From NCBI RefSeq assembly GCF_016772475.1, contig NZ_CP068595.1:2356001-2420000 (forward strand): a DNA stretch of 64,000 nt. Reading direction: 5' to 3'. The notes under the pieces were generated by a model. That model saw only the letters and a list, made by a program, of their open reading frames with translations. It searched no databases and was not told the origin of the DNA. Below, piece by piece: positions 1-64,000 of the stretch; position 1 is the stretch's first letter, and each line of letters begins with the position of its first letter. The DNA comes from Paenibacillus sonchi. GTDB lineage: Bacteria; Bacillota; Bacilli; Paenibacillales; Paenibacillaceae. The position numbers and the translations under genes are program-made.

Positions 1-1
1 G

Positions 2-940
2 AGTATCGGAATCTCCTTCTACCCTGAAGACGGGGAGACTACGGAGGAAATCCTGATGAATGCCGATGTTGCCATGTACAGGGCCAAGGAGGAAGGGAAA
101 AACACCTTTGTGGTTTACGACAAGTCCATGCACATGTTATTTAATGAACGGATGAACATTGAGAAGCATCTGCGCAGTGCAATGAACAACAATGAATTTG
201 AGCTGCATTACCAGCCGCAGGTGGAGATCAAGACGGGGCTCATTACGGGCTTCGAAGCGCTGATCCGCTGGAACAGTCCGGTGCTGGGCTTTGTGTCTCC
301 GCTTTCCTTTATCAAAATTGCCGAAGACTCCAGACTTATCATTTATATCGGGGAGTGGGTGCTTAGAGAAGCCTCCGCTTTTATGAAAAGCATGAATGAC
401 CGCACAGGCCTTCCCTACAAAATTTCAGTGAATATCTCCATTATTCAACTGCTGCAGGATGACTTTGTGGATATTGTGCTGGACAGTCTGGAGGAAAGCG
501 GGCTTGCGCCAAATTGCCTGGAGCTTGAAATTACCGAGTCTATCTTTATGGAATCTTTTGAAAACACAGTAAGCAAGCTGGAATTTCTGAAATCGCGCGG
601 AATCCGCATCGCTCTCGATGATTTTGGGACAGGCTACTCTTCCCTAAGCTATTTGCAGCAGCTGCCGATCTCCACACTCAAAATGGATAAAATCTTTATC
701 GACTCTCTGGCAGACCAGGTGTACAGCCAGTCCTTTGTGCAGACCATTATTATTCTGGGACATAAAATGGGACTGGAGGTTGTTGCAGAGGGAGTGGAGG
801 ATGCCGACCAATTGGCGTTCCTTAAGGAAGCGGATTGTGACAAGGTGCAGGGCTATCTGATTAGCCGCCCAGTACCGCAGCGTGGAGTCATTGAACTGCT
901 GGAGCCGCAGAGACGTCATGGGCCGGGGTATTCACAGTAA
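2..940 (+). CDS. GGDEF-EAL protein, C-terminal part (c-di-GMP phosphodiesterase domain)
   Basis: The gene runs in from outside the window. The first codons (SIGISFYPEDG) are the end of a GGDEF domain, followed by a complete EAL domain. Hallmarks of a catalytically competent EAL phosphodiesterase are visible: FEALIRW, EITES, DDFGTGYSSL, DKIFID, AEGVE and a terminal QGYLISRP. The expected activity is hydrolysis of c-di-GMP to pGpG. The state of the GGDEF half cannot be judged because its signature motif lies upstream. The gene ends at a bidirectional hairpin shared with the convergent GGDEF gene. Two other c-di-GMP enzymes and a c-di-GMP riboswitch occur in the same window. Confidence 0.93.
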   Translation, partial: SIGISFYPEDGETTEEILMNADVAMYRAKEEGKNTFVVYDKSMHMLFNERMNIEKHLRSAMNNNEFELHYQPQVEIKTGLITGFEALIRWNSPVLGFVSPLSFIKIAEDSRLIIYIGEWVLREASAFMKSMNDRTGLPYKISVNISIIQLLQDDFVDIVLDSLEESGLAPNCLELEITESIFMESFENTVSKLEFLKSRGIRIALDDFGTGYSSLSYLQQLPISTLKMDKIFIDSLADQVYSQSFVQTIIILGHKMGLEVVAEGVEDADQLAFLKEADCDKVQGYLISRPVPQRGVIELLEPQRRHGPGYSQ

Positions 941-964
941 TACCGTCAGAATAAAATTGCCGTA

Positions 965-1007
965 CCAAACAGACCCCAGAGCATATCCGCTCTGAGGCCT
1001 GTTTTGG
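965..1007. terminator. Bidirectional terminator between convergent c-di-GMP genes
   Basis: An inverted repeat (AAACAG..CAGAGC / GCTCTG..CTGTTTT) lies between the ends of the EAL gene and the GGDEF gene, with T-rich DNA on the + side and A-rich DNA on the other, so it can stop transcription from both sides. Confidence 0.6.
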
Positions 1008-1034
1008 TTTTGGCGGCTCTGTAAGCGGCCTGGA

Positions 1035-2128
1035 TCAGGCAACGACAATTTTATTTTTTCCTGTTTTTTTAGCCTCGTACAGCGCATCGTCCGCCTGCTG
1101 AAAGGTAGAGCTTTTGGAGTCTGTTCCGGCATAGTCATGCATGCCAATGCTGACGGTTACGGAGTTTCCATCCATCTCGGCAACAGGCAATGCGGCAATG
1201 CCGTGCAGAATTTGCGTCATGATCCTGCGGGAATCCTCCAGCGGTTTGGCGGTGAGAATCACAACGAATTCTTCGCCCCCATACCTGGCGGCGAAATCAT
1301 CTGCGCCGATATGCTTCAGCACGATCCCGGCAACCTGTCTCAGCACAATGTCTCCGACCCAGTGCCCGTACTGATCATTTACTTTTTTGAAGTTATCGAT
1401 GTCCAGCACCGCCAGCTGCATGGGAAAAGGATTGCTCTGCTGATGCTCAATCAGCCAGCCCAGATATTCGTGAAAGGTCTTGTGGTTATACAGTTCGGTC
1501 AAAGGATCAACCTTCGACAGGCGGTCCATGATGATATTCTGGATGCGCAAATCCTGCTCCGATTTCAGCGAGCTCTCCAGAGACTGCATCAGATCACGCC
1601 CCGGGCAATGAGGGCAAAACCCGCAAGTGCAGTTCCGGTCAAGATGAATGCGATGATCATATTCTGGACGCGCAAGCTATTGTCAGAGACCGAAGGTTCC
1701 AGCAGCAGCAGGATCATGTACGTCACACATAAAATGGAAGTGGCCTTCAAATAGGTGCTTCTCAAATAGAGCATGGATACCAGCAAAGGGATTAGCATGA
1801 TAAGCGGCTTCACATAGAAAACATCACTTAAATTTAAGATCATCACTATCGCGATCAAATGGCTTGCGGCAACATTGGAAATTTCCGATAACAGGGGGCG
1901 CCGTTTATAAATGGCCTCAAGTACAAGCAGGGTTCCCAGTATCATAATGTCGGGAAGCAGTACATTGCCAATCAGGTAGCTTTTGCCCGATAACTCGGGA
2001 CAATCCCCCTGCATGGACAAACAGATAACGGTCTGAGTGAGCAGATGGACAAGCAGTACCAGCCAGAAAGCATTGAGGATCATGCGGTTCCAATACGTTT
2101 GGCGAGGAGCAGGCGGTGGGATATGCAT
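1035..2128 (-). CDS. Membrane-anchored diguanylate cyclase (GGDEF), frame broken by 1 nt
   Basis: The N-terminal half (from ATG at 2128, preceded by GAGGAAC) encodes about five hydrophobic segments. The C-terminal half is a GGDEF domain with an intact GGEEF signature (ARYGGEEFVV), so it should make c-di-GMP from two GTP at the membrane. The two halves are in different frames: the first stops at 1589-1591 exactly where the second could start (TGATG). One extra G in the four-base run at 1599-1602 joins them smoothly (..ARGRDLMQSLESS..), giving one protein of about 365 residues. I read this as one gene with an indel, because membrane-GGDEF fusions are standard and the same homopolymer fault recurs in this window. 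A genuinely split, translationally coupled pair is the alternative. Confidence 0.8.
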
Positions 2129-2371
2129 AAGATGTTCCTCTTTTCCAGTGGCAATATATCTATATATTCGACAATAATCACGCTTTTCCTCCAAAGAATG
2201 ACACAAGGTATGCTCCGGGAAAAATGTTCGTGTTTTGGCTATTGTTTAGCATTGTATAGATAGTTATCATGTATAACGCGAGCAAAACACGAATTATGGG
2301 AGCTGAACCTCCTTGACACATTCGTCTATGTTCTGTAATATTTCAAGTGGCTCAACAAACAATGATTAGCT

Positions 2372-2438
2372 GTTCGTATATCCTCAAAGATAAGGTTTGG
2401 GGGTCTCTACAGGGAACCGTAAATTCCTGGCTACGAAT
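2372..2438 (+). promoter_or_regulatory. Purine riboswitch aptamer (guanine-class, C at the specificity position)
   Basis: All three joining and loop signatures of the purine aptamer are present in order: P1 GTTCGTA/TACGAA, L2 GATAAGG, J2/3 GTCTCTAC, L3 ACCGTAAA closed by CAGGGA/TTCCTG, and J3/1 GCTACG. The nucleotide matching position 74 of the xpt aptamer is C, which pairs with guanine-type ligands in characterised members. No purine gene follows. Confidence 0.85.
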
Positions 2439-2479
2439 AGGGTGCATTTGGCATACCTATGAAGTGGTCGGGATTTTTT
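2424..2479 (+). terminator. Riboswitch expression-platform terminator
   Basis: CCTGGCTAC (2426-2434, part of P3, J3/1 and P1 of the aptamer) can pair with GTGGTCGGG (2464-2472) through Watson-Crick and G-U pairs, followed by six T. Because the terminator consumes the 3' part of the aptamer, ligand binding should prevent it, which predicts an ON switch as in pbuE. Inferred by manual pairing only. Confidence 0.55.
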
Positions 2480-2532
2480 GTGCTGCGTTCTGCAAGAACT
2501 ATTATGATCGCAGAAACGGACGAGGCCTTGCT

Positions 2533-2745
2533 AGATAAGTTGAACTTAAAAATTCATAAAAGGGTAGAAGTGCGGAGGGGAAGTTTGGAACTGGAAGAGC
2601 GGTAGCGTCCGCCTTTGTCACCGGATTTCAACCGCTAAAGGCGGTTCAATTTAAGAAATCTGGGGACAACAGCGGCTGGAAGTCCAAACATTCCCCGCAG
2701 TGACGTCTATACCCACAATGTAAAACTAAAGTTCAGCTTAAATAA
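2533..2745. repeat. Dispersed MITE-like repeat, copy 1
   Basis: About 210 bp shared with 4623-4845, including a conserved core (GGAGGGGAAGTTTGGAACTG, GAGCGGTAGCGTCCGCCTTT, CAACAGCGGC, GGAAGTCCAAACATTC). The ends carry diverged terminal inverted repeats of the type TGAACTTAA. The core also holds short hairpins. No coding capacity was seen. Confidence 0.65.
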
Positions 2746-2788
2746 AGGACAGCGATACCGTTTCTTCCTGGGAGGAACAGAGAAACCA

Positions 2789-4213
2789 ATGAGTAAATAT
2801 GATGTGATTGTCGTGGGTGCAGGACCGGCTGGAATTTTCGCCTGCTATGAATTGACGCGCAAGGCCCCTGAGCTTAAGGTGCTGCTGGTAGATAAAGGCC
2901 ATGATATATATCGGCGCAATTGCCCGATTCTGGAGGAGAAAATCAAACTCTGCCCTCCGGCCTCGGGACGCAAGGAATTCGCCGGCTGTCTGCCTGCGTG
3001 TTCGATTACCGCCGGTTTTGGGGGAGCGGGCGCATACAGCGACGGGAAGTTCAATATCACCACTGAATTTGGCGGCTGGATGACAGATTATCTGGCACCC
3101 TCCAAAGTGCTGGAGCTGATCCAATATGTAGATGCCATCAATCTGGAGCATGGGGCCACACCGGTAATTACCGATCCGACCACCGAGAGCATCCGTGGCA
3201 TCGAGCAGCGGGGATACGCCGCCGGGCTTAAGCTGCTGCGGGCGCAGGTGCGTCATCTCGGCACAGAGCAAAACCTGGAAATCCTGAAGTCCATATACGA
3301 ATATTTGCGGGTACGGATGGATATGCTGTTCAAAACTGAGGTTCAGGATATTGTTACGGTTAAGGAAGAGGGCAAGCACCGGGTTACGGGCATTACACTG
3401 AAGAATGGCGAGAGCTATGCGGCGGACAAAGTGATGATCGCACCGGGGCGCGACGGGTCTGCTTGGCTGACGGATGTGCTGAAGAAGCGCCGGCTCAAGA
3501 TGTACAACAATCAGGTCGATGTAGGTGTAAGGGTGGAAACCTCGGATGTCGTCATGAGAGAGATTAATGAGCATCTCTATGAAGGCAAGTTTATTTTTAA
3601 TACATCTGTAGGCACGCGAGTCCGCACCTTTTGCAGCAATCCTTCCGGACATGTTGTTGTTGAGAACCACAGCGGCGTGATGGCGGCCAACGGCCATTCC
3701 TACAAGGACCCTGCGCTGGGTTCCATGAATACCAACTTTGCGCTGCTGGTCTCGCATACCTTCACGGAGCCTTTTGACAAGCCGAATGAATACGCCCGGG
3801 AAATCTGCAAGCGGGCCAATGATTTGTCCAGCGGAGGGGTCATTGTACAGAAATACGGGGATATCCTGCGCGGACGGCGCTCCACCGAAACCCGGATTAA
3901 AGAAGGCTTTCTGGAGCCTACGCTGAAGGAAGCGGTGCCCGGCGATCTCGGGCTGGTGCTGCCTTATAATACAATGAAGAGCCTGATCGAAATGGTGGAG
4001 GCCCTGGAAAAAGTCACTCCGGGCATCGCCTCCGAACATACGCTGTTTTATGGCGTGGAGGCCAAATTCTACTCGGCCCGTCCGAAGCTTACGGAGAACC
4101 TGGAAACTGAAATTTCAGGCCTCTACTGTGGCGGTGACGGCGCGGGCATCACCCGCGGCCTGGCCCAGGCCGGAGCGGCCGGAGTGTGGATTGCGCGGGG
4201 AATGCTGGGGTAA
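2789..4213 (+). CDS. FAD-dependent dehydrogenase of the COG2509 family
   Basis: A 474-residue soluble flavoprotein. The N-terminus has the Rossmann FAD-binding fingerprint (VIVVGAGPAGIFACYEL, residues 5-21). A glycine-rich stretch follows (GFGGAGAYSDGK), and near the C-terminus comes the second nucleotide-contact segment (GLYCGGDGAGITRGLAQAG). This arrangement matches the uncharacterised FAD-dependent dehydrogenases of COG2509, so the substrate is unknown. The ATG start is supported by GGGAGGAAC 12 nt upstream. It stands alone, and a strong terminator follows at 4253. The upstream orphan purine riboswitch is on the same strand but 350 bp away, and I have no evidence that it controls this gene. 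Confidence 0.88.
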   Translation: MSKYDVIVVGAGPAGIFACYELTRKAPELKVLLVDKGHDIYRRNCPILEEKIKLCPPASGRKEFAGCLPACSITAGFGGAGAYSDGKFNITTEFGGWMTDYLAPSKVLELIQYVDAINLEHGATPVITDPTTESIRGIEQRGYAAGLKLLRAQVRHLGTEQNLEILKSIYEYLRVRMDMLFKTEVQDIVTVKEEGKHRVTGITLKNGESYAADKVMIAPGRDGSAWLTDVLKKRRLKMYNNQVDVGVRVETSDVVMREINEHLYEGKFIFNTSVGTRVRTFCSNPSGHVVVENHSGVMAANGHSYKDPALGSMNTNFALLVSHTFTEPFDKPNEYAREICKRANDLSSGGVIVQKYGDILRGRRSTETRIKEGFLEPTLKEAVPGDLGLVLPYNTMKSLIEMVEALEKVTPGIASEHTLFYGVEAKFYSARPKLTENLETEISGLYCGGDGAGITRGLAQAGAAGVWIARGMLG

Positions 4214-4252
4214 GACGAAGCCTGCGGCTTAAGCAACGGTGAGGAACATGAA

Positions 4253-4297
4253 GAGCTGTCTCAGAGTAGAATTATCTACGATGAGACGGCTTTTTTC
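4253..4297 (+). terminator. Rho-independent terminator
   Basis: GCTGTCTCA..GTAGA/TCTAC..TGAGACGGC forms a long interrupted stem followed by six T, just after the FAD dehydrogenase gene. Confidence 0.8.
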
Positions 4298-4356
4298 GCG
4301 GACGGCGGTGGGCTTTCTATGTAAGGGGAATTGTTAGGATAAGAGATTTTTAAGAA

Positions 4357-4379
4357 TAAACGGCAGAAATGCCGTTTTT
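4357..4379. terminator. Second small hairpin (AAACGGCA/TGCCGTTT)
   Basis: An eight-base stem with a GAAA loop and a T run on one side and an A run on the other. It may act as a bidirectional terminator. Confidence 0.5.
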
Positions 4380-4440
4380 AAAAAGTCTGTTGGCAGCGTC
4401 AGGAAGTTTGTGTAAGAAGCGTTCGTATCTTCCGGCTCCG

Positions 4441-4622
4441 TTAGGTGGAAAAAGTATCACTAATTTGCTCGAGTATCCCTGCGTCCCGGTAGCCAAGTGG
4501 AAAAAGTATCACTAATTCAGCTCATTTCGCTCCTGACAGGGTAATATGGCCTGATTAAGTTCCTTTTTTCCACTAAAACCTCACGAATGTTTGTTTGGGG
4601 AGAAATAAGTTTCCTTTTTCCA
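4441..4622. repeat. Palindromic TGGAAAAAG repeat cluster A
   Basis: Four related units: two forward (GTGGAAAAAGTATCACTAAT at 4445 and 4498) followed by two inverted (TTAAGTTCCTTTTTTCCAC near 4554 and TAAGTTTCCTTTTTCCACC near 4604), spaced about 50 bp. The whole cluster can fold back on itself. Five similar clusters occur in this window, all intergenic. Confidence 0.8.
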
Positions 4623-4845
4623 CCTATATAAAGCGAACATGAAAAATTAACAAAAGGGAAAAGGGATGGAGGGGAAGTTTGGAACTGGAGGAGCGGTAGC
4701 GTCCGCCTTTGTCTGCGGATTTCCACCGCAAACAGCGGTAATAATCAAGAAATCTGCAGACAACAGCGGCCGGAAGTCCAAACATTCTCCGTAGTCCCGA
4801 CGAAGTCCCTAATGTAAATATCTTAAGTTCACTCTATATAGCAGT
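4623..4845. repeat. Dispersed MITE-like repeat, copy 2, with terminal inverted repeats
   Basis: Begins CTATATAAAGCGAAC and ends GTTCACTCTATATAG, an imperfect terminal inverted repeat of 15 bp. The interior is the same as in copy 1 (2533-2745). It abuts repeat cluster A. It encodes nothing recognisable. Confidence 0.7.
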
Positions 4846-4878
4846 GTTATCAACGATGTGCTGCTCTTGTCTTTTGGA

Positions 4879-5457
4879 TTAATTCCCCCGTACGGAAAGC
4901 ACCTGCAGCTGATCCCAGACGGCCTGCCAGTTCTTCCCGGCAACCCGTGCCTCATAGATAGGATGCAGCTGCGGATTTGCCCTGAAGTGCGGCGACGGGC
5001 GGACGGTCAGCTCCAGCGCATCCGAAACCCCATGCGGAGCGGCTAGCCTAAGCTCTCCATGCTCATCCATGGCAAGGCCCAGCGCGGTTGCCGTTTCAGG
5101 GAATTTGGACATGCCGTCTGTGGATGAGGAGTATGGCGCAAGGCCGTTAACTGTATGCATTCTTGCTTGATTTTTGACTGACCAGGGGACAGAGGGAGCC
5201 GCATTCCGCAGCTGCGCTTCCCAGGATTTTTCCACTTCCTCACAGATATCTTCGGGGTCGTAATAGATTACATCCACATCCCCTAAGGGGGTTCTTTCGG
5301 TAAAACCGTGCTGCACATCCCACACTTTGGAACGCACAAAACCGGCGCAGACCCAGGAGTCCGGCAAATGCAAATCCCTCACAGCGGCCAGGATGTTCAT
5401 CATCCAGCGGTCTTCTTTTACCACCCGCAGCAGGTCCAATTCATGATGTATCCGCAA
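4879..5457 (-). CDS. Nucleotidyltransferase family protein (COG3575/DUF925-like)
   Basis: A 192-residue soluble protein. Its central section (GFVRSKVWDVQHGF, then PLGDVDVIYYD) matches the conserved block of the COG3575 nucleotidyltransferase-like family, with the acidic D-V-D pair at the expected metal site. The substrate is unknown. I place the start at TTG 5457 because GGAGGTG lies five bases upstream. A longer reading frame to an upstream ATG at 5496 would place the binding site inside the gene. It stands alone between a repeat-rich spacer and a transporter remnant. Confidence 0.8.
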   Translation of the reverse strand: MRIHHELDLLRVVKEDRWMMNILAAVRDLHLPDSWVCAGFVRSKVWDVQHGFTERTPLGDVDVIYYDPEDICEEVEKSWEAQLRNAAPSVPWSVKNQARMHTVNGLAPYSSSTDGMSKFPETATALGLAMDEHGELRLAAPHGVSDALELTVRPSPHFRANPQLHPIYEARVAGKNWQAVWDQLQVLSVRGN

Positions 5458-5559
5458 ATCAACACCTCCATAATATAGATCGGTTTTACAGAACAATCTG
5501 GGTTTATTCCCCAGGTTCTCTTATTATAAGACTGAATCTGCAAGGAGGGGTATTGTAAA

Positions 5560-5700
5560 AGGAATTGCAGGAACTTCTGGTTACTGCCATCGCAAACCAT
5601 TGCCTTCTGTTTCGGGGGCAACATTATGGCGTTCCCGGCGATTGTTGGCGATTTCTTCGGCCTTGCCAATCACGCCAAGAACTATGGCCTCGTCTTATAG
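5560..5700 (+). pseudogene. Remnant of an OFA-family MFS transporter
   Basis: A frame from about 5581 reads TIAFCFGGNIMAFPAIVGDF and continues FGLANHAKNYGLVL before a stop. This resembles the conserved late segment of oxalate/formate-antiporter-type MFS proteins (cytoplasmic loop and following helix). Upstream codons continue the similarity only after a frame change, and no full gene exists on either side, so this is a decayed fragment. Confidence 0.55.
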
Positions 5701-5748
5701 ATTTATACCGGCTTGAAAGTACATTCTAGACAAAGAGAATAGTATTCG

Positions 5749-5795
5749 AAAAAGAGATATCCAGACCACCGTGACGGGGGAGGGTATCTCTTTTT
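5749..5795. terminator. Bidirectional hairpin terminator
   Basis: AAAAAGAGATATCC pairs with the GGGTATCTCTTTTT arm, with T runs on both outer sides. Confidence 0.75.
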
Positions 5796-6117
5796 ACTGC
5801 CTGCGCCGATATAATACAGGCTTATGGAAGGACAGCGGGGCTGCCCCTGCGAAATGATGTACAGAAGAAAACTAGATAGATTGAACTATCAATTATGCTG
5901 GATGATTAGGTGCGTTAAGCGCCCTGAGCCTATTTTCACAAGCAAAGCTTCTTTGATGGGTAAAGCTTATACGTTTGGCGGTGAAGCCTACGATTCAGAT
6001 ATTGTCGTACAGAATTACTCAGCTATATAGGTTCCCAAAAAAATGTTTCGGCGAAGGCACTTTTTACGGCTGCCGATTGTTATAGAGATATACAAGCTAA
6101 AGGAGGTGCTGGCAACG
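5796..6117 (+). other. Intergenic stretch upstream of the ECF gene
   Basis: About 320 bp in which I see no gene or known RNA. It presumably holds the promoter of the ECF sigma operon that begins at 6118. A short open frame at 5824-6030 has no recognisable features. Confidence 0.3.
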
Positions 6118-6717
6118 TTGCAGGAGCATGTACCTGATGTGAAGGAAGTCGAAGCTGTAATTATCAGGGTTCAGAAGGGGGAGACAGAGCAGTACAGATG
6201 GATTGTTGCTGCTTTTCAGCAGCCGGTTTACCGGTATTGCTGCCGCCTTCTGGGGAACAGGCAGGATGCCGAGGATGCCGTGCAGGACATTCTGGTAAAG
6301 GCGTACCAGTCTTTGCGGCGTTATAAGCCTAGCGTGAGCTTCTCGGCCTGGCTGTACCGTATCGCCTGGAATCACTGCCTGAATCTGCTGCGCAGGCGGC
6401 AGCTGCAAACGCGGATTATGCGCTTCTTCCGGCCTGAGGCTGTATCGGCGGGGCCGGAGCAGTTGATGGACAAGCGGCTGTACAGTCCGGCATTATCAGC
6501 GGCACTTGCGCAGCTGTCACTGGAGGAACGGAACATTCTTGTGCTGCGCGTGTTCGAGGAGCTGACCTTTCAGGAGATGGGCGAGATCCTGAACAGCAGC
6601 CCCAATGCGCTGCACAAGCGGATGGAGCGCATTAAGCGGAAAGTAAGAGCTAGCATGGAAGCGGAGGAGGGGATTTCATGGGACGGGAAGGAATCGGCCA
6701 TGAGTACCAAGATATAA
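6118..6717 (+). CDS. ECF-type RNA polymerase sigma factor
   Basis: A 199-residue sigma-70 family protein with region 2 (YRYCCRLLGNRQDAEDAVQD, SAWLYRIAWNHCLNLLRRR) and region 4 (LSLEERNILVLRVFEELTFQ and the recognition helix SPNALHKRMERIKRK). It should direct RNA polymerase to a dedicated promoter set when released from its partner. The start is taken as TTG 6118, because AGGAGG lies at 6101-6106 and upstream codons lack a binding site. Its 3' end overlaps the next gene by 40 bp, the usual arrangement for a sigma factor and its membrane-bound anti-sigma. It is related to the sigma factor at 33931, with the same NHCLNLLRRR and GEIL signatures. Confidence 0.93.
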   Translation: MQEHVPDVKEVEAVIIRVQKGETEQYRWIVAAFQQPVYRYCCRLLGNRQDAEDAVQDILVKAYQSLRRYKPSVSFSAWLYRIAWNHCLNLLRRRQLQTRIMRFFRPEAVSAGPEQLMDKRLYSPALSAALAQLSLEERNILVLRVFEELTFQEMGEILNSSPNALHKRMERIKRKVRASMEAEEGISWDGKESAMSTKI

Positions 6718-7664
6718 GGATTGAAGCGGCCTGCGGGGAGCAGCTGCCGAGGATTGAGGTGACCGGGCAGGTGATGGCCCGCGTAAATGGGCTGGAGCGG
6801 GTGCCGAAGCGAAGCCCATTGAGGTTTGCAAACAAAACAGCTGCAACCTTAAGCATGCTGATTCTGCTGCTGATGATCACAGTCACAGCTTACGCGGCCT
6901 CAGAATATATTCAGATCCGCAATAAAGCGGGTAAGGTCAAGGTTCAGCATTTTGCGCCCGACCTGAAGCCGCAGGGGGTTGCTGCCCGTTACAAGTATGA
7001 GTGGAAGCTGATGGATTTTGCCAAGCCGGGTGAGCAGATTGCCTATTATTTCAGAGGGGAGCCGCTCTCTGAGGGAACGGGCAGCCTGCTGCAGTTTGCC
7101 TACAAGGAGCAGCGGATAACAGACTATTCCGCTTTTCTCGAACAGATGAAACGGAAGAACTCGCCTGTTGTGCTCCCCGGGACAGCCGGAGAGTATGCTT
7201 TTAAATATGGCACAATGTATCCCAGATATCCTACAAAGGCAGAGCTGAACAGCAGCCCGTTCTACCGTCAGACATTAAGCGGGCTGATTGACGAGGCGAA
7301 ACAGGATCAGAAGCGGAATCTGTTCATGAAGGCGGTACCTTGGACTGAAGCGGGAGGTGTGCAGGTGAAATATACCAGGCAAGGAGCTTTTATCGATCTT
7401 AGTGCCACCCTGCTTCATGGGGGCGAAGTGCAGGTATATCAGGAGCCGGGAAATAAGCCGGAGAAGCTCAAGGCAGAAGGCCGGGATATAGTCTACAATC
7501 ATGTGGACAGGCCGGATATCAAGCCGGGTTTCAGCTACCATTATCTGAACTGGTACAACGAAGCGCAGGATGCGTATTATAGGCTTACCACTTATGGGGA
7601 CCGGATATTGACCAAAGAGCAGCTGCTGAAGCTGGCGGGAGAGTTGATAAAGGGCGGGTTGTAG
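6678..7664 (+). CDS. Putative membrane anti-sigma factor, cognate to the ECF at 6118
   Basis: A 328-residue protein with a short cytoplasmic N-terminus, one hydrophobic segment at about residues 54-72 (LSMLILLLMITVTAYAA), and a large extracytoplasmic domain. It starts inside the sigma gene at ATG 6678 behind GGAGGAGGGG, so the two are translationally coupled. Position and topology indicate that it holds the sigma factor at the membrane and senses an envelope signal; this is inferred from organisation. The last part (YYRLTTYGDRILTKEQLLKL) resembles the end of DUF4367-type domains found in other Bacillales anti-sigma genes, including the one at 34485. No zinc-binding anti-sigma motif (HxxxCxxC) is visible. 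Confidence 0.75.
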   Translation: MGREGIGHEYQDIRIEAACGEQLPRIEVTGQVMARVNGLERVPKRSPLRFANKTAATLSMLILLLMITVTAYAASEYIQIRNKAGKVKVQHFAPDLKPQGVAARYKYEWKLMDFAKPGEQIAYYFRGEPLSEGTGSLLQFAYKEQRITDYSAFLEQMKRKNSPVVLPGTAGEYAFKYGTMYPRYPTKAELNSSPFYRQTLSGLIDEAKQDQKRNLFMKAVPWTEAGGVQVKYTRQGAFIDLSATLLHGGEVQVYQEPGNKPEKLKAEGRDIVYNHVDRPDIKPGFSYHYLNWYNEAQDAYYRLTTYGDRILTKEQLLKLAGELIKGGL

Positions 7665-7752
7665 GGGGCTCATGGATCGCCTCATGGATCGCCTCATGGA
7701 GACAGAGCGCAGCAATGTCCTAAACTTATAGAGCTATAGACATATAAGCATA

Positions 7753-7795
7753 AAACATCCCCGACTTCCACAAGCGCGGAAAGCCGGGGACGTTT
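7753..7795. terminator. Bidirectional terminator
   Basis: AACATCCCCGACTTCC pairs with GGAAAGCCGGGGACGTT around a short loop. It sits between the convergent anti-sigma and MerR genes. Confidence 0.8.
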
Positions 7796-7844
7796 ATTTA
7801 GACCTTCTTTTGCACTCAGCGGTGGAACACCTCTCCTGTGCATC

Positions 7845-8285
7845 TTACTGCCCGCTGTCTCCCGGTACTTCACAGTCGTAAGAATCCGTATTCGGATTCT
7901 CTGCCAGCTCGCGGAAGTGGCGGAGCTTATAGCGGATAACCTCTTGAGTCTCTTGAAGCTTAGCGATCTCGCGGGCGATTTGGTCATTGTGGGCCTCTAA
8001 CAGAGTATATCGTTCAGATAGGGTGCTATCCCCCTGGTGGGTCAGTTCCAGATAATGCCGCATTTCTTCCAGGGTCATCCCGGTAGCTTTCAGGCGCAGC
8101 AGAAAACGGATGCCGAGAATCTGGTCCTTGCTGTATTGCCTATGGCCGTTAGGTTTACGGTCAGCATAGGGCAGCAGACCAATGCGCTCATAATAACGTA
8201 TCGTATCCTCAGTCAGGCCGGTCAGTTCAGCAGCTTGGCTGATGGAAGTGACGGTCTCCGGAATGTCCTGCGTGGTGATATCCAT
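7845..8285 (-). CDS. MerR-family transcriptional regulator
   Basis: A 146-residue protein with the N-terminal MerR winged helix (ISQAAELTGLTEDTIRYYER, then IGLLPYADRKPNGHRQY) and a C-terminal coiled-coil dimerisation helix (about residues 80-125). There are no clustered cysteines for metal sensing, so it is nearer to the organic-stress members of the family. ATG 8285 is preceded by AAGGAGG. It is downstream of an SDR gene with a 20-bp gap. The promoter of that operon has the 19-bp spacer and dyad typical of MerR control, so it probably autoregulates the operon. Confidence 0.88.
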   Translation of the reverse strand: MDITTQDIPETVTSISQAAELTGLTEDTIRYYERIGLLPYADRKPNGHRQYSKDQILGIRFLLRLKATGMTLEEMRHYLELTHQGDSTLSERYTLLEAHNDQIAREIAKLQETQEVIRYKLRHFRELAENPNTDSYDCEVPGDSGQ

Positions 8286-8305
8286 GGAAACCTCCTTGAG
8301 TAATG

Positions 8306-9034
8306 TTACCAAGGAACTTCTCCATTCTCATCAAAAAATCCTCCTGTCGGCCCGTCTGCATCCAGTGTAGCCAGACGTACGGCAATGCCCGCCCCTTGTT
8401 GTACGGTGCGTTGGCCGGTGAAGCCATTGAGATCGGTTGCGGTAAAGCCGGGATCGGCCGAATTGATTTTCAGCGCAGTATCCTTGAATTCCTTGGCAAA
8501 AGCAACAGTAGCCATGTTAACGGCTGCTTTGGAGCTATTATAGGCAAGCAGATTAAACTGTACATGCTCGTGATCGGGATCGCTGTTGAAGGTCAAGGAC
8601 CCCAGGCCGCTGGACATGTTAACAATCCGGCCTGCAGGAGATTGCAAGAGCAGTGGAAGCATAGCCTTAGTTACGGCAATCGTACCGAAAAAGTTGGTTT
8701 CGAACGTTGCTCTAAGGTCATTCATCGGCAACTGGCTTGGAGCAGCGCCGCCTCCAAGGGAGATGCCCGCATTGTTAATTAGAACATCCAGGCATGAGTA
8801 ATCCTTAGCAATAGTCTGCGATGCGGCTGCAATACTATTTTGATCCTGCAGATCAAGCTGGACAAAGTGTGCAGAGATGCCTTCCTTTTCCAAAGCGGCT
8901 GCAGCTTCGCCGCCCCGCCGCTCATCCCGTGAGCCGATCAGAATTCTATGCCCGAGGACTCCGAGCTGCCGGGCCGTCTCGTAGCCAATGCCTTTATTTG
9001 CACCAGTGATCAGAATGGTTGTTGGTTGTGTCAT
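8306..9034 (-). CDS. Short-chain dehydrogenase/reductase (SDR)
   Basis: A 242-residue classical SDR with the NAD(P)-binding motif TGANKGIG (residues 10-17), NNAG in the middle, an active-site serine in NMSSG, and the catalytic YNSSK. A basic or positively charged context after the glycine motif (GSRDERR) suggests NADP(H) preference. The substrate is unknown. AAAGGGGA precedes the ATG. It is the first gene of an operon with the MerR regulator, and pairs of this kind in Bacillales usually respond to reactive carbonyls or quinones (inference). Confidence 0.88.
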   Translation of the reverse strand: MTQPTTILITGANKGIGYETARQLGVLGHRILIGSRDERRGGEAAAALEKEGISAHFVQLDLQDQNSIAAASQTIAKDYSCLDVLINNAGISLGGGAAPSQLPMNDLRATFETNFFGTIAVTKAMLPLLLQSPAGRIVNMSSGLGSLTFNSDPDHEHVQFNLLAYNSSKAAVNMATVAFAKEFKDTALKINSADPGFTATDLNGFTGQRTVQQGAGIAVRLATLDADGPTGGFFDENGEVPW

Positions 9035-9083
9035 TCCCTATGTCCCCTTTTCCTTTTTCAAATTACGGTGGCCACCTGCCATG

Positions 9084-9114
9084 AATGTACTACTTGGAGT
9101 ATGCTCAAAGTCAA
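9084..9114 (-). promoter_or_regulatory. MerR-type promoter with 19-bp spacer
   Basis: On the minus strand TTGACT (-35) and TACATT (-10) are separated by 19 bp, longer than the usual 17. The spacer contains the imperfect dyad CTTTGAG-CATA-CTCCAAG. This is the classic layout of a MerR-activated promoter, feeding the SDR-merR operon. Confidence 0.8.
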
Positions 9115-9473
9115 GGAACAAATTTTAAATAAATTCATCTGCGAGGGGCAGCATGGCGTTAGGCGTTAATTAGGGATTAGGGAGGAGGCAAAGGGAATAA
9201 GAGATAAAAAAGGATGGAGGGCAGACAATGAGAGGAGGAGCAGGAAGAGGAGAGAAAGAGGAAGAGCTAGTAGGGAAATGAAGAGGAGCCGCCTGTTGGC
9301 ATGTGGTTCTAGATCGATCGTCGGGAGTGTCTATTTTAATCGATGGGGATGTGGAGAACTGCGGCTGCGGGATTATTCCAGCTGAACTTGAGCATGAGAG
9401 CTTCGGGGACTATTCGCCTGGCCTAACCAAGAAGTCCATGTATCTAACTTTGGCTACGTAGCTCACTCCGTTT
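9115..9473. other. Intergenic, purine-rich on the + strand
   Basis: No gene or RNA recognised. A GA-rich run lies at about 9170-9290. Confidence 0.3.
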
Positions 9474-9660
9474 AAGTGGAAAAAGTATCACTAATCCGGG
9501 CCCAGCCGATCTGAAAATAAATTTAGTGGGAAAAAGTACCACTAATTCAGCTAAAAGTGGCCGTATGGGGCTAAATTGCCTGGATTAGGTGGAGAAATTC
9601 CCACTAATCCTCTCTGCGGTGCGGATTTTGGCAAATTAGGTAGAGAAATTCCATTTAACT
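9474..9660. repeat. Palindromic TGGAAAAAG repeat cluster B
   Basis: Units at about 9474 (AAGTGGAAAAAGTATCACTA), 9524 (TAGTGGGAAAAAGTACCACT), then 9591 (TTAGGTGGAGAAATTCCCAC) and 9634 (AAATTAGGTAGAGAAATTCC). The last two are in inverted sense. Spacing is about 50 bp, as in the other clusters. Confidence 0.75.
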
Positions 9661-9739
9661 TTTAGCTCGGTATAATTGTGTGGGAGATTTCGCCATAAGG
9701 AGTTCCTGCGAAAACAGTAGGTAATGTTGTTATAGAGCG

Positions 9740-9783
9740 AGAGGGATACAAGGACATTACAACTGTCCTTGTATCCCTCTTTG
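9740..9783. terminator. Perfect 17-bp stem-loop downstream of odhB
   Basis: AGAGGGATACAAGGACA and its exact complement flank an 8-nt loop. The following T run is short, so it may act as an mRNA 3' stabiliser as much as a terminator. Confidence 0.6.
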
Positions 9784-9815
9784 ATGAGATTATCCCTATA
9801 TTTTGTGTCGCAAAG

Positions 9816-11108
9816 CTACCCTTCCAGCAGCAGAGCTTCAGGATCTTCCAGCAGCTCCTTGACCTTTACCAGGAAGCTTACCGCTTCGGAGCCGTCTACA
9901 ATGCGGTGATCATAGGACAGCGCGATGTACATCATCGGACGGTTGACGGTTCTTTCTTCGTCCAGGGCGATAGGACGGAGCTGGATCTTGTGCATGCCGA
10001 GAATGCCGACCTGCGGGGTGTTGAGGATCGGTGTCGACATGAGCGATCCGAATACCCCGCCATTGGTGATGGTGAAGGTGCCGCCCTGCAGCTCCGGAAG
10101 GCTGAGCGTGTTGGCGCGGGCCTTGGAGGCCAGCTCGCCGATCTGCCGCTCAATTTCCGGGAAGCTCAGGCGGTCCGCGTCGCGGACAACCGGCACCACG
10201 AGGCCTTCCTTGGCAGACACGGCAATGCCGATGTCGTAGTATTTCTTGATCAGGAGATCCTCGCCGTCGATCTCAGCGTTTAGCAGCGGATAGGCTTTGA
10301 GCGCACCGATCACGGCCTTGGTGAAGAAGGACATGAAGCCGAGTCCGACATCATGCTTCTCTTTGAAGGCATCCTTGCGGCGCTTGCGGAGGTCGAGGAT
10401 TGCGGTCATGTCCACCTCGTTGAAGGTGGTCAGCATCGCCGCAGTCTGCTGCGCCTCGACGAGGCGGCTCGCGATGGTCAGCCGTCTGCGCGACATGCGC
10501 TTGCGCTCGACGGCTTTGCCGTCCTCCTGCGGCGCAGAGCCCGCCGCCGCAGGCTTCGCCGGAGCCGGCCTCACTGCCGCCGGCGGAGCGCTTGGCGCAG
10601 CGGCCTCCGGCCGGGCTGCGCCGTGGTCCTTCACATCGGCCGCAGCAATCCGGCCGATAGGGTCGCGGGCGCTGACCTCGCCGAGGTCGATGCCCCGCTC
10701 CCGCGCAAGCTTGCGCGCCCCCGGCGAAGCCAGGGCCGCAGTGCCTGCCGCCGCTCCTTCCGGTGCGGCGGGAACAACCGGCGCAGCAGCGGCTGGCGCG
10801 TCGCTGCCCACAGCCGCCGCTTCCGGCTTGCCGCCGTCAGCGGCCTGCGGTGCTGCAGCGCCTGCCGTGCCGGCGCCGCTGCCGATGATGCCGATCGCTT
10901 CGCCGACGGCCACATTCTCGCCGGCCTGGCGCAGGATGGAGGAGATGACGCCGTCCTCCTCCGCACTGATCTCCAGGTTGACCTTGTCGGTCTCCAGCTC
11001 AGCCAGCACATCCCCCTGGCCGACCGTGTCGCCTTCTTTTACCAGCCACTTGTAGATGGTTCCTTCGGAAATGGATTCGCCCAAATCGGGTACTTTAATT
11101 TCGGACAC
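9816..11108 (-). CDS. odhB: 2-oxoglutarate dehydrogenase E2, dihydrolipoyl succinyltransferase
   Basis: The E2 core of the 2-oxoglutarate dehydrogenase complex of the TCA cycle; it transfers the succinyl group from lipoate to CoA. The 430-residue protein has a lipoyl domain (residues 1-77, lipoylated Lys42 in ETDKVN), an Ala/Pro-rich linker, a peripheral subunit-binding domain (about 125-162, [15 protein letters not shown]), a second linker, and the catalytic domain ending with the active-site motif DHRIVDG (His about 401). The start is GTG 11108 with GGGGAGG upstream. It lies 50 bp downstream of odhA in the same operon. The long GC-rich linkers explain the dense antisense open frames here. 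No lpd (E3) gene is adjacent. Confidence 0.97.
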
Positions 11109-11158
11109 AGGCCGTTACCTCCCCAAATAGAATAGTTTCATTATCGTGACACCGCCCT

Positions 11159-14029
11159 CTAGCGGGAAGACGGTACAGCCGCTTGTACTTGCGAATTCAA
11201 TTTCAGGGCTTCTGTAACTATACGACGCTGTTCAAAAGTATGCACGTCAGCATAACCGCTGGCCGGGCTGGACCGCTCCGGACGGCCGATATACTGCACC
11301 TTGACGTTCTGCGGAGCGATGGCCCGCAGCCGGGGCTCGGCATAACTCCAGCCGCCCATGTTCTTCGGTTCTTCCTGCACCCATACGATTTCTGTAAGCG
11401 AGCCCAATGCACTCAAGTGCGCAGCCAGTTCCCGTTCAGGGAAAGGATACAGCTGCTCCAGGCGGAGGATATGCAGCCACGACCAGTCCTGGTCTTTGCC
11501 AGCCTCCAGCTCGGTCTGCAGATCCAGAGTCACCTTGCCGCTGCACACCACCAGCCGTTTGACTCCGCCGGGGTTGCCGCCGAGAAGCGGTTCTGGCAGT
11601 ACAGGCTGGAATTCGCCCGAAGCCAGCTCGGCTCCGGAGGAAGTGCTGCGCGGGTTGCGGATCAGGCTCTTGGGGGCCATGATCACGAGCGGGCGGGCAT
11701 CGCTCTTGCCGCACAAGGCGGCCTGGCGGCGCAGCAGGTGGAAATATTGTGCGGCGGAGCTTAGGTTCGCCACGGTCCAGTTCTCCTCTGCGGAGAGCTG
11801 CAAATACCGCTCCAGCCGCGCGCTGGAATGCTCAGGCCCCTGCCCTTCATAGCCATGCGGCAGCAGGATCGTCAGATTGCTGCGCTGCGTCCATTTGGCG
11901 CGCCCGGCAGCAATGAACTGGTCAAAGATTACCTGTGCGGCATTGGCGAAGTCGCCATACTGTGCTTCCCAGATCACGAGGGTTTCGGGTGCGAAAACAT
12001 TGTAGCCGTATTCGTAGCCAAGTACCGAGGCCTCCGAGAGCGGACTGTTGTACACCCCGAAGGAAGCTTTGGCATCGCTAAGCTGGTGCAGCGGGGAGAA
12101 CAATCCGCCCGTCTCGCTGTCGTGCAGCACCAGATGGCGGTGCGCAAAGGTGCCGCGCTGGGAATCCTGGCCGCTTAACCGGATCGGTGTGCCATCCTTC
12201 AGGATGGTGGCAAAGGCCAGTGTCTCGGCCAGGGCCCAGTCGATCCGTTCCCCGTCATTCAGCGCATCCTTGCGGCGCTGCAGAATCCGCTCCAGCTTCG
12301 GATAGACCTTGAAGCCGTCCGGTACTGTCAGGAGCTCGCGGTTGATTCTCTGCAGCTGTTCCAGCTGCACTGCCGTAGATTGCGGCTGGGAGGCTTCACT
12401 CTGTACCGGAACGGAGGTCTTGGTTTCACCGTTTTTGTGCTTGCCATCCTTCATCAGTTCGTAGGCTTGCTGCAGCACTTTCTCCGCTTCAAGGTTCATC
12501 TGCTTCACATCATCTGCCGTGATGATATTGTCCCGCTGCAGGCGTTCTGCATAGACCCGGTACACAGTAGGGTGGTTGCGCACTTTGCCGTATACAATCG
12601 GCTGGGTAGTCTCCGGATCGTCCATTTCATTATGGCCGTGGCGGCGGTAGCCGATCAGGTCAATGACGAAATCCTTCTTGAACTGGCTGCGGTAAGCGCT
12701 GGCCAGACGGACGGCGGCGATGCAGGCCTCCGGATCATCGGCATTCACGTGGACGATCGGAATTTCATAGCCTTTGGCCAGATCGCTGGCATAATGGGTG
12801 GAACGGGAATCTTCACTTTCAGTGGTGAATCCGATCCGGTTATTGACGATAATATGCACGGTACCGCCATTGGAATACCCTTTAAGTTTGCCGATGTTGA
12901 GCGTTTCTGCGACAATGCCTTCACCAGGAAAAGCAGCATCCCCGTGCATCAGCACAGCCATGGCCTTGTTCGTGTCGAGCTGCGGCAGTCCCGGAGAATT
13001 CCGGTCCTCTTGAGCTGCGCGGGCAAAACCTTCAACAACCGGGTTGACGAATTCCAGATGGCTCGGGTTGTTCGCCAGTGTAATGCGGGTGCGGACAGTC
13101 TCGCCTTCGCGCACGGCACGGTCTGCGCCCAGATGGTATTTCACGTCACCCGTCCAGCCGTAGTTAATGCCCATGGAGCCTTCGGAAGGGAACAGCTCCT
13201 TGTTGGGAGAATGATGAAATTCCGAGAAAATAATATCGTAGGGCTTTCCGAGAATATGAGCCAGCACATTCAGGCGTCCGCGGTGGGCCATACCCATCAG
13301 GATATGTTCCGCACCATCATGTGCGGCGGCACGGACAATCTCGTCCAGCATAGGCACCAGCGCATCATTGCCTTCCAGGCTGAAGCGTTTTTGGCCGACA
13401 AAGGTTTTATGCAGGAAGGTCTCGAACTGCTCTACCTGGATCAGGCGGTTCAGCAGCTCCTTGCGCTCGGCATTATTCAGAGGGGCCGGAGAGCTTGTGG
13501 ACTCTGCCTGGCTGTTCAGCCAGCGCAGCTCCTGTTCGTCGTGCACATGCCCGAATTCGTAGGCGATAGTCTGCGTATAAGCCCGGAGCATCCGGTGAAC
13601 CGCGTCCCAGGCGGTATGAACATCCGCCGGCGCATTCTCCCAGATCAGCGAGGCGGGCATAGCGATCAGGTCCTCGCGGGTGAGATCATAGGTTTCATAA
13701 TCCAGCCATTTCGCCATAGGGTTATTCCCCTGCTCAAGCGGATCAATATTGGCGGCCATATGGCCATATATACGAATATTGGCGATTAGCTTGGAAGCTC
13801 TTACGGCCTTTCTCAGCCACTCGGTGCCTCCCGAAAGAGCCGGCTGCGGGGCCGGTACGGCATCCGGAGCAAGCGGAGGAGGGCCGGAAACAGTAAATAG
13901 ATCACGGTAATGATGTTCTACTGAAGAGGGATCTTTAACGAATTGCTCATATTTCTCTTGAATATAGCCCAGATTGGGGCCGTGATACTTACTCCAAATG
14001 GATTCGTTATAGGGCTCTTTAACTGCCAT
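11159..14029 (-). CDS. odhA: 2-oxoglutarate dehydrogenase E1 component
   Basis: The thiamine-diphosphate-dependent E1 subunit, which decarboxylates 2-oxoglutarate and succinylates the lipoyl group of OdhB. At 956 residues it has the length usual for Bacillales OdhA. Recognisable segments are the N-terminal WSKYHGPNLGYIQEKYEQFV, GMAHRGRLNVLAHILGKP, VLMHGDAAFPGEGIV, GYRRHGHNEMDDPETTQP, SGQDSQRGTFAHRHLVLHD and LLPHGYEGQGPEHSSARLER. TAGGAGGAT precedes the ATG. It is the first gene of odhAB. The upstream intergenic region is shared with the divergently transcribed riboswitch-sinI unit. Confidence 0.97.
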   Translation of the reverse strand: MAVKEPYNESIWSKYHGPNLGYIQEKYEQFVKDPSSVEHHYRDLFTVSGPPPLAPDAVPAPQPALSGGTEWLRKAVRASKLIANIRIYGHMAANIDPLEQGNNPMAKWLDYETYDLTREDLIAMPASLIWENAPADVHTAWDAVHRMLRAYTQTIAYEFGHVHDEQELRWLNSQAESTSSPAPLNNAERKELLNRLIQVEQFETFLHKTFVGQKRFSLEGNDALVPMLDEIVRAAAHDGAEHILMGMAHRGRLNVLAHILGKPYDIIFSEFHHSPNKELFPSEGSMGINYGWTGDVKYHLGADRAVREGETVRTRITLANNPSHLEFVNPVVEGFARAAQEDRNSPGLPQLDTNKAMAVLMHGDAAFPGEGIVAETLNIGKLKGYSNGGTVHIIVNNRIGFTTESEDSRSTHYASDLAKGYEIPIVHVNADDPEACIAAVRLASAYRSQFKKDFVIDLIGYRRHGHNEMDDPETTQPIVYGKVRNHPTVYRVYAERLQRDNIITADDVKQMNLEAEKVLQQAYELMKDGKHKNGETKTSVPVQSEASQPQSTAVQLEQLQRINRELLTVPDGFKVYPKLERILQRRKDALNDGERIDWALAETLAFATILKDGTPIRLSGQDSQRGTFAHRHLVLHDSETGGLFSPLHQLSDAKASFGVYNSPLSEASVLGYEYGYNVFAPETLVIWEAQYGDFANAAQVIFDQFIAAGRAKWTQRSNLTILLPHGYEGQGPEHSSARLERYLQLSAEENWTVANLSSAAQYFHLLRRQAALCGKSDARPLVIMAPKSLIRNPRSTSSGAELASGEFQPVLPEPLLGGNPGGVKRLVVCSGKVTLDLQTELEAGKDQDWSWLHILRLEQLYPFPERELAAHLSALGSLTEIVWVQEEPKNMGGWSYAEPRLRAIAPQNVKVQYIGRPERSSPASGYADVHTFEQRRIVTEALKLNSQVQAAVPSSR

Positions 14030-14407
14030 GAATACATCCTCCTAACGGATGAACTCCACGTGGCCGCATGTGGCTTGAGCGCCCAGTGGAGCTGCGATGT
14101 TTACGGTTTCATTTCACATCTTATTGTGCTACTTTCAAGACGTGTAATCAATTCATACTTTCGGGGAATCCGTTCGCAAAACGGCATGATTCAGTCCGGA
14201 AATGATGAAGAACGGATATTGGTTGCAGAATCAGGATTTGCAGCCGGTTCAACCAGTAACAATGACCTATGTATAAACCGGAAATGTTCATCAACAGCTC
14301 CTTAAGACATATTTTTTGGACAAAGGTTAGCAAAAAAAGCTATTCTTTTGCACTACTTAGCATAAAAAATTTTCCAAATAACGACACACTTTTCGTGTAA
14401 GATCTTG
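14030..14407. other. Divergent promoter region odhA / riboswitch-sinI
   Basis: About 380 bp with no gene. It must contain the odhA promoter (minus strand). No distinctive operator was recognised by eye. Confidence 0.35.
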
Positions 14408-14413
14408 TATAAT
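14408..14413 (+). promoter_or_regulatory. -10 element for the riboswitch-sinI transcript
   Basis: A perfect TATAAT lies about 55 bp before the c-di-GMP aptamer. A matching -35 is weak, which may indicate an activated promoter. Confidence 0.5.
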
Positions 14414-14466
14414 GTTATTGCGGATAACGGTTTCATGGTTTCTAACCAGATCCTTTCATGTAAAGG

Positions 14467-14565
14467 GTCCAGTAAAGGGTAAACCTGCCGAAAGGCAGGG
14501 ACACAAAGTCTCGGGTCTACTGTAGAGATGCTGCAGCTACTACGACGGCCGGACTGCCTGGGGAC
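14467..14565 (+). promoter_or_regulatory. c-di-GMP-I (GEMM-I) riboswitch upstream of sinI
   Basis: Aptamer signatures in order: P1 GTCCAG/CTGGGGAC; P2 CCTGCC-GAAA-GGCAGG with the GAAA tetraloop; the invariant GGGACACAAAG junction; and P3 TCTCGGGTCTAC..GACGGCCGGACTGCC. This matches the GEMM-I consensus closely. The sinI-like ribosome binding site (14577-14582) begins 12 nt after P1 and no T-tract terminator intervenes, so control is probably translational. An upstream 8-bp hairpin (GATCCTTT/AAAGGGTC) shares the GTC of P1 and could compete with it. Confidence 0.92.
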
Positions 14566-14590
14566 GCATAATTTCTAGGAGGAGATATTC

Positions 14591-14746
14591 TTGGATAAGT
14601 CCAACCAGGGGAATGACGGAGAACTGCTGACGGGTGATCTGGATTTAGAATGGGTGTATTTGCTGATGTCGGCCAAGAAGGCAGGGATCGAGGCGGATGA
14701 AATCCGCCGGTTTTTAAACGAAAAAACAGCATTGCAGGCGATGTAG
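14591..14746 (+). CDS. SinI-like antirepressor (51 aa, TTG start)
   Basis: A small gene starting TTG 14591 with AGGAGG eight bases upstream. Residues 17-45 form a SinI dimerisation helix pair: LDLEWVYLLMSAKKAGIEAD followed by EIRRFLNEK, matching B. subtilis SinI (LD-EWV-LM-EAK-A-I--EEIR-FL). In B. subtilis SinI binds SinR and stops it repressing matrix genes. Here the gene is directly behind a c-di-GMP riboswitch and convergent with a SinR-like gene, and the tasA operon is 1 kb away, so the same role is inferred. A perfect 19-bp stem terminator follows. Confidence in the family is high; the partner is inferred from position. Confidence 0.88.
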   Translation: MDKSNQGNDGELLTGDLDLEWVYLLMSAKKAGIEADEIRRFLNEKTALQAM

Positions 14747-14770
14747 AGGCGTTTATTATGATGGAAATAC

Positions 14771-14816
14771 ATACAGAAAAGGGCACAGCAATCATAAGCT
14801 GTGCCCTTTTCTGTAT
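14771..14816. terminator. Perfect 19-bp bidirectional terminator between sinI-like and sinR-like genes
   Basis: ATACAGAAAAGGGCACAGC and its exact complement flank an 8-nt loop. T-rich stem arms serve both convergent genes. Confidence 0.85.
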
Positions 14817-14841
14817 CGCTGGAGCCTGCGGACGACCGCCA

Positions 14842-15186
14842 TTATTGATCCTTCTGCTCCAGCCGCCATTTTTGGTAATCGAGAAACTCTTTGAATTCCC
14901 TCTTGCTTATACCTGAGGCCATGGCTTCCTGAACAAGCCGGAACCATTCGCCGTCCAGGGAGGATTCATCAGCATCCGAAGGTTCGCCATAGAGCAGACT
15001 GTGGATGGAAACCTGGAGCGCGTCAGCGATTTTTTCGATAAATTGGATTGAGGGGTTGGATTGGATATTTCTTTCTACATTGCTTAAGTATGATTTCGCA
15101 ACATCAGCCTTGTCCGCCAGTTCGGATAAGGACCAGCCTTTTTCCAGACGGAGATGGTGGATGCGACTTCCCATATTATCCGGCAC
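14842..15186 (-). CDS. SinR-like transcriptional regulator
   Basis: A 114-residue DNA-binding protein. The N-terminal XRE helix-turn-helix (SRIHHLRLEKGWSLSELADK, then ADVAKSYLSNVER) closely resembles SinR and SlrR. The C-terminal segment (LDGEWFRLVQEAMASGISKR) is the SinI/SinR interaction fold, so the protein can pair with the 51-residue SinI-like protein encoded next door. It is expected to repress biofilm-matrix genes, with the tapA-like/sipW/tasA operon just beyond as the obvious target. I start it at GTG 15186 because GGAGGGG precedes it; an in-frame ATG four codons later lacks good spacing. Confidence 0.9.
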   Translation of the reverse strand: MPDNMGSRIHHLRLEKGWSLSELADKADVAKSYLSNVERNIQSNPSIQFIEKIADALQVSIHSLLYGEPSDADESSLDGEWFRLVQEAMASGISKREFKEFLDYQKWRLEQKDQ

Positions 15187-15235
15187 GATTACAACGCCCC
15201 TCCGTACTTTTTGTTAAAATATAAGGATTTTACGG

Positions 15236-15307
15236 TTAACGCCAATAATCATCCTCATATTTCTCGCCGAAACGGGTGCCGCCCGTAAGACGCAGAGCCG
15301 TTTCCAC
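15236..15307 (-). other. Possible leaderless 23-codon ORF / structured sinR leader
   Basis: The 120-nt leader between the predicted sinR-like promoter and its start contains a frame GTG..TAA (MALRLTGG-like, ending KYEDDYWR, where the first codon GTG falls about at the predicted transcription start). The same DNA can form GGAAACGG/CCGTTTC with an inner hairpin. Whether it is a peptide, an RNA structure or neither is undecided. Confidence 0.25.
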
Positions 15308-15312
15308 TTGTC

Positions 15313-15341
15313 AGTATAACAAATTTCCTTACAACGGACAA
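15313..15341 (-). promoter_or_regulatory. Predicted SigA promoter of the sinR-like gene
   Basis: Minus strand TTGTCC, 17-bp spacer, TATACT, about 120 bp before the GTG start. Confidence 0.55.
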
Positions 15342-15356
15342 AAATCATTGGTACAA

Positions 15357-15403
15357 GGGAAAACAGCCTAATCTGCTTCCGGATCCGGAATCAGGATAGG
15401 CTG
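15357..15403 (-). terminator. Terminator of the tapA-like/sipW/tasA operon
   Basis: On the minus strand CAGCCTATC/GATTAGGCTG enclose an inner palindrome (TTCCGGATCCGGAA), followed by TTTT. It lies 27 bp after the tasA stop. Confidence 0.75.
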
Positions 15404-15429
15404 CTTCAGAAAATGCAGTCCGCTATGAA

Positions 15430-16038
15430 TTAGTAATCCTTTTTGGGGCCTTGTTTGGCTTCGAAATTCCAGGTCAGCTTCAGCTTATCCTTTTGGAAAT
15501 AGTTTTGTGCTTCGCCAGTATCCACGAATTCGAACTTGACCGTAAAGCTGTCGCTGCTCTGTGCTTTGATGCCGTCAGCTTCAGTGAGAATTTGATCCCA
15601 TCCGGTATTGTTGACCAGATCCGGGGTTTGACCCTTCAGGGCGTCCAGTGTAGTTTCATACACCACAACTTCCGGTGAGAGAATCGTTCCTTTATCGTTG
15701 TTCTTCAGAAATTTAACCTTGATGAATTTGCTGAGATCGACACCGTTGTTGTCGCCGAGGGTATCTGTAACCTCAGTGGTGGTTTTCAGCAGAATCGAGC
15801 CGATATCTAAGGTTCCGTCATTTTTAAGCTTAAAAGTTTTGGTTACGGTGTCGCCCGGTTTCAGGTTTTGGATATCCACGATTACGGAAGGATCGGAGTT
15901 CAGATCCAGTGTGCCTGCTGCGAAGGTAGCCGTACTTGTTGCAGTATCACTAAAGTATGCGAAGGTCCCTCCGCCAATCAAGGACAAACCGAGTGCTGCC
16001 GATGCGATGCCAAGACCCAATGTTTTTTTGATACCCAT
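15430..16038 (-). CDS. tasA: TasA/CalY-family matrix fibre protein
   Basis: A 202-residue secreted protein of the TasA/camelysin family. The N-terminal signal (MGIKKTLGLGIASAALGLSL, then IGGGTFAYFSDT) has the SipW-type cleavage context, where processing occurs just before the FSDT segment. The mature part begins with the family hallmark TATFAAGTLDLN. TasA assembles extracellular amyloid-like fibres in biofilms. The start is ATG 16038 with AGAGGAGG upstream. It is the last gene of an operon with its dedicated signal peptidase. Oddly, the sipW frame upstream has no stop codon and is open straight into this gene. Confidence 0.92.
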   Translation of the reverse strand: MGIKKTLGLGIASAALGLSLIGGGTFAYFSDTATSTATFAAGTLDLNSDPSVIVDIQNLKPGDTVTKTFKLKNDGTLDIGSILLKTTTEVTDTLGDNNGVDLSKFIKVKFLKNNDKGTILSPEVVVYETTLDALKGQTPDLVNNTGWDQILTEADGIKAQSSDSFTVKFEFVDTGEAQNYFQKDKLKLTWNFEAKQGPKKDY

Positions 16039-16709
16039 ATTCGAATTCCTCCTCTGATTTGTGTAGCTGTTGATAAATGAATTATTGTATCTTCCGTTTC
16101 GTAGGCGGAAGCGGACAATCTGTTCAGGACTGTATGTCAGTTCCCGGCGGCGTTTGGGGGAGCGCGGTGTTTTTTTCTCAAGGGCGGTCAGCGCCTTCCA
16201 AGAGCTGTAGAGTGCATAGAGCAGGAGCAGCAGTCCGGGCACAATCATCAGGACCACACTGCCGGCTTTGGAGGCGGCAAAATTCATGGCATATCCTATA
16301 TAAGGAACGGTGACACCGGTATACTCGGCTACAACATTCCCCGAACTGACAGGCGTCATATCGACAGCATCATTGTTATCGCCTTTTGTACGATAGACCA
16401 CTTCTCCCGCAGCATTTTTTGCAGAAGCATCGACAATGCGGTGAGTGATCAGAATGTTGTCCTCGCTCATGAAGGTAATGACATCGCCCTTTTTGAAGCG
16501 GGTCATATCTCCTCCAGGCTTTAAGGCGACTATGGAGCCGGTCTGAATGCCAGGTTCCATTGAACCGGACAGCACCGTTTTGATTTCGTAGCCGAAAAGG
16601 GCAGGCTCACCCCCGAGGCTCTGGATACTACTACGGCTGCTGCCAGCACCACGAAAATCAAAACCATCACTGCGGATAATGTATGGCTGAGTATTTTTTT
16701 GATAAGCAT
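16039..16709 (-). CDS. sipW: SipW-type signal peptidase I, frame broken and open into tasA
   Basis: The ER-type (Ser/His) signal peptidase that processes TasA-family proteins. The start is ATG 16709 behind AAAGGTGGAA, with an N-terminal membrane helix (LSAVMVLIFVVLAAAVVVSR), the catalytic serine motif VLSGSMEPGI, GDVITF, THRIVD (His in place of the prokaryotic Lys), and a C-terminal membrane helix (VVLMIVPGLLLLLYALYSSW). The frame shifts at a run of five C (G on the coding strand) at 16610-16614; six would restore it. After the last helix the frame has no stop and continues in phase through a basic tail and the tasA ribosome binding site into TasA. Either a second error removed the stop, or a SipW-TasA read-through product is possible. 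Confidence 0.85.
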
Positions 16710-16731
16710 GTCAGTTTCCACCTTTAATGAG

Positions 16732-18049
16732 TTATGGTTCCGAAGGCAATGCGGTCGTGTCCGGACCCGGAACCGGAGTCTCTGCTGCCTGTGGTTCTTG
16801 GTCAGGTGTATTGATCACGTCTCCATCCGGAGTTGTGATTGGGTTATCGGCGGCTGGTGCCGGAGTGGTGCTGGCTGCAGGTTCTCCAGAAGCTCCGGCA
16901 TGTATTGCCTCAGGCTCAGGAATGGCTTCCGGTGAGGCTTCCGGTGTGGCTATAGGAGTTGGTTTAGGTGCAGCTTCCGGTGTGCTCGCAGGTGTGGCCC
17001 CAGGTGAGGCTTGCGGTGTGGCTTTTGGTTCGGCCTGGGCTTTCTCTTCCATTTCCTTTTGCTGCTTCTCATGGCCGAGTTTTGCTTCTTCATCCTTTTT
17101 GGCCTTTTCCAAGGCTTCCTGACGGGCTTTCTCAAGCTCTTCCAGCCGCTTGCTCCGGGTCTGGCTGAGAAGCTGCTGCTGGAGCTGAAGCCCTGATATA
17201 TCTGCGGTTACTGCCTCCCTGGCACTGTTCAGCTCGGTCTCCAACTGCCCGTAGGATGAAATCAGCTCATTGGACAAATCTCCCGGAGGCTGGATAAATG
17301 GAGTCAGGATCGGTAAGGACTGCAGGGGTTCTTCCGCATTAAAATGAAGTTGGTTGTAAACAGCTTCGTTAACCGTTGACGGGGATGGAGCCGCGTTGAT
17401 CTGAATAGCCCTCAGGTAGCTGACAGTTCCGGTTATGGAAGCACTGAAGGATTCGGAGAGCACGCCGCCTTGGCTTACACTGCTCTGCAGCTCGTTAAAG
17501 AATTGCTCATCCTTGATTTCCAGACAATTTGGATCCAGATCGATCATATATCCTCCAATCTGCACCAGGACTGCAGCCGCCGCACTGATCTCTGCATGAA
17601 TTCCATTCCAAATCTCGTTGTTAGCCGCCGTTTGCTCATTGATGGCGTTCAGATCTGACTGAAGCTCCGCCATCTGTCTTGAAATCTCCTGTTCTGCTAT
17701 CTCAAGCTCCTCCAAAGACATGGACTCCACTCCGGAAATGCCCGGAACGCCTGCTTGTGGAGTGTAACTTTTCAAAGATGCCTTTAGAGCTGCAGCCGCA
17801 TTGAGATGATCTTTCAGCTCATTGAGCAGCTGCTTGACGGATTCGGGGAATACCTTGCAAAAGCCAATGGTACCCGCTGTCTCTGCGGTACTGCTAAACC
17901 CTCCGTAAGTACTGCCTATCTGGCCGGAGGTGTACAGGAGCAGAACGGATACGGCCACTCCGGATTGCAGGATGCGAAGACCTTTTTTATGGTTTTTTCG
18001 TTTACGCCGTTTGGCGGATCTGGGGTACAGAGGCGGGGCCCCCTCTCAT
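16732..18049 (-). CDS. TapA-like SipW-operon protein with coiled coil and Pro/Thr-rich tail, frame error near the start
   Basis: The first gene of the tasA operon. The likely start is ATG 18049 behind AGGAAG, then a basic segment and a membrane/signal helix (about SGVAVSVLLLYTSGQ) followed by IGSTYGGFSSTAETAGT, which looks like a SipW-type cleavage region. A run of five C (18039-18043) needs to be four for this start to be in frame; otherwise the frame is only open from about 17958. The rest has a helical region, a charged coiled coil (about residues 270-340, KRLEELEKARQEALEKAKKD) and a tail of repeats such as ATPEASPEAIPEPEA. Position matches TapA, but I see no clear sequence similarity to B. 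subtilis TapA. It may anchor or nucleate TasA fibres (inference). Confidence 0.7.
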
Positions 18050-18077
18050 AGCTTCCTAAGAATCATATTCGTTATAT

Positions 18078-18097
18078 TCGTTCTTAATTAAGAACGA
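18078..18097. promoter_or_regulatory. Perfect 20-bp palindrome resembling paired SinR boxes (operator 1)
   Basis: TCGTTCTTAATTAAGAACGA contains inverted GTTCTT elements, matching the B. subtilis SinR half-site GTTCTYT. It lies 29 bp upstream of the matrix operon start, where a repressor would block transcription. Confidence 0.7.
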
Positions 18098-18229
18098 TTT
18101 CGTAAGGAAATCATACACTGCCGACCAGAGAAAAGAAAAATGCTAATTTCGTCTAAATGTTCGCAATAAAGATCATATATTATTGGTTATCTGCGGATAT
18201 CTGGTAATATCGCTGTTTTTTAAAAAAAT

Positions 18230-18245
18230 GTTCTTGATTAAGAAT
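18230..18245. promoter_or_regulatory. Second GTTCTT..AAGAAT inverted site (operator 2)
   Basis: GTTCTTGATTAAGAAT repeats the arrangement of operator 1 about 150 bp farther upstream of the matrix operon. The rest of 18098-18417 is AT-rich and non-coding. Confidence 0.6.
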
Positions 18246-18417
18246 GAGGGAGAAGAGAGGAGGTCTGTCTGATGAGGAACATCTGGAGGGCGCAGGGGGA
18301 GGAATGGAATCAGGGAGAGGCAGGGGGCCGGAGGCCGACAGGGCCAAATGAGAGGTAAAAGTACCTTTGATTTGGCCAGAAATGGGCGGCAGGGCCGAAA
18401 GAGAGACATAAGTCGCT

Positions 18418-19340
18418 TTAAGTAGCCGGACCATTGATGGAGCCGCGCAAATGCTTGACATCGCGGATGGGCGGGAGTCCAAACATGCGGGCGTATTCCC
18501 GGCTGAACTGGGAGGGGCTCTCGTAACCGACGCGGTAGCCCGCATCAGCGGCGTCCAAAAACTCTGCAAGCAGCAAGCGGCGGGCGACTTGCAGCCGTAT
18601 AGCCTTTTGATACTGGAGCGGGGTCATGGCGGTGACCTTTTTGAAATGCTTGTGCAGGGCTGAAGGGCTCAGGTGGACTTCCTTTGCCAGATCTTCAATC
18701 AGAAGCGGCTTGGCATAGTCGCGGTTGATCAGCTGGATTGCCTCGGAGATGCGGTAGGCATGGCTGCCGGTAAAGGCAAACTGTGTGATGGACGCTCCCT
18801 GCTCGCCTTGCAGCACTCTATAAAGAACCTCGCGGGTGATCAGCGGTGCGAGGATCGGAATATCTTCGGGGGTATCCGCAAGTTTGACCAGCCGGAGGAC
18901 GGCATCCAGCAGCGAAGGAGTGGACTTGCTCACGATAATCCCACGGCCTGTTTTTCCATCCCATTGCGGCGGGTTCCCCTTGACGATATCCAGAATGATA
19001 TCCGGGGTGAAATTCAACTGAAGGCTGAGATAAGGCGCTTGCGGCGATGCCTCTGTGATTTTACCGATAATGGGCAGATGAACAGGAGTGACCAGATAGC
19101 TGGCCGGATCATAGGTATAGCTTTCATTGCCTACGGTGGCTGTTTTGGAACCTTGCACGATAATGCATAGGGAGGGGGCGTTAATGGAATGCCTTGGCTC
19201 CAGCACATAAGAGGAGCGTCTGAAAAAAGTGAAGGCACAGCCGAAGGATGTACCCCATCTGAAGGGGTGTGACGTTGAATCCGTAACGCCAGTTCATGCT
19301 GATACGCTGAAATCGATGGGTTGATGATGGATAGGCTCAT
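18418..19340 (-). CDS. AraC-family regulator, frame broken by 1 nt
   Basis: The C-terminal part has the two AraC helix-turn-helix motifs (LLIEDLAKEVHLSPSALHKH, then GYRVGYESPSQFSREYARMF). The N-terminal part is a cupin-type AraC_N domain (ELALRIQRHTPSDGVHPSAV, continuing LEPRHSINAPSLCIIVQG). ATG 19340 has GGAGGAG upstream. The frame breaks in a run of six A at 19223-19228; seven would join VPSL to FFRRSSYVLEPRH, the expected family sequence, giving about 307 residues. It is divergent from an SDR gene, the common layout for AraC_N regulators and the oxidoreductase they control. Confidence 0.85.
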
Positions 19341-19613
19341 GGTTCTGTGCTCCTCCTTTCCGTACAGTCCTATGAGCATAGTGTAACCACCAGGGGCAGG
19401 ATTAGGCAAGGATTGAACATGAATGATCTACCTCCGGCCCATGGAAAATCCCCATAATGAAGAAGTAAGCTGCAGCACTGACTGTGGTTAATAAGCAAGC
19501 GAAAGAGGGATTCGGATATGAATGTGGAAGGCACAGCAGGATACGCAGCGGGTTCACCGGGAACCAAGGATGGGCAGAACGGACAAATCTCAGAGAGGGG
19601 CGAAAAGAATCTA

Positions 19614-20351
19614 ATGTCAGGAATCGAAGGCAAGGTTATAGCGATTACGGGGGCAAGCAGTGGGATAGGCGAAGCAGCAGCGCTCCTTCTCGCAGAGCGG
19701 GGAGCGAAGGTTGTGCTGGGAGCGCGTGGAGCCGGACGGCTGGAGGCGCTGGCAGCCCGCATCGCGGATTCAGGCGGTGAAGCTGCATATACAGTTACAG
19801 ATGTGAGGTTCCGTGACGACGTGCAGGGTCTAGTTAATCTGGCCTGTGAGCGGTACGGCAAGCTCGATGTTCTAATTAACAATGCCGGCGTGATGCCGAT
19901 TTCTCCCCTTGATGAGCTGCGCGTTCAGGATTGGGAGGATATGATCGATATCAATGTAAAAGGGGTACTGTACGGAATTGCGGCTGCGCTGCCGGTGTTC
20001 CGCAAGCAGGGCTTCGGGCATTTCGTCAACACGGCTTCTACCGCAGCATTTCGCGTTGTGCCGAACATGGCCGTGTATGCCGGTACGAAGTTTGCTGTGC
20101 GCGCCATCTCTGAGGGCCTGCGCCAGGAGGCTGGCGACAAGCTGCGCGTGACCATTATTTCGCCGGGCATGACCCGGACGAACTTTGCGGAATCCATGAC
20201 AAATCCGGAAATCAAGGCCAGGCTGGAGGAATCCCGGGATGAGATCGCGATGCCGGCGGACGCCATTGCCCGGGCGGTCGCGTATGCCATCGAGCAGCCG
20301 GAGGATGTTGATGTAAGCGAGGTTATTATCCGTCCCACGGCCCAGGGATGA
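19614..20351 (+). CDS. SDR-family oxidoreductase
   Basis: A 245-residue classical short-chain dehydrogenase: TGASSGIGEAAALLLAERG for cofactor binding (from residue 11), NNAGVMP, a serine in NTASTAA, and the catalytic YAGTK. GARGAGRLEAL after the second strand suggests NADP(H). The start is taken at ATG 19614 (MSGIEGKV), with the GAGAGGGG motif upstream. An in-frame ATG at 19518 would add a 32-residue low-complexity leader not usual for the family. It is probably the target of the divergent AraC gene. Confidence 0.88.
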   Translation: MSGIEGKVIAITGASSGIGEAAALLLAERGAKVVLGARGAGRLEALAARIADSGGEAAYTVTDVRFRDDVQGLVNLACERYGKLDVLINNAGVMPISPLDELRVQDWEDMIDINVKGVLYGIAAALPVFRKQGFGHFVNTASTAAFRVVPNMAVYAGTKFAVRAISEGLRQEAGDKLRVTIISPGMTRTNFAESMTNPEIKARLEESRDEIAMPADAIARAVAYAIEQPEDVDVSEVIIRPTAQG

Positions 20352-20423
20352 ACGGCCGCTAACCGGGACAATAGGGCAAGTATAAGAAAAAGACCAAACC
20401 TATAATGCTTAGCCGAACAGATT

Positions 20424-20612
20424 GAAGTGGAATAAGTCCACTTAAAATGGATGAAAAAGCTTCCCCACGAGGGAATAGTGGGAAAAAGTATAGTTAATTT
20501 AAGCAAATTCGGCGGTAAAGGCGCCGATTTTCCAAATTAGTTATCCTTTTTCCACCTAGCACTTGCGGGAAGGCTGGATGATGGGAAATTAGGTTTACTT
20601 TTTCCACTTGGG
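20424..20612. repeat. Palindromic TGGAAAAAG repeat cluster C
   Basis: Two forward units (about 20424 and 20477, the latter TAGTGGGAAAAAGTATAGTT) and two inverted units (AAATTAGTTATCCTTTTTCC near 20535 and AAATTAGGTTTACTTTTTCC near 20588), spaced about 50-55 bp. Confidence 0.75.
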
Positions 20613-20644
20613 CCTGGGGAACTGGGGGCCTTGGAGGACTGGGC

Positions 20645-20705
20645 AAGCTAAGCGAACTAGGCGGACTAAACGAACTTAGCGAACTAAGCGACTAGGCGAA
20701 CTGTG
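20645..20705. repeat. Degenerate short tandem repeat (GCGAACTA)n
   Basis: About seven imperfect 8-10 bp units (GCGAACTA, GCGGACTA, ACGAACTT, GCGAACTA, GCGACTAG, GCGAACTG). Non-coding. Confidence 0.6.
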
Positions 20706-20867
20706 TGGTCTGGGCGAAAGACCAGTCCATCCGATAAAAGGGTGGCCAGGCCGTCTGAATCTATAATCCAAGACGGCTGCGCTGCCCAGTGAGGAACGGT
20801 GCAGCCGCTGGGTTGTACAACATCCTTAGATCCCTCCCCCATCATGGAGAGGAATCCGCCACTAACA

Positions 20868-20897
20868 CAGAAAACCCAGCCCTCATTGAGAGAGCCG
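20868..20897 (-). terminator. Terminator downstream of the small acidic gene
   Basis: On the minus strand CCCGGCTCTC pairs with GAGGGCTGGG, followed by TTTT. Another GC-rich hairpin (CGGCTGC/GCAGCCG, about 20774-20812) lies beyond. Confidence 0.6.
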
Positions 20898-21016
20898 GGC
20901 CATCGTCAAGAGACATGCTTGACATTAAGGCAGCTTCTCGCCGCGCGAGCTGACGTATAGGTCGTACCATTCCCTGCGTGACAACAGAATTGCAGCTCAA
21001 AGAGTATTGTACATTT

Positions 21017-21229
21017 TTAGAATCCAGTATGGTACTTCTTGTCACTGGAGGAGCGGTGTTTGGTGCTCTCCTTGTCTTTTTCCTCCTGTTTCTCCAGGTT
21101 CAAATCCTCCATCGGAATGGGATCAACATTGCGCTCGCTTTCATCCAGATCGAACAGACTGGGGTTCTCTGTAGGGTACTGCTCGGGATGATCCCGCTTG
21201 TCTCCTTGGAGCTTGTTGTCTTTGTCCAT
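21017..21229 (-). CDS. Small hydrophilic hypothetical protein (70 aa)
   Basis: The protein is very rich in charged residues (MDKDNKLQGDKRDHPEQYPT, then a Glu/Asp/Lys-rich remainder ending SDKKYHTGF), with no membrane segment and no domain that I recognise. ATG 21229 follows GAGGCG at a suitable distance, and a terminator lies downstream. Expression is plausible but unproven; it could be an intrinsically disordered stress-type protein. Confidence 0.45.
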   Translation of the reverse strand: MDKDNKLQGDKRDHPEQYPTENPSLFDLDESERNVDPIPMEDLNLEKQEEKDKESTKHRSSSDKKYHTGF

Positions 21230-21349
21230 GCGTCTTCGCCTCGCTTTCTGAAAAGGTCTGGAAACCTGGGCTGTGCGGTCACTGGCAAGCCGGCCGGTTT
21301 CCGGTAGTTTGCTCTTTAATAAACGGATTCTCTCCCCTGTAAACAGGAA

Positions 21350-21372
21350 AAAGGCCCTCAGGGGGCCCCATT
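21350..21372 (-). terminator. Terminator of the MFS-padR operon
   Basis: Minus strand GGCCCCCTGAGGGCC followed by five T, about 70 bp after the padR stop. Confidence 0.65.
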
Positions 21373-21393
21373 CCATACATACGTGTATTTTTC

Positions 21394-21435
21394 TTATGGT
21401 AAAGTGATGCCATCCGGGTCAAAAACGGCAATGCC
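21394..21435 (-). pseudogene. Possible C-terminal remnant of a glyoxalase/VOC gene
   Basis: Minus strand codons read GIAVFDPDGITLP then stop, which looks like the end of a VOC-family protein (the FDPDG strand). Nothing upstream continues it. Confidence 0.3.
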
Positions 21436-21441
21436 GCTAGG

Positions 21442-22000
21442 CTAGAGATCAAGCGGTTTGCCGATATCATTCAGCTTTCGTGCTGACACGTCCTCGTAGA
21501 GACGCTTCAGCCAGTTCAACTCGGTCAGGCTATGCTCGTATCTGCCGTACATCGCATGCAGTACCGAGCGTGGAACAATGGCAATATGCTCCTCATAGAC
21601 CTGATAGGCATAGTTCACCTGGTGTTCGGTTTCGCGAATCCGCTCTTCCAGGAGCTTTTCCACCTTGCTCTGATCGATATGCCGTGAGAACGCAAGTGTG
21701 GTGTAGAACGGATGGAAGATCAGATCGTTTTTTGACCTGCTGCAGCACGAGCTGCTCGAACACGGTCTTGCCTTTATCCGTAATGCGGTAGATGGTCTTG
21801 TCCGGCCGGTCGCTGCTGTGGATGACCTCAACGGCTTCAATGTGACCTTCCCCGGCCAGCTTGTCCACGGCATAGTATAAGGACCCCATTTGCAGCTTCA
21901 TCATCTGGTCCATGGCGCGTTCCTTCATCACCAGCTTAATCTCATAAGGATGCATGTTCCGTTCCAGCAGCAGGCCGAGAATTACCATTTTCATGGACAT
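21442..22000 (-). CDS. PadR-family regulator, frame broken by 1 nt
   Basis: The N-terminal winged helix is PadR-type (MHPYEIKLVMKERAMDQMMK, MGSLYYAVDKLAGEGHIEAV, DKTIYRITDKG), followed after a frame change by the C-terminal helical domain (FHPFYTTLAFSRHIDQSKVE, LLEERIRETEHQVNYAYQVY). The break is in a T run at 21728-21733; removing one base gives QQVKNDLIFHPFYTT. AGAGGTAAC precedes ATG 22000. It follows an MFS exporter gene by six bases, so it probably represses its own exporter operon in the manner of PadR/LmrR. Confidence 0.83.
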
Positions 22001-22006
22001 GGCTTG

Positions 22007-23526
22007 TTACCTCTGCCCACCGGCCGGCTGCTGTTTTTTGCTGTGAACCGTAAGACGGTCGCCCGGCATCAGGAGGACAAACACAAATCCCAGCACAGCG
22101 GGAACCAGCGCCCACAGAAAGGTATGGGCAATCGAGCCGGACAATGCATTGGTGATTTTCTCCAGCACAGGAGCCGGAATCTGGGCTCTGGCTTCAGGAG
22201 TCAGAGCCGCGCGCGGATCACCGAACGATGAGGTGTCGGCACCTGCGCCGAAGGCGTCGCTCAATCCATTTGTGAAGCTGTTGCGCTGAATAATGCCAAA
22301 GATCGTAATGCCGAGCGTCATGCCCAGCGACCGCATGAAGGTGCTGGTTGAAGTGGCGGAGCCGCGCTGGCGCATGTCGAAATGATGGATCGAGGACATG
22401 CTGAGCACGGAGAAGGAGAAGCCTACGCCAAAGCCTGTCAGGGCCATGAACATATTCAGCATCAGCCGGGAGGTATCCGGGGCCAGCGTGCTCAAAGAGA
22501 ATACCCCGGCCACGAAGCAGACAGCAGACAGCAGCATGATATTGCGGAAGCTGGTCTTGGTGGTCAGCAGTCCCCCGGTCTGGCTGCCGATGACCGACCC
22601 GATCATCATGGGCATGAGAACAAGACCCGAGTTGGTAGCGGAGCCGCCGTAAACCCCCTGCACGTAAATCGGGATATAAACGGTGGCAACGATAAAGGCA
22701 GAGCCATAGAACAGCGCCAGAATACTGCTGGTGGCGAACAGCCGGTTGCGGAACATGGCGAAGGAAATGACCGCCTCAGGCGCGACCCGTTCAATGAACA
22801 GAAAAACAATCAGCAGCACGGCAAAGCCGCCGAACAAGCCCATAATTTGCGCTGAATCCCAGGCATATTGATTGCCGCCCAGCTCCAGGGCAAACATAAG
22901 GCAGATCACTGCCCCCACCAGCGTGAAGGCGCCGCCCCAGTCAATACGCTGCTTGGAGTGGGTGACGGATTCCTTGTAGGACAGGGTGACCAGAATAAAC
23001 GCGATAACGCCAATGGGCAGGTTGATATAGAACACCCACTGCCAGCCAACATAGTCGGTAATGTAAGCGCCGAGAAGAGGACCTACCACGCTGGAAATGC
23101 CAAAGACCGCGCCGAAGAGTCCGGTCAGCTTACCTCTTTTTTCCGGGGATAGATATCGAACATAATGGTGAAGGCAATCGGCATTAGCGCGCCTCCGCCA
23201 ATCCCTTGAATCGCCCGGTAGATACTGAGCTGGGTGATGCTGGTTGTCGTTCCGCACAGGGCGGAGCCGGCCAGGAATACAATCAGGCCAAAGATAAAAA
23301 ACCGCTTCCGGCCATACATATCGGACAGTTTGCCGAAGATCGGCGTTCCGGCCATAACCATGACCATATAGGCCGAGGTCACCCAGACGATTTTATCGAG
23401 TCCGCCCAGATCGGAAACGATGGTGCCCATAGCTGAAGCTACAATGGTATTGTCCATAGCGGACATAAGGATACCCAGCAGCAAGCCGACAACTACAAGC
23501 TTAAGGTTGCTTTCTTTACTATGCAT
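22007..23526 (-). CDS. 14-TM MFS drug exporter (DHA2/EmrB-QacA type), frame broken by 1 nt
   Basis: The N-terminal segment carries DHA2 motifs (LDNTIVASAMGTI-like MDNTIVASAMGT; GKLSDMYGRKRFFI) and RAIQGIGGGALMPIAFTIMF; after the break comes GKLTGLFGAVFGISSVVGPL (antiporter motif C) and about ten more helices. The break is at the four-base G run at 23145-23148; five bases join DIYPPEKRGKLTG. ATG 23526 is preceded by GAAGGAG. The predicted function is proton-driven export of toxic compounds. It forms an operon with the padR gene downstream. Confidence 0.88.
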
Positions 23527-23731
23527 GTTTGCAGACTCCTTCTGAAAAAGTTTCGTGAGCCTCATTATAGTCAAATTTGAATAGGGTGGCAAGCATTGTT
23601 TTTCTAATATTTAAAAGATTCTCTAGCGAATTTAACAAGAGAATTGATGAATATTCAAGTGGGGGAGATTTACCGGATATGGCACGTAACCATTCCTGAA
23701 GGATATTAATATTCGATACGAGGTGTTTTTT

Positions 23732-23851
23732 ATGCTTGAGGATTTCACTGAACAGATACGGCAGGTATTTAGATCACCACTTCTCGCAGAACATCGACAA
23801 GCAGAGTGTCACATTACCGATAAGCCTTACGGCAGCCAATGGAGTGGATAA
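23732..23851 (+). CDS. Possible small ORF or gene remnant (39 codons)
   Basis: ATG 23732 follows ACGAGGTG at a normal distance. The frame encodes MLEDFTEQIRQVFRSPLLAE and 19 more residues, then stops. A +1 frame continues with EWIKRGVPLEEIINIYRARP before its own stop, so this may be a decayed or frame-broken small gene. I do not recognise the family. The remainder of 23527-23977 is empty. Confidence 0.35.
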   Translation: MLEDFTEQIRQVFRSPLLAEHRQAECHITDKPYGSQWSG

Positions 23852-23977
23852 AGCGGGGAGTCCCGTTGGAAGAAATAATCAATATTTATAGAGCTAGACC
23901 CTCCTAAGTGTAATGGGTTCTAGTTGCACTCGTGCTTCTTGGATACAGATAGGAGGGATTTGATAATTGAAAACTAA

Positions 23978-24475
23978 TTAGTCGACTTTAAAATCTCTTG
24001 TAACTTCGATTATTTGGGGATCGGTTTCAATTTTATATTCCTTGCTGCCTTTGTCTATATTTACCGTGAATTCAGCAATCGCCGATATCTCATAAATGCC
24101 AGGTTCCTTAAATTTATAGCTGTACGTCTCTGAGATAGTAGCTTCTCCTGAGAATGTCCGATTCTTTCCAACATCCGAAATAGCATATGTGTTGATTTGC
24201 TTTCCATTGCTATCCTTGATCAAATAAACAAACATTTTGTCCCTGCTCGTAATGGTCAGTTTTTGTTCTGCGTTCACTTTAAAATCAGCTTTAATTTTAA
24301 ATTCCTTGTTGGTTTGGACTTTTTGCGGAACAGAAATATAGGCAGAAAAAGGCGCTTTCTCAATATTGGTCATTGTAGAATCTGCTCCTGTGCTTTCCGC
24401 AGTGGATTGGTCTGAATACAAGGGCTGACAGCCAAGCGTAATCATAAGGACTACGAGAACTAAATGTTTTTTCAA
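23978..24475 (-). CDS. Secreted lipoprotein of unknown function
   Basis: A 165-residue protein with a lipoprotein signal peptide (MKKHLVLVVLMITLGCQPLY, lipobox ITLG-C at residue 16) and a beta-rich remainder (EFKIKADFKVNAEQKLTITS; YSYKFKEPGIYEISAIAEFT) that resembles an Ig-like or cell-envelope fold. The start is TTG 24475 behind GGAGGTG. AT-rich composition sets it apart from the flanking genes. It is divergent from the serine protease gene; a protease inhibitor or protectant role is conceivable but unsupported. Confidence 0.6.
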   Translation of the reverse strand: MKKHLVLVVLMITLGCQPLYSDQSTAESTGADSTMTNIEKAPFSAYISVPQKVQTNKEFKIKADFKVNAEQKLTITSRDKMFVYLIKDSNGKQINTYAISDVGKNRTFSGEATISETYSYKFKEPGIYEISAIAEFTVNIDKGSKEYKIETDPQIIEVTRDFKVD

Positions 24476-24749
24476 TTATAAACACCTCCATAATAATCAG
24501 ACGACGTAAATTGGAATTTGTTTCAAGAGAGTATAAATTCCATCATTTAGTTTTGAAAAAAATAATTTTGGTATATTTTTGAAAAAAAAGCGTTAGAAAA
24601 AGGTGGGTTGCAACGTTATATAAATAGCAGTTCGTTTCAAAAACAAGAGGTGAATTCACGAAAGGAGGATAAAGATTAAGTTTCTCTTCATTTTCTTTAA
24701 TAAATTTTGGTATGGTAAAAATTCTCAATGAGAGAAGGGTGAAGACAAA

Positions 24750-26144
24750 GTGAAAGCCGGAGTTTTAATAAGTTCCTTTGTAATAACAGCGTCCTTAATT
24801 TTCAGTTCGAGTATTAGCGCTGCCGGAAATTTGGAAAATAACTATCAAAGAAAAATTATTAAAGGCAGCATTTCAGAAATTGCGGAAATTACTCAAAAAA
24901 ACAATGTAAATGAAACGCCGTACCCTTTGCAGGTAAATTCATCCCTTGATAAACTGAGCGACACGGTTCTTCTGGATAGTTATGCTGAAAAACTAAGGAT
25001 CAAACGAGATATTCCCTCCATTAAAAAGCTAATTCAAAATTCCCCTACTCAATTCTCGGGGTATTACTATGACGCGGATAAGGGAACGGTAGTCGTTCAA
25101 ATTACTGAGGAATCCGAATCTTTGAAAAAACTGGTTCGAGAATCGGTGAAAAGTCAGGATAAAGTTGAATTTGAAGTTGTGGAATTTTCTTGGGCTGATA
25201 TTGAGAATGCAAAAGAAACTATTGAAAAAAATGTTGAACCAGGGACGATTCGTGCACTCATTCCCGATGTGGAAAATAACAAGCTAATTATTGCGTTTGA
25301 TGAAGATGCAATTGTAGACGAAGAAAAAGTTTCATCGCTTATTAACCAATCGGCTATGTTAGAGTTTACTACTTTGCCTGATTCAGCTCTTACTGTAGAA
25401 ACGGATGATACTCACTATGGATCTCAATTCCCAATGGGATCTAAAATTGGTGGGAATTATCATGAAGTAGCTGAAAATTCATATGAATATAGTATTTGTA
25501 CCGCAGGATATTTTGGCATAAATCAAAGTAATCAAGAAGTGTTAGTTACATCTGGTCATTGCCAACCCTCAGGAACAGTCAGTGCTTGGTATCAGCCTAC
25601 ATGGAATACCGCTACTATTGGCGATTATACTTTTAGAACTACATCTGCTGGAGACGGTTCGAATGCATCTTCCGATGCTGGATATATAACTTTAAATTCA
25701 AATTACACTGGACGGTCAAGGGTACCTTATCCTTCGTCTACAGATATGGCAATGATTACTGGCGTCTACACAAGTGACACACCTGGCGACACTATATATT
25801 TAAGGGGCGCAAATAGCGGGACAACTACATCGGGTACAATCTCATACGCGAATGTTGATATTTATTGGGGAGATCACGGTTATGGATATAAACATAATGA
25901 AGTTCTAGCTACTGGATATTCTTCCATGGGAGGTGATAGTGGGGGACCCATCCTAACTGACTTTGCTTATGATAATTCTTTGCAAGGTTGGACTTTTGAT
26001 TTGGCAGGAACTCATACTGGGGTGGTAACTCTTTCGAGTACAGGAAGCCCCATTCCCGCAGGAACCTACAAAGTTTATGAGCCAATTTGGACGACATATA
26101 ACGATTTAAATCTCACGGGAATCACAATTATTGCCGCCCCTTAA
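24750..26144 (+). CDS. Secreted S1-family serine protease (streptogrisin/alpha-lytic type) with propeptide
   Basis: A 464-residue preproprotein: signal peptide (residues 1-25, ending SSSISAAG), a propeptide of about 200 residues, and a chymotrypsin-fold catalytic domain. The triad is visible as His270 (VTSGHC), Asp309 (SSDAGY) and Ser397 (MGGDSGGP). A long prodomain is typical of alpha-lytic-type proteases, which need it to fold. The start is GTG 24750 with AGAAGGGTG upstream. The DNA is clearly more AT-rich than the surrounding genes, and together with the adjacent lipoprotein and ECF gene it suggests an acquired island. A terminator shared with the convergent sigma gene follows. Confidence 0.88.
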   Translation: MKAGVLISSFVITASLIFSSSISAAGNLENNYQRKIIKGSISEIAEITQKNNVNETPYPLQVNSSLDKLSDTVLLDSYAEKLRIKRDIPSIKKLIQNSPTQFSGYYYDADKGTVVVQITEESESLKKLVRESVKSQDKVEFEVVEFSWADIENAKETIEKNVEPGTIRALIPDVENNKLIIAFDEDAIVDEEKVSSLINQSAMLEFTTLPDSALTVETDDTHYGSQFPMGSKIGGNYHEVAENSYEYSICTAGYFGINQSNQEVLVTSGHCQPSGTVSAWYQPTWNTATIGDYTFRTTSAGDGSNASSDAGYITLNSNYTGRSRVPYPSSTDMAMITGVYTSDTPGDTIYLRGANSGTTTSGTISYANVDIYWGDHGYGYKHNEVLATGYSSMGGDSGGPILTDFAYDNSLQGWTFDLAGTHTGVVTLSSTGSPIPAGTYKVYEPIWTTYNDLNLTGITIIAAP

Positions 26145-26167
26145 AAGTTACTATTATATCTAAATAT

Positions 26168-26214
26168 AAGCGCTGCTACAACCTAAAAATAGGGTGGGCA
26201 GCGCTTCGTTTTTT
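26168..26214. terminator. Terminator between protease and ECF genes
   Basis: AAGCGCTGC pairs with GCAGCGCTT, followed by TTTTTT. Confidence 0.8.
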
Positions 26215-26221
26215 ATTGGAT

Positions 26222-26779
26222 TTATTTATCATGATCGTTCCACTTTCCTGAAAAATGTTTGAGTAACTTTTTACGCGCTCTAGCCAGTCGCTGGGTGACA
26301 ACTTGTTCTGAAAGATTTAGTTCATCACAAATTTCCTTATAGCTTTTTTCCTCAATATAATACATGTACAGTAATGCACGGTAATTGGGTTTTAGCTCTT
26401 CGATGCTTTGATAGAGTAATTGATTGCGTTGTGTAATCTCGACTACCTGGGAAACTGCAACCTCATTACTGGTTAGTTCCATATAACTATCACTAATACA
26501 GTGTAGATATTTTTTATTGTTTCTAAGCCAATCTAGTGCTGTATTTCTTGCGATCTGCTTCACCCATGCAGACAGATGGGAATCATATTTTGCTTTATGT
26601 CCTTGTACAGCTATTTTTATAAAGGCGTCTTGAACAATGTCTTCTGTCGCAGTATGGTCGCGGGTTAGATAAAATGCATCTTTGTACACTGTTTGATAAA
26701 ACTCGTGGTACACCTTCTTCTGTAATTCAATATCCAAATCGTCTATGTTCTGCTGAAGCAAGAATAACCATTCGTCCAT
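26222..26779 (-). CDS. ECF-type RNA polymerase sigma factor
   Basis: A protein of about 185 residues with region 2 (AFYLTRDHTATEDIVQDAFI, SAWVKQIARNTALDWLRNNK) and region 4 (ELKPNYRALLYMYYIEEKSY, DELNLSEQVVTQRLARARKK). It differs in subfamily from the two other ECF factors in the window and has low GC content. No anti-sigma gene is adjacent: upstream is the GGDEF/HD-GYP gene and downstream the convergent protease. I choose ATG 26779, which has GGAG eight bases upstream; ATG 26794 is an alternative. Confidence 0.85.
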   Translation of the reverse strand: MDEWLFLLQQNIDDLDIELQKKVYHEFYQTVYKDAFYLTRDHTATEDIVQDAFIKIAVQGHKAKYDSHLSAWVKQIARNTALDWLRNNKKYLHCISDSYMELTSNEVAVSQVVEITQRNQLLYQSIEELKPNYRALLYMYYIEEKSYKEICDELNLSEQVVTQRLARARKKLLKHFSGKWNDHDK

Positions 26780-27030
26780 TAAGGGGAACTCCATTCAATG
26801 GGGGATTTATTATAAAAAAGTATAACATATTATCCCAATTAATGGATTTTATTTCCGAGAGATTTCTTGCCTTGTGAGTACTAATATACAGCCGTTTAAG
26901 TGTTTGTAAGAATGCACTCAATGGGGGGCTGTGATAGAATAAGTTTCATTTGCGGTTTACTAAACTGAGCTCCAAAAAAGGAGCTGAATCATAAATGTGC
27001 ATGTGGAGGTAAATACAAGCACTGTATCGC

Positions 27031-28870
27031 TTAGATTGCCGCTTCGCTTCCGCACACCTCTCTTTTTTCAATATATCGGATAAAAAGCTCGGTTAGCTCA
27101 GGGTCAAACTGGCTTCCGGCACAGGCGCGAAGCTCAACAACAGCTTCTTTGAACGATTTGGTCGGCTGATAGGGCCGTTCGGTGGTCATTGCGTCGAAGG
27201 AGTCGATGATGGTCAGCATGCGGCATAGCCGGGGGATTTCATCGCCTTTGAAGCCGTAGGGATAACCTTTGCCGTCATAGCGCTCGTGGTGCAGCTCGAT
27301 ATCGGGGGCCAAATCCTTGAATTTTTCGTTGGTCAGCGCCATTTCCTTGCCCCAGGTGACATGCCATTTGACCATTTCCCATTCCTCCAGCGACAGCTTG
27401 TCCTTTTTATTCAGAATTCCCCAGGGGATCTCCAGCTTGCCGATGTCATGAATGAGTGCGCCAAGTGTAAACTGCCTTTTAGAGAGGGTGTCCAGATTCA
27501 GTAGCTCGCTGATGTCCATCGCATAGCGGAAGACGCGTTTGGAGTGCTTGAAGGTCTCCAGGTCCTTGTACATAAACAGGTTCAGCTGCTGCTCAATATC
27601 GCGCACATCCTGGCTGAAATCGATATCCTGCTCCAGCAGAGACTGGCTGCCATAGGTATGAACGAGGTTTTTGCCTTGTTTTTTGGCATAATAGAGCGCC
27701 TGGTCGGCATGGTCTACAAGCTCTGATTTGAAATGGACATCCGGCTGGTACGCGGCGATGCCGGCAGAGAAGGCCAGACAGCCCTGGGGGAAAATTTCAC
27801 TCCCTTCAAAACGGGAATGGTTAAGGGTTCTGCGCAGGGACTCCATGAAGTTTCTGGCCGCTGCAGCATCATAGCCCGGCATCAGCAGTGTGAATTCTTC
27901 CCCGCCATAGCGGGACACAATAATATTCGTGTTCTCCGTCTCCCTTTTCAGCAGCTCCGCCAAAAAAACGATCAGCCCGTCCCCCTTGAGATGGCCGAAG
28001 TGATCATTGTACTTTTTGAAATCATCGATATCGATCATCGCCAGGGAGAGGGCGGTGCCGCTGATCTTTGAGCTGCTCATCTCCTCTTCCAGCGCCTGCT
28101 CAAAATAACTATGGGTGAACAGGCCCGTTCGCGGGTCGCGGTTGATGCGTTCCTCAATATCACGGTACATGCTGAACAGCCGCTTGAAGGAATAGGAAAT
28201 GAGAATGCTGAGGCACAGGAACAGGCCCAGGCCAACCATGTGATTATGGTACAGCAGAATCGTCAAGACCAGCGACAGCACCAGCGTACAGGCATAGGCG
28301 AGGATGGTGTCAGTAAGCATCCCTTTGAGGGTATTGTACAGATTTTTGTGGAAAACAACGTAATACATAGAAGCCGATCAGCAGGGTATTGAGGATAAAA
28401 TATACAGCCATAGCGCTTACATAAGCTTCCAGGCGGCTGCTGAGCAGCGGTCCCTGCACCCCGCCCAGGGCGGTAAAGATAAATGAAGCCGAAGCAATCA
28501 TGATGCAATAAATGGCAAAGTTATTGATGTGCTTCCCCACCTTACTGCCCCATTCCAGGAACAGCAGCACCAGGGAGCTAAGCAGCAGTACCATAAGGGT
28601 GAAGGAGAGCCCAAAAATAAAAATGCAGGCTAAATAAACGGAGGAGTCGAGTGACAGCCCGTTTCCTTGCGGGGGAAGCTGAAAGGTGAAGACGGTCAGG
28701 ATCACAGCCGCTCCCGCCATGGCGGTAATCCAGCCCCAGGCAGAAGATGAGAAATGCAGAAAAGAATCTTCACTGTAAATAACAAACAAGCCTAGCCCGA
28801 TCAAGCATATGATAAAGGAGTACAAGTGTCCTCTGTTGTGCAAGAAGCCGCTGTTTATCCGTCTGAACAA
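27031..28870 (-). CDS. Membrane GGDEF / HD-GYP protein, frame broken near the middle of the membrane part
   Basis: The N-terminal ORF (from TTG 28870, with GGAGGGG upstream) has about six hydrophobic helices. A second ORF open from 28368 adds two more, then a GGDEF domain with an intact GGEEF (SRYGGEEFTL) and an HD-GYP phosphodiesterase domain (ALIHDIGKLEIPWGIL; HHERYDGKGYPYG). The protein could both make and degrade c-di-GMP. The ORFs overlap by 59 bp, the second has no ribosome binding site, and the membrane region reads naturally across them, so I treat them as one gene of about 610 residues with an indel near 28360. Unlike most breaks in this window it is not at a long homopolymer. Confidence 0.8.
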
Positions 28871-29049
28871 CGCTGCCCCTCCTTTGCGTCGTAATGGAGT
28901 ATGCCTGCTTATCCGAAATTACTGGAATTTCATTAGGCGGGTTCAAAGGAGCCTTTAAGGTATACATTCGCTTTCTGAAAAGAAACTCCTGCTAAATCAT
29001 GACAAATGTAGTGGATGTTCGGGAAAGTGCGGAAAAGAGAACGAAAGTA

Positions 29050-29079
29050 TTGACATACCCATGGGGGGTATATTATATT
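29050..29079 (+). promoter_or_regulatory. CsoR-controlled promoter of the copper operon
   Basis: TTGACA (-35) and TATATT (-10) are 18 bp apart, and between them lies TACCCATGGGGGGTA, a pseudo-palindrome matching the CsoR operator (TACCC..GGGTA). Confidence 0.85.
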
Positions 29080-29101
29080 GATGTTGAGGAGGCTGATTCC
29101 T

Positions 29102-29449
29102 GTGTCTACCAATGAGAAAGAGCACGCGGGGCATTCCTGCGGAGACGATTGTCATACCTCTGCTCCCGGCGTACGCAAAAGTCACCATTCAGCGGAATTC
29201 AAGAGCGGGCTTACCACCCGGCTCAACCGGATTGAAGGCCAGATCCGCGGCGTTAAGGGGATGATCGAGCGCGATACCTACTGCGATGATGTGCTCAACC
29301 AGCTGGCGGCGGTCCAGGCTGCCCTGAACAGTGTCGGCAAGCTGCTGCTGGAAGGGCACATGAAGAGCTGTATTATTGAGCGGATCGAGGCCGGGGAGCA
29401 TGAGGTAATCGACGAGCTGCTGGTCACGGTCAACAAGCTGATGAAATAA
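29102..29449 (+). CDS. csoR: Copper-sensing repressor CsoR
   Basis: A 115-residue all-helical repressor of the CsoR/RcnR family. The Cu(I) ligand set is present in the expected spacing: Cys61 (TYCDDV), His86 and Cys90 (EGHMKSC). It has an additional His/Cys-rich N-terminal tail (HAGHSCGDDCH). Cu(I) binding releases it from GC-rich operators such as those at 29056 and 29847. The start is GTG 29102 after GAGGAGG. It is the first gene of csoR-copZ-copA. Confidence 0.93.
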   Translation: MSTNEKEHAGHSCGDDCHTSAPGVRKSHHSAEFKSGLTTRLNRIEGQIRGVKGMIERDTYCDDVLNQLAAVQAALNSVGKLLLEGHMKSCIIERIEAGEHEVIDELLVTVNKLMK

Positions 29450-29480
29450 GGCAAGGAAGCTAAGCTGACAACCTTAAGGG

Positions 29481-29546
29481 GCTGCTTCCGAAGGAAGTGT
29501 TCCATTAAACTAAGCAGATGCTTCCGAAGCGATGCTCCATAAAACT
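29481..29546. repeat. Two direct copies of a 32-bp palindrome-bearing unit
   Basis: GCTTCCGAAGGAAGTGTTCC and GCTTCCGAAGCGATGCTCCA are each followed by ATWAAACT. A related inverted sequence (GCTTCGGAAGCATAAG) occurs at about 32470 after copA. Confidence 0.55.
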
Positions 29547-29563
29547 TTTAGGAGGGTTAATCA

Positions 29564-29764
29564 ATGTCTAATGTAACGTTGAATGTAGAAGGAATGTCCT
29601 GCGGTCATTGTGTCAGTGCGGTAGAGAAGGCGGTAAGCGGTGTGGGTGCCGCAGCGAAGGTGGATCTGCAGGCCAAGACGGTAGCTGTAGATTATGATGA
29701 GAACAAAGTGAGCCTCAGCACGATCAAAGCGGCCATTGAAGATCAGGGCTACGACGTAGTCTGA
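29564..29764 (+). CDS. copZ: Copper chaperone CopZ
   Basis: A 66-residue heavy-metal-associated domain with the Cu(I) site GMSCGHC (Cys13, Cys16). It ferries Cu(I) to CopA and CsoR in the cytosol. AGGAGG precedes the ATG. It lies between csoR and copA, the standard Bacillales order. Confidence 0.95.
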
Positions 29765-29846
29765 TTGGAACTGCGCATATAAGGGCTTGGAGCGGGGAAT
29801 CCTTGTGATTTCAGAGGCGCCAATGCCCTTTCTTTTACAAAACATT

Positions 29847-29863
29847 ATACCCCAAGGGGGTAT
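29847..29863 (+). promoter_or_regulatory. Second CsoR operator, in front of copA
   Basis: ATACCCCAAGGGGGTAT is a near-perfect match to the CsoR consensus, 14 bp upstream of the copA start, so copA may have its own copper-induced promoter. Confidence 0.8.
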
Positions 29864-29876
29864 GGAGGTGGAGGAT

Positions 29877-32330
29877 ATGGAAAAGACAGCGGAAACCCCA
29901 CTGCAGCAGACTACACTGCAGATTACAGGGATGACCTGTTCTGCTTGCGCAGCACGGATTGAAAAAGGGCTCTCCCGCATGGAGGGCGTGTCGAAGGCCA
30001 ATGTAAATCTGGCGCTGGAGCAGGCGACCGTCGGGTATGACCCTGCTGTTGCAGGCGTGCCGCAGATCGAGGAGAAGATCCGTTCGCTGGGCTATGATAC
30101 CCGCAAGGAATCGGCGGATTTTGATATTTCGGGCATGACCTGTGCGGCTTGTTCCGCACGGATTGAGAAGGTGCTGGGGCGCACACCCGGCATTGCGGCA
30201 GTGAATGTAAATCTGGCGCTGGAAACGGCGCATGTGGAGTACGCGCCAGGGAGCATTGGCGTGTCCGAGATTATGGAGAAGGTCAGCAGTATCGGCTATA
30301 AGGCAACGCTGAAGCAGGACCGCAAGGAGCAAGCCGATCAGCGCGGGCAGGAGATCCGGCACAAGCGGAACAAATGGATAATTTCAGCGATCCTCTCGTT
30401 TCCGCTGCTCTGGGCGATGGCGGGCCATTTCTCCTTTACGGACTGGATCTGGACGCCGGAGCTGCTGATGAACCCGTGGTTCCAGCTGGCACTGGCTACA
30501 CCGGTGCAGTTCATTATCGGCTGGCAATTCTATATCAGCGCCTATAAAGCAGTGAGGAACGGCAGTGCCAACATGGACGTCCTGGTGGTGCTCGGCACCT
30601 CAGCAGCCTATTTCTACAGTCTGTATCTGACCATTGACTCTTTGAGCATGAACGGAATGAGCCATACGGTAGACATGTATTATGAGACCAGCGCCATTCT
30701 GATTACGCTGATTCTGGTCGGCAAATGGTTCGAAGCCCTGGCGAAAGGCCGTTCCTCCGATGCCATCCGCAGCCTGATGGGCTTGCAGGCCAAGACCGCG
30801 CTGGTCGTTCGTGACGGTGCCGAGCTTAGCATCCCGGTAGAGGAAGTCATTCCGGGCGACATCGTGCTGGTGAAGCCGGGAACGAAGGTCCCCGTCGATG
30901 GGGAGGTTGTCGAAGGGCTGTCCTCCGTGGATGAATCCATGCTGACCGGAGAGAGCATTCCGGTGGAGAAAAAACCGGGGGACTCTGTAATCGGGGCGAC
31001 ATTGAACAAAAACGGCATGCTGCGGATTAAAGCGCGCAAGGTAGGCCGGGAAACCGCGCTTGCGCAGATCATTAGAGTCGTTGAGGAAGCGCAGGGCTCC
31101 AAAGCGCCGATTCAGCGGATCGCCGATGTGATTTCCGGCATTTTTGTGCCGATTGTTGTTGGGATTGCCGCTGTGACCTTTGTGATCTGGTTCATCTGGG
31201 GCGCTCCCGGCCAGTTTGCCGAGGCGCTGGAGAAGGCTATTGCCGTGCTGGTCATTGCCTGCCCATGCGCACTTGGTCTGGCTACGCCGACCTCGATTAT
31301 GGCCGGATCGGGGCGTGCGGCGGAGTTCGGGATTTTGTTCAAGGGCGGAGAGCATCTGGAAGCGGCGCAGGGGATTCAAGTGGTCGTGCTGGATAAAACA
31401 GGTACCGTTACGAGCGGCAAGCCGGTGCTGACGGACATTCTGACGACCACCGGCATTGCAGCGCATGGCAAAGAGACCGCAGAGAACCGCCTGCTGGCCC
31501 TTACGGCGGCTGCAGAGAAGCTCTCGGAGCATCCGCTGGCTGATGCGATTGTTGCCGGTGCCGCCGCCAGAGGTCTTGAGCTGCCGGAAGCCGGGGAGTT
31601 CCGGGCCGTGCCGGGCCGCGGGATCACCGCAGTTGTCGGCGGGCAGACCGTAAGTGTAGGCACCCGCAGGATGATGGAGGAAGGCGGTGCGGAGCCTGGA
31701 CCATGGGCGCCCCTCATGACGAAGCTGGAGCAGGAAGGCAAAACTGCGATGCTTGTGTCTGTGGAGGGCGTGATCGCCGGGGTAGTAGCGGTTGCCGACA
31801 CCATCAAGGAAACCTCGCGGGCAGCGGTAGCCAAGCTGCATGACATGGGCATTGAAGTGGTGATGATCACCGGAGACAACCGGATCACAGCCCAGGCCAT
31901 TGCGGAGCAGGCCGGTATCCGGACAGTACTAGCCGAGGTGCTGCCGGAGGGCAAGGCTGCGGAAATCCGCAGATTGCAGAGCGGCGGAGTCAAGGTAGCC
32001 ATGGTCGGCGACGGCATCAACGATGCGCCTGCCCTGGCGATAGCAGATACCGGGATGGCCATCGGCACCGGTACCGACGTCGCGATGGAAGCGGCGGACA
32101 TCACGCTGATGCGCGGTGACCTCATGAGCATCCCTGATGCGGTCATGATGAGCCGCAGAACGATGCGGAATATCAAGCAGAATCTGTTCTGGGCGCTTGC
32201 CTACAATACGATTGGCATCCCGATCGCCGCTCTGGGTTTCCTGGCCCCATGGCTGGCCGGGGCAGCCATGGCCTTCAGCTCTGTCTCTGTAGTCCTGAAC
32301 GCGCTGCGGCTGCAGCGGGTGAAGCTGTAA
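29877..32330 (+). CDS. copA: Copper-exporting P1B-1 ATPase CopA
   Basis: An 817-residue ATPase that pumps Cu(I) out of the cell. It has two N-terminal HMA domains ([13 protein letters not shown], Cys21/Cys24, and [13 protein letters not shown]), membrane helices, the TGES actuator motif, the transmembrane CPC motif (IACPCALGL), the phosphorylation site DKTGT, the HP locus (SEHPLADA) and the hinge [15 protein letters not shown] 29877 follows GGAGGTGGAGG. An ATG at 29862 lies inside the CsoR box and is less likely. A terminator follows at 32344. Confidence 0.96.
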
Positions 32331-32343
32331 TTGGAATATGCAC

Positions 32344-32379
32344 GCCAAGTCTCCTGTTTTACGGAGCTTGGCTTTTTTT
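32344..32379 (+). terminator. Terminator of the csoR-copZ-copA operon
   Basis: GCCAAG..CTCC pairs with GGAG..CTTGGC, followed by seven T. Confidence 0.85.
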
Positions 32380-32517
32380 AAAATATAAGCATTTATATGC
32401 TTCACGCTATAAATTATCCTTCTATTTCCCGCTGAAACGGGTACCTGAAAGCGATACTCTGTATCGCTGCTTCGGAAGCATAAGCACTTAATTAGGACGG
32501 TGTAGCCGTTTCTACTT

Positions 32518-33103
32518 GTTGTATAGGAAATTATACAATGTCAAAAAATGCGGAGATCTTGGAAGCGTCAGAGGATATAAGCGATGCAGGAGGGTTGGGT
32601 TCCATCCGCGGACTGAAGCGGACAAAAGCGGACAGTGGAGACAGAGGAGCCCTTATTTTGCCAAAAACCTTGTTTTTTCAGCGGATATGGACTCAGGAGC
32701 CGTTATATCGTTCGATGGAGCCTGGAATAAAAGGGAAAGGGACAAATAGAGGCATCTCCGTCCGTTGTCCTGCGGAATAGACAAATCTTCTTTCGATAAC
32801 GGCTTTCCTGTCCGCAACGGCTGCGGATCAATCGTGAAGAGAGCTCAGCGTGTCCGCAGAAGGACCCACACCATAATCATACGGCCCACAATGCATGTCT
32901 TAACGGACTTCTGGGCGGGCGTTGTGCATGTGGTATAACAATATGAGCTCTAAGCAAGCCAAAAGACGCTAAGCCTGCCTATAGTACAACGATCCGTCTT
33001 CAGGAGCATGGCCCGTTGATTTTGGAGCGGTGGGGAATCTTTGCGGCCGTAAGCCCCGTGTTGTTATTTACCTGCCAGGGTGATTTTGTTCTGAAAATAT
33101 TAC
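32518..33103. repeat. Long dispersed non-coding repeat, copy a
   Basis: Two blocks (about 32518-32837 and 32985-33103) are closely similar to 52158-52460 and 52467-52572. Shared landmarks include GAGGAGCCCTTATTTTGCCA, AAAGGGACAAATA, AACGGCTTTCCTGTCCG, GGCTGCGGATC, and CCAGGGTGATTTTGTTCT at the end. Copy a carries an extra 147 bp between the blocks. There is no coding capacity and no transposase. Confidence 0.7.
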
Positions 33104-33249
33104 GCCAGAATTTTGTATACTGTTCGCTAAGCAAATTCACTCAAAAGGGTGGAAATCAGCCGGATTCGATCGCCTTTTTCCAACTAACGCTGGCTAAGAA
33201 GCAGGTGAACAGTAAAGGGAGCTTATTTCTCTCGGAAATCAACAATTGT

Positions 33250-33440
33250 GAGATTTAAGTGGAAAAAGGGAGCTTAATTGGGCCATATTTCCTGATAAAG
33301 GGCGAGATGTGCTAAATTAGTTGCCCTTTTTCCACTTAAACTGCGGAGAACAGGGTGTTCGGGCAAATTAGTTACCCTTTTTCCACTTAGCCTGCGGAGA
33401 ACAGGGTGTTTGAGCAAATTAGTTATCCTTTTTCCACTTG
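33250..33440. repeat. Palindromic TGGAAAAAG repeat cluster D
   Basis: One good forward unit (TAAGTGGAAAAAGGGAGCTT at 33257, with a degenerate one near 33210) and three inverted units (AAATTAGTTGCCCTTTTTCC near 33313, then two more about 53 and 55 bp apart). The last inverted units are part of a tandem duplication that includes CTGCGGAGAACAGGGTGTT. Confidence 0.75.
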
Positions 33441-33493
33441 GAATTGCTGAAGGATACATAAAGGGTTCCCTAAAGTGTTCCTCTAAAGGGTTA

Positions 33494-33690
33494 ACTCTCG
33501 AAAATCTGCACGGAATACAACAAAGTGCCTCTTAAGCAGGCCGAATGGGTGGACATCTTGTACGATCTACAACAATCTGTGTCCTAAGTACGCTAAACGG
33601 ACAAAAATCTTGTGAATTGTACAACAAATGTGGGCGCGGCTTCACCAAATGGACGAAAATCCTGCATGTTATACAACAATGCGGATTTCG
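33494..33690. repeat. Four-unit tandem repeat, about 55-bp period
   Basis: Degenerate units share (G)GACRAAAATC-TG..TACAACAA: at about 33499 (AAAATCTGCACGGAATACAA), 33551 (GGACATCTTGTACGATCTAC), 33599 (GGACAAAAATCTTGTGAATT) and 33652 (GGACGAAAATCCTGCATGTT). Non-coding. The surrounding 33700-33900 holds diverged copies of sequence also seen at 32381-32520. Confidence 0.55.
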
Positions 33691-33930
33691 TAACCTTAAG
33701 GACCCTTATTTACCCGCTAGGGTGATTTTGTTCAAATAAAATTTATATGCTTCGGCTCTAAATTACTTCTATTTCTCGCTGAAGCGGGTGCCATCCTTGT
33801 AAGGACAGCGCAGCCGTTTTGTTCTGAATGTTCCATGCATTCCAGGGAATATGAGCGTTAGGCCCGGTCCATGTCCCGATTTCAGGAGCGTAAGTGTTAT
33901 ATCTGGTGAAGGGGTGGAAGGAGGCAATCC

Positions 33931-34524
33931 GTGAATTCTATAGAGAGCATTGAAACGAAAATCGCAAGGATACAAGCGGGCGAGGTCTACATATTTGCGG
34001 ATATTATCGATACTTATCAGAACCGGATTTATAAGTATTGCCTGCGGTTGTTAAGCAACCGGGAAGAAGCCGAGGATGCGGTGCAGGATATCATGCTTAA
34101 GGTGTTCGAAAAGGTCAGGTATTATCAGCCCAAGGGAAGCTTCACCTCTTGGCTGTACAAAATTGCCTATAACCATTGTCTGAATCTGCTGCGCAGGCGC
34201 AAGCTGCAGCAGCAGGTCAGCCGCCTGTTTGGCCGGGAGGTTGCGGCAGAGAGCGCCGAACGGGCAGCAGAGGACACCATGTTCAGTGAACCGCTCGCCT
34301 CGGCACTTGAAATGCTAACGGTGGAAGAGCGGAATTTGCTGATTCTGCGTATTTTTGAGGATAAATCCTTTGAGGAGATCGGTGAGATTCTGGGGAAGAA
34401 CATGGAAGCGGTCAAGAAACGGTACGGGCGGATCAGGCACAAGCTGAAAGCATTCATGGAGTTATCAGAAAAGGAGGAAGGGGAATGCACAAAAGCCAGC
34501 ACACTGCAGAAGAACAAAATCTGA
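33931..34524 (+). CDS. ECF-type RNA polymerase sigma factor
   Basis: A 197-residue sigma factor with region 2 (YKYCLRLLSNREEAEDAVQD, SWLYKIAYNHCLNLLRRRKL) and region 4 (LTVEERNLLILRIFEDKSFE, GKNMEAVKKRYGRIRHKLK). The start is GTG 33931 with GAAGGAGG upstream. Its end overlaps the next gene by 40 bp, exactly as in the pair at 6118/6678, and the two sigma factors are clearly paralogous. Confidence 0.93.
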   Translation: MNSIESIETKIARIQAGEVYIFADIIDTYQNRIYKYCLRLLSNREEAEDAVQDIMLKVFEKVRYYQPKGSFTSWLYKIAYNHCLNLLRRRKLQQQVSRLFGREVAAESAERAAEDTMFSEPLASALEMLTVEERNLLILRIFEDKSFEEIGEILGKNMEAVKKRYGRIRHKLKAFMELSEKEEGECTKASTLQKNKI

Positions 34525-35660
34525 GAAGCTACGATGCATCAGGTGATGTCGAGGCTATTGATGTCCGGCAACGGGTGATGAACCTCATCACAGAGAAATA
34601 TGGAAACGGCGCGGCTGATGCAGTTCCTCCGGACGCCCGGGAATTCCCCGGGATGATGCAGCACGTGAATGAATCCCCGGCCAGCGCCGCCCGCAAAAGG
34701 CCGGTATCCTACGGCAGAATACTGGCAGCATCCGCTTCACTGCTGGCTGTACTTGTCTTGGGAGCCACATATTACTGGTATGCTGATATTCACAATCAGA
34801 CGGCAGATATTCCTTACACCGTGAAGGATTATGAAGAGATTGAAGACCCGGTTACCCAATTTCGCATTCAGCTGAAGGAGACGCCGGTGCAGCCGGGGGT
34901 GGTGCAGCCGGAAGAGGATGTGAAAACCCGGAAATATCAGGAGGCCGAAAAGTGGGTGGAACAGCAGCTGTTACCGGGAGAAACGGGGATTTTTCTGGTC
35001 GGCAAGGATTTATCCGATAATCCTTCAACCGGAAATGCCGTAAATCCGCTCCATTATGACAGTTACTCTGACTTCAGAGCCAACCAGACGGAATTGGGGG
35101 CTCCGTTACTTCCCGAACCCACATATGTACCCAAAGGTTATGCATTCAGCGGTGGAGAGATTTTTCCTGAAACGGATATTGCCCTGCTGCTGGCCAATCC
35201 GTCCAAAACTACTTCCGGAGACAAGTCTGGAAGCAGAGCCGAGGCGTATCTCCAGCTAAAAGAGGAAATGTCAGTAATGAAGGCTAAAGACTTGGGAGAG
35301 GGCTATAAGCTGGTATGGAAGAGATTCCATGCGGCCGGGTCGAGCTCGGTCAAGGTGTCATACACCAACACAGAAGGCCAGAGCATCAATATCCAGGCCA
35401 AGGCTCTTCTTCGGCTGGGTACGGTCCAATTCAACACAAATGATTTGGAGAAATGCGAGAATGTTGTGGTAGCAGGGAAAGAAATGATTTATATGAAGCC
35501 GTTGGCGGAGGGCGGTCATAAATATACACAACGATTGGTCTGGTTAGATTCGGTACAGGGTCAGGGTGCTTATTATTCCCTGTCCGACAGCAGGGACAGC
35601 CCTCTGTCCCAGCAGGAATTGATCAATGTGGCAGCCAGCATGCTGCAAAGCAAAAAATAA
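34485..35660 (+). CDS. Putative membrane anti-sigma factor with DUF4367-like sensor domain
   Basis: A 391-residue protein with a cytoplasmic N-terminus of about 85 residues, one hydrophobic segment (GRILAASASLLAVLVLGATY) and a large external domain. Within this domain EPTYVPKGYAFSGGEIF and the ending YYSLSDSRDSPLSQQELINV resemble DUF4367. AAAGGAGG precedes ATG 34485, which overlaps the sigma gene. The predicted role is to sequester the ECF factor until an envelope signal arrives; this is inferred from operon and topology. Part of this gene is duplicated as a fragment at 36706-37019. Confidence 0.75.
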   Translation: MHKSQHTAEEQNLRSYDASGDVEAIDVRQRVMNLITEKYGNGAADAVPPDAREFPGMMQHVNESPASAARKRPVSYGRILAASASLLAVLVLGATYYWYADIHNQTADIPYTVKDYEEIEDPVTQFRIQLKETPVQPGVVQPEEDVKTRKYQEAEKWVEQQLLPGETGIFLVGKDLSDNPSTGNAVNPLHYDSYSDFRANQTELGAPLLPEPTYVPKGYAFSGGEIFPETDIALLLANPSKTTSGDKSGSRAEAYLQLKEEMSVMKAKDLGEGYKLVWKRFHAAGSSSVKVSYTNTEGQSINIQAKALLRLGTVQFNTNDLEKCENVVVAGKEMIYMKPLAEGGHKYTQRLVWLDSVQGQGAYYSLSDSRDSPLSQQELINVAASMLQSKK

Positions 35661-35763
35661 TGACGCATGATGTCCCGATAACAAGAGATAAATTGTTGTA
35701 TATGTATGTAACTCATTATCCTATTTTAGAACGGGCCTTACGCCCGGGAGGAGAGAAAAAACG

Positions 35764-36612
35764 ATGAAATTTCAAAAGTCAGCTATTGCTTTGGCCAGCC
35801 TAGGGCTGCTGCTCGGTTCTGCTTACGGTTCTGCCAGTGCGGCATCCGGCAGCAAGTCCTCAACGAAATCCGCGGCTGCGGCCAGCACCCGGCAGACCAC
35901 GAAGAAGATCCAGGCCCAGGTTGACGCGATCCGACTTCAGACCAAGAAGCCCGGGGAAATTTATTATGTGTACGTGAACGATAAAAAGTATAATCCTGGC
36001 GGAGTTTCGTATCAGGCGTTCTCGTACGGCCTGCCTTTTAAAAATTACCAGGAATATGTACAGAAGGCACAGGTCCTCAAGACCCCTTTCCTGCAACTGG
36101 AGCAAGCGCCCGAAGACTTTCAATTCATGTCCGCGTATCTGAGCGCTTATAATCCGAAACCTGATTCTATTGAAGGACAGAAGCTGAGCAAGCAGATTGT
36201 AGCGGAAGGAAAAGCATCCGGCAAAACGGTATTTGTCAAAAAAATGACCGACAAGCGCTGGAGTGTGACCTTGACTTACCATGGCAGCGAGGGTTCCCGG
36301 CAAGCCGGGGTATTTCTGTCCATCATTGCCGCGCCTGCCGGGACACCGGACCCCAGTATAGAATACGTCCCATCCCTGGCCGAGCCGGAGAAGCTGTCGG
36401 TGGAGGGGCAGGACCTGACTTACAAGGCCGGAGATGCGCTTAAGTATAAAAAAGCCAGTTCTCCGGCGGTTAACAACAGCCAGGATGCGCAGTATCTGGA
36501 ATGGACAGATTCCCGAACCAAGATAAGTTATACTATTTATGTCTCTAAAGGGAAGATTACAAAGAAAGCACTGGTATCACTCGCAGAGCAGATCATCACC
36601 GGGCAATCGTAA
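35764..36612 (+). CDS. Secreted protein, paralogue 1, in the ECF operon
   Basis: A 282-residue exported protein with a signal peptide (MKFQKSAIALASLGLLLGSA, cleavage near SASA-ASG), an Ala/Ser/Lys-rich linker, and a globular part of unknown fold. The end (ISYTIYVSKGKITKKALVSL) resembles the last strand-helix of DUF4367 domains, so it may mimic or compete with the anti-sigma sensor domain. GGGAGGAG precedes the ATG. It is probably cotranscribed with the sigma/anti-sigma pair. A nearly identical paralogue follows at 37151. Confidence 0.75.
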   Translation: MKFQKSAIALASLGLLLGSAYGSASAASGSKSSTKSAAAASTRQTTKKIQAQVDAIRLQTKKPGEIYYVYVNDKKYNPGGVSYQAFSYGLPFKNYQEYVQKAQVLKTPFLQLEQAPEDFQFMSAYLSAYNPKPDSIEGQKLSKQIVAEGKASGKTVFVKKMTDKRWSVTLTYHGSEGSRQAGVFLSIIAAPAGTPDPSIEYVPSLAEPEKLSVEGQDLTYKAGDALKYKKASSPAVNNSQDAQYLEWTDSRTKISYTIYVSKGKITKKALVSLAEQIITGQS

Positions 36613-36626
36613 CCCGCAATTATCGA

Positions 36627-36674
36627 AAAAGAGTTGTTCCGCAGCCGGGAAGGATGCGGGACAACTCCTTTTTG
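36627..36674 (+). terminator. Terminator after secreted paralogue 1
   Basis: GAGTTGTTCCGCA pairs with TGCGGGACAACTC, followed by CTTTTT. The same hairpin follows paralogue 2. Confidence 0.8.
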
Positions 36675-36705
36675 ATTCCCATGCACATACGCTTATGAAG
36701 CAGCT

Positions 36706-37019
36706 CCTCTATGCTGATAATCACAATCAGACGGCAGATATTCCTTATACCGTGAAGGATTATGAAGAGATTGAAGGCCCGGTTACCCAATTTCGCATTT
36801 ATCTGAAGGAGACGCCGGTGCAGCCGGGGGTAGTTCAGCCGAAAGAGGATGTGAAAACCCGGAAATATCAGGAGGGCGCAAAGTGGGTGGAACAGCAGCT
36901 GTTACCGGGAGAAATGGGGATTTTTCTGGGCGGCAAGGATTTATCCGATAATCCTTCAACCGGAAGTGCCGTAAATCCGCTCCATTATGACATGCTGCAA
37001 AAAAAAAATAATGACGCAT
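36706..37019 (+). pseudogene. Duplicated fragment of the anti-sigma gene
   Basis: Codons from about 36714 (NHNQTADIPYTVKDYEEIE..) reproduce residues about 103-190 of the anti-sigma protein at 34485, then jump at NPLHYD directly to the last few codons (MLQKKNN). About 590 bp of the parental sequence is missing. The sequence has neither the N-terminal half nor the membrane helix, so it is a non-functional duplication scar. Confidence 0.8.
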
Positions 37020-37150
37020 GATGTCCCGATAACAAGAGATGAATTGTTGTATATGTATGTAACGGGTACTAAAGAGGTATCTCTCGGCCGAGAAACAACT
37101 CGTTATCCTATTTTAGAACGGGCCTCACGCCCTGAAGGAGAGAATATACG

Positions 37151-37999
37151 ATGAGATTTCAAAAGTCAGCTATTGCTTTGGCCAGCCTAGGGCTGCTGCT
37201 CGGTTCTGCTTACGGTTCTGCCAGTGCGGCATCCGGCAGCAAGTCCTCAACGAAATCCGCGGCTGCGGCCAGCACACAGCAGACCACGAAGAAGATCCAG
37301 GCCCAGGTTGATGCGATTCAGCTTCAGAAGAAGAATCCCGAAGAAATATATTATGTGTATGTGAACGATAAAAAGTATAATCCTGGCGGATTTTCTTATC
37401 GGGCATTCACGTACGGCCTGCCTTTTAAAAATTACCAGGAATATGTACAGAAGGCGCAAGTCCTCAAGACCCCTTTCCTGCAACTGGAGCAAGCGCCTGA
37501 CGACTTTCAATTCCAAACTGCATATCTGGGTGTGTATACACCGCAGACCTGGTCAATTGAAGGACAGAAGCTGAGCAAGCAGATTGTAGAGGAGGGCAAA
37601 GCTTCCGGCAAAACGGTATTTGTTAAAAAAATGACCGACAAACGCTGGAGTGTCACTCTGACTTACCAGGGAAGTCCGGGCTCTCAGCAAGCCGGAGCAT
37701 TTCTGTCCATGATTGCCGCGCCTGCCGGGACACCGGACCCCAGTATAGAATATGCCCCATCCCTGGCCGAGCCGGAGAAGCTGTCGGTGGAGGGGCAGGA
37801 GCTGACCTACAAGACTGGGGATGCGCTAAAGTATAAGACAGCTAACTCTACGGTGGTCAACAACAGTCAGGGTGAACAACGCCTGGAATGGATAGACTCC
37901 AGTACCAATATTAGTTATATAATTTCCGTCTTCGGAGGGAAGTTTACGAAGGAAGCTCTGGTATCACTCGCGGAGCAGATCATCACCGGGCAATCGTAA
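37151..37999 (+). CDS. Secreted protein, paralogue 2
   Basis: A 282-residue protein almost identical to the product at 35764 in the signal peptide and N-terminus and well conserved throughout (shared FKNYQEYVQKAQVLKTPFLQ, KTVFVKKMTDKRWSVTLTY). Differences concentrate in the middle (QTAYLGVYTPQTWS against MSAYLSAYNPKPDS) and the C-terminus, so both copies appear to be under selection or are recently diverged. GAAGGAG precedes the ATG. It arose with the flanking fragment by a segmental duplication of about 1.4 kb. Confidence 0.75.
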   Translation: MRFQKSAIALASLGLLLGSAYGSASAASGSKSSTKSAAAASTQQTTKKIQAQVDAIQLQKKNPEEIYYVYVNDKKYNPGGFSYRAFTYGLPFKNYQEYVQKAQVLKTPFLQLEQAPDDFQFQTAYLGVYTPQTWSIEGQKLSKQIVEEGKASGKTVFVKKMTDKRWSVTLTYQGSPGSQQAGAFLSMIAAPAGTPDPSIEYAPSLAEPEKLSVEGQELTYKTGDALKYKTANSTVVNNSQGEQRLEWIDSSTNISYIISVFGGKFTKEALVSLAEQIITGQS

Positions 38000-38013
38000 C
38001 CCGCAATTATCGA

Positions 38014-38062
38014 AAAAGAGTTGTTCTGCAGCCGGGAAGGATGCGGGACAACTCTTTTTTGG
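38014..38062 (+). terminator. Terminator after secreted paralogue 2
   Basis: GAGTTGTTCTGCA pairs with TGCGGGACAACTC, followed by TTTTTT. Confidence 0.8.
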
Positions 38063-38172
38063 ATACCAACGATTCTTGAGCTGTAGAACAGGCCTTCCTC
38101 TGTCCGGCAGTTTCAGGACTTAGGCTTTTCTGCTCTGCATGAGCGTATATACTCCATGATTGAAGCAGCTCC

Positions 38173-39126
38173 TCACCTGCTTACAGGCACCGACCGGTCA
38201 CCGCCGGGTCTGGCTTCTGCCTTTTTCCGGCCCAGTCGGTTCGTGCCGATTACCCCTGCTATAATCAGGAATGATCCGAACCAGTGATACACTGTGATCT
38301 CTTCACCGAGGAAGATCGCTCCGGCTGCAATGGAGACGATGGTCGAAAGATTGCTGAACACACTCATGAGGGAAGCTTCGATTTTGGACAAAATATAGGT
38401 TGAGGTCAGGGTGGTGACCAGGGATGCTATGACCCCGAGGTATACGGCAGACAGGATAAAGGTGCCGCTCTTGAGCGGGCTTAGAAAATCGCCGAGAGTT
38501 CCGCTGGCCGCATGTCCGGTGAGCGAAAGGATCAGGAATGTGGCGAAGCCAATCCCCATCAACAGGTAGCTAAGCTCAGCGGGGCTGAAGTGCCTGGAGA
38601 GCGAACGGGCCAGCACGCTGTACCCGGCAAAAGCCAGACAAGTCAGGAACAACAGCACGATCCCGGTCATATTGGACAGCTGGATGCTGCTCCCTTTCAT
38701 CACAAAGATAAACACAACGCCAAATACTGACAGGAAAATACATAGCTTTTGCAGCAGGGTCGTTGTCTCCTTCAAGAATACAGAGGCGATGATCATCGTC
38801 ACGACCGGAGTAAACGAATAAAGAATCCCTCCCTCGGCAGAGGTGGCGTGCTGGAGTCCGAAGACCTGAAGGGTGAAGAATCCGAGCGGGTACATTGCTG
38901 CCAGCAGCAGCGCCCGGCCAATGGGCTTGCCCCGGTAGGAGACTTTGACCCAGCCGAAGGCGACCGGGACCGACATCACCGCAAACGAGGCGGCGAAGCG
39001 GTAGGTTAGCGTATCAAGCGGCCCGGCATGGCCAAGCGCCACTTTGGTGAACAAAAATGAGAATCCGATAATAACCGCATTGAGTACGGCAAAGATATAA
39101 GCTACTTTAAGCCCTTGTTTCTGCAT
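38173..39126 (-). CDS. EamA/DMT-superfamily transporter
   Basis: A 317-residue, ten-helix drug/metabolite transporter with two EamA repeats (first: FAVLNAVIIGFSFLFTKVAL, ATSAEGGILYSFTPVVTMII; second: SLVTTLTSTYILSKIEASLM, with GAIFLGEEITVYHWFGSFLI). The substrate is unknown. ATG 39126 has AAAGGGGAG upstream. It is divergent from a MocR-type regulator, and this pairing is common when the regulator controls the exporter. Confidence 0.87.
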   Translation of the reverse strand: MQKQGLKVAYIFAVLNAVIIGFSFLFTKVALGHAGPLDTLTYRFAASFAVMSVPVAFGWVKVSYRGKPIGRALLLAAMYPLGFFTLQVFGLQHATSAEGGILYSFTPVVTMIIASVFLKETTTLLQKLCIFLSVFGVVFIFVMKGSSIQLSNMTGIVLLFLTCLAFAGYSVLARSLSRHFSPAELSYLLMGIGFATFLILSLTGHAASGTLGDFLSPLKSGTFILSAVYLGVIASLVTTLTSTYILSKIEASLMSVFSNLSTIVSIAAGAIFLGEEITVYHWFGSFLIIAGVIGTNRLGRKKAEARPGGDRSVPVSR

Positions 39127-39332
39127 AGGTGCATCTCCCCTTTGTGTGAACATGACAGGATCGTATAAACGTCTTATCTGTTATTTTAAAATTAAAGGGA
39201 AATCCGCAGCCCAACAATACCAGTTTTCCGTTACTGTACCGGTACAGTTTGCTGATTCCTGTATAATGGTTGAACAAGAACAATGATAATATATACAGCA
39301 AATCCTGTGAGGAAGGCGAGGGGAGGCGTGCC

Positions 39333-40676
39333 GTGAAGAAGTATCTTGAGGTCCTATCCGATATGGAGAAGCGGATCAAGGGAGGACAGTACAGCCCGGG
39401 GCAAAAGCTGCCTTCCGTGCGCAGTGCCGCAGAATTCTACGGCTGCAGTGTCAGCACCGTTTTGCGGGCTTATGGGGAGCTGGAGAGAACACACGCGATT
39501 TATACGATTCCGCAGAGCGGCTATTACATGGTGGAACAGTCAGAAGAGCCGGGACCTGGCGGGGGCAGCGGAATAGTTGATTTTGCCTCGGCTTCACCGG
39601 ATTTGAATGTATTTCCGTATTTGGACTTCCAGCATTGCCTTAACAAAGCGATTGACCGGTACAAGTACCACCTGTTCACCTATGGTGATGCGCTGGGACT
39701 GGATACGCTGCGGCATACGCTGGTGTCGCATCTGGCGGAGTATCAGGTTTTTGCCAAGGTGGAGCGGATCATCATCACTTCGGGTATCCAGCAGGCACTG
39801 GAGATTTTGGCGAGAATGCCGTTTCCGAACGGCCGGACGGAGATCCTGGTTGAACAGCCGGGCTATGATATTTATCTCCGGTATCTGGAGGCGGAGGGAC
39901 TGCCCGTGAGCGGGATCGCCCGTTCGGCAGCCGGCATTGACCTGCGGGAGCTGGAGGCGCAATTCGCAAGCGGCAGGTTTAAATTTTTCTATACCATGCC
40001 CAGATATCATAACCCGCTTGGAACGTCTTACAGCACAGAGGAGCGGAAAGCCATTGCCAGACTAGCCGGCAAATACGATGTGTACATCGTGGAGGATGAT
40101 TACATGGCCGATCTGGGTGCCGAGCAGCGTTTTGATCCTATATTTGCGTATGACCAGACCTCACATACCGTTTATCTGAAAAGCTTCTCCAAAATCATTT
40201 TTCCGGGTCTCCGGCTGGGTGCGGCTGTGGTGCCGGAACCGCTGCTGGAGGCCTTCCGGGCCTATAAAGGATATACGGACACCTCGTTGTTATCCCAGGC
40301 AGCGCTTGAGGTGTACATTAAGAATGGCATGTACGGGCACCATAGGCACAAAATAAAAGCTATGTACGCAGAAAGAATCCAAGCGGTATATGAGGCACTT
40401 GCGCGCCACAATTCGGAAGGCCTGATTGAGGTGTCAGCGTCCAGCTCGGGCGTGTATCTGCAATTCAAGCTGCCGGTAACCGTGAATTTGGAACGGCTGG
40501 TCAAGCGGCTGGCGGAGCGGGGAATCAGCGCCGTGTCCGGCAATGGATTCTATCTATCCGGTTACCGGAACCGGGAAAAGTTCCTGCGCATCAGCATTTC
40601 CCGCACCCGGCTGGATCAGATTGATGAAGGTGTCAGGGCCATTGTCCAGGAGACGGCACGGGGGAGCGGGTGGTAG
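39333..40676 (+). CDS. MocR-type regulator (GntR HTH fused to aminotransferase fold)
   Basis: A 447-residue fusion: an N-terminal GntR winged helix (GQKLPSVRSAAEFYGCSVST) joined to a fold-type I PLP aminotransferase domain with the PLP lysine at about residue 287 (SFSKIIFPGLRLG). In this family PLP or an amine ligand modulates DNA binding, with little or no catalysis. The start is GTG 39333 with GAGGGGAGG upstream. It is divergent from the EamA transporter and upstream of a nitroreductase. Confidence 0.9.
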   Translation: MKKYLEVLSDMEKRIKGGQYSPGQKLPSVRSAAEFYGCSVSTVLRAYGELERTHAIYTIPQSGYYMVEQSEEPGPGGGSGIVDFASASPDLNVFPYLDFQHCLNKAIDRYKYHLFTYGDALGLDTLRHTLVSHLAEYQVFAKVERIIITSGIQQALEILARMPFPNGRTEILVEQPGYDIYLRYLEAEGLPVSGIARSAAGIDLRELEAQFASGRFKFFYTMPRYHNPLGTSYSTEERKAIARLAGKYDVYIVEDDYMADLGAEQRFDPIFAYDQTSHTVYLKSFSKIIFPGLRLGAAVVPEPLLEAFRAYKGYTDTSLLSQAALEVYIKNGMYGHHRHKIKAMYAERIQAVYEALARHNSEGLIEVSASSSGVYLQFKLPVTVNLERLVKRLAERGISAVSGNGFYLSGYRNREKFLRISISRTRLDQIDEGVRAIVQETARGSGW

Positions 40677-40755
40677 AGCGGGCTGTCCCTGTTGTCTGAA
40701 CACTCATTTATGTTCATAATATGCCTATAACTGACAAAAGAGAGGCGAACCTATT

Positions 40756-41508
40756 GTGAAACCGAATAACGAAACCCTTGAGCTGTTGAACCGCCACACC
40801 TCCGTCCGCCAGTTTCAGGACAAGCCCGTGAGTGATGAGCAGCTGGCAGCTATTATCGGGGCAGGCCAGATGGCGTCCACTTCAAGCAATGTCCAGGCCT
40901 ACACGGTTATTGCCGTGACGGAGCCGGATCTGAAAGCGCAGCTGTCTAAGCTGTCCGGGAATCAGGCCTATATTGAACAGTGCCCGGTGTTCCTGGTTTG
41001 GTGTGCCGATCTGTACCGGCTGCGGGAGATCAGCGGCCCGCACCTGCAGGGGGCTGCTTCCTATGAGGGGTCCACAGAAAATCTGATCGTGGCTACCGTC
41101 GATGTGGCGCTTGCTGCGCAGAATGCGGCGGTTGCGGCGGAATCGCTGGGCCTTGGCATCGTGTATATTGGCGGGGTGCGCAATAATATCGCAGAGCTGT
41201 CGGAGCTGCTGGGCCTGCCTGAGCTGGTCTATCCGGTTTTCGGCATGTGCCTGGGTTATCCCGCCGGAGTGAACGGCATCCGCCCGCGTCTTCCGCTTCA
41301 GGCGGTGCTGCATCATAACGGCTATCAGGCGGAGGCCTCTGTAGAGCAGGTTAAGGTCTATGATGAGGTCACCCGGGATTACATGCGGGAGCGGACCAGG
41401 GGGCAGAAGGATACACCTTGGTCCGAGATGATGGCGGGGCGTCTTGCCCAGCCTTCACGCCTGCAGATGAAGGAGTTTTTGCTGCAAAAGGGATTTATGC
41501 AGAAATAA
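40756..41508 (+). CDS. NfsA-type FMN nitroreductase/flavin reductase
   Basis: A 250-residue protein of the oxygen-insensitive NADPH nitroreductase family (NfsA, NfrA/YwcG). It carries the FMN-contact segments HTSVRQFQDKPV and STSSNVQAYTVI, the motif GLGIVYIGGVRN, and GYPAGVNGIRPRLP. Likely activities are NADPH-dependent reduction of nitro-compounds or quinones. The start is GTG 40756 with AGAGAGG upstream, 80 bp after the MocR gene. A terminator follows. Confidence 0.9.
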   Translation: MKPNNETLELLNRHTSVRQFQDKPVSDEQLAAIIGAGQMASTSSNVQAYTVIAVTEPDLKAQLSKLSGNQAYIEQCPVFLVWCADLYRLREISGPHLQGAASYEGSTENLIVATVDVALAAQNAAVAAESLGLGIVYIGGVRNNIAELSELLGLPELVYPVFGMCLGYPAGVNGIRPRLPLQAVLHHNGYQAEASVEQVKVYDEVTRDYMRERTRGQKDTPWSEMMAGRLAQPSRLQMKEFLLQKGFMQK

Positions 41509-41521
41509 GGCCGGATGGTGT

Positions 41522-41567
41522 AAGCCTTTCTGTCAGCGCTGGGCGCCGGCAGGAAGGCTTTTTTTGA
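41522..41567 (+). terminator. Terminator after the nitroreductase gene
   Basis: AAGCCTTTCTG..CAGGAAGGCTT followed by seven T. Confidence 0.8.
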
Positions 41568-41615
41568 TGCGCTTTTAAGGGAATCGCGGTTGCAAAAGTC
41601 CGGAAATGAAATTCA

Positions 41616-41662
41616 GGTGACAGTTGTCACCCGAAAAAAATGACAGTCCATACTGATGTCAT
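41616..41662 (+). promoter_or_regulatory. Paired TGACA/TGTCA dyads before the yvfRSTU-like operon
   Basis: GGTGACAGTTGTCACC is followed nine bases later by ATGACAGT..GATGTCAT. Two inverted sites of the same half-site (TGACA) immediately upstream of the ABC gene suggest binding sites for the operon's own NarL-type response regulator. Confidence 0.55.
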
Positions 41663-41722
41663 CTTCCGTTCTTTAATACCATGGAAGTACAGCAAAAACA
41701 TACGGTGACGGAGGAATCAGAC

Positions 41723-42633
41723 ATGAGCCATGTGATTGAAATGAACAGGGTCAGCAAGATCTTTAATGATAAAAAGGCGGTCGACGGCATCAGCTTCACC
41801 ATCGGCAAAGGTTCCATTACAGCAGTACTCGGGCCAAACGGCGCCGGCAAGACAACCATGCTGTCGATGCTGCTGGGGCTGCTTGCGCCCACGGAAGGCA
41901 CGGTGAAGGTATTCGGACTTTCTCCAAAGGATGTGAAGGTACGGGAGCGCAGCGGGGCCATGCTGCAGGAGGTGAGCGTAATGGACCGGCTGAAGGTCCG
42001 CGAGATCATTGCTCTGATCCGCAGTTACTACCCGCAGCCGATGGATATGGAATTTCTGGTCAGGGCGACAGGGCTCGCTCCGGCTGATCTGAACCGCTAC
42101 GCCGAGAAGCTCTCGGGCGGCCAGAAGCGCAGCCTGGCCTTTGCGCTGGCGCTGGCGGGAAATCCGCAGCTGCTGTTCCTGGACGAACCGACGGTCGGCC
42201 TGGATACCACGGCCCGGCGGCACTTCTGGGACACGGTGCGGGAGCTGGCTGCGGGGGAACAACCATATTGTTCACCACCCATTATCTGCAGGAGGCTGAG
42301 GAGATTGCCGACCGGATTCTGTTGTTCAGCCAGGGGTCGCTTGTAGCGGATGGCAGCCCGGAAGAGATCAAAGCAAGAATGGTTAAGCAGTCGCTGTCCT
42401 TCCTGCCGGACGGAGATGCGGCGACGCTGCGCGGACAGCTGCTTGAGCTGGCGCCCGTTATAGACTGCTATGACAAGGACGGCCGTATCCATGTGGGAAC
42501 AGATAATACGGACGAGGCGCTCCGGGCGATTTTTACAGGCGGACTTGCCGTGAAAAATGTGCGCATCCACCAGGGAAGCTTGGATGAGGCGTTCGAACAA
42601 TTGACCCGCAACCACGAGGAGGATATGAAATGA
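41723..42633 (+). CDS. ABC transporter ATPase (YvfR-like), frame broken by 1 nt
   Basis: An ATP-binding subunit with Walker A GPNGAGKTT, signature LSGGQKRSL and Walker B LLFLDEPTVGLD. After Walker B the frame breaks at the five-base G run at 42253-42257; six bases restore AAGGTTILFTTHYLQEAEEI, the H-loop region. The joined protein is about 303 residues. ATG 41723 follows GGAGG. The stop overlaps the start of the permease gene, and the order ATPase-permease-kinase-regulator is that of B. subtilis yvfRSTU. Confidence 0.88.
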
Positions 42634-43370
42634 TGAGACTTATTGCCATGCAGTGTAAAGCGGAGATGCTGCGGATATTCCGCAATCCCTATTATGTATT
42701 CTGGTCTTTATTGATGCCGATCCTGTTCTATTTCATCTTCACCAGAGTAGTGAATACAGGGGCGGATGATGTATCAGAGTGGCAGGAGCACTACCTCATG
42801 TCCATGGCTGCCTTCAGTGTAATGGGGTCCGCTATAATGACGCTGGGCATCCGGCTGGTCCAGGAGCGGACACAGGGCTGGAACACATTTATCCGCATTA
42901 CCCCGCTGCCGTCTTCCGTCTATTTTGCCGGTAAAATGTTCGGCCAGACCCTTATGCACCTATTTTCGGTGCTCTGCATTTTTGTGGCGGGATATCTGAT
43001 TAACGGTGTAGCGCTGACCCCTGGACAATGGGTGCTGAGCGGATTGTGGATTCTGGCGGGCTCTCTGCCTTTTCTCGCGCTTGGCACATTGGTGGGCTTC
43101 ATGAAACGGGTCGATACGGCGAGCGGTGTCAGCAACGTGCTCTATATGGGGCTGGCGGTTGCCGGAGGCATGTGGATGCCGCTTGAGATTCTGCCAAAGG
43201 TGATGCAGCAGATCGGCCATTGGCTGCCTTCCTATAATTACGGTGAGGGGGCTTGGAAAATTGTTGGCGGGGGTTATCCGCAATGGAGCAATATCCTGAT
43301 TTTACTCGGATACTTGGCTGTCTTTATGTTACTATCGGTCTATATCCGAAAAAAACAGGAAGCGGTGTAA
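42630..43370 (+). CDS. ABC-2 type permease (YvfS-like)
   Basis: A 246-residue membrane protein with six hydrophobic segments (for example FWSLLMPILFYFIFTRVV and VLYMGLAVAGGMWMPLEILP), the ABC-2 permease fold. It overlaps the ATPase gene at ATGA. With that gene it probably forms an exporter, perhaps for a peptide or envelope-active compound (inference from family). Confidence 0.88.
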   Translation: MMRLIAMQCKAEMLRIFRNPYYVFWSLLMPILFYFIFTRVVNTGADDVSEWQEHYLMSMAAFSVMGSAIMTLGIRLVQERTQGWNTFIRITPLPSSVYFAGKMFGQTLMHLFSVLCIFVAGYLINGVALTPGQWVLSGLWILAGSLPFLALGTLVGFMKRVDTASGVSNVLYMGLAVAGGMWMPLEILPKVMQQIGHWLPSYNYGEGAWKIVGGGYPQWSNILILLGYLAVFMLLSVYIRKKQEAV

Positions 43371-43376
43371 TCTACT

Positions 43377-44527
43377 ATGGCGCGCAGGCAGTTCCGGTTG
43401 TTTCCGCAAAGATTCGGCTTTTTCCCTTATATGTGGCTCATATATTTATTGTTCCCGGTCATCAATCTGCAAGAGGAGCATGGAATCAAGCTGGTGCTTG
43501 GCGCAGCGGTGCTGGCCCTGTTCGCCGTGACCTACCGGCAGCTGTATTGGGCCACCGGCAGAGCTTTTACGCTGTGGCTGGCTGTGCAGATGCTGATTAT
43601 TGTAATTCTAAGTGCAGCCTATACGCCTTATGACCTGTTTATGGGCTTCTTTACCGCGAATTTCATCGGCTGGTACACAGGAGAGAAGCATTTTAAAATG
43701 GCTTATGCTGTTTTTGCGGCCTTGGTGCTTGTCCTGCTGATTACGGCTACCTGGGGAATGGCTCTGGAAGATCTGCTGTTCCTGTACCCGTTCATGATTA
43801 TTATGCTGATCTCCCCGTTCGGCATACGCTCACTGCAGCGCAAGAGAATGCTGGAAAAAGAGCTTGACCAGGCCAATGAGGTCATCAAGGAGCTGGTTAA
43901 ACGTGAGGAGCGGATGCGGATTGCCCGGGACCTGCATGATACGCTGGGGCACACGTTGTCGCTGATCACCCTCAAGAGCCAGCTGGTGGAAAAGCTGGCC
44001 GCCAAGGATGCCGGACGCACGCAGGCCGAGGCCAGGGAGATCCAGCGGATTTCACGCGCGGCGCTGCGCCAGGTCCGTGAGCTGGTGTCGGAGATGCGGG
44101 CCGTATCCGTAGCTGAAGAGCTGGCGGAAGTGGGGGAGATGCTGCGTACAGCCGACATAGCCATGGAGATTGAGGGGGATGCTGCACTGGAGGGTGTATC
44201 AGACCTCACTCAGAATATTCTAAGTCTCTGCATCAAGGAGGCTGTGACCAATATTGTGAAGCATAGTGGAGCGGACCGGTGCCGCATTGCCCTTGCGTTG
44301 ACAGAGGGAGAAGTGCAGATTTCCATTGAGGACAACGGGGTTGGACTGCATCCGCAGGAGCAGGAAGGCCATGGCCGGAGCGAAGGCAACGGAATGAAAG
44401 GGATGGCAGAGCGGCTGTCATTGATTGACGGCTCTTTGAAGCTGAGTTCAGGCGAAAAGGGGGGACAGTCTTGGCTGTAGCCATCCCGAGAGTAGTCAAG
44501 GAAAGAAAGGATGGGGTGACCGCATGA
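43377..44527 (+). CDS. DesK/NarX-type sensor histidine kinase (YvfT-like), frame broken at the C-terminus
   Basis: About 380 residues: five or six N-terminal helices, then HisKA_3 with phospho-acceptor His187 (RIARDLHDTLGHTLSLI) and a HATPase domain (EAVTNIVKHSG, EDNGVGL, GNGMKGMAERL). As written it stops at 44480, but adding one G to the six-base run at 44459-44464 restores GGTVLAVAIPRV and runs to TGA 44525-44527, which overlaps the ATG of the response regulator (ATGA). That coupling strongly favours the corrected frame. Confidence 0.9.
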
Positions 44528-45126
44528 TACGCGTCGTGATTGCCGAGGATCAGCGCCTGCTGCGCGGGGCGATGGCTTCGCTGCTGGATCTGGAGGATGA
44601 TATTGAAGTGGCAGGAGAAGCCGGAGACGGCTCGGAGGCGCTGGCTGTCATTGAGCGGCTTCAGCCGGATGTATGCCTGATGGACATCGAAATGCCTTAT
44701 AAAAGCGGGCTGGAGGTAGCGGAAACCTTGAAGGCTAAAGGCTCCGCCACCAAAGTCATTATATTGACCACCTTTGCCCGTCCGGGCTATTTGGAGCGCG
44801 GTGTGAAGGCCGGGATTCAAGGGTATTTGCTGAAGGACGAGCCGGTAGACAAGCTGGCGGATGCGATCCGCCGGGTGATGGACGGCCACCGGGAGGTGTC
44901 TCCCGAGCTTGTCTTCGGCAGCCTGCGGGAAGAAAACCCGTTGTCTGACCGGGAGCGGGAGATCCTGAAGCTGGCCGGCAGCGGCCAGAGCGCCGGGGAG
45001 ATCGCAGCTGTGCTGCACCTCTCCTATGGTACGGTCCGCAACTACATATCCGAGATTCTGAACAAGCTGGAAGTGAAGAGCCGCATTGAAGCCGTGCGGT
45101 TGGCGGAGGAGAAGGGCTGGATCTAG
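44524..45126 (+). CDS. NarL/DesR-type response regulator (YvfU-like)
   Basis: A 200-residue protein with a receiver domain (Asp54 in CLMDIEMPYKSG, Lys in LLKDEPVDKL) and a LuxR/GerE helix-turn-helix (LSDREREILKLAGSGQSAGE, LSYGTVRNYISEILNKL). It is the partner of the preceding DesK-type kinase and probably controls the upstream ABC genes through the dyads at 41616-41662. Confidence 0.93.
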   Translation: MIRVVIAEDQRLLRGAMASLLDLEDDIEVAGEAGDGSEALAVIERLQPDVCLMDIEMPYKSGLEVAETLKAKGSATKVIILTTFARPGYLERGVKAGIQGYLLKDEPVDKLADAIRRVMDGHREVSPELVFGSLREENPLSDREREILKLAGSGQSAGEIAAVLHLSYGTVRNYISEILNKLEVKSRIEAVRLAEEKGWI

Positions 45127-45275
45127 AAGTGTGAGAAATGGGAAACCCGGGAGTCAGAAAGTCGGAGTGTGGAACTTGGAAGGCAAGTAAAGCTGGGAGT
45201 CACAAAGTCGGGAAGTGTGGAGGCTCAAAATCGGCGGGGGAGTAGGAGAAAAGTGAATGTGGGAGAAGTTAGTTG

Positions 45276-45462
45276 GAATTTGTACACTTAAATAGCTGGA
45301 ATTTGCGTGTTTTTAGGATTTAGTGGGATTTTCTCCACCTAATTCAGGCTATTGACCATCGAATGGGCTTCGGGAGCCAAATTAGTTATACTAATTCCCA
45401 CTAATGATCAACTATGCTTGTTATGCGCAGATTTAAGTATACTTTTTCCCACTAAATGCTGA
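45276..45462. repeat. Palindromic TGGAAAAAG repeat cluster E
   Basis: Units at about 45271 (GTTAGTTGGAATTTGTACAC) and 45322 (TTAGTGGGATTTTCTCCACC), then inverted units near 45380 (AAATTAGTTATACTAATTCC) and 45433 (TTAAGTATACTTTTTCCCAC). More diverged than clusters A and D. The 45127-45270 stretch before it has two short GGGAGTCA-AAAGTCGG direct repeats. Confidence 0.65.
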
Positions 45463-45473
45463 CAAAGTATAGA

Positions 45474-45519
45474 AAAACAGGCCCGGCTACCCTATATAAA
45501 GGGCAACCGGGCCTGTTTA
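45474..45519. terminator. Bidirectional terminator
   Basis: AACAGGCCCGG pairs with CCGGGCCTGTT with an inner CCCT/AGGG, between the convergent response-regulator and thiZ-like genes. Confidence 0.85.
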
Positions 45520-45582
45520 TTGCAGCTGTGCCTAGCAGCCCAATTTCAAACTGCGGGAGCTACCGCCTGCAATGGCGCAGTC

Positions 45583-46644
45583 TTACTTGGCAGTCTTGAC
45601 AGCCTTGGCAACCTTGGCCTGCTCCTCGCGCATCCATTGGGATAACTGGCGTTTCAGCTGCAGGAATTCGGGGGATTCCGTAATTTCCTCGCGGCGCGGA
45701 CGCGGGAAGGGAACCCCGACGGTATGCAGGACGGAGCCGGGACGTCCGGAAAAGACGTAGATGCGGCTGGAGAGGAGCAGCGCCTCCTCGATATTATGGG
45801 TAATGAACAGCACGGAGCGGCGGTTCTCCTCCCACAGCTCCAGCAGCCAGCGCTGCATTTCGCTGCGCGTCAGCGCATCCAGCGCGCTGAACGGCTCGTC
45901 CAGCAGCATCAGTTCCTGCGGCGCCAGCAGCGCCCGCAGAAAAGCAGCCCGCTGCTGCATGCCGCCAGACAGCATATGCGGGTAGGCGCGTTCGAACCCG
46001 CCAAGGCCGACCTTGTCCAGCCAATGGCGGGCGGCGGCCCGCGCTTCAGCCCGCGGCTCGCCCTTCAGCTCACCCGCGAGCAGGACGTTGTCTTCGATGG
46101 TCCGCCACGGGAACAGCGCGGGCTGCTGGGGCATATAGCTGATTTCGCCCCGCTGTCCGGTGACCGGCTTGCCGTTCATGCTTATGGTTCCGGCATCGGG
46201 CTGCTCCAGGCCGCCGATAATGTGGAACAGGGTACTTTTGCCGCAGCCGGAGGGGCCGACGATGGAGACGAATTCCTGCGGCTCCACCTTGAGCGAGACC
46301 TGGTCCAGCACCAGGGTTTCACGGCGGCGGTGGAAGAAAGCTTTGGTTACGCCGTTCACTTCCAGCGCGGGCGGTGCTTCGGCCATGCGGGCCGCTCCAG
46401 CCTGCTCTGCCTCAGTCTGGCCGCCACCGGGTCCGGCCTTCCAAGCAGCACCAGCCGTCCCCTCAGTCCGGCCGCCGCCGGGTCCGGCTTCCTGAGCAGC
46501 ACCAGCCTGCTCCCCCTCAGCCTGACCCCCGCCAGCACCGGCCAATTGCCCGGATGAGATCCGTTCCCCGGCGTTCCATTCTGGACTGCCGTCAGCACCT
46601 GAGCTGGTTGCTCCTTCGCGCCTGGCATCCGTAGTACGAGTCAT
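45583..46644 (-). CDS. ThiZ/SsuB-type ABC ATPase with a low-complexity N-terminal extension
   Basis: The ATP-binding subunit of a NitT/TauT-family importer: Walker A GPSGCGKST, Q-loop MPQQPALFPW, signature LSGGMQQRA, Walker B LMLLDEPFSALD, H-loop THNIEEAL. It is the last gene of a TPP-riboswitch operon, so thiamine-precursor (HMP) import is the likely role. The first 95 or so residues are an unusual Gly/Ala/Glu-rich stretch built of repeats like GPGGGQTEAEQAGAA, absent from ordinary family members. ATG 46644 with AAAGGGGTGG supports inclusion of the extension. Confidence 0.88.
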   Translation of the reverse strand: MTRTTDARREGATSSGADGSPEWNAGERISSGQLAGAGGGQAEGEQAGAAQEAGPGGGRTEGTAGAAWKAGPGGGQTEAEQAGAARMAEAPPALEVNGVTKAFFHRRRETLVLDQVSLKVEPQEFVSIVGPSGCGKSTLFHIIGGLEQPDAGTISMNGKPVTGQRGEISYMPQQPALFPWRTIEDNVLLAGELKGEPRAEARAAARHWLDKVGLGGFERAYPHMLSGGMQQRAAFLRALLAPQELMLLDEPFSALDALTRSEMQRWLLELWEENRRSVLFITHNIEEALLLSSRIYVFSGRPGSVLHTVGVPFPRPRREEITESPEFLQLKRQLSQWMREEQAKVAKAVKTAK

Positions 46645-46716
46645 GATTATCCACCCCTTTCCAGAGAGCCTAAATCGTTCAATCTTTAGCATCTGTAACG
46701 TAATGTTCAGCCTGTA

Positions 46717-47477
46717 TCAAGAGGCCTTGCGCGGCTTCCAGCGGACCAGCCACTTTTCCAGCAGTGCGATCAGGGCGAACAGCACCAGACTAAGAAGCAC
46801 AATAATTACAATGGCGACGAACATCCGGTCTGTGCGGTAGGAGGCCTTCTGCAGCAGCATGTAGTAGCCGATGCCCTTGTCCGCGCCGATCCACTCCGCG
46901 ACCACCGCGCCCATGACCGCGTAGGTCGCGGAGATTTTCAGGCCCGAAAACAGGGAGGGCAGGGAGCCGGGCAGCTCCAGCTTAGTGAAGATCTGCCATT
47001 GGTTGGCCCCGGCCATTTTCATATAATTCATCATGATCCGGTCGCTTTGGGCCAGCCCGCCCATGGCGGCGACGGCAACCGGGAAGAAGCAGACAAGTGT
47101 GATGAGTACGATTTTGGGCAGCAGCCCGAACCCGAACCAGATGATCAGCAGCGGCCCGAGGGCAATCGATGGCACATTCTGGCTGAGAATCAGCAGCGGG
47201 TACAGCGCTCTTTTCAGCCAGGGCACTAAATGCAGCACCAGAGCCACAATCAGGCCCACTCCTGTGCCGACAGGAAAGCCGATCAGGGTCAGCCGCAGCG
47301 TGGCAGCCGTATGCGCCCAAATGCCAGAGGCGTTGCCCCGGGATTCACGGGCGATATCGCCGGGGCTTGGCAGCATCCAGGAAGGCACATGGAACACGGA
47401 AACCGCCAATTGCCAGGCTCCCAGAAAAAGATGACCGCCACAAGGGGCGGCCAGATTTGGTTCCAGTACGATCTCAC
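46717..47477 (-). CDS. ThiX-type ABC permease, frame broken by 1 nt
   Basis: The membrane subunit of the same importer, with the BPD_transp_1 signature (KMAGANQWQIFTKLELPGSL; VPSIALGPLLIIWFGFG; YAVMGAVVAEWIGADKGIGY). The N-terminus (MRSYWNQIWPPLVAVIFF) starts at GTG 47477, overlapping the stop of the preceding gene. One more A in the five-base run at 47425-47429 (T on the coding strand) joins it to LGAWQLAVSVFHVPSWMLPS. The full protein is about 254 residues. Confidence 0.87.
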
Positions 47478-47767
47478 GGCCGGTATTTTTCCGTCAGCTT
47501 GTCCATGCTGATTCCGTTCGGGTTATGGGCGATCTTGATCTGTGAGATGACGCTGGGGCTGCCGGATGCGATCAGTGCCTCATGCATGTGGCGCACCACT
47601 TCGAGCAGTTCGCTCAGTTCACCTTCCATCGTGGTTTCGAGCGGGTTGACCTGGTGTTTGACACCGGATTGCTGAATCACCTCAATGGCCTTATCTACAT
47701 AAGGAATGGAATCCTCGTTGTTCGGAGTTTTAGGGATGACTTGAATGCTGAGCAGGGTATTGGCCAT
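47474..47767 (-). CDS. MTH1187/YkoF-type thiamine-binding protein
   Basis: A 97-residue protein of the DUF77/MTH1187 family (LLSIQVIPKTPNNEDSIPYV, VIQQSGVKHQVNPLETTMEG), whose YkoF relatives bind thiamine. It sits between the solute-binding and permease genes under a TPP riboswitch, supporting a thiamine or HMP role for the operon. Confidence 0.88.
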   Translation of the reverse strand: MANTLLSIQVIPKTPNNEDSIPYVDKAIEVIQQSGVKHQVNPLETTMEGELSELLEVVRHMHEALIASGSPSVISQIKIAHNPNGISMDKLTEKYRP

Positions 47768-47823
47768 GTCAATCAGATCCTTTCAGGTTTGGTATTGTAG
47801 TTTGTAGGATTTGCACAGTACAA

Positions 47824-48893
47824 TTACTGGCCTTGCGGCAAATAATCATTGGTGAACGCTGAAGCGGCATCCAGCGGTTTGTCCAGCAGCTTCAGGCCGT
47901 ACATCCAGTCGGCGTAATTCTTCCAGACCTCTGCTTTTTGCTCTCCCCAGCGGGCGGCATCGTCTTTATATTTCGGGCTCAGCCATTTCTGGCTGGCGAG
48001 GACCAGCTTGGGATCGAGGTCCGGTACAGCCTTGGAGAGGAGAGCGGCAGCTTCTTCCGGCTTGTCGATTGCATATTGATAGCCTTTGGTTGTAGCCGCA
48101 AGGAAAGCCTTCACCAGTTCCGGATGCTCGGCAATTTCCTTTTCGCTGGTGGTCAGAACCGGTGTGTAGTAATCCAGCTGCGGCGCGTAATCCTTCAAAT
48201 ACAGCATGTCAACCGGCTCCCCGCGCAGTTCGGCTTCGATGCCGGTCCATGCGTAGAAAATCCACGCAAAATCGATGTCGCGTTTCACGGCGGTGAAGAA
48301 ATCGGCTTCTCCGATATTGACCAGCTTTACCTTTTTGACATCGCCGCCTTCAGGGTCCATGATTGCTTTCATCGCCGCTTCTTCTGCGGGAGAGCCCCAG
48401 CCGCCGTAGGTTTTGCCTTCGAAGTCTTTGGGCGTCTTGATATTGCGGTCCTTCGGAGCGGCAAAACCCGAGGTATTATGCTGGATGATGGCAGCAATCG
48501 AGACGAGCGGCACATCCTGCAGCCGGGCCAGTGTCAGCGCCTCCTGGGCACTGATGCCAAAAGCGGCTTCGCCTGAGGTGACCATCGTGTCGGCTCCGGC
48601 TGCACCGGGCTGCACAATTTCTACATCGAGGCCTTCCTCCTCATAATATCCCAGCTCCTTGGCTGCATAGAGGCCGGTATGGTTGGTGTTCGGCGTCCAG
48701 TCCAGAGCGACCTTAATCTTGGTCAGCTCTTTTGGAGCGTCCGTCGCTGAGGCGGTAGCCTCAGGCGCGGCGGTGCTGTCTCCGGATGGAGCAGTGCTAT
48801 TCCCCCGGAATTTGCATTATTGCTGCCGCAGCCGGCCATTACGATGACCAGCATGCAGCTGATGCAGAGCATTAGTGTTTTTTTGACTCCCAT
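47824..48893 (-). CDS. ThiY/NMT1-like substrate-binding lipoprotein, frame broken by 1 nt
   Basis: The extracellular binding protein of the importer. The N-terminus from ATG 48893 (AAGGAGAG upstream) is a lipoprotein signal (LMLCISCMLVIVMAGCGSNN). After a Ser/Ala/Thr linker the NMT1 domain begins IKVALDWTPNTNHTGLYAAK, typical of pyrimidine-precursor binding proteins, and ends KPLDAASAFTNDYLP. The frame breaks at the five-base C run at 48802-48806; six bases join the two parts into about 355 residues. It is the first gene after the TPP riboswitch. Confidence 0.88.
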
Positions 48894-48947
48894 TTCTTCT
48901 CTCCTTCCAGCTCTCCCCAGTCTTCCAAATTCTGATGATGTCCATAC

Positions 48948-48976
48948 CAAAAAAAGCGCCCCGGAGATCGGGACGC
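48948..48976 (-). terminator. Riboswitch-controlled terminator upstream of thiY
   Basis: Minus strand GCGTCCCG/CGGGGCGC followed by seven T, between the TPP aptamer and the first gene. TPP binding is expected to favour it. Confidence 0.8.
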
Positions 48977-49030
48977 CTGCAGTTGCGTTAGGTGACCGCC
49001 TAGGCCAATTGGGCTGAATAGCGGGTGATG

Positions 49031-49118
49031 ATTCCTACGCTGGCATTATCCAGATCAGGTATAAGGGTCAGTATCTTCGCGGGATACACTCTCAGCCGGC
49101 CAATTCCAGCCCCCCTGG
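49031..49118 (-). promoter_or_regulatory. TPP riboswitch
   Basis: The minus strand shows the THI-box signatures in order: CTGAGAG, TGACCCTT, ACCTGATCTGGATAATGCCA and GCGTAGGAA. It lies ahead of the thiY-like/thiamine-binding/thiX-like/thiZ-like operon and represses it when thiamine pyrophosphate is abundant. Confidence 0.95.
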
Positions 49119-49308
49119 TACTATGAAGTTATGGGTATTGCTGTGTTCTTACGGTGTATTATAGCTGTCGCCTGCGGGGTTGTCCAGTAGCCGCCTGCCA
49201 AAATGGCGGCAATCTGCCAAGAACGTCCAGGCCCGCCGGGGTAACCTGGCCTTATGTTATAATACGGACAAGGCTCTACAATTCCGTTTCAGAAAAAGGA
49301 GTGACCCT

Positions 49309-50373
49309 ATGTTCGCTGACCAGCAAAATGCCGGGGAACGGCTGAAGGCGCTAGCAGAGCAGTTGGCGGAAGAAGTCACTTTACGTCAGTATGAGCGGCA
49401 GCCCGAGCTGCGGCAAAGATTCGGCCCTTCGGGAGTAGCAAGAACCAAACAGGATTCTCTATATCATTTCCGGTATCTGGCCCAAAGTGTGGCGCTGGAT
49501 AGCCCGCTTTTATTTATAAACTATATTATATGGCTGAAGGTGCTGCTCGCCCAGTATAAGATTACGGCCGAGGATCTGCAGATTAATTTGGATCTGATGA
49601 AGGAGGCTATAAGCTCTCAGGTGGAAACGCCGGAAAAAGAGCTGATTTTAAGCTATCTTGACATGGGGCTTCACCATACGCGCGGAGAGGAAAGCCTGCC
49701 TACCTTTCTTCAGCCGGAAAAGCCCTATTACCGCGAGGCAGAGGAGTACCTGAAGCTGCTTCTGGCCGGGGAGCGCCGTAAGGCTTCGGAGTTCGTGCTG
49801 GGGCTGCATGAGGACGGTGTGCCTATCCGTGACCTCTATCTGCATCTTTTCCAGAACAGCCAGTATGAGATCGGCCGCCTATGGCAGCTTGGCCGCATCA
49901 CTGTAGCCCAGGAGCACTACTGTACAGCCTGTACCCAGAGCATCATCTCCCAGCTCTATCCGCGTTGGATTCAGGCCGCACAGAAAGGCGGCAAAACGCT
50001 GGTAGCGGTCGGTGTGGGCGAGGAGCTGCATGAAATCGGGCTGCGGATGCTCGCTGATTTCTTCGAAATGGAGGGCTGGAACACCTGCTATCTGGGCTCC
50101 AATATGCCTGCTGAGGGACTGATCCGCTATTTAAAAGAGCAGCCTGCCGATCTCCTGGCCGTCTCGGTTACCATGACTTATCATGTGTCGGAGGTCCGGC
50201 GTCTGATTGCCTCGATCCGCACGCATGCCGGGCTGGACCGCATAAAAATTCTAGTCGGCGGAATGCCGTTTAATATTGACAGAACATTATGGGAAAAGGT
50301 TGGAGCCGACGGCTATGCCCCGGACGCCAAAGGGGCGCTGGAGGTGGCGTCACAGCTGATTTCCCAAAACTAG
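49309..50373 (+). CDS. Cobalamin (B12)-binding sensory protein
   Basis: A 354-residue soluble protein. The second half has the B12-binding module: a methionine-synthase-like cap helix bundle ([37 protein letters not shown]) followed by a Rossmann B12 domain with the axial-ligand motif ELHEIG (His241), then [10 protein letters not shown] and ILVGGMPF. The first 150 or so residues are helical and of unknown function. ATG 49309 has AAGGAG upstream. No methyltransferase gene is nearby. The next gene, 28 bp later, is a soluble hybrid histidine kinase, so this protein probably acts as its B12- or light-dependent input, by analogy with CarH-type photoreceptors (inference). Confidence 0.87.
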
Positions 50374-50401
50374 CACCCAGAGAACTTACAAAAGGCGGGA
50401 T

Positions 50402-52093
50402 ATGGAAATGGCCGACGACGAGCAGGAAGTCAGGAAACTGAGGGAAACAATTGAGCAGCTCTCGCATCAATTGATCCAGGGGCAGCAGAGGGAAGAACAG
50501 ACCCTCGCAGAATTCTCCGCGATGAATAATGAATTAATTACGATGCACCGGCTGCTTGCGAAGAAGAGCGCCGGCCTTAAGGAGATGAAGGAGGAGGCGG
50601 AGCGGGCCAACCGCGCGAAAAGCCTGTTTCTGGCTACAATTAGCCATGAAATCCGCACGCCGATGAACGGCATTCTGGGAATGACTGAGCTTCTGGAGGC
50701 TGAGGGGGCGACGGACGGGCAGCGGGCTCATCTGGAAGTCATCCGGGAATCCGCGCAATACCTGCTGCAGATGATCAACAACCTGCTGGATATCTCGAAG
50801 ATTGAAGCCAGCAGAATGGAGCTGGAGAAGACACCGTTCAACCTGCGTGACCTGCTTGAGCACGTGGTCCGGCTGCTCTCTACGGCTGCCGCGAAGCGCG
50901 GGAATGTTCTGAAATGGCAGGTTGCGGACAGTGTAGACCATACCCTAAACGGGGATTCATCGAAAATTCTTCAGGTACTCATCAATCTGGTGGGAAATGG
51001 ACTGAAGTTCACACAGAACGGCGAAGTGGAAGTGACTGTGAGCCTGGTTCAAGAGGATGCGGCCCGGCAGCACCTCTGCTTCGCGGTCAGGGATGAGGGC
51101 ATCGGCATTTCACTGAAGGATCAGGCTGCGCTGTTCCGGCCCTATTCACAGATCAGCAGCGAGCCGGCAATGGCAGTGGAGGGCACGGGGCTTGGTTTGT
51201 CTATCTGCAAGTCCCTGGTGGAGCTGATGGGCGGAACGATTACAGTGGACAGCGCCCCTGGCCGGGGCTCCACCTTCCGGTTTGAGGTTGCCCTGGATAA
51301 AACGCTAAGTTTGAAGGAATCATCTCCCGCGGACGAAGCGGTATTGCCTGAGCCCCGCTTCAGCGCGCAGCCGGTGCTGGTTGCAGAAGACAACGGACTG
51401 AACAGCACCCTTTTGCTGCTTCAGTTGAAGAAGCTGGGCATTACGAATGTGCAGCTGGTCAGCAGCGGCAAGGAGGCTATCGAAGCCTGGCAGCAGGGCG
51501 AGTACGGACTTATTCTGATGGACAGCAGGCTTCCCGGCATGAATGGAGGGGAAGCGGTCCGCAGAATCCGGCAGCTGGAGTCGTCCGGGACAAAGCCGAG
51601 AGTTCCCATCATCGGGGTGACCGGGGATGGATCGGAGGAGAGCCGGGCACAGTTTTTCCAGGCGGGTCTGGATGACTGGGCGGTTAAGCCGTTGAACCTG
51701 GAGCGGCTGAGGCAGCTTCTGGGCAGATGGTTCAGCCCCGGGCCTTATATCCCGGTGCTGGATGCGGATACGATTTCCGGAATCCGGGAAATGGACGGGG
51801 AAGAGGCGCCGCAGCTGCTTCAGGCGCTGGTGGAGATGTTCAAGAATGACACGCCGCTCCGGCTGGCGGCCCTGGAGACAGCATTTGCTGCCAGGGACCT
51901 TCCTGAGATGGGGGCCGTGGCCCACGGGCTGAAATCGGGCAGCCTGAGCATTGGAGCGAAGTACTTCGCCCATTTGTGCGCGGCGGTTGAGCGCCATGCC
52001 AGAGAGGGCGAATATGAACCGGCTGCACGGGTGCTGCCGAAGCTTGCCCCTGCGTATGCGGAAGCGTGCCGGGAGCTGGAGAGCCTGCTGTAG
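50402..52093 (+). CDS. Cytosolic hybrid histidine kinase (HisKA-HATPase-REC-HPt)
   Basis: A 563-residue protein without membrane segments: an N-terminal coiled coil (residues 1-65), HisKA with His82 ([15 protein letters not shown]), HATPase ([31 protein letters not shown]), a receiver domain with Asp374 ([14 protein letters not shown]), and a C-terminal HPt domain with His508 ([10 protein letters not shown]). It carries a full internal phosphorelay, but the output regulator is not adjacent. With no sensor domain of its own, it most likely takes its signal from the cobalamin-binding protein encoded 28 bp upstream. Confidence 0.92.
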
Positions 52094-52157
52094 TGTGCGG
52101 CTCTTTTATTGAAAGATAAGAATTATATGTTTTGGGGGAAGCGACTTCCCCTTATTT

Positions 52158-52572
52158 AATTGTAAAGGAAATTATACAGTGTAAAGAAATGTGGATATCT
52201 TGGAAGCCTCAGAGGATACAAGCGATGCAGGAGGATTGGGCTCCATTCGTGGACTGAAGCGGACAGAGGAGCCCTTATTTTGCCAAAACCCTTACTTTTT
52301 CAGCAGTTACGGACTCAGGAGTCGTTATTTCGTTCGAATGAGCCTGGAATGAAGGGGAAAGGGACAAATAAAGGCATCTCTGTCCGTAGTCCTGCGGAAT
52401 AGACGAATCTTCTATTAATAACGGCTTTCCTGTCCGTAACGGCTGCGGATCGATCGTGAAGGAATAGGGCGATCCGTCTTCAGCATGCCCCGTTGATTTT
52501 GGAGTGGTTGGGAATCCCTGCGGCCATAAGCCCCGTGTAGCTATTCACCCGCCAGGGTGATTTTGTTCTAGA
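52158..52572. repeat. Long dispersed non-coding repeat, copy b
   Basis: The second copy of the repeat at 32518-33103, without the 147-bp interior insertion. It fills the whole gap between the hybrid kinase and the CorA-like gene. Confidence 0.7.
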
Positions 52573-52575
52573 CAG

Positions 52576-54035
52576 TCAGTCATGCCCCTGATATCTTTTT
52601 CTGCGGCGGCTGCGGATTCCGCTCCACAGCTGCTTCAGGCTCAGGCCGATACTGACGGCAATGCCCGTTAAGGCGACGAACAGCGCCAGATATTCAAAGG
52701 GAGAGTACTCCAGCATCTTGCTCCATTCAATCTTGCCCTTAAGGTCTTCGATTACCTGGTTCATGCCATAAATACCGCTGACTACCGTGAACACCGTCAG
52801 GATCATCAGCAGCGTATCCCGGCGTTTGGCCTGGAATTTCTCCTGATATTGAAACAGGTCATTCAGGGTCATTTTGACCTCTTCAAACAGGGCGTCATTG
52901 CCGTAAACCTTGCGGAGCTGAAAAAAATCTCCCTCCCCTGGGACTGCGAAATCAGCTCCAGAAAATAAAATTTGGCCGAAAACTTGTTGATCAGAAAAAT
53001 CAGCTTCTCAATCTCGTCATAATCATGGTTGATCCGCAGACGGGAATGCATGTTGGCCAGCTTCAGCAGTACTATTTTGTGAAAAATACTCAGCAGCAGC
53101 CCGTAATAGTATTCCCCATACATCTGGTTCACAAGCTGGGTGGCAATTCCGGGTTCAGCCCGGCTCAGGCAGCAGAATGTCTGCTCATTCGTCATGTAGT
53201 AGGTATCCGGTCCCCAGCGGCTGTAGGAATGCTCACGGCAGTAATCCTCAATATAACCGGGATCACTGGCGCTGATGAGGGGCTTGCCTTCCGGAGTCAG
53301 GCCGTCCAGCTGGGAAGCCCGGTAACGCAGCGCCTCGCTGATCCCCTCCGCTTCCTCCCGCCGGTCAAAACCGTAAAAGGCTTGAACCAGCATCCGTTCA
53401 TCCACAAAAAACGGCAGGGTTTCGAAATACGCCCCATTGATTTCCGAAGGGTCCAGAAAAGGCTCCAGCCCGCGCGCCAGATGCCGGAACACAAAATCCT
53501 CTACTTGCTTAAAGGACCTGTCATGGCAATGAATAGTGGTCTGTTTGTCCTGGTAGGAGACATCCTCCAGCGTGCGGAAGCGGTCAGCGAATTCCAGGGC
53601 AATACTGAAGGGGAGAACCTCTTCCTCTATACGGATTCTGATGGTCAGGAAGCCCAGCTCGAAAGGACAGATGAACACATCTGTAGAGAGGACCTGAAAA
53701 TGAACGGACTGCGCGGGCATATCCAGCCTGCAGGACAGATCGTTGACCCGGGAAAAACGGCGGAAGGAATCCCTGTCCTTCTCCTGCGGGAACAGCACAT
53801 GGGCGGCAAACGGGAGGTAGCTGCGCTCCATTTTTTCATGGGATACGCAGTAGCCTTCGCCGTAATAAGCGTCCTCCAGCTCTTTGTTATTAAGAAAAAA
53901 CCGGGTGAAGCCATCCTGCGCCAATTGCCGGATTAGATTCATGTCCTCACCCTCTTTCAGGGAGAAGGGGAAAATAAACTGCAGCAGCGCGGTATGTAGT
54001 GTTGGTTCGGCCTCTGCCGGGTTAAGTTCAGGCAT
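52576..54035 (-). CDS. CorA-like two-helix membrane protein with GMN motif, frame broken by 1 nt
   Basis: A large cytosolic N-terminal domain followed by a long helix (KMTLNDLFQYQEKFQAKRRD) and two C-terminal membrane helices, the first ending with GMN (VVSGIYGMN), the signature of CorA-type magnesium channels. The first ORF breaks at the seven-base A run at 52921-52927; eight bases join IFFQLRKVYGNDALFEEVKM. The cytosolic domain is not a close match to standard CorA, so cation transport is likely but the ion is uncertain. The start is ATG 54035 after AAGGGTGG; GTG 54047 is an alternative. The full protein is about 486 residues. Confidence 0.78.
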
Positions 54036-54299
54036 TATCGGTTCCACCCTTATACACAGGATAATTACACGGTCTATATTACCCTAATTTCCAGGCTGCC
54101 ACGCTAAGCAGGAACAGCGGAGCTGCAAAAGCGGCCAAGTCCCGGGGTTCCTTTCGGTTATGGATTTATGGCTGGACGCGGGATTCAATACCCTCAGTAC
54201 GGGTACACTATTATAAGCAACGTGTTTATCATAAATCCAAACTGCGGGCGTGGATATATCAACTTATATTCACAAGATTAGAAAGGAGCTATATCGTCA

Positions 54300-54740
54300 A
54301 TGGATAACAGAGAGCTGGAGCAGACGATCATCAAGACACTGGATGACAACAAGTTCGGGTCCTTCGGCACGATAGAAGCCGGCAACAAACCTAAGGTGCG
54401 TTATATGGCGGTATTTCATGACGGACTTCAGATTTATTTGGCTACCAACCGCAAAACGCATAAGGTAGAGGAGCTGCGGAATAATCCGAATGCTTTTCTG
54501 CTGCTTGGATATGAACAGGGCGGCGGCAAGGATGTGCTTGAAGTCGAAGCCACCGTTGCCGTGACCCAAAATGAAGGCCTCCGTTCCCAAGTATGGAACA
54601 CAGAGCTGGAGAAATGGTTCAAGGGTCCTGATGACCCCGACTATGTGATCCTTGAGCTGCAGCCGACACGGATTGAGTATATGGGCAAGGACCAGCAGCA
54701 TGGGGTCTGGGAAGGTTCGGCCGCCGTTTCCGGCAAATAG
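54300..54740 (+). CDS. Pyridoxamine 5'-phosphate oxidase-fold protein (general stress protein 26-like)
   Basis: A 146-residue split-barrel flavin-binding protein: GSFGTIEAGNKPKVRYMAVF and LQIYLATNRKTHKVEELRNN are the FMN-binding strands typical of the GS26/YdaG group. The role is probably general stress, possibly F420- or flavin-linked reduction; the substrate is unknown. GAAAGGAG precedes the ATG. A GTTTAT-N14-GGGCGT pair upstream (about 54221-54246) weakly resembles a SigB promoter. A terminator follows. Confidence 0.85.
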   Translation: MDNRELEQTIIKTLDDNKFGSFGTIEAGNKPKVRYMAVFHDGLQIYLATNRKTHKVEELRNNPNAFLLLGYEQGGGKDVLEVEATVAVTQNEGLRSQVWNTELEKWFKGPDDPDYVILELQPTRIEYMGKDQQHGVWEGSAAVSGK

Positions 54741-54797
54741 GGGAAGAAGGTGAACGAACCCCTTATTTATGGTTAACACCCTCTTCGGGTACCTTAT

Positions 54798-54836
54798 AGC
54801 CATCTTTGGACCTCACGGTTCCGGGATGGCTTTTTT
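54798..54836 (+). terminator. Terminator after the PNPOx-fold gene
   Basis: AGCCATC..GGATGGCT followed by six T. Confidence 0.8.
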
Positions 54837-54954
54837 AGCGTTTAGGAAATTAGGCTACTGACATAGGCTGCAGGAGGACTAGGTGGTCAACAACGCATGT
54901 CCTGATTTTAGTTTCTGGGCCGTGGCTGGCTTACGGGAAATCATGGTATACTTG

Positions 54955-55075
54955 CGCTGCAGTACTGACCCCAACATGAGCCTGGGGTGATCCATGAGCT
55001 GCATTGATGGTTCTCCGGTTGACCGGTGGACATTAAATAAAGCCGGGAATATTCATTCCCGGGTGCGCAGTTGGT
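54955..55075 (+). other. Intergenic stretch with several adjacent hairpins
   Basis: Downstream of a possible TATACT -10 (about 54949) the DNA can form CCCCA/TGGGG, CCAT/ATGG, CCGGT/ACCGG and CCGGGAAT/ATTCCCGG hairpins, enclosed by a weak TGCGC/GCGCA closing helix. It matches no RNA family that I recognise. The remainder of 54837-55296 has no gene. Confidence 0.3.
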
Positions 55076-55229
55076 ATCCGTGCCGTCCCGGGGATTTCTT
55101 GTTGGACTTGTTGAATAGGAAATTAACCACAGGAAAGCCCGCATCGTAAGCATAAGCTGTCTGGAATCCTACCGCCAGGAGCAGTATAAATTTCTAGTAG
55201 AAACATAAGTACCCGGTAGGCGAAAATCG

Positions 55230-55261
55230 GAGGCTCCCAAAGGACGTCGGAGCCATTTTTT
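55230..55261 (+). terminator. Terminator in front of the LanRK-like operon
   Basis: GGCTCC..GGAGCC followed by six T, 36 bp before the response-regulator start. Confidence 0.6.
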
Positions 55262-55296
55262 GCTTTTTCCAGAATCACGGAAAGGATTTGACTTAT

Positions 55297-55971
55297 ATGA
55301 GTGTTACCTTGCTGTATATTGAAGATGACCGGGAGATCGGAAGCGCCGTTTCCGCCGATCTGCGGGAGCGGGAATATGCTGTCCGCTGGCTGGAGAGCGG
55401 GGAGGGTGCTGTAGAGGCTGCGGCGGGCTGCCAGCTGGTCATTCTGGACGTCATGCTGCCCGGGCTGGATGGCTTCACTGTCGGCCAGCGGCTGAAGCGG
55501 GCGTATCCGAACCTGCCGGTCCTGATGCTGTCCGCGCGGACTTCCATCGATGACAAGCTTCAGGGCCTGGAGTTCGCTGATGATTATCTGACTAAGCCTT
55601 TTCACCCGGATGAGCTGGCGGCGCGGATCGAAGTACTGTTAAGACGGACGGGTGCTGTCCTGTCCATCCCGTTGAAGCTGAAGCATCTGATGGTGTACGA
55701 AGGGGACAACCGGATTATAGAGGCAGCCAGCGGCAAAGAAATTTTGCTTACCGGCAAGCAGTTTCAGATTTTCTCCTATCTGCTGCGCCATCTCGGCCAA
55801 ATACTGACGAAGGAGCAGATCTATGAGGCGGTCTGGGGAGAAAGCTACATAGAAGGCGACAAGACGCTGATGGTACACATCCGGTATCTGCGTGAGAAGC
55901 TAGAGCTTGATCCGGCTGCTCCTGAGATTATTGAGACGGTCCGGGGAATCGGCTACCGGGTGAGAGCATGA
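55297..55971 (+). CDS. OmpR-family response regulator of an immunity-type operon
   Basis: A 224-residue protein with a receiver domain (Asp51 in VILDVMLPGLDGF, Lys in LTKPFHPDEL) and an OmpR winged helix (LLTGKQFQIFSYLLRHLGQI, IEGDKTLMVHIRYLREKLEL). The usual LGADDY reads LEFADDY, one residue short. ATG 55297 is chosen; TTG 55288 is too close to the AAAGGA site. It overlaps the kinase gene at ATGA and heads a kinase-ABC operon. Confidence 0.93.
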   Translation: MSVTLLYIEDDREIGSAVSADLREREYAVRWLESGEGAVEAAAGCQLVILDVMLPGLDGFTVGQRLKRAYPNLPVLMLSARTSIDDKLQGLEFADDYLTKPFHPDELAARIEVLLRRTGAVLSIPLKLKHLMVYEGDNRIIEAASGKEILLTGKQFQIFSYLLRHLGQILTKEQIYEAVWGESYIEGDKTLMVHIRYLREKLELDPAAPEIIETVRGIGYRVRA

Positions 55972-57397
55972 GACAACCGGGCTCTTTACGCAAGCTGCAC
56001 GCTTCACTCCTCTCACGTTACCTGCTGATTATTATTACGGCGCTGCTGTTCATTCCCGCTGTGCTGGTGATCATTCCACTGACTCTGAATACGGTGCAGG
56101 AAGAGGTGCCGAAGGAATATGAGAAGTATCAAGACATTTCGGAACTGGAAGAAATCTGGCATAAGGAAGCGGAAGGTTTGCTTGGCAGCTCCCCTGAGAG
56201 AATTAATAACCGGCTAAGGGCGTTAAGCTCCGCCTACAGCCTGGCTGCGATGTTTTGGGTCGATGGAGAGGGGCGAACCCGGCTGTCGCTGGAGTCTGCT
56301 GATCCGCAGCTTTGGCAGCAGAATGAACGGCGCCCTATCCCACCGGTGTGGACTGCTGCACAGGCGATTTCCTTCATGAAAAAAAGCATGGCGTATAATC
56401 CAAAGCCAATGAATATTGTCGCTTTTGTGGGGGACCGTGCTGAAGCCGGAGAAGGTTTTATGGTCATGCAAATTCCCGACGCCCTCATAGAGCGGCATTA
56501 TTTCGACGGTATGAGTTTAAGATTTACGCTGGTGATGTTTGTGCTTTTTACAGGCTTCATGGTTGTTTCGCTGCTGTTCTTTATCCAAATCCGCAAAAGA
56601 CTGCTGCGGCTGGAGACAGCCATGGCCTTCACCAGAAAAGACGGTGTGCCGCAATTGATTGATCCGGGCAAGCCCGATGAGATTGGCCGTTTGGAGACGG
56701 CCTTTAATACCATGGTAACCGAGCTTGCCGCCAGCCGGGCGCGTGAAGCGGAGGAAGAGGGGCTGCGGAAGCGTCTTGTCTCCGATCTGTCGCATGATCT
56801 GCGGACCCCCTCACTGTGATCCGCAGCCACTTGCATATTCTTGGCAAGGAGCAGCTGAGCGGGCGGGGATGGGAATCCGTGAAACTGATGGATGAACGGA
56901 TTGAAAACCTCGGTGTGCTGATCGAAAATCTGCTGTCCTACAATCTGCTCAGCAGCGGACGGATGACCCTGAAACCGGAGCGCAAGGACATCCTGCGTCT
57001 GCTCAGGGAAAGTGCTGCGGCGTGGTATCCGCTGTGGGAGAAGGAAGGGTTCCGGATTGAGATTGATCTGGAGGGGGAGCCGCTGCATTGGTACGTGGAT
57101 GAGAGCTGGTTCCGCCGCATCCTGGATAATCTGTTCCAGAATATAGTCCGCCATGCGCGGAGCGGACTATATGTGGGAGTGGCCGTGGAGGACAGGGAGG
57201 GCGAACGCGTCATCGTCATCCGCGACCGCGGCCAGGGCCTGGGCAGCGGCTCCGACTCCAAAGGGGCAGGCCTGGGCTTATCGATTGTTGATCTGCTGCT
57301 GAAGCGGATGGAGCTGGGATGGAAGGTGGACAGCACCAAGCAAGGCACTACTATAGTAATCCTAAGTTTGCCGCATGGAAATTTAAACAAAACTTAA
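55968..57397 (+). CDS. Sensor histidine kinase of the immunity-type operon, frame broken by 1 nt
   Basis: Two membrane helices (LLIIITALLFIPAVLVIIPL; LVMFVLFTGFMVVSLLFF) flank an external domain of about 165 residues, followed by HAMP, HisKA with His276 (VSDLSHDLRTP) and HATPase (DNLFQNIVRHA, IRDRGQGLG, GAGLGLSI). The frame breaks at the five-base C run at 56806-56810; six bases give SHDLRTPLTVIRSHLHILGK and a protein of about 476 residues. It is the partner of the preceding regulator, and the architecture resembles SpaK/NisK- and BceS-neighbour kinases controlling antimicrobial-peptide defence. Confidence 0.9.
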
Positions 57398-57456
57398 ACT
57401 TGGCTGCGCCGTGCTTTTAACCTTGGAACGATATGCTGGTTACCGAGGTGAAGAAA

Positions 57457-58371
57457 ATGACGCAAACAGTGATAGAAACGAGAGATTTATTGAAGGAATA
57501 CCGTGGCCGGGCTGCGGTGGAGCAATTGAATCTGAATATAGGCAAAGGGGAAATCTACGGCTTCCTTGGGCCCAACGGTGCGGGCAAAACAACCACCATC
57601 CGCATGCTGCTGGGGCTGATTAAGCCGACTTCGGGAAGCATTAACATTTTCGGCCAGGATCTGAAACGGAATAAGCTGCAAATCCTGCGCAAAGTCGGTT
57701 CGCTTGTAGAATCGCCTTCCTATTACGGGCATTTGAGCGCCTTGGATAATCTGGAGGCGATCCGCCGCATCCTGAATGTGCCAAAGTCCCGAATCGCTGA
57801 AGTGCTGGATATTGTGTCCTTAACAGGTGAAGAAAAGCGTCCGGTGAAGGGCTTCTCCCTGGGTATGAAGCAGCGGCTTGGCATCGCCGCCGCACTGCTC
57901 GGCAGCCCCGAGCTGCTGATTCTGGACGAGCCTACCAATGGACTGGACCCGTCAGGCATTCAGGAGATCCGCTCGCTGATTAAGCGGCTTCCCGTGGAAG
58001 AGGGGATTACGGTCCTGGTATCCAGCCATCTCCTTAGTGAAATTGAGCAAATGGCTGGAACGGTCGGCATTATCCGTGCCGGCAGGATGGTGTATCAGGA
58101 CACGATCACCCAACTGCAGCAGCAGGCGGCCGGAGATTTGCGCCTTGCCGTGTCGGAGCCGGAAGAAGCGCTGATTCTGGCCAACCGGAGGGGCTGCGGA
58201 GGCACATTGCAGGAAGGACGCATCACCCTGCCTCGGATGAGCGATGTCCGGGTGGCGCTATTGATCAAGGAACTGGTCGAAAACGGCCATGCCATCTACC
58301 GCGTGGAGGAACACAGACAATCGCTGGAGGAATTCTTCCTTCAGGTCGTCGAAGGAGGCCAATCCGTATGA
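57457..58371 (+). CDS. LanF/BcrA-type ABC ATPase
   Basis: A 304-residue ATP-binding subunit of the bacitracin/lantibiotic-immunity class: Walker A GPNGAGKTTTIRMLLG, Q-loop region VESPSYYGHLSALDNL, signature FSLGMKQRLGIAAAL (the LSxGMKQR variant typical of this class), Walker B LLILDEPTNGLDP and H-loop SSHLLSEI. ATG 57457 has GAGGTGAAG upstream. It is followed with overlap by two permease genes, the LanF-LanE-LanG arrangement. Confidence 0.93.
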   Translation: MTQTVIETRDLLKEYRGRAAVEQLNLNIGKGEIYGFLGPNGAGKTTTIRMLLGLIKPTSGSINIFGQDLKRNKLQILRKVGSLVESPSYYGHLSALDNLEAIRRILNVPKSRIAEVLDIVSLTGEEKRPVKGFSLGMKQRLGIAAALLGSPELLILDEPTNGLDPSGIQEIRSLIKRLPVEEGITVLVSSHLLSEIEQMAGTVGIIRAGRMVYQDTITQLQQQAAGDLRLAVSEPEEALILANRRGCGGTLQEGRITLPRMSDVRVALLIKELVENGHAIYRVEEHRQSLEEFFLQVVEGGQSV

Positions 58372-59084
58372 TGTGGCGTTCCCTTTCGGCGGATTGGCTG
58401 AAAATCCGCGGCAAAGGCTTATGGTTCCTGGTCTTCCTCGGCCCGGTGGGACTCCTTGCCATGCAGGGGCTGAACTTCGGCATGCGCTATGATTATCTGA
58501 CAGGAGAGTATCAATCCGACCTGTGGGGCGGACTGCTGTCTAACCTGGCCGACTTTGTACCCGTGGCGCTGTATCTGGGAGGAACGCTGGTCTGCTCGCT
58601 GCTGGCGAATGTGGAGCATCAGACGAGCTCCTGGAAGCAGCTGCTGGCCCTGCCCATCTCCCGGACCGCAGTATTCATGGCCAAGCTGCTGATCTGTCTG
58701 CTGCTTGTCGCCGTCTCCTGCGCGCTCTTGTCTGCAGGAACGGTAGTTTTGGGTCTGCTGCTTGGTTTTGGTTCACAGCCGGTTCCCTATGCGGATGTGC
58801 TGCGGATTGGCTTTGCTTCTTATGCCGCCGCCCTGCCTGTGATCGCTCTGCAGCTGTGGCTCTCCCTGTCGAGCCGCAACCAGACGCTGCCTGTATCGCT
58901 TGGCCTGACCTTGTCACTGTTGAGCCTCTTCTCGACGTTCCTGTCCGAATGGGTTCCTTTGTCCTGGCCTGCCCTCGCCTGGAGCACTTCACGGCCTTGG
59001 CTGTTCAGCGGCGCGGGACTGCTGCTGGGTCTGCTCATGCTGCTGCCTGGCGCTGTGCATTTTGCGCGAAAGGATGTGAACTGA
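58368..59084 (+). CDS. LanE/MutE-like ABC permease
   Basis: A 238-residue, six-helix permease (HQTSSWKQLLALPISRTAVF is the family's conserved cytosolic loop). It overlaps the ATPase gene by four bases. It probably forms, with the next gene, the membrane half of an exporter that expels a cell-wall-active peptide from the membrane. Confidence 0.88.
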   Translation: MMWRSLSADWLKIRGKGLWFLVFLGPVGLLAMQGLNFGMRYDYLTGEYQSDLWGGLLSNLADFVPVALYLGGTLVCSLLANVEHQTSSWKQLLALPISRTAVFMAKLLICLLLVAVSCALLSAGTVVLGLLLGFGSQPVPYADVLRIGFASYAAALPVIALQLWLSLSSRNQTLPVSLGLTLSLLSLFSTFLSEWVPLSWPALAWSTSRPWLFSGAGLLLGLLMLLPGAVHFARKDVN

Positions 59085-59086
59085 TC

Positions 59087-59827
59087 ATGAGGAGCTTCTG
59101 GAGAGTTTTGTCCGCAGAAAGACTCAAAATGTCCAGATCTTATGTCTGGGTGCTGATTATAGGGAGCCCGGCGGTGGCAATACCCATTGGAGCGCTTGCC
59201 AATATGCAGGAAGGGGGGCAGCCGGTTACCTGGGAAGTTCTGCTTAGTGTGATGTCGCTGTTTCATGCCATGTTCTTTCTGCCGGTGCTGTCAGGGGTTT
59301 TTGCTGCGCTGATCTGCCGGGCAGAGCATGCCGACGGCGGCTGGAAGCAGCTGCTGGCCCTGCCGGTTACGCGTACTTCCGTATATCTTGCCAAATATTC
59401 CATGATTATGGCGCTGCTGGCTGCTGTGCAGCTGCTGTTTTTTGCTGCGGTGCTTGGTGTGGGCGCGCTGCGTGGTGTAGATGTGCCGATTCCCTGGACG
59501 ATGTTCCTTGCAAGCATCTTCGGCGGCTGGCTGGCCTGCATGCCGCTGGCTGCGCTGCAGCTGGCGATATCCCAGAGCTGGAGCAGCTTCGGGGCTCCGC
59601 TCGCGCTGAATGTGAGCCTGACCATGCCGAATATGCTGATTGCCAATTCTGCCACGTACGGGCCGTATTATCCCTGGCTTCAGCCTATGCTGGCCATGTC
59701 TCCCTTTGGGGAGGACCGCTTTGGAGCCTTCAATTTACCGCTGGAGAGCTTGATGACCGTTGTACTGGGCAGTTTGATTTTATTTTTGGCCGTCGGCCTG
59801 CTCTCCTTCCGGCGTAAAGCTGTCTAA
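59087..59827 (+). CDS. LanG/MutG-like ABC permease
   Basis: A 246-residue, six-helix permease paralogous to the preceding one (GGWKQLLALPVTRTSVYLAK matches its loop). ATG 59087 follows the previous stop by two bases. It completes the regulator-kinase-ATPase-permease-permease operon. No lantibiotic precursor or modification gene is visible in the window, so this appears to be a stand-alone resistance system. Confidence 0.88.
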   Translation: MRSFWRVLSAERLKMSRSYVWVLIIGSPAVAIPIGALANMQEGGQPVTWEVLLSVMSLFHAMFFLPVLSGVFAALICRAEHADGGWKQLLALPVTRTSVYLAKYSMIMALLAAVQLLFFAAVLGVGALRGVDVPIPWTMFLASIFGGWLACMPLAALQLAISQSWSSFGAPLALNVSLTMPNMLIANSATYGPYYPWLQPMLAMSPFGEDRFGAFNLPLESLMTVVLGSLILFLAVGLLSFRRKAV

Positions 59828-59875
59828 GCCTGACAACGCTGCTGCTTGCAACTCTTCCCATCCCCGGCTGTTCCA

Positions 59876-59925
59876 TGGACATCAGGTGAAGTTTTGTTAT
59901 AATTAATCGTAGAAGCTTCGATTAA
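59876..59925 (+). promoter_or_regulatory. Promoter and inverted repeat of the arsR-like gene
   Basis: TGGACA, 16 bp, TATAAT, then the inverted repeat TTAATCG-N9-CGATTAA (59903-59925) overlapping the predicted start of transcription. It differs in sequence from the ATATGA boxes of the exporter genes. Confidence 0.6.
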
Positions 59926-59968
59926 CCGGGTGGTGAAGCCGGGTGAACAGATGGAGGAGGGCGGGAGC

Positions 59969-60334
59969 ATGGAGCCAGCAGCACTGGAAGAATGCGACAA
60001 TACATGCAACGGTTCAGAGCTTGAACCGGAATCTATGGCGTTGATCCTGCCTGACCGCGGGACAACGGACAAAATGGCGGAGATGTTCAAGGCCTTGGGT
60101 GATCCGACAAGGGTACGGATGATTTATGCCCTGTCGCAAAGAGAGCTGTGTGTGCACGATTTGTCATCCATCCTGGATATGGGGCAGTCGGCGGTATCCC
60201 ACCAGCTCCGCTATCTGCGCAATCTGCGGATCGTGAAACGCCGCAAGGAAGGCAAAACCGTGTATTATTCGCTGAACGACGCGCATGTGGAGCAGATTTT
60301 CCTGCAGACACATGAGCATATCCGGCATGAATAG
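59969..60334 (+). CDS. ArsR/SmtB-family metal sensor (Zn/Cd type)
   Basis: A 121-residue winged-helix repressor. It holds two metal sites: an alpha3N-type set (Cys9, Cys13 in the N-terminal arm, Cys61 in ELCVHDL) as in CadC, and the alpha5 set Asp104, His106, His117, His120 with exactly the CzrA/SmtB spacing. Recognition helix SAVSHQLRYLRNLRIVKRRK. It probably controls the neighbouring CDF exporter and P1B ATPase through the shared ATATGA-N8-TCATAT sites. The start is ATG 59969 with GGAGGAGG; an earlier in-frame GTG at 59930 is less likely. Confidence 0.92.
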   Translation: MEPAALEECDNTCNGSELEPESMALILPDRGTTDKMAEMFKALGDPTRVRMIYALSQRELCVHDLSSILDMGQSAVSHQLRYLRNLRIVKRRKEGKTVYYSLNDAHVEQIFLQTHEHIRHE

Positions 60335-60336
60335 AT

Positions 60337-60377
60337 AAAAAAAGGCTGCCCCCGATTGCTTGAGGGGCAGCCTTTGA
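60337..60377. terminator. Bidirectional terminator between arsR-like and CDF genes
   Basis: AAAGGCTGCCCC pairs with GGGGCAGCCTTT; there is an A run on the left. Confidence 0.85.
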
Positions 60378-60425
60378 CAGTACAGGATAACCGGAGCTTG
60401 CCGGTTGTCCATTTTTATGTTAATC

Positions 60426-61508
60426 CTACACCCGCAGCTCCCCGTGTTTCAGGGAAGAATTCTCGATCTGCAGCGTTGTATGCTGTATCGCAAAATGATC
60501 CTCCACTACATTAATCGCCTGCTGGAGTATGCTATGGGGGTCAGCGTGATCCTTGATCAGCAGATGTCCGCTAAGTGCATCAAATCCGGATGTGATGGTC
60601 CAGACATGCAGGTCATGGACACCTTCAACCCCATCGATGCTTAATAAGGCTGCTTTGATATCATTGGTATTGACGGAAACCGGCGTCCCCTCCATCAGAA
60701 TATGGAAGGCCTGCTTCAGAACCCCCCAGGCGCCTCTAAGGATAAGCAAAGCTACCAGTACGCTAATGATTGGATCGGCAACATACCAGGAGAACAAATT
60801 CATGATTAACCCTGCCAGCAGGGCACCGACGGAGCCGAGGGCATCACCCATGATATGCAGATAGGCGCTGCGTATGTTGATGTTCTCTTTGGTATCGCTT
60901 TTACGCATAAGGGACCAGGCGCTGATCAGATTAGCTAAAAGCCCTACAGCCGCTATGATCATCATAGTGCCGCTTGCCACTGCCGGTGGTTCAAAAAACC
61001 GCTGCCAGGCCTCCCAGATGATGAATCCGGCAATCACAAACAGCGTAACACCGTTGAATAATGCAGCCATAATTTCGAACCGGTAGTAGCCGTAGGAATT
61101 TTTCAATGAAGGCGGTTTGACGGCAAAAATCATTGCCACAAGACTTAAGGCCAATGAGGCAGTGTCGCTCAGCATATGCCCGGAGTCCGAGAGCAGAGCC
61201 AGACTGCCGGTAACTAATCCGCCGAAGAATTCGAGGAACATAATGCCTCCGGTAATGATCAGGGCGATCAGCAGTCCTTTTTTGTTATTGGGCGCGTGGG
61301 AGTGTGTGTGGGAATGCGTGTGGGAATGACCGGAATGGCTGTGCCCGTGTCCGTGCCCGTGCCCGTCATTATGTACATGCTTCTCATTATGCTTCTGCTT
61401 TCCATGGTGCTCGTTAAGCTCATGGTGTTCATGATGCTCATTATGCTTGTGGTGCTCATGTTGCTCATTAAGCTCGTGGATATGCCCTTGACGGCTGTGT
61501 TTATTCAT
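60426..61508 (-). CDS. czcD: CzcD-type cation diffusion facilitator (Zn/Cd efflux)
   Basis: A 360-residue exporter: an exceptionally His-rich N-terminal tail (residues 1-75, with runs of GHGHGHSH and HTHSHTHSH), six membrane helices with the metal-site motifs SGHMLSDTASL (TM2) and HIMGDALGS (TM5), and a C-terminal metal-binding domain (VEGVHDLHVW). It exchanges Zn2+ or Cd2+ for protons. The ATG has AAAGGGGG upstream. Its promoter carries the ATATGA-N8-TCATAT site. Confidence 0.93.
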   Translation of the reverse strand: MNKHSRQGHIHELNEQHEHHKHNEHHEHHELNEHHGKQKHNEKHVHNDGHGHGHGHSHSGHSHTHSHTHSHAPNNKKGLLIALIITGGIMFLEFFGGLVTGSLALLSDSGHMLSDTASLALSLVAMIFAVKPPSLKNSYGYYRFEIMAALFNGVTLFVIAGFIIWEAWQRFFEPPAVASGTMMIIAAVGLLANLISAWSLMRKSDTKENINIRSAYLHIMGDALGSVGALLAGLIMNLFSWYVADPIISVLVALLILRGAWGVLKQAFHILMEGTPVSVNTNDIKAALLSIDGVEGVHDLHVWTITSGFDALSGHLLIKDHADPHSILQQAINVVEDHFAIQHTTLQIENSSLKHGELRV

Positions 61509-61531
61509 AAAAATGCCCCCTTTTCGCGAAA

Positions 61532-61587
61532 AACATATGAATGATTGCTCATATGTTAATATTAAACGAGATGAAAGCAGATTACAA
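61532..61587 (-). promoter_or_regulatory. czcD promoter with ArsR-type operator
   Basis: Minus strand TTGTAA, 17 bp, TAATAT (61559-61587). Immediately downstream is the 26-bp inverted repeat AACATATGA-N8-TCATATGTT (61532-61557), containing the ATATGA-N8-TCATAT core also found before the P1B ATPase gene. Confidence 0.75.
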
Positions 61588-61795
61588 GGGACAAGTTATC
61601 TGCAACTGTACGTTATTATAGCTCCGAGGGGTGTTCTTGTACGATTCTCAATAATTATGAAGTCAGAGTCTTGCGGCGTAAAAGCTTTGCGACGTAAATT
61701 ATCCTTCTCCTTCACGCGGAAACGTATACCTGTACGAGTTGAAGCGGACAAGCTGTGAGTTTATGGAACTTATTGTGGTTATGGGGAAGGTGCTA

Positions 61796-61982
61796 AGTGG
61801 AAAAAGTGTAACTAATTTCCCGGAATTTAGGGTTTTCAAGGGTTTTAGTGGGAATTTGTTCACTTAATTCGAGACAATTGCCTTCATGTGGGCATATTCG
61901 GCCGGATTAGTGGTACTTTTTCCACCTAACTCCCATCCAGGGGTCAAGCGAGCGGGATTAGTGATACTTTTTCCAACTATAT
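61796..61982. repeat. Palindromic TGGAAAAAG repeat cluster F
   Basis: Forward units at 61796 (AAGTGGAAAAAGTGTAACTA) and about 61846 (TTAGTGGGAATTTGTTCACT), inverted units at about 61907 (GATTAGTGGTACTTTTTCCA) and 61958 (GATTAGTGATACTTTTTCCA). Confidence 0.8.
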
Positions 61983-62085
61983 AGAGTGAACTTAAGAATC
62001 CAACCCGCAGCATGGACGAACTTCTTGATTCACTAGGCTTTTGTCCATCAGCCGGACATCATTCTTAAATTCAGTTTATATTACC
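61976..62085. repeat. Short MITE-like element, copy 3
   Basis: About 110 bp with terminal inverted repeats (ATATAGAGTGAACTTAAGAA at the left, ATTCTTAAATTCAGTTTATA at the right) like those of copy 2, but with a different, shorter interior. It abuts cluster F just as copy 2 abuts cluster A. The rest of 62086-62337 has no gene. Confidence 0.55.
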
Positions 62086-62337
62086 TACTATTTGAGGAAC
62101 CAGGGGGAGGAATTGTTGATATTTTACCAGCTAACCTGCGGTGCGCGAACAGAGGCTGCCTTTTATTCATCATAACTACAGGGTGCTTCAGGAGCCAATG
62201 AATATGCACCGGGTGTACGGTGATGGCGTCTGGTATAGGAGGGCTGCAGCCTGAAGATCCAATAAAGCTTCTACTCCAGTTACGAGGCAGGGCAGCTCCT
62301 GCTTGTGAACAAATTGGAAAACAATGCTGTTTTCGCA

Positions 62338-62401
62338 TTGACACTTCAAGATTGGGGGGCATATAATGTGTGTAAGTAAACATATGAACAAATACTCATA
62401 T
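62338..62401 (+). promoter_or_regulatory. Promoter and ArsR-type operator of the P1B ATPase gene
   Basis: TTGACA (62338-62343), 18 bp, TATAAT (62362-62367), then ATATGA-N8-TCATAT (62382-62401) just downstream of the expected transcription start. Confidence 0.8.
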
Positions 62402-62429
62402 ATAGGTTTGAACAAGGGAGATGGGTGTT

Positions 62430-64000
62430 TTGAATGTGGTTCAAGGAAATGTGAGACGCCAGTGGATGCTCGAAGGACTGGACTGTGCCAACTGCGCCAT
62501 GAAAATCGAAAATAAGGTCAAGAAAATCGAAGGAGTAACGTCCTGCTCGGTGAATTTCACGATGAAGATGATGACCCTGGAAACTGCGGCAGCCGATGCC
62601 GAGGCAGTGTCCGCCGAAGCCCGGCGGACGGTGAACATCCTTGAACCTCACGTGAAGGTTAAGGAAGTGAAGCCGGCAGGGTTGCGCAGGAACCCGCAGC
62701 CAGGCGCCGGCCCGCAGCACGGGCACAGCCGCGAAGCCCATGCTCATGCCGATGCGCACGGGCACAGCCACAGCCACGAAGCTCATGCTCACGGTGATGC
62801 GCACGGGCACAGCCATGAAGCCCATGCCCATGCCGATGCGCACGGGCACAGCCATGAAGCCCATGCTCTCGCCGATGTGCACGGGCACAGCCACGAAGTC
62901 CATGCTCATGCTGACGCGCACGGGCACAGCCACGAACATGGGGAAGGTGAAACCCGCCGCATCCTGCTGCGCCTGGGAGCCGGAGGCATCCTTGCAGCAG
63001 CCGGAATGTTCCTGCCGGTCAGCGGAATCCCGGAGCTGCTGATTTTCCTGGCCGCTTATCTGATTGTTGGCGGCGAGGTCGTCTGGTCTGCTGCCCGGAA
63101 CATCGTCCGGGGCCAGGTTTTCGACGAGAACTTCCTGATGGCACTCGCAACGATAGGGGCCTTCGCTATTGGAGAATACCCCGAAGGCGTAGCCGTCATG
63201 CTGTTCTATCAGGTTGGCGAGCTGTTCCAGGGGATGGCTGTCAACCGTTCCCGCCGCTCCATCACGGCACTGATGGATATCCGCCCGAGTTTGCTAATTT
63301 GAAGGAAGCCGGCAATCTGAAGACGTGTTGCGCCGGAAGAAGTAGCGATTGGCGATCATATTGTGGTCAAACCGGGGAGAAGGTGCCGCTGGATGGAACC
63401 ATACTTGAAGGCAGCGCAATGATGGATACCTCGGCGCTGACCGGGGAATCGGTTCCGCGTGCAGCTGAACCGGGCAGCAAGGTGCTGAGCGGATTTATTA
63501 ACCGCAATGGTGTGGTTACGATTGAGGTTACTGAGACATTTGGGGAATCAGCCGTCTCCAAAATCCTGGAGCTGGTGCAGAACGCCTCCAACAATAAGGC
63601 AAAAACAGAGAATTTTATCACCAAGTTTGCCAGAGGCTACACACCTGTAGTGGTTATCACCGCGCTCCTGCTGGCTGTAATCCCTCCGCTCGTGCTGAGC
63701 GGAGCCACTTTCTCGGACTGGATCTACCGGGCGCTGGTATTTCTCGTCATCTCCTGCCCTTGCGCGCTGGTCGTTTCGATACCGCTTGGCTTCTTCGGCG
63801 GCATTGGCGCAGCCTCCAAAAGCGGTATTCTCGTCAAAGGCAGCAACTTCCTGGAGGCCTTGAACGATGTTAAGGTGGTTGTGTTTGATAAGACCGGAAC
63901 GCTCACCAAAGGCGAATTCAAGGTAACGGGGACCTACCCTTCAGAGGGCTTTAAAGAGGACGATCTGCTGCGGACTGCTGCGTATGCCGAGAGCCACTCC
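62430..64000 (+). CDS. cadA: Zn/Cd-exporting P1B-type ATPase, frame broken several times, cut by window end
   Basis: An HMA domain (LDCANCAMKIENKVKKIEGV) is followed by a His-rich repeat block, membrane helices, the actuator TGES, the transmembrane motif ISCPCALVVSIPLGFFG and DKTGTLTKGEF. CPC followed by this context is typical of Zn2+/Cd2+ exporters. TTG 62430 is the best start (AGGGAG eight bases upstream); ATG 62421 is too close to that site. The frame breaks at a three-base C run (63284-63286; four expected, giving DIRPEFANLKEAG), again near 63325, and at the G run 63374-63377, after which it is open to the window end. Control by the ArsR-like gene at 59969 is inferred from the operator. 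Confidence 0.9.
62733..62933 (+). repeat. In-gene tandem repeat, five 39-bp units encoding a His-rich segment
   Basis: Five units code for variants of EAHAHADAHGHSH (the first has two extra residues). They lie between the HMA domain and the first membrane helix and would bind several Zn ions. Confidence 0.9.

Follow-up and report, generated by a model that had tools for sequence, protein, structure and literature searches.

The window, a 64,000-nucleotide stretch of a 7.78 Mb Paenibacillus genome (C1, positions 2356001–2420000), carries on its plus strand a c-di-GMP-I aptamer followed by a small gene of the sinI type. Convergent with it, on the minus strand, lie a sinR ortholog and genes resembling tasA and sipW. 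The features are as follows.

14380–14388, plus strand: promoter element AACGACACA at the -35 position, with CGACA separated from the -10 box by a 21-nt spacer in 52 of 54 loci.
14408–14413, plus strand: -10 box TATAAT, at a fixed spacing to CGACA in the same 52 loci.
14449–14456 and 14462–14469, plus strand: P0 hairpin (GAUCCUUU / AAAGGGUC) just 5' of the aptamer, with C14469 common to P0 and P1.
14469–14562, plus strand: c-di-GMP-I aptamer (RF01051, 74.8 bits, cut-off 35), with P1 formed by CCAG (14469–14472) and CUGG (14558–14561), its extent judged by eye.
14557–14565, plus strand: aptamer 3' end CCUGGGGAC, the proposed switching strand, which could pair either in P1 or, according to RNAalifold, in an anti-P1 helix with the sinI coding region.
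14577–14584, plus strand: Shine-Dalgarno (SD) sequence AGGAGGAG of sinI, with little or no variation across the 54 aligned sequences.
14591–14746, plus strand: sinI, TTG start, 51 aa (PF08671; 1b0n_B).
14599–14609, plus strand: GUCCAACCAGG in sinI codons 3–7, the proposed anti-P1 strand within the coding sequence, invariant in 54/54 loci.
14771–14789 and 14798–14816, no strand assigned: perfect 19-bp inverted repeat where sinI and sinR converge, probably serving as a bidirectional terminator.
14842–15186, minus strand: sinR ortholog with an HTH_3 domain and a C-terminal SinI-type domain, convergent with sinI.
15430–16038, minus strand: tasA-like matrix protein gene of the Peptidase_M73/camelysin family (PF12389, 254.7 bits), its start placed by eye.
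16041–16721, minus strand: sipW-like signal peptidase gene (NF046067, 194.6 bits, cut-off 190), in two frames and with approximate limits.

An earlier note on this DNA had described a TTG-started, 51-codon gene with a SinI domain, and the TTG was indeed found at 14591, opening a reading frame whose product matches Pfam SinI (PF08671) barely over the cut-off (32.0 versus 31.4 bits), shows no HTH match and resembles B. subtilis SinI in the solved SinR–SinI complex (1b0n_B, E 2.5e-4). The product missed the NCBIfam SinI equivalog AntRepSinIBacil, a model named for Bacillus, at 32.9 against a cut-off of 80. For the 28 core codons compared across 54 loci, pS was 0.695 and pN 0.155 (pN/pS 0.22), and sinI is therefore a real, diverged gene; a spurious ORF is ruled out by the SinI domain, this ratio and its presence in 54/54 loci. 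The facing protein aligns with SinR (1b0n_A) over residues 5–113 of 114 with an E value of 5.7e-39 and qualifies as a SinR repressor, so that the convergence with a SinR-like gene stands, as does the perfect 19-bp stem that had been noted after sinI. Perfect stems of at least 10 bp separate sinI and sinR in 36/54 loci.

The tasA-like gene is likely to be a SinR target. In the window, the N-terminal part and the signal-peptidase part of the sipW-like gene lie in different frames, the second of which reads into tasA without a stop; in P. jilunlii (L125), which among the named records listed by the SinR search comes closest (99% SinR identity), sipW occupies one frame and ends before tasA. The two-frame gene would represent either an assembly error or a true break. 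Upstream of sipW-tasA, a protein of 408 residues with a high content of Ala, Pro, Glu and Thr (16732–17958, minus strand) gave no Pfam match over cut-off; its position corresponds to that of tapA in B. subtilis.

The earlier note had placed a complete GEMM-I aptamer about 12 nt before the ribosome-binding site and had suggested a covariance-model search against Rfam as a check. This search supported the aptamer, which belongs to RF01051 by its score over the curated cut-off (74.8 versus 35 bits), whereas the distance was 14 nt (14562 to 14577). The label kept by cmscan at 14469–14562 on the plus strand was RF03167 (c-di-GMP-I-GGC; 69.6 bits, cut-off 59), which many relatives also keep as their clan label. 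Although this score lies over the cut-off, the G shown by the consensus of the GGC variant is absent, the window reading ACAAAG against the family consensus GCGAAg. The letters GG, CAAAG and GCC, recognised in the window by eye, are all invariant in 54/54 loci, and we read them as the ligand pocket on the assumption that the canonical c-di-GMP-I pocket letters are G20, A47 and C92 in Vc2 numbering. The P0 hairpin was recovered by RNAalifold from 54 sequences (columns 3–10/20–27), with pair 5–25 appearing as UG, UA or CG and pair 10–20 being GC instead of UA in five sequences and broken in four. The genome as a whole holds nine c-di-GMP-I aptamers over cut-off and 28 GGDEF matches, some of which are pieces of one domain. 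Elsewhere in the window, Rfam identified a purine riboswitch (2354–2453, plus strand, 68.6 bits) and a TPP riboswitch (49015–49126, minus strand, 57.7 bits).

A survey of aptamer and sinI co-occurrence, likewise suggested in the earlier note, showed the arrangement to be a constant of the genus. A SinR search of 81 same-genus genomes gave a match at E <= 1e-12 in 54 and none in 27, and a c-di-GMP-I or c-di-GMP-I-GGC aptamer over cut-off was present at 54/54 SinR-ortholog loci (20/20, 20/20 and 13/13, plus the window). The sinI ORF was found at all 54 as well, with a TTG start in 53 and GTG in one. Since the arrangement recurs at every one of these orthologous loci, it goes beyond chance; the 54 leaders comprise 47 distinct sequences, and near-identical species inflate such counts. 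In the named Paenibacillus records of this type, both the leader (R1 search) and the coding motif described below occurred in 29/29; these records overlap the genus genomes, and the counts given for the genus, for the named loci and for the family are not independent, since these sets share members. No aptamer was found at the seven scanned loci of the SinR paralogs (L072–L084), which share about 50% identity and occupy 13 loci in 11 of the 54 genomes that also have the ortholog. Rfam likewise detected no c-di-GMP aptamer at 16 Bacillus, one Tuberibacillus and one Pullulanibacillus SinR loci, a glycine riboswitch being found at 16/16 of those from Bacillus, and the R1 leader search returned nothing in 19 Bacillus loci, these 16 among them.

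In the promoter of sinI, CGACA lies exactly 21 nt 5' of the -10 box in 52/54 class-I loci of the genus, where shuffled sequences would give 0.21 of 54, and the same pattern was seen at 5/5 aptamer-less sinI promoters, 11/26 class-II leaders, 1/11 class-I leaders of a second genus and 0/19 Bacillus loci. We take the element at 14380–14388 to resemble a Spo0A box, which makes it, as a lead only, a putative Spo0A input to the sinI promoter, so that Spo0A and the riboswitch may both act there. The contrast drawn in the earlier note, in which sinI would be governed by a riboswitch and not by Spo0A, may thus be false. The Spo0A reading lacks validation in the very genus that ought to provide it: none of the 19 Bacillus loci shows the pattern, although Spo0A control of sinI is established in Bacillus.

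Because the aptamer precedes the gene on the same strand and no terminator was seen between them, translational control is the natural reading. Transcription attenuation was considered and set aside, as no terminator was visible by eye between aptamer and ORF and the SD sequence begins only 14 nt 3' of the aptamer. A candidate for the competing strand lies within the gene itself: the aptamer 3' end is complementary to GUCC-AA-CCAGG of sinI codons 3–7. Codons 4–6 read TCC AAC CAG in 54/54 loci, and together with the last letter of codon 3 and the first of codon 7, each G in 54/54, this renders the 11-mer GTCCAACCAGG invariant. Each of codons 4–6 is thus represented by one codon only, whereas the other invariant SinI residues, Trp apart, are encoded by two to four codons each (53 loci); in the same vein, pS is 0.107 in codons 3–7 compared to 0.695 over the 28 core codons (54 loci). 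A start-codon hairpin (UUGGA/UCCAA) was rejected as the cause of the invariance, since TCC persists in the 4/53 loci that have AAA or AAC as their second codon.

When no structure was imposed, RNAalifold chose the anti-P1 helix, with nine pairs kept in 54/54 sequences and a single C-G to U-G change; there is little covariation because the helix hardly varies. Its mean predicted probability was 0.775, exceeding 0.5 in 38 of the 47 distinct leaders and lying at or below 0.5 in the other nine, and when codons 3–7 were recoded at random with synonymous codons, the fraction paired was 0.309 instead of 0.763. The expression platform of class I, to judge from these patterns, likely extends into sinI, a part of the arrangement that was absent from the earlier note.

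We consider it quite probable that the element is a cis-acting translational c-di-GMP riboswitch with sinI as its target, in which c-di-GMP would turn SinI synthesis on, antagonise SinR and release sipW-tasA. Without ligand, the aptamer 3' strand, including its part of P1, would pair with the complementary stretch in the coding region, and the resulting anti-P1 helix would enclose the SD sequence and the start codon and block the 30S footprint. Binding of c-di-GMP, which one C of the aptamer 3' strand presumably contacts, would fold the aptamer and let P1 reclaim the strand, thereby opening the start of sinI for translation. The SinI made in this way would bind and disarm SinR, releasing the neighbouring matrix genes, and c-di-GMP would thus switch on biofilm through the antirepressor, perhaps in addition to a Spo0A-like input at the promoter.

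An unrelated aptamer class was found in the same place in other genera. Among the SinR loci of other genera, of which 20 of the 40 family loci L085–L124 were examined with Rfam and the others with R1, c-di-GMP-II (RF01786) was over cut-off in 11 and c-di-GMP-I-GGC in one, with neither in eight. Five sinI leaders (L086, L100, L101, L102 and L105) had no Rfam match over cut-off and may hold an undescribed control element. A model built from the 11 class-II leaders (R2) was scanned against 245 family genomes and matched 26 of them, in four genera, at 106.8 bits or more, followed by a gap to 64.1 bits; 11 of the 26 are the model's own leaders. A SinI-like ORF lay directly behind the leader in 26/26 strong matches (motif script) and was absent behind 4/4 lower-scoring matches looked at. 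Six of the 26 encoded proteins were tried against Pfam; SinI PF08671 was the top match in 6/6 and over cut-off in 3/6. A scan of 198 genomes at the order level mostly gave generic class-II aptamers: 29 loci were read, three of them without a readable aptamer end, and one carried a SinI gene. At this locus (L266, from another family of the order), a c-di-GMP-II aptamer with a different leader precedes a SinI gene (PF08671, 36.9 bits, over cut-off), and the association of class II with sinI extends beyond the family. By eye, the 3' P1 strand of class II (CCCC, GUCCC or CCGAU) matches the SD stretch (GGGG, GGGAC or AUCGG), and the same kind of strand swap is predicted to hide the ribosome-binding site.

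The direction of control was assessed from predicted opening energies. For class II, masking the aptamer lowered the mean cost of opening the SD sequence from 5.19 to 1.98 kcal/mol, with a decrease in 25/26 leaders. For class I, the footprint to +16 cost 12.1 kcal/mol in the P1 state compared to 14.1 kcal/mol in the ligand-free ensemble, favouring P1 in 43/47 leaders, and masking the aptamer made the SD sequence alone easier to open in 37/47 (a tiny change, from 3.02 to 2.84 kcal/mol), the stretch from SD to start in 10/47 and the footprint to +18 in 36/47. Without ligand, anti-P1 was more stable than P1 by a mean of 7.2 kcal/mol, a difference that the ligand and tertiary contacts must pay. 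The predicted energies thus back an ON switch well for class II and weakly for class I.

The opposite sign, with c-di-GMP turning sinI off, for example through pairing of a freed P0 5' strand (UCCUU) with the SD sequence, appears improbable to us. In its favour, P0 is conserved and shares its 3' end with P1, and opening of the stretch from SD to start costs slightly more in the P1 state (7.2 versus 6.6 kcal/mol; easier in only 1/47 leaders). However, UCCUU and the SD sequence could form only a short helix, G-U pairs included (by eye). The aptamer strand has its invariant partner in the coding region, the footprint to +16 opens more readily in the P1 state, and for the class-II leaders, whose target is the same, ON is predicted in all but one case. 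An ON direction for class I is likely, and it fits both the class-II prediction and a report from B. thuringiensis, in which sinI expression was raised when CdgF produced high levels of c-di-GMP (PMC7793685).

Class-I leaders before a SinI gene also occur in a second genus (g18), in at least 11 of the 18 genomes with a SinR match; seven of the 18 had no strong leader match among the matches listed. Ten of the sinI ORFs behind these leaders were identified by script, and that of L246, for which the script gave no ATG, GTG or TTG start, by eye with an apparent CTG start. In 7/11 the coding motif is GUCCGCCCAGG (GUCC-GC-CCAGG, encoding Ser-Ala-Gln), in which the bulge and one residue differ while the pairing letters are kept; two of these seven leaders have GGGGGC in the aptamer strand, with a G-U pair retained. 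The remaining four (L246, L247, L249 and L250) fit the coding motif only partially, and in P. macerans the anti-P1 pairing is worse (both by eye). In P. oralis (L153, 451–601), the sinI leader lacks P2 of the aptamer while the rest of the leader and the gene are retained, which by eye amounts to a natural deletion. The aptamer-sinI unit of P. macerans lies beyond sipW-tasA-sinR and points away from it, and similar offsets were seen in other second-genus members.

This geometry bears on a further alternative, in which the aptamer would control a transcript entering sinR from its 3' end, sinI being irrelevant. Such an antisense-acting riboswitch has been proposed in print for Paenibacillus sp. 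FSL P4, where a c-di-GMP-I riboswitch lies beside a SinR-like gene (PMC9943018, 2023), and it draws on the convergent geometry in the genus and on perfect stems of 10 bp or more being present at only 36/54 loci, which leaves room for read-through at some of the others. We nevertheless regard it as very unlikely. An antisense assignment, as we framed it, presupposes that no gene intervenes, yet a conserved coding gene with its own SD sequence and a pN/pS of 0.22 stands between aptamer and sinR, and the aptamer can pair with the start of that very gene in 54/54 loci. Moreover, the unit of the second genus is not opposed to sinR, in L109 and L110 sinI and sinR are codirectional, and the aptamer unit travels with sinI rather than with a position antisense to sinR. 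The FSL P4 case is probably the same locus arrangement with sinI overlooked, as far as a comparison by description can tell. That the aptamer senses another ligand, as the RF03167 clan match kept in the window and many relatives might suggest, is hardly credible given the RF01051 score, the A in the window at the position of the GGC-consensus G, the CAAAG invariant in 54/54 loci and the c-di-GMP-II aptamers that occupy the same place elsewhere.

Direct sensing of c-di-GMP at sinI, as proposed in the earlier note, is strongly supported at the level of sequence by the conservation of the arrangement and by the occurrence of another aptamer class at sinI in other genera, and translational control of sinI by c-di-GMP may be set in a broader frame. 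In a SinR tree of 66 rows, of which 53 were labelled and 13 were left unlabelled and uncounted (including the seven second-genus loci without a leader match and P. oralis), one change sufficed for class I (99/88), against two for class II and three for 'no aptamer'; as the alignment has 113 columns and the root is unknown, sensor exchange and repeated gain are indistinguishable. The chances seem to us even that c-di-GMP entered the matrix switch of Paenibacillaceae early and stayed as an input while unrelated RNA came to serve as its sensor, by exchange or by renewed gain, with class I in one clade and class II at two places in the SinR tree, combined with an RNA-dictated SinI N-terminus and a two-key lock of Spo0A and c-di-GMP on biofilm commitment. 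Part of the N-terminus (Ser-Asn-Gln) would be dictated by the RNA because the first codons of the antirepressor form the competing strand in class I, and, taken with the CGACA element of the promoter, expression of sinI would depend on Spo0A and c-di-GMP alike. If the coding-sequence strand acts as proposed, silent substitutions alone should abolish switching.

SinI is expected to unlock biofilm production, and the RNA before sinI in Paenibacillus and some related genera is sensor-like. If the proposed circuit is true, a bacterial family of soils and plants would have c-di-GMP acting on its antirepressor through RNA alone, and the presence of two aptamer classes before one gene is a strong argument for function. 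The locus shares with B. subtilis homologous SinI and SinR proteins (1b0n) and nearby genes of the sipW-tasA type. In B. subtilis, sinI is driven by Spo0A; we know of no riboswitch before it, in which it differs from the locus described here, and although B. subtilis makes c-di-GMP, to our knowledge its matrix switch does not sense c-di-GMP directly.

The earlier note had held the circuit to be undescribed, which is too strong in view of two reports. RNA-seq 5'-UTRs of B. methanolicus MGA3 compared with Rfam yielded a putative c-di-GMP riboswitch, '(c-di-GMP)-sinI' (PMC4342826, Table 4), and SinI is named there as the antagonist of the biofilm regulator SinR. That system, likened here by description and not by sequence, likewise has a c-di-GMP riboswitch in the sinI 5'-UTR but belongs to another genus, and the relevant section gives no aptamer class, platform or direction. 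The locus of Paenibacillus sp. FSL P4 (PMC9943018) similarly has a c-di-GMP-I riboswitch opposed to a SinR-like gene, but the target there is the SinR-like gene in antisense, and sinI has no occurrence in the main text. The sinI reading offers a better account of this published 'antisense' case and illustrates how missing a small ORF can give rise to interpretations of this kind. Within the open literature, most subscription papers lying outside this scope, the relevant parts of neither report describe an expression platform or two aptamer classes; new here are a platform that would enter the sinI coding sequence and the unrelated class c-di-GMP-II before sinI in other genera. A further parallel is cbpA of B. 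thuringiensis, a surface-adhesion gene under a c-di-GMP ON riboswitch (PMC7793685, PMC7423583), where the target is one adhesin, whereas here it would be a master antirepressor.
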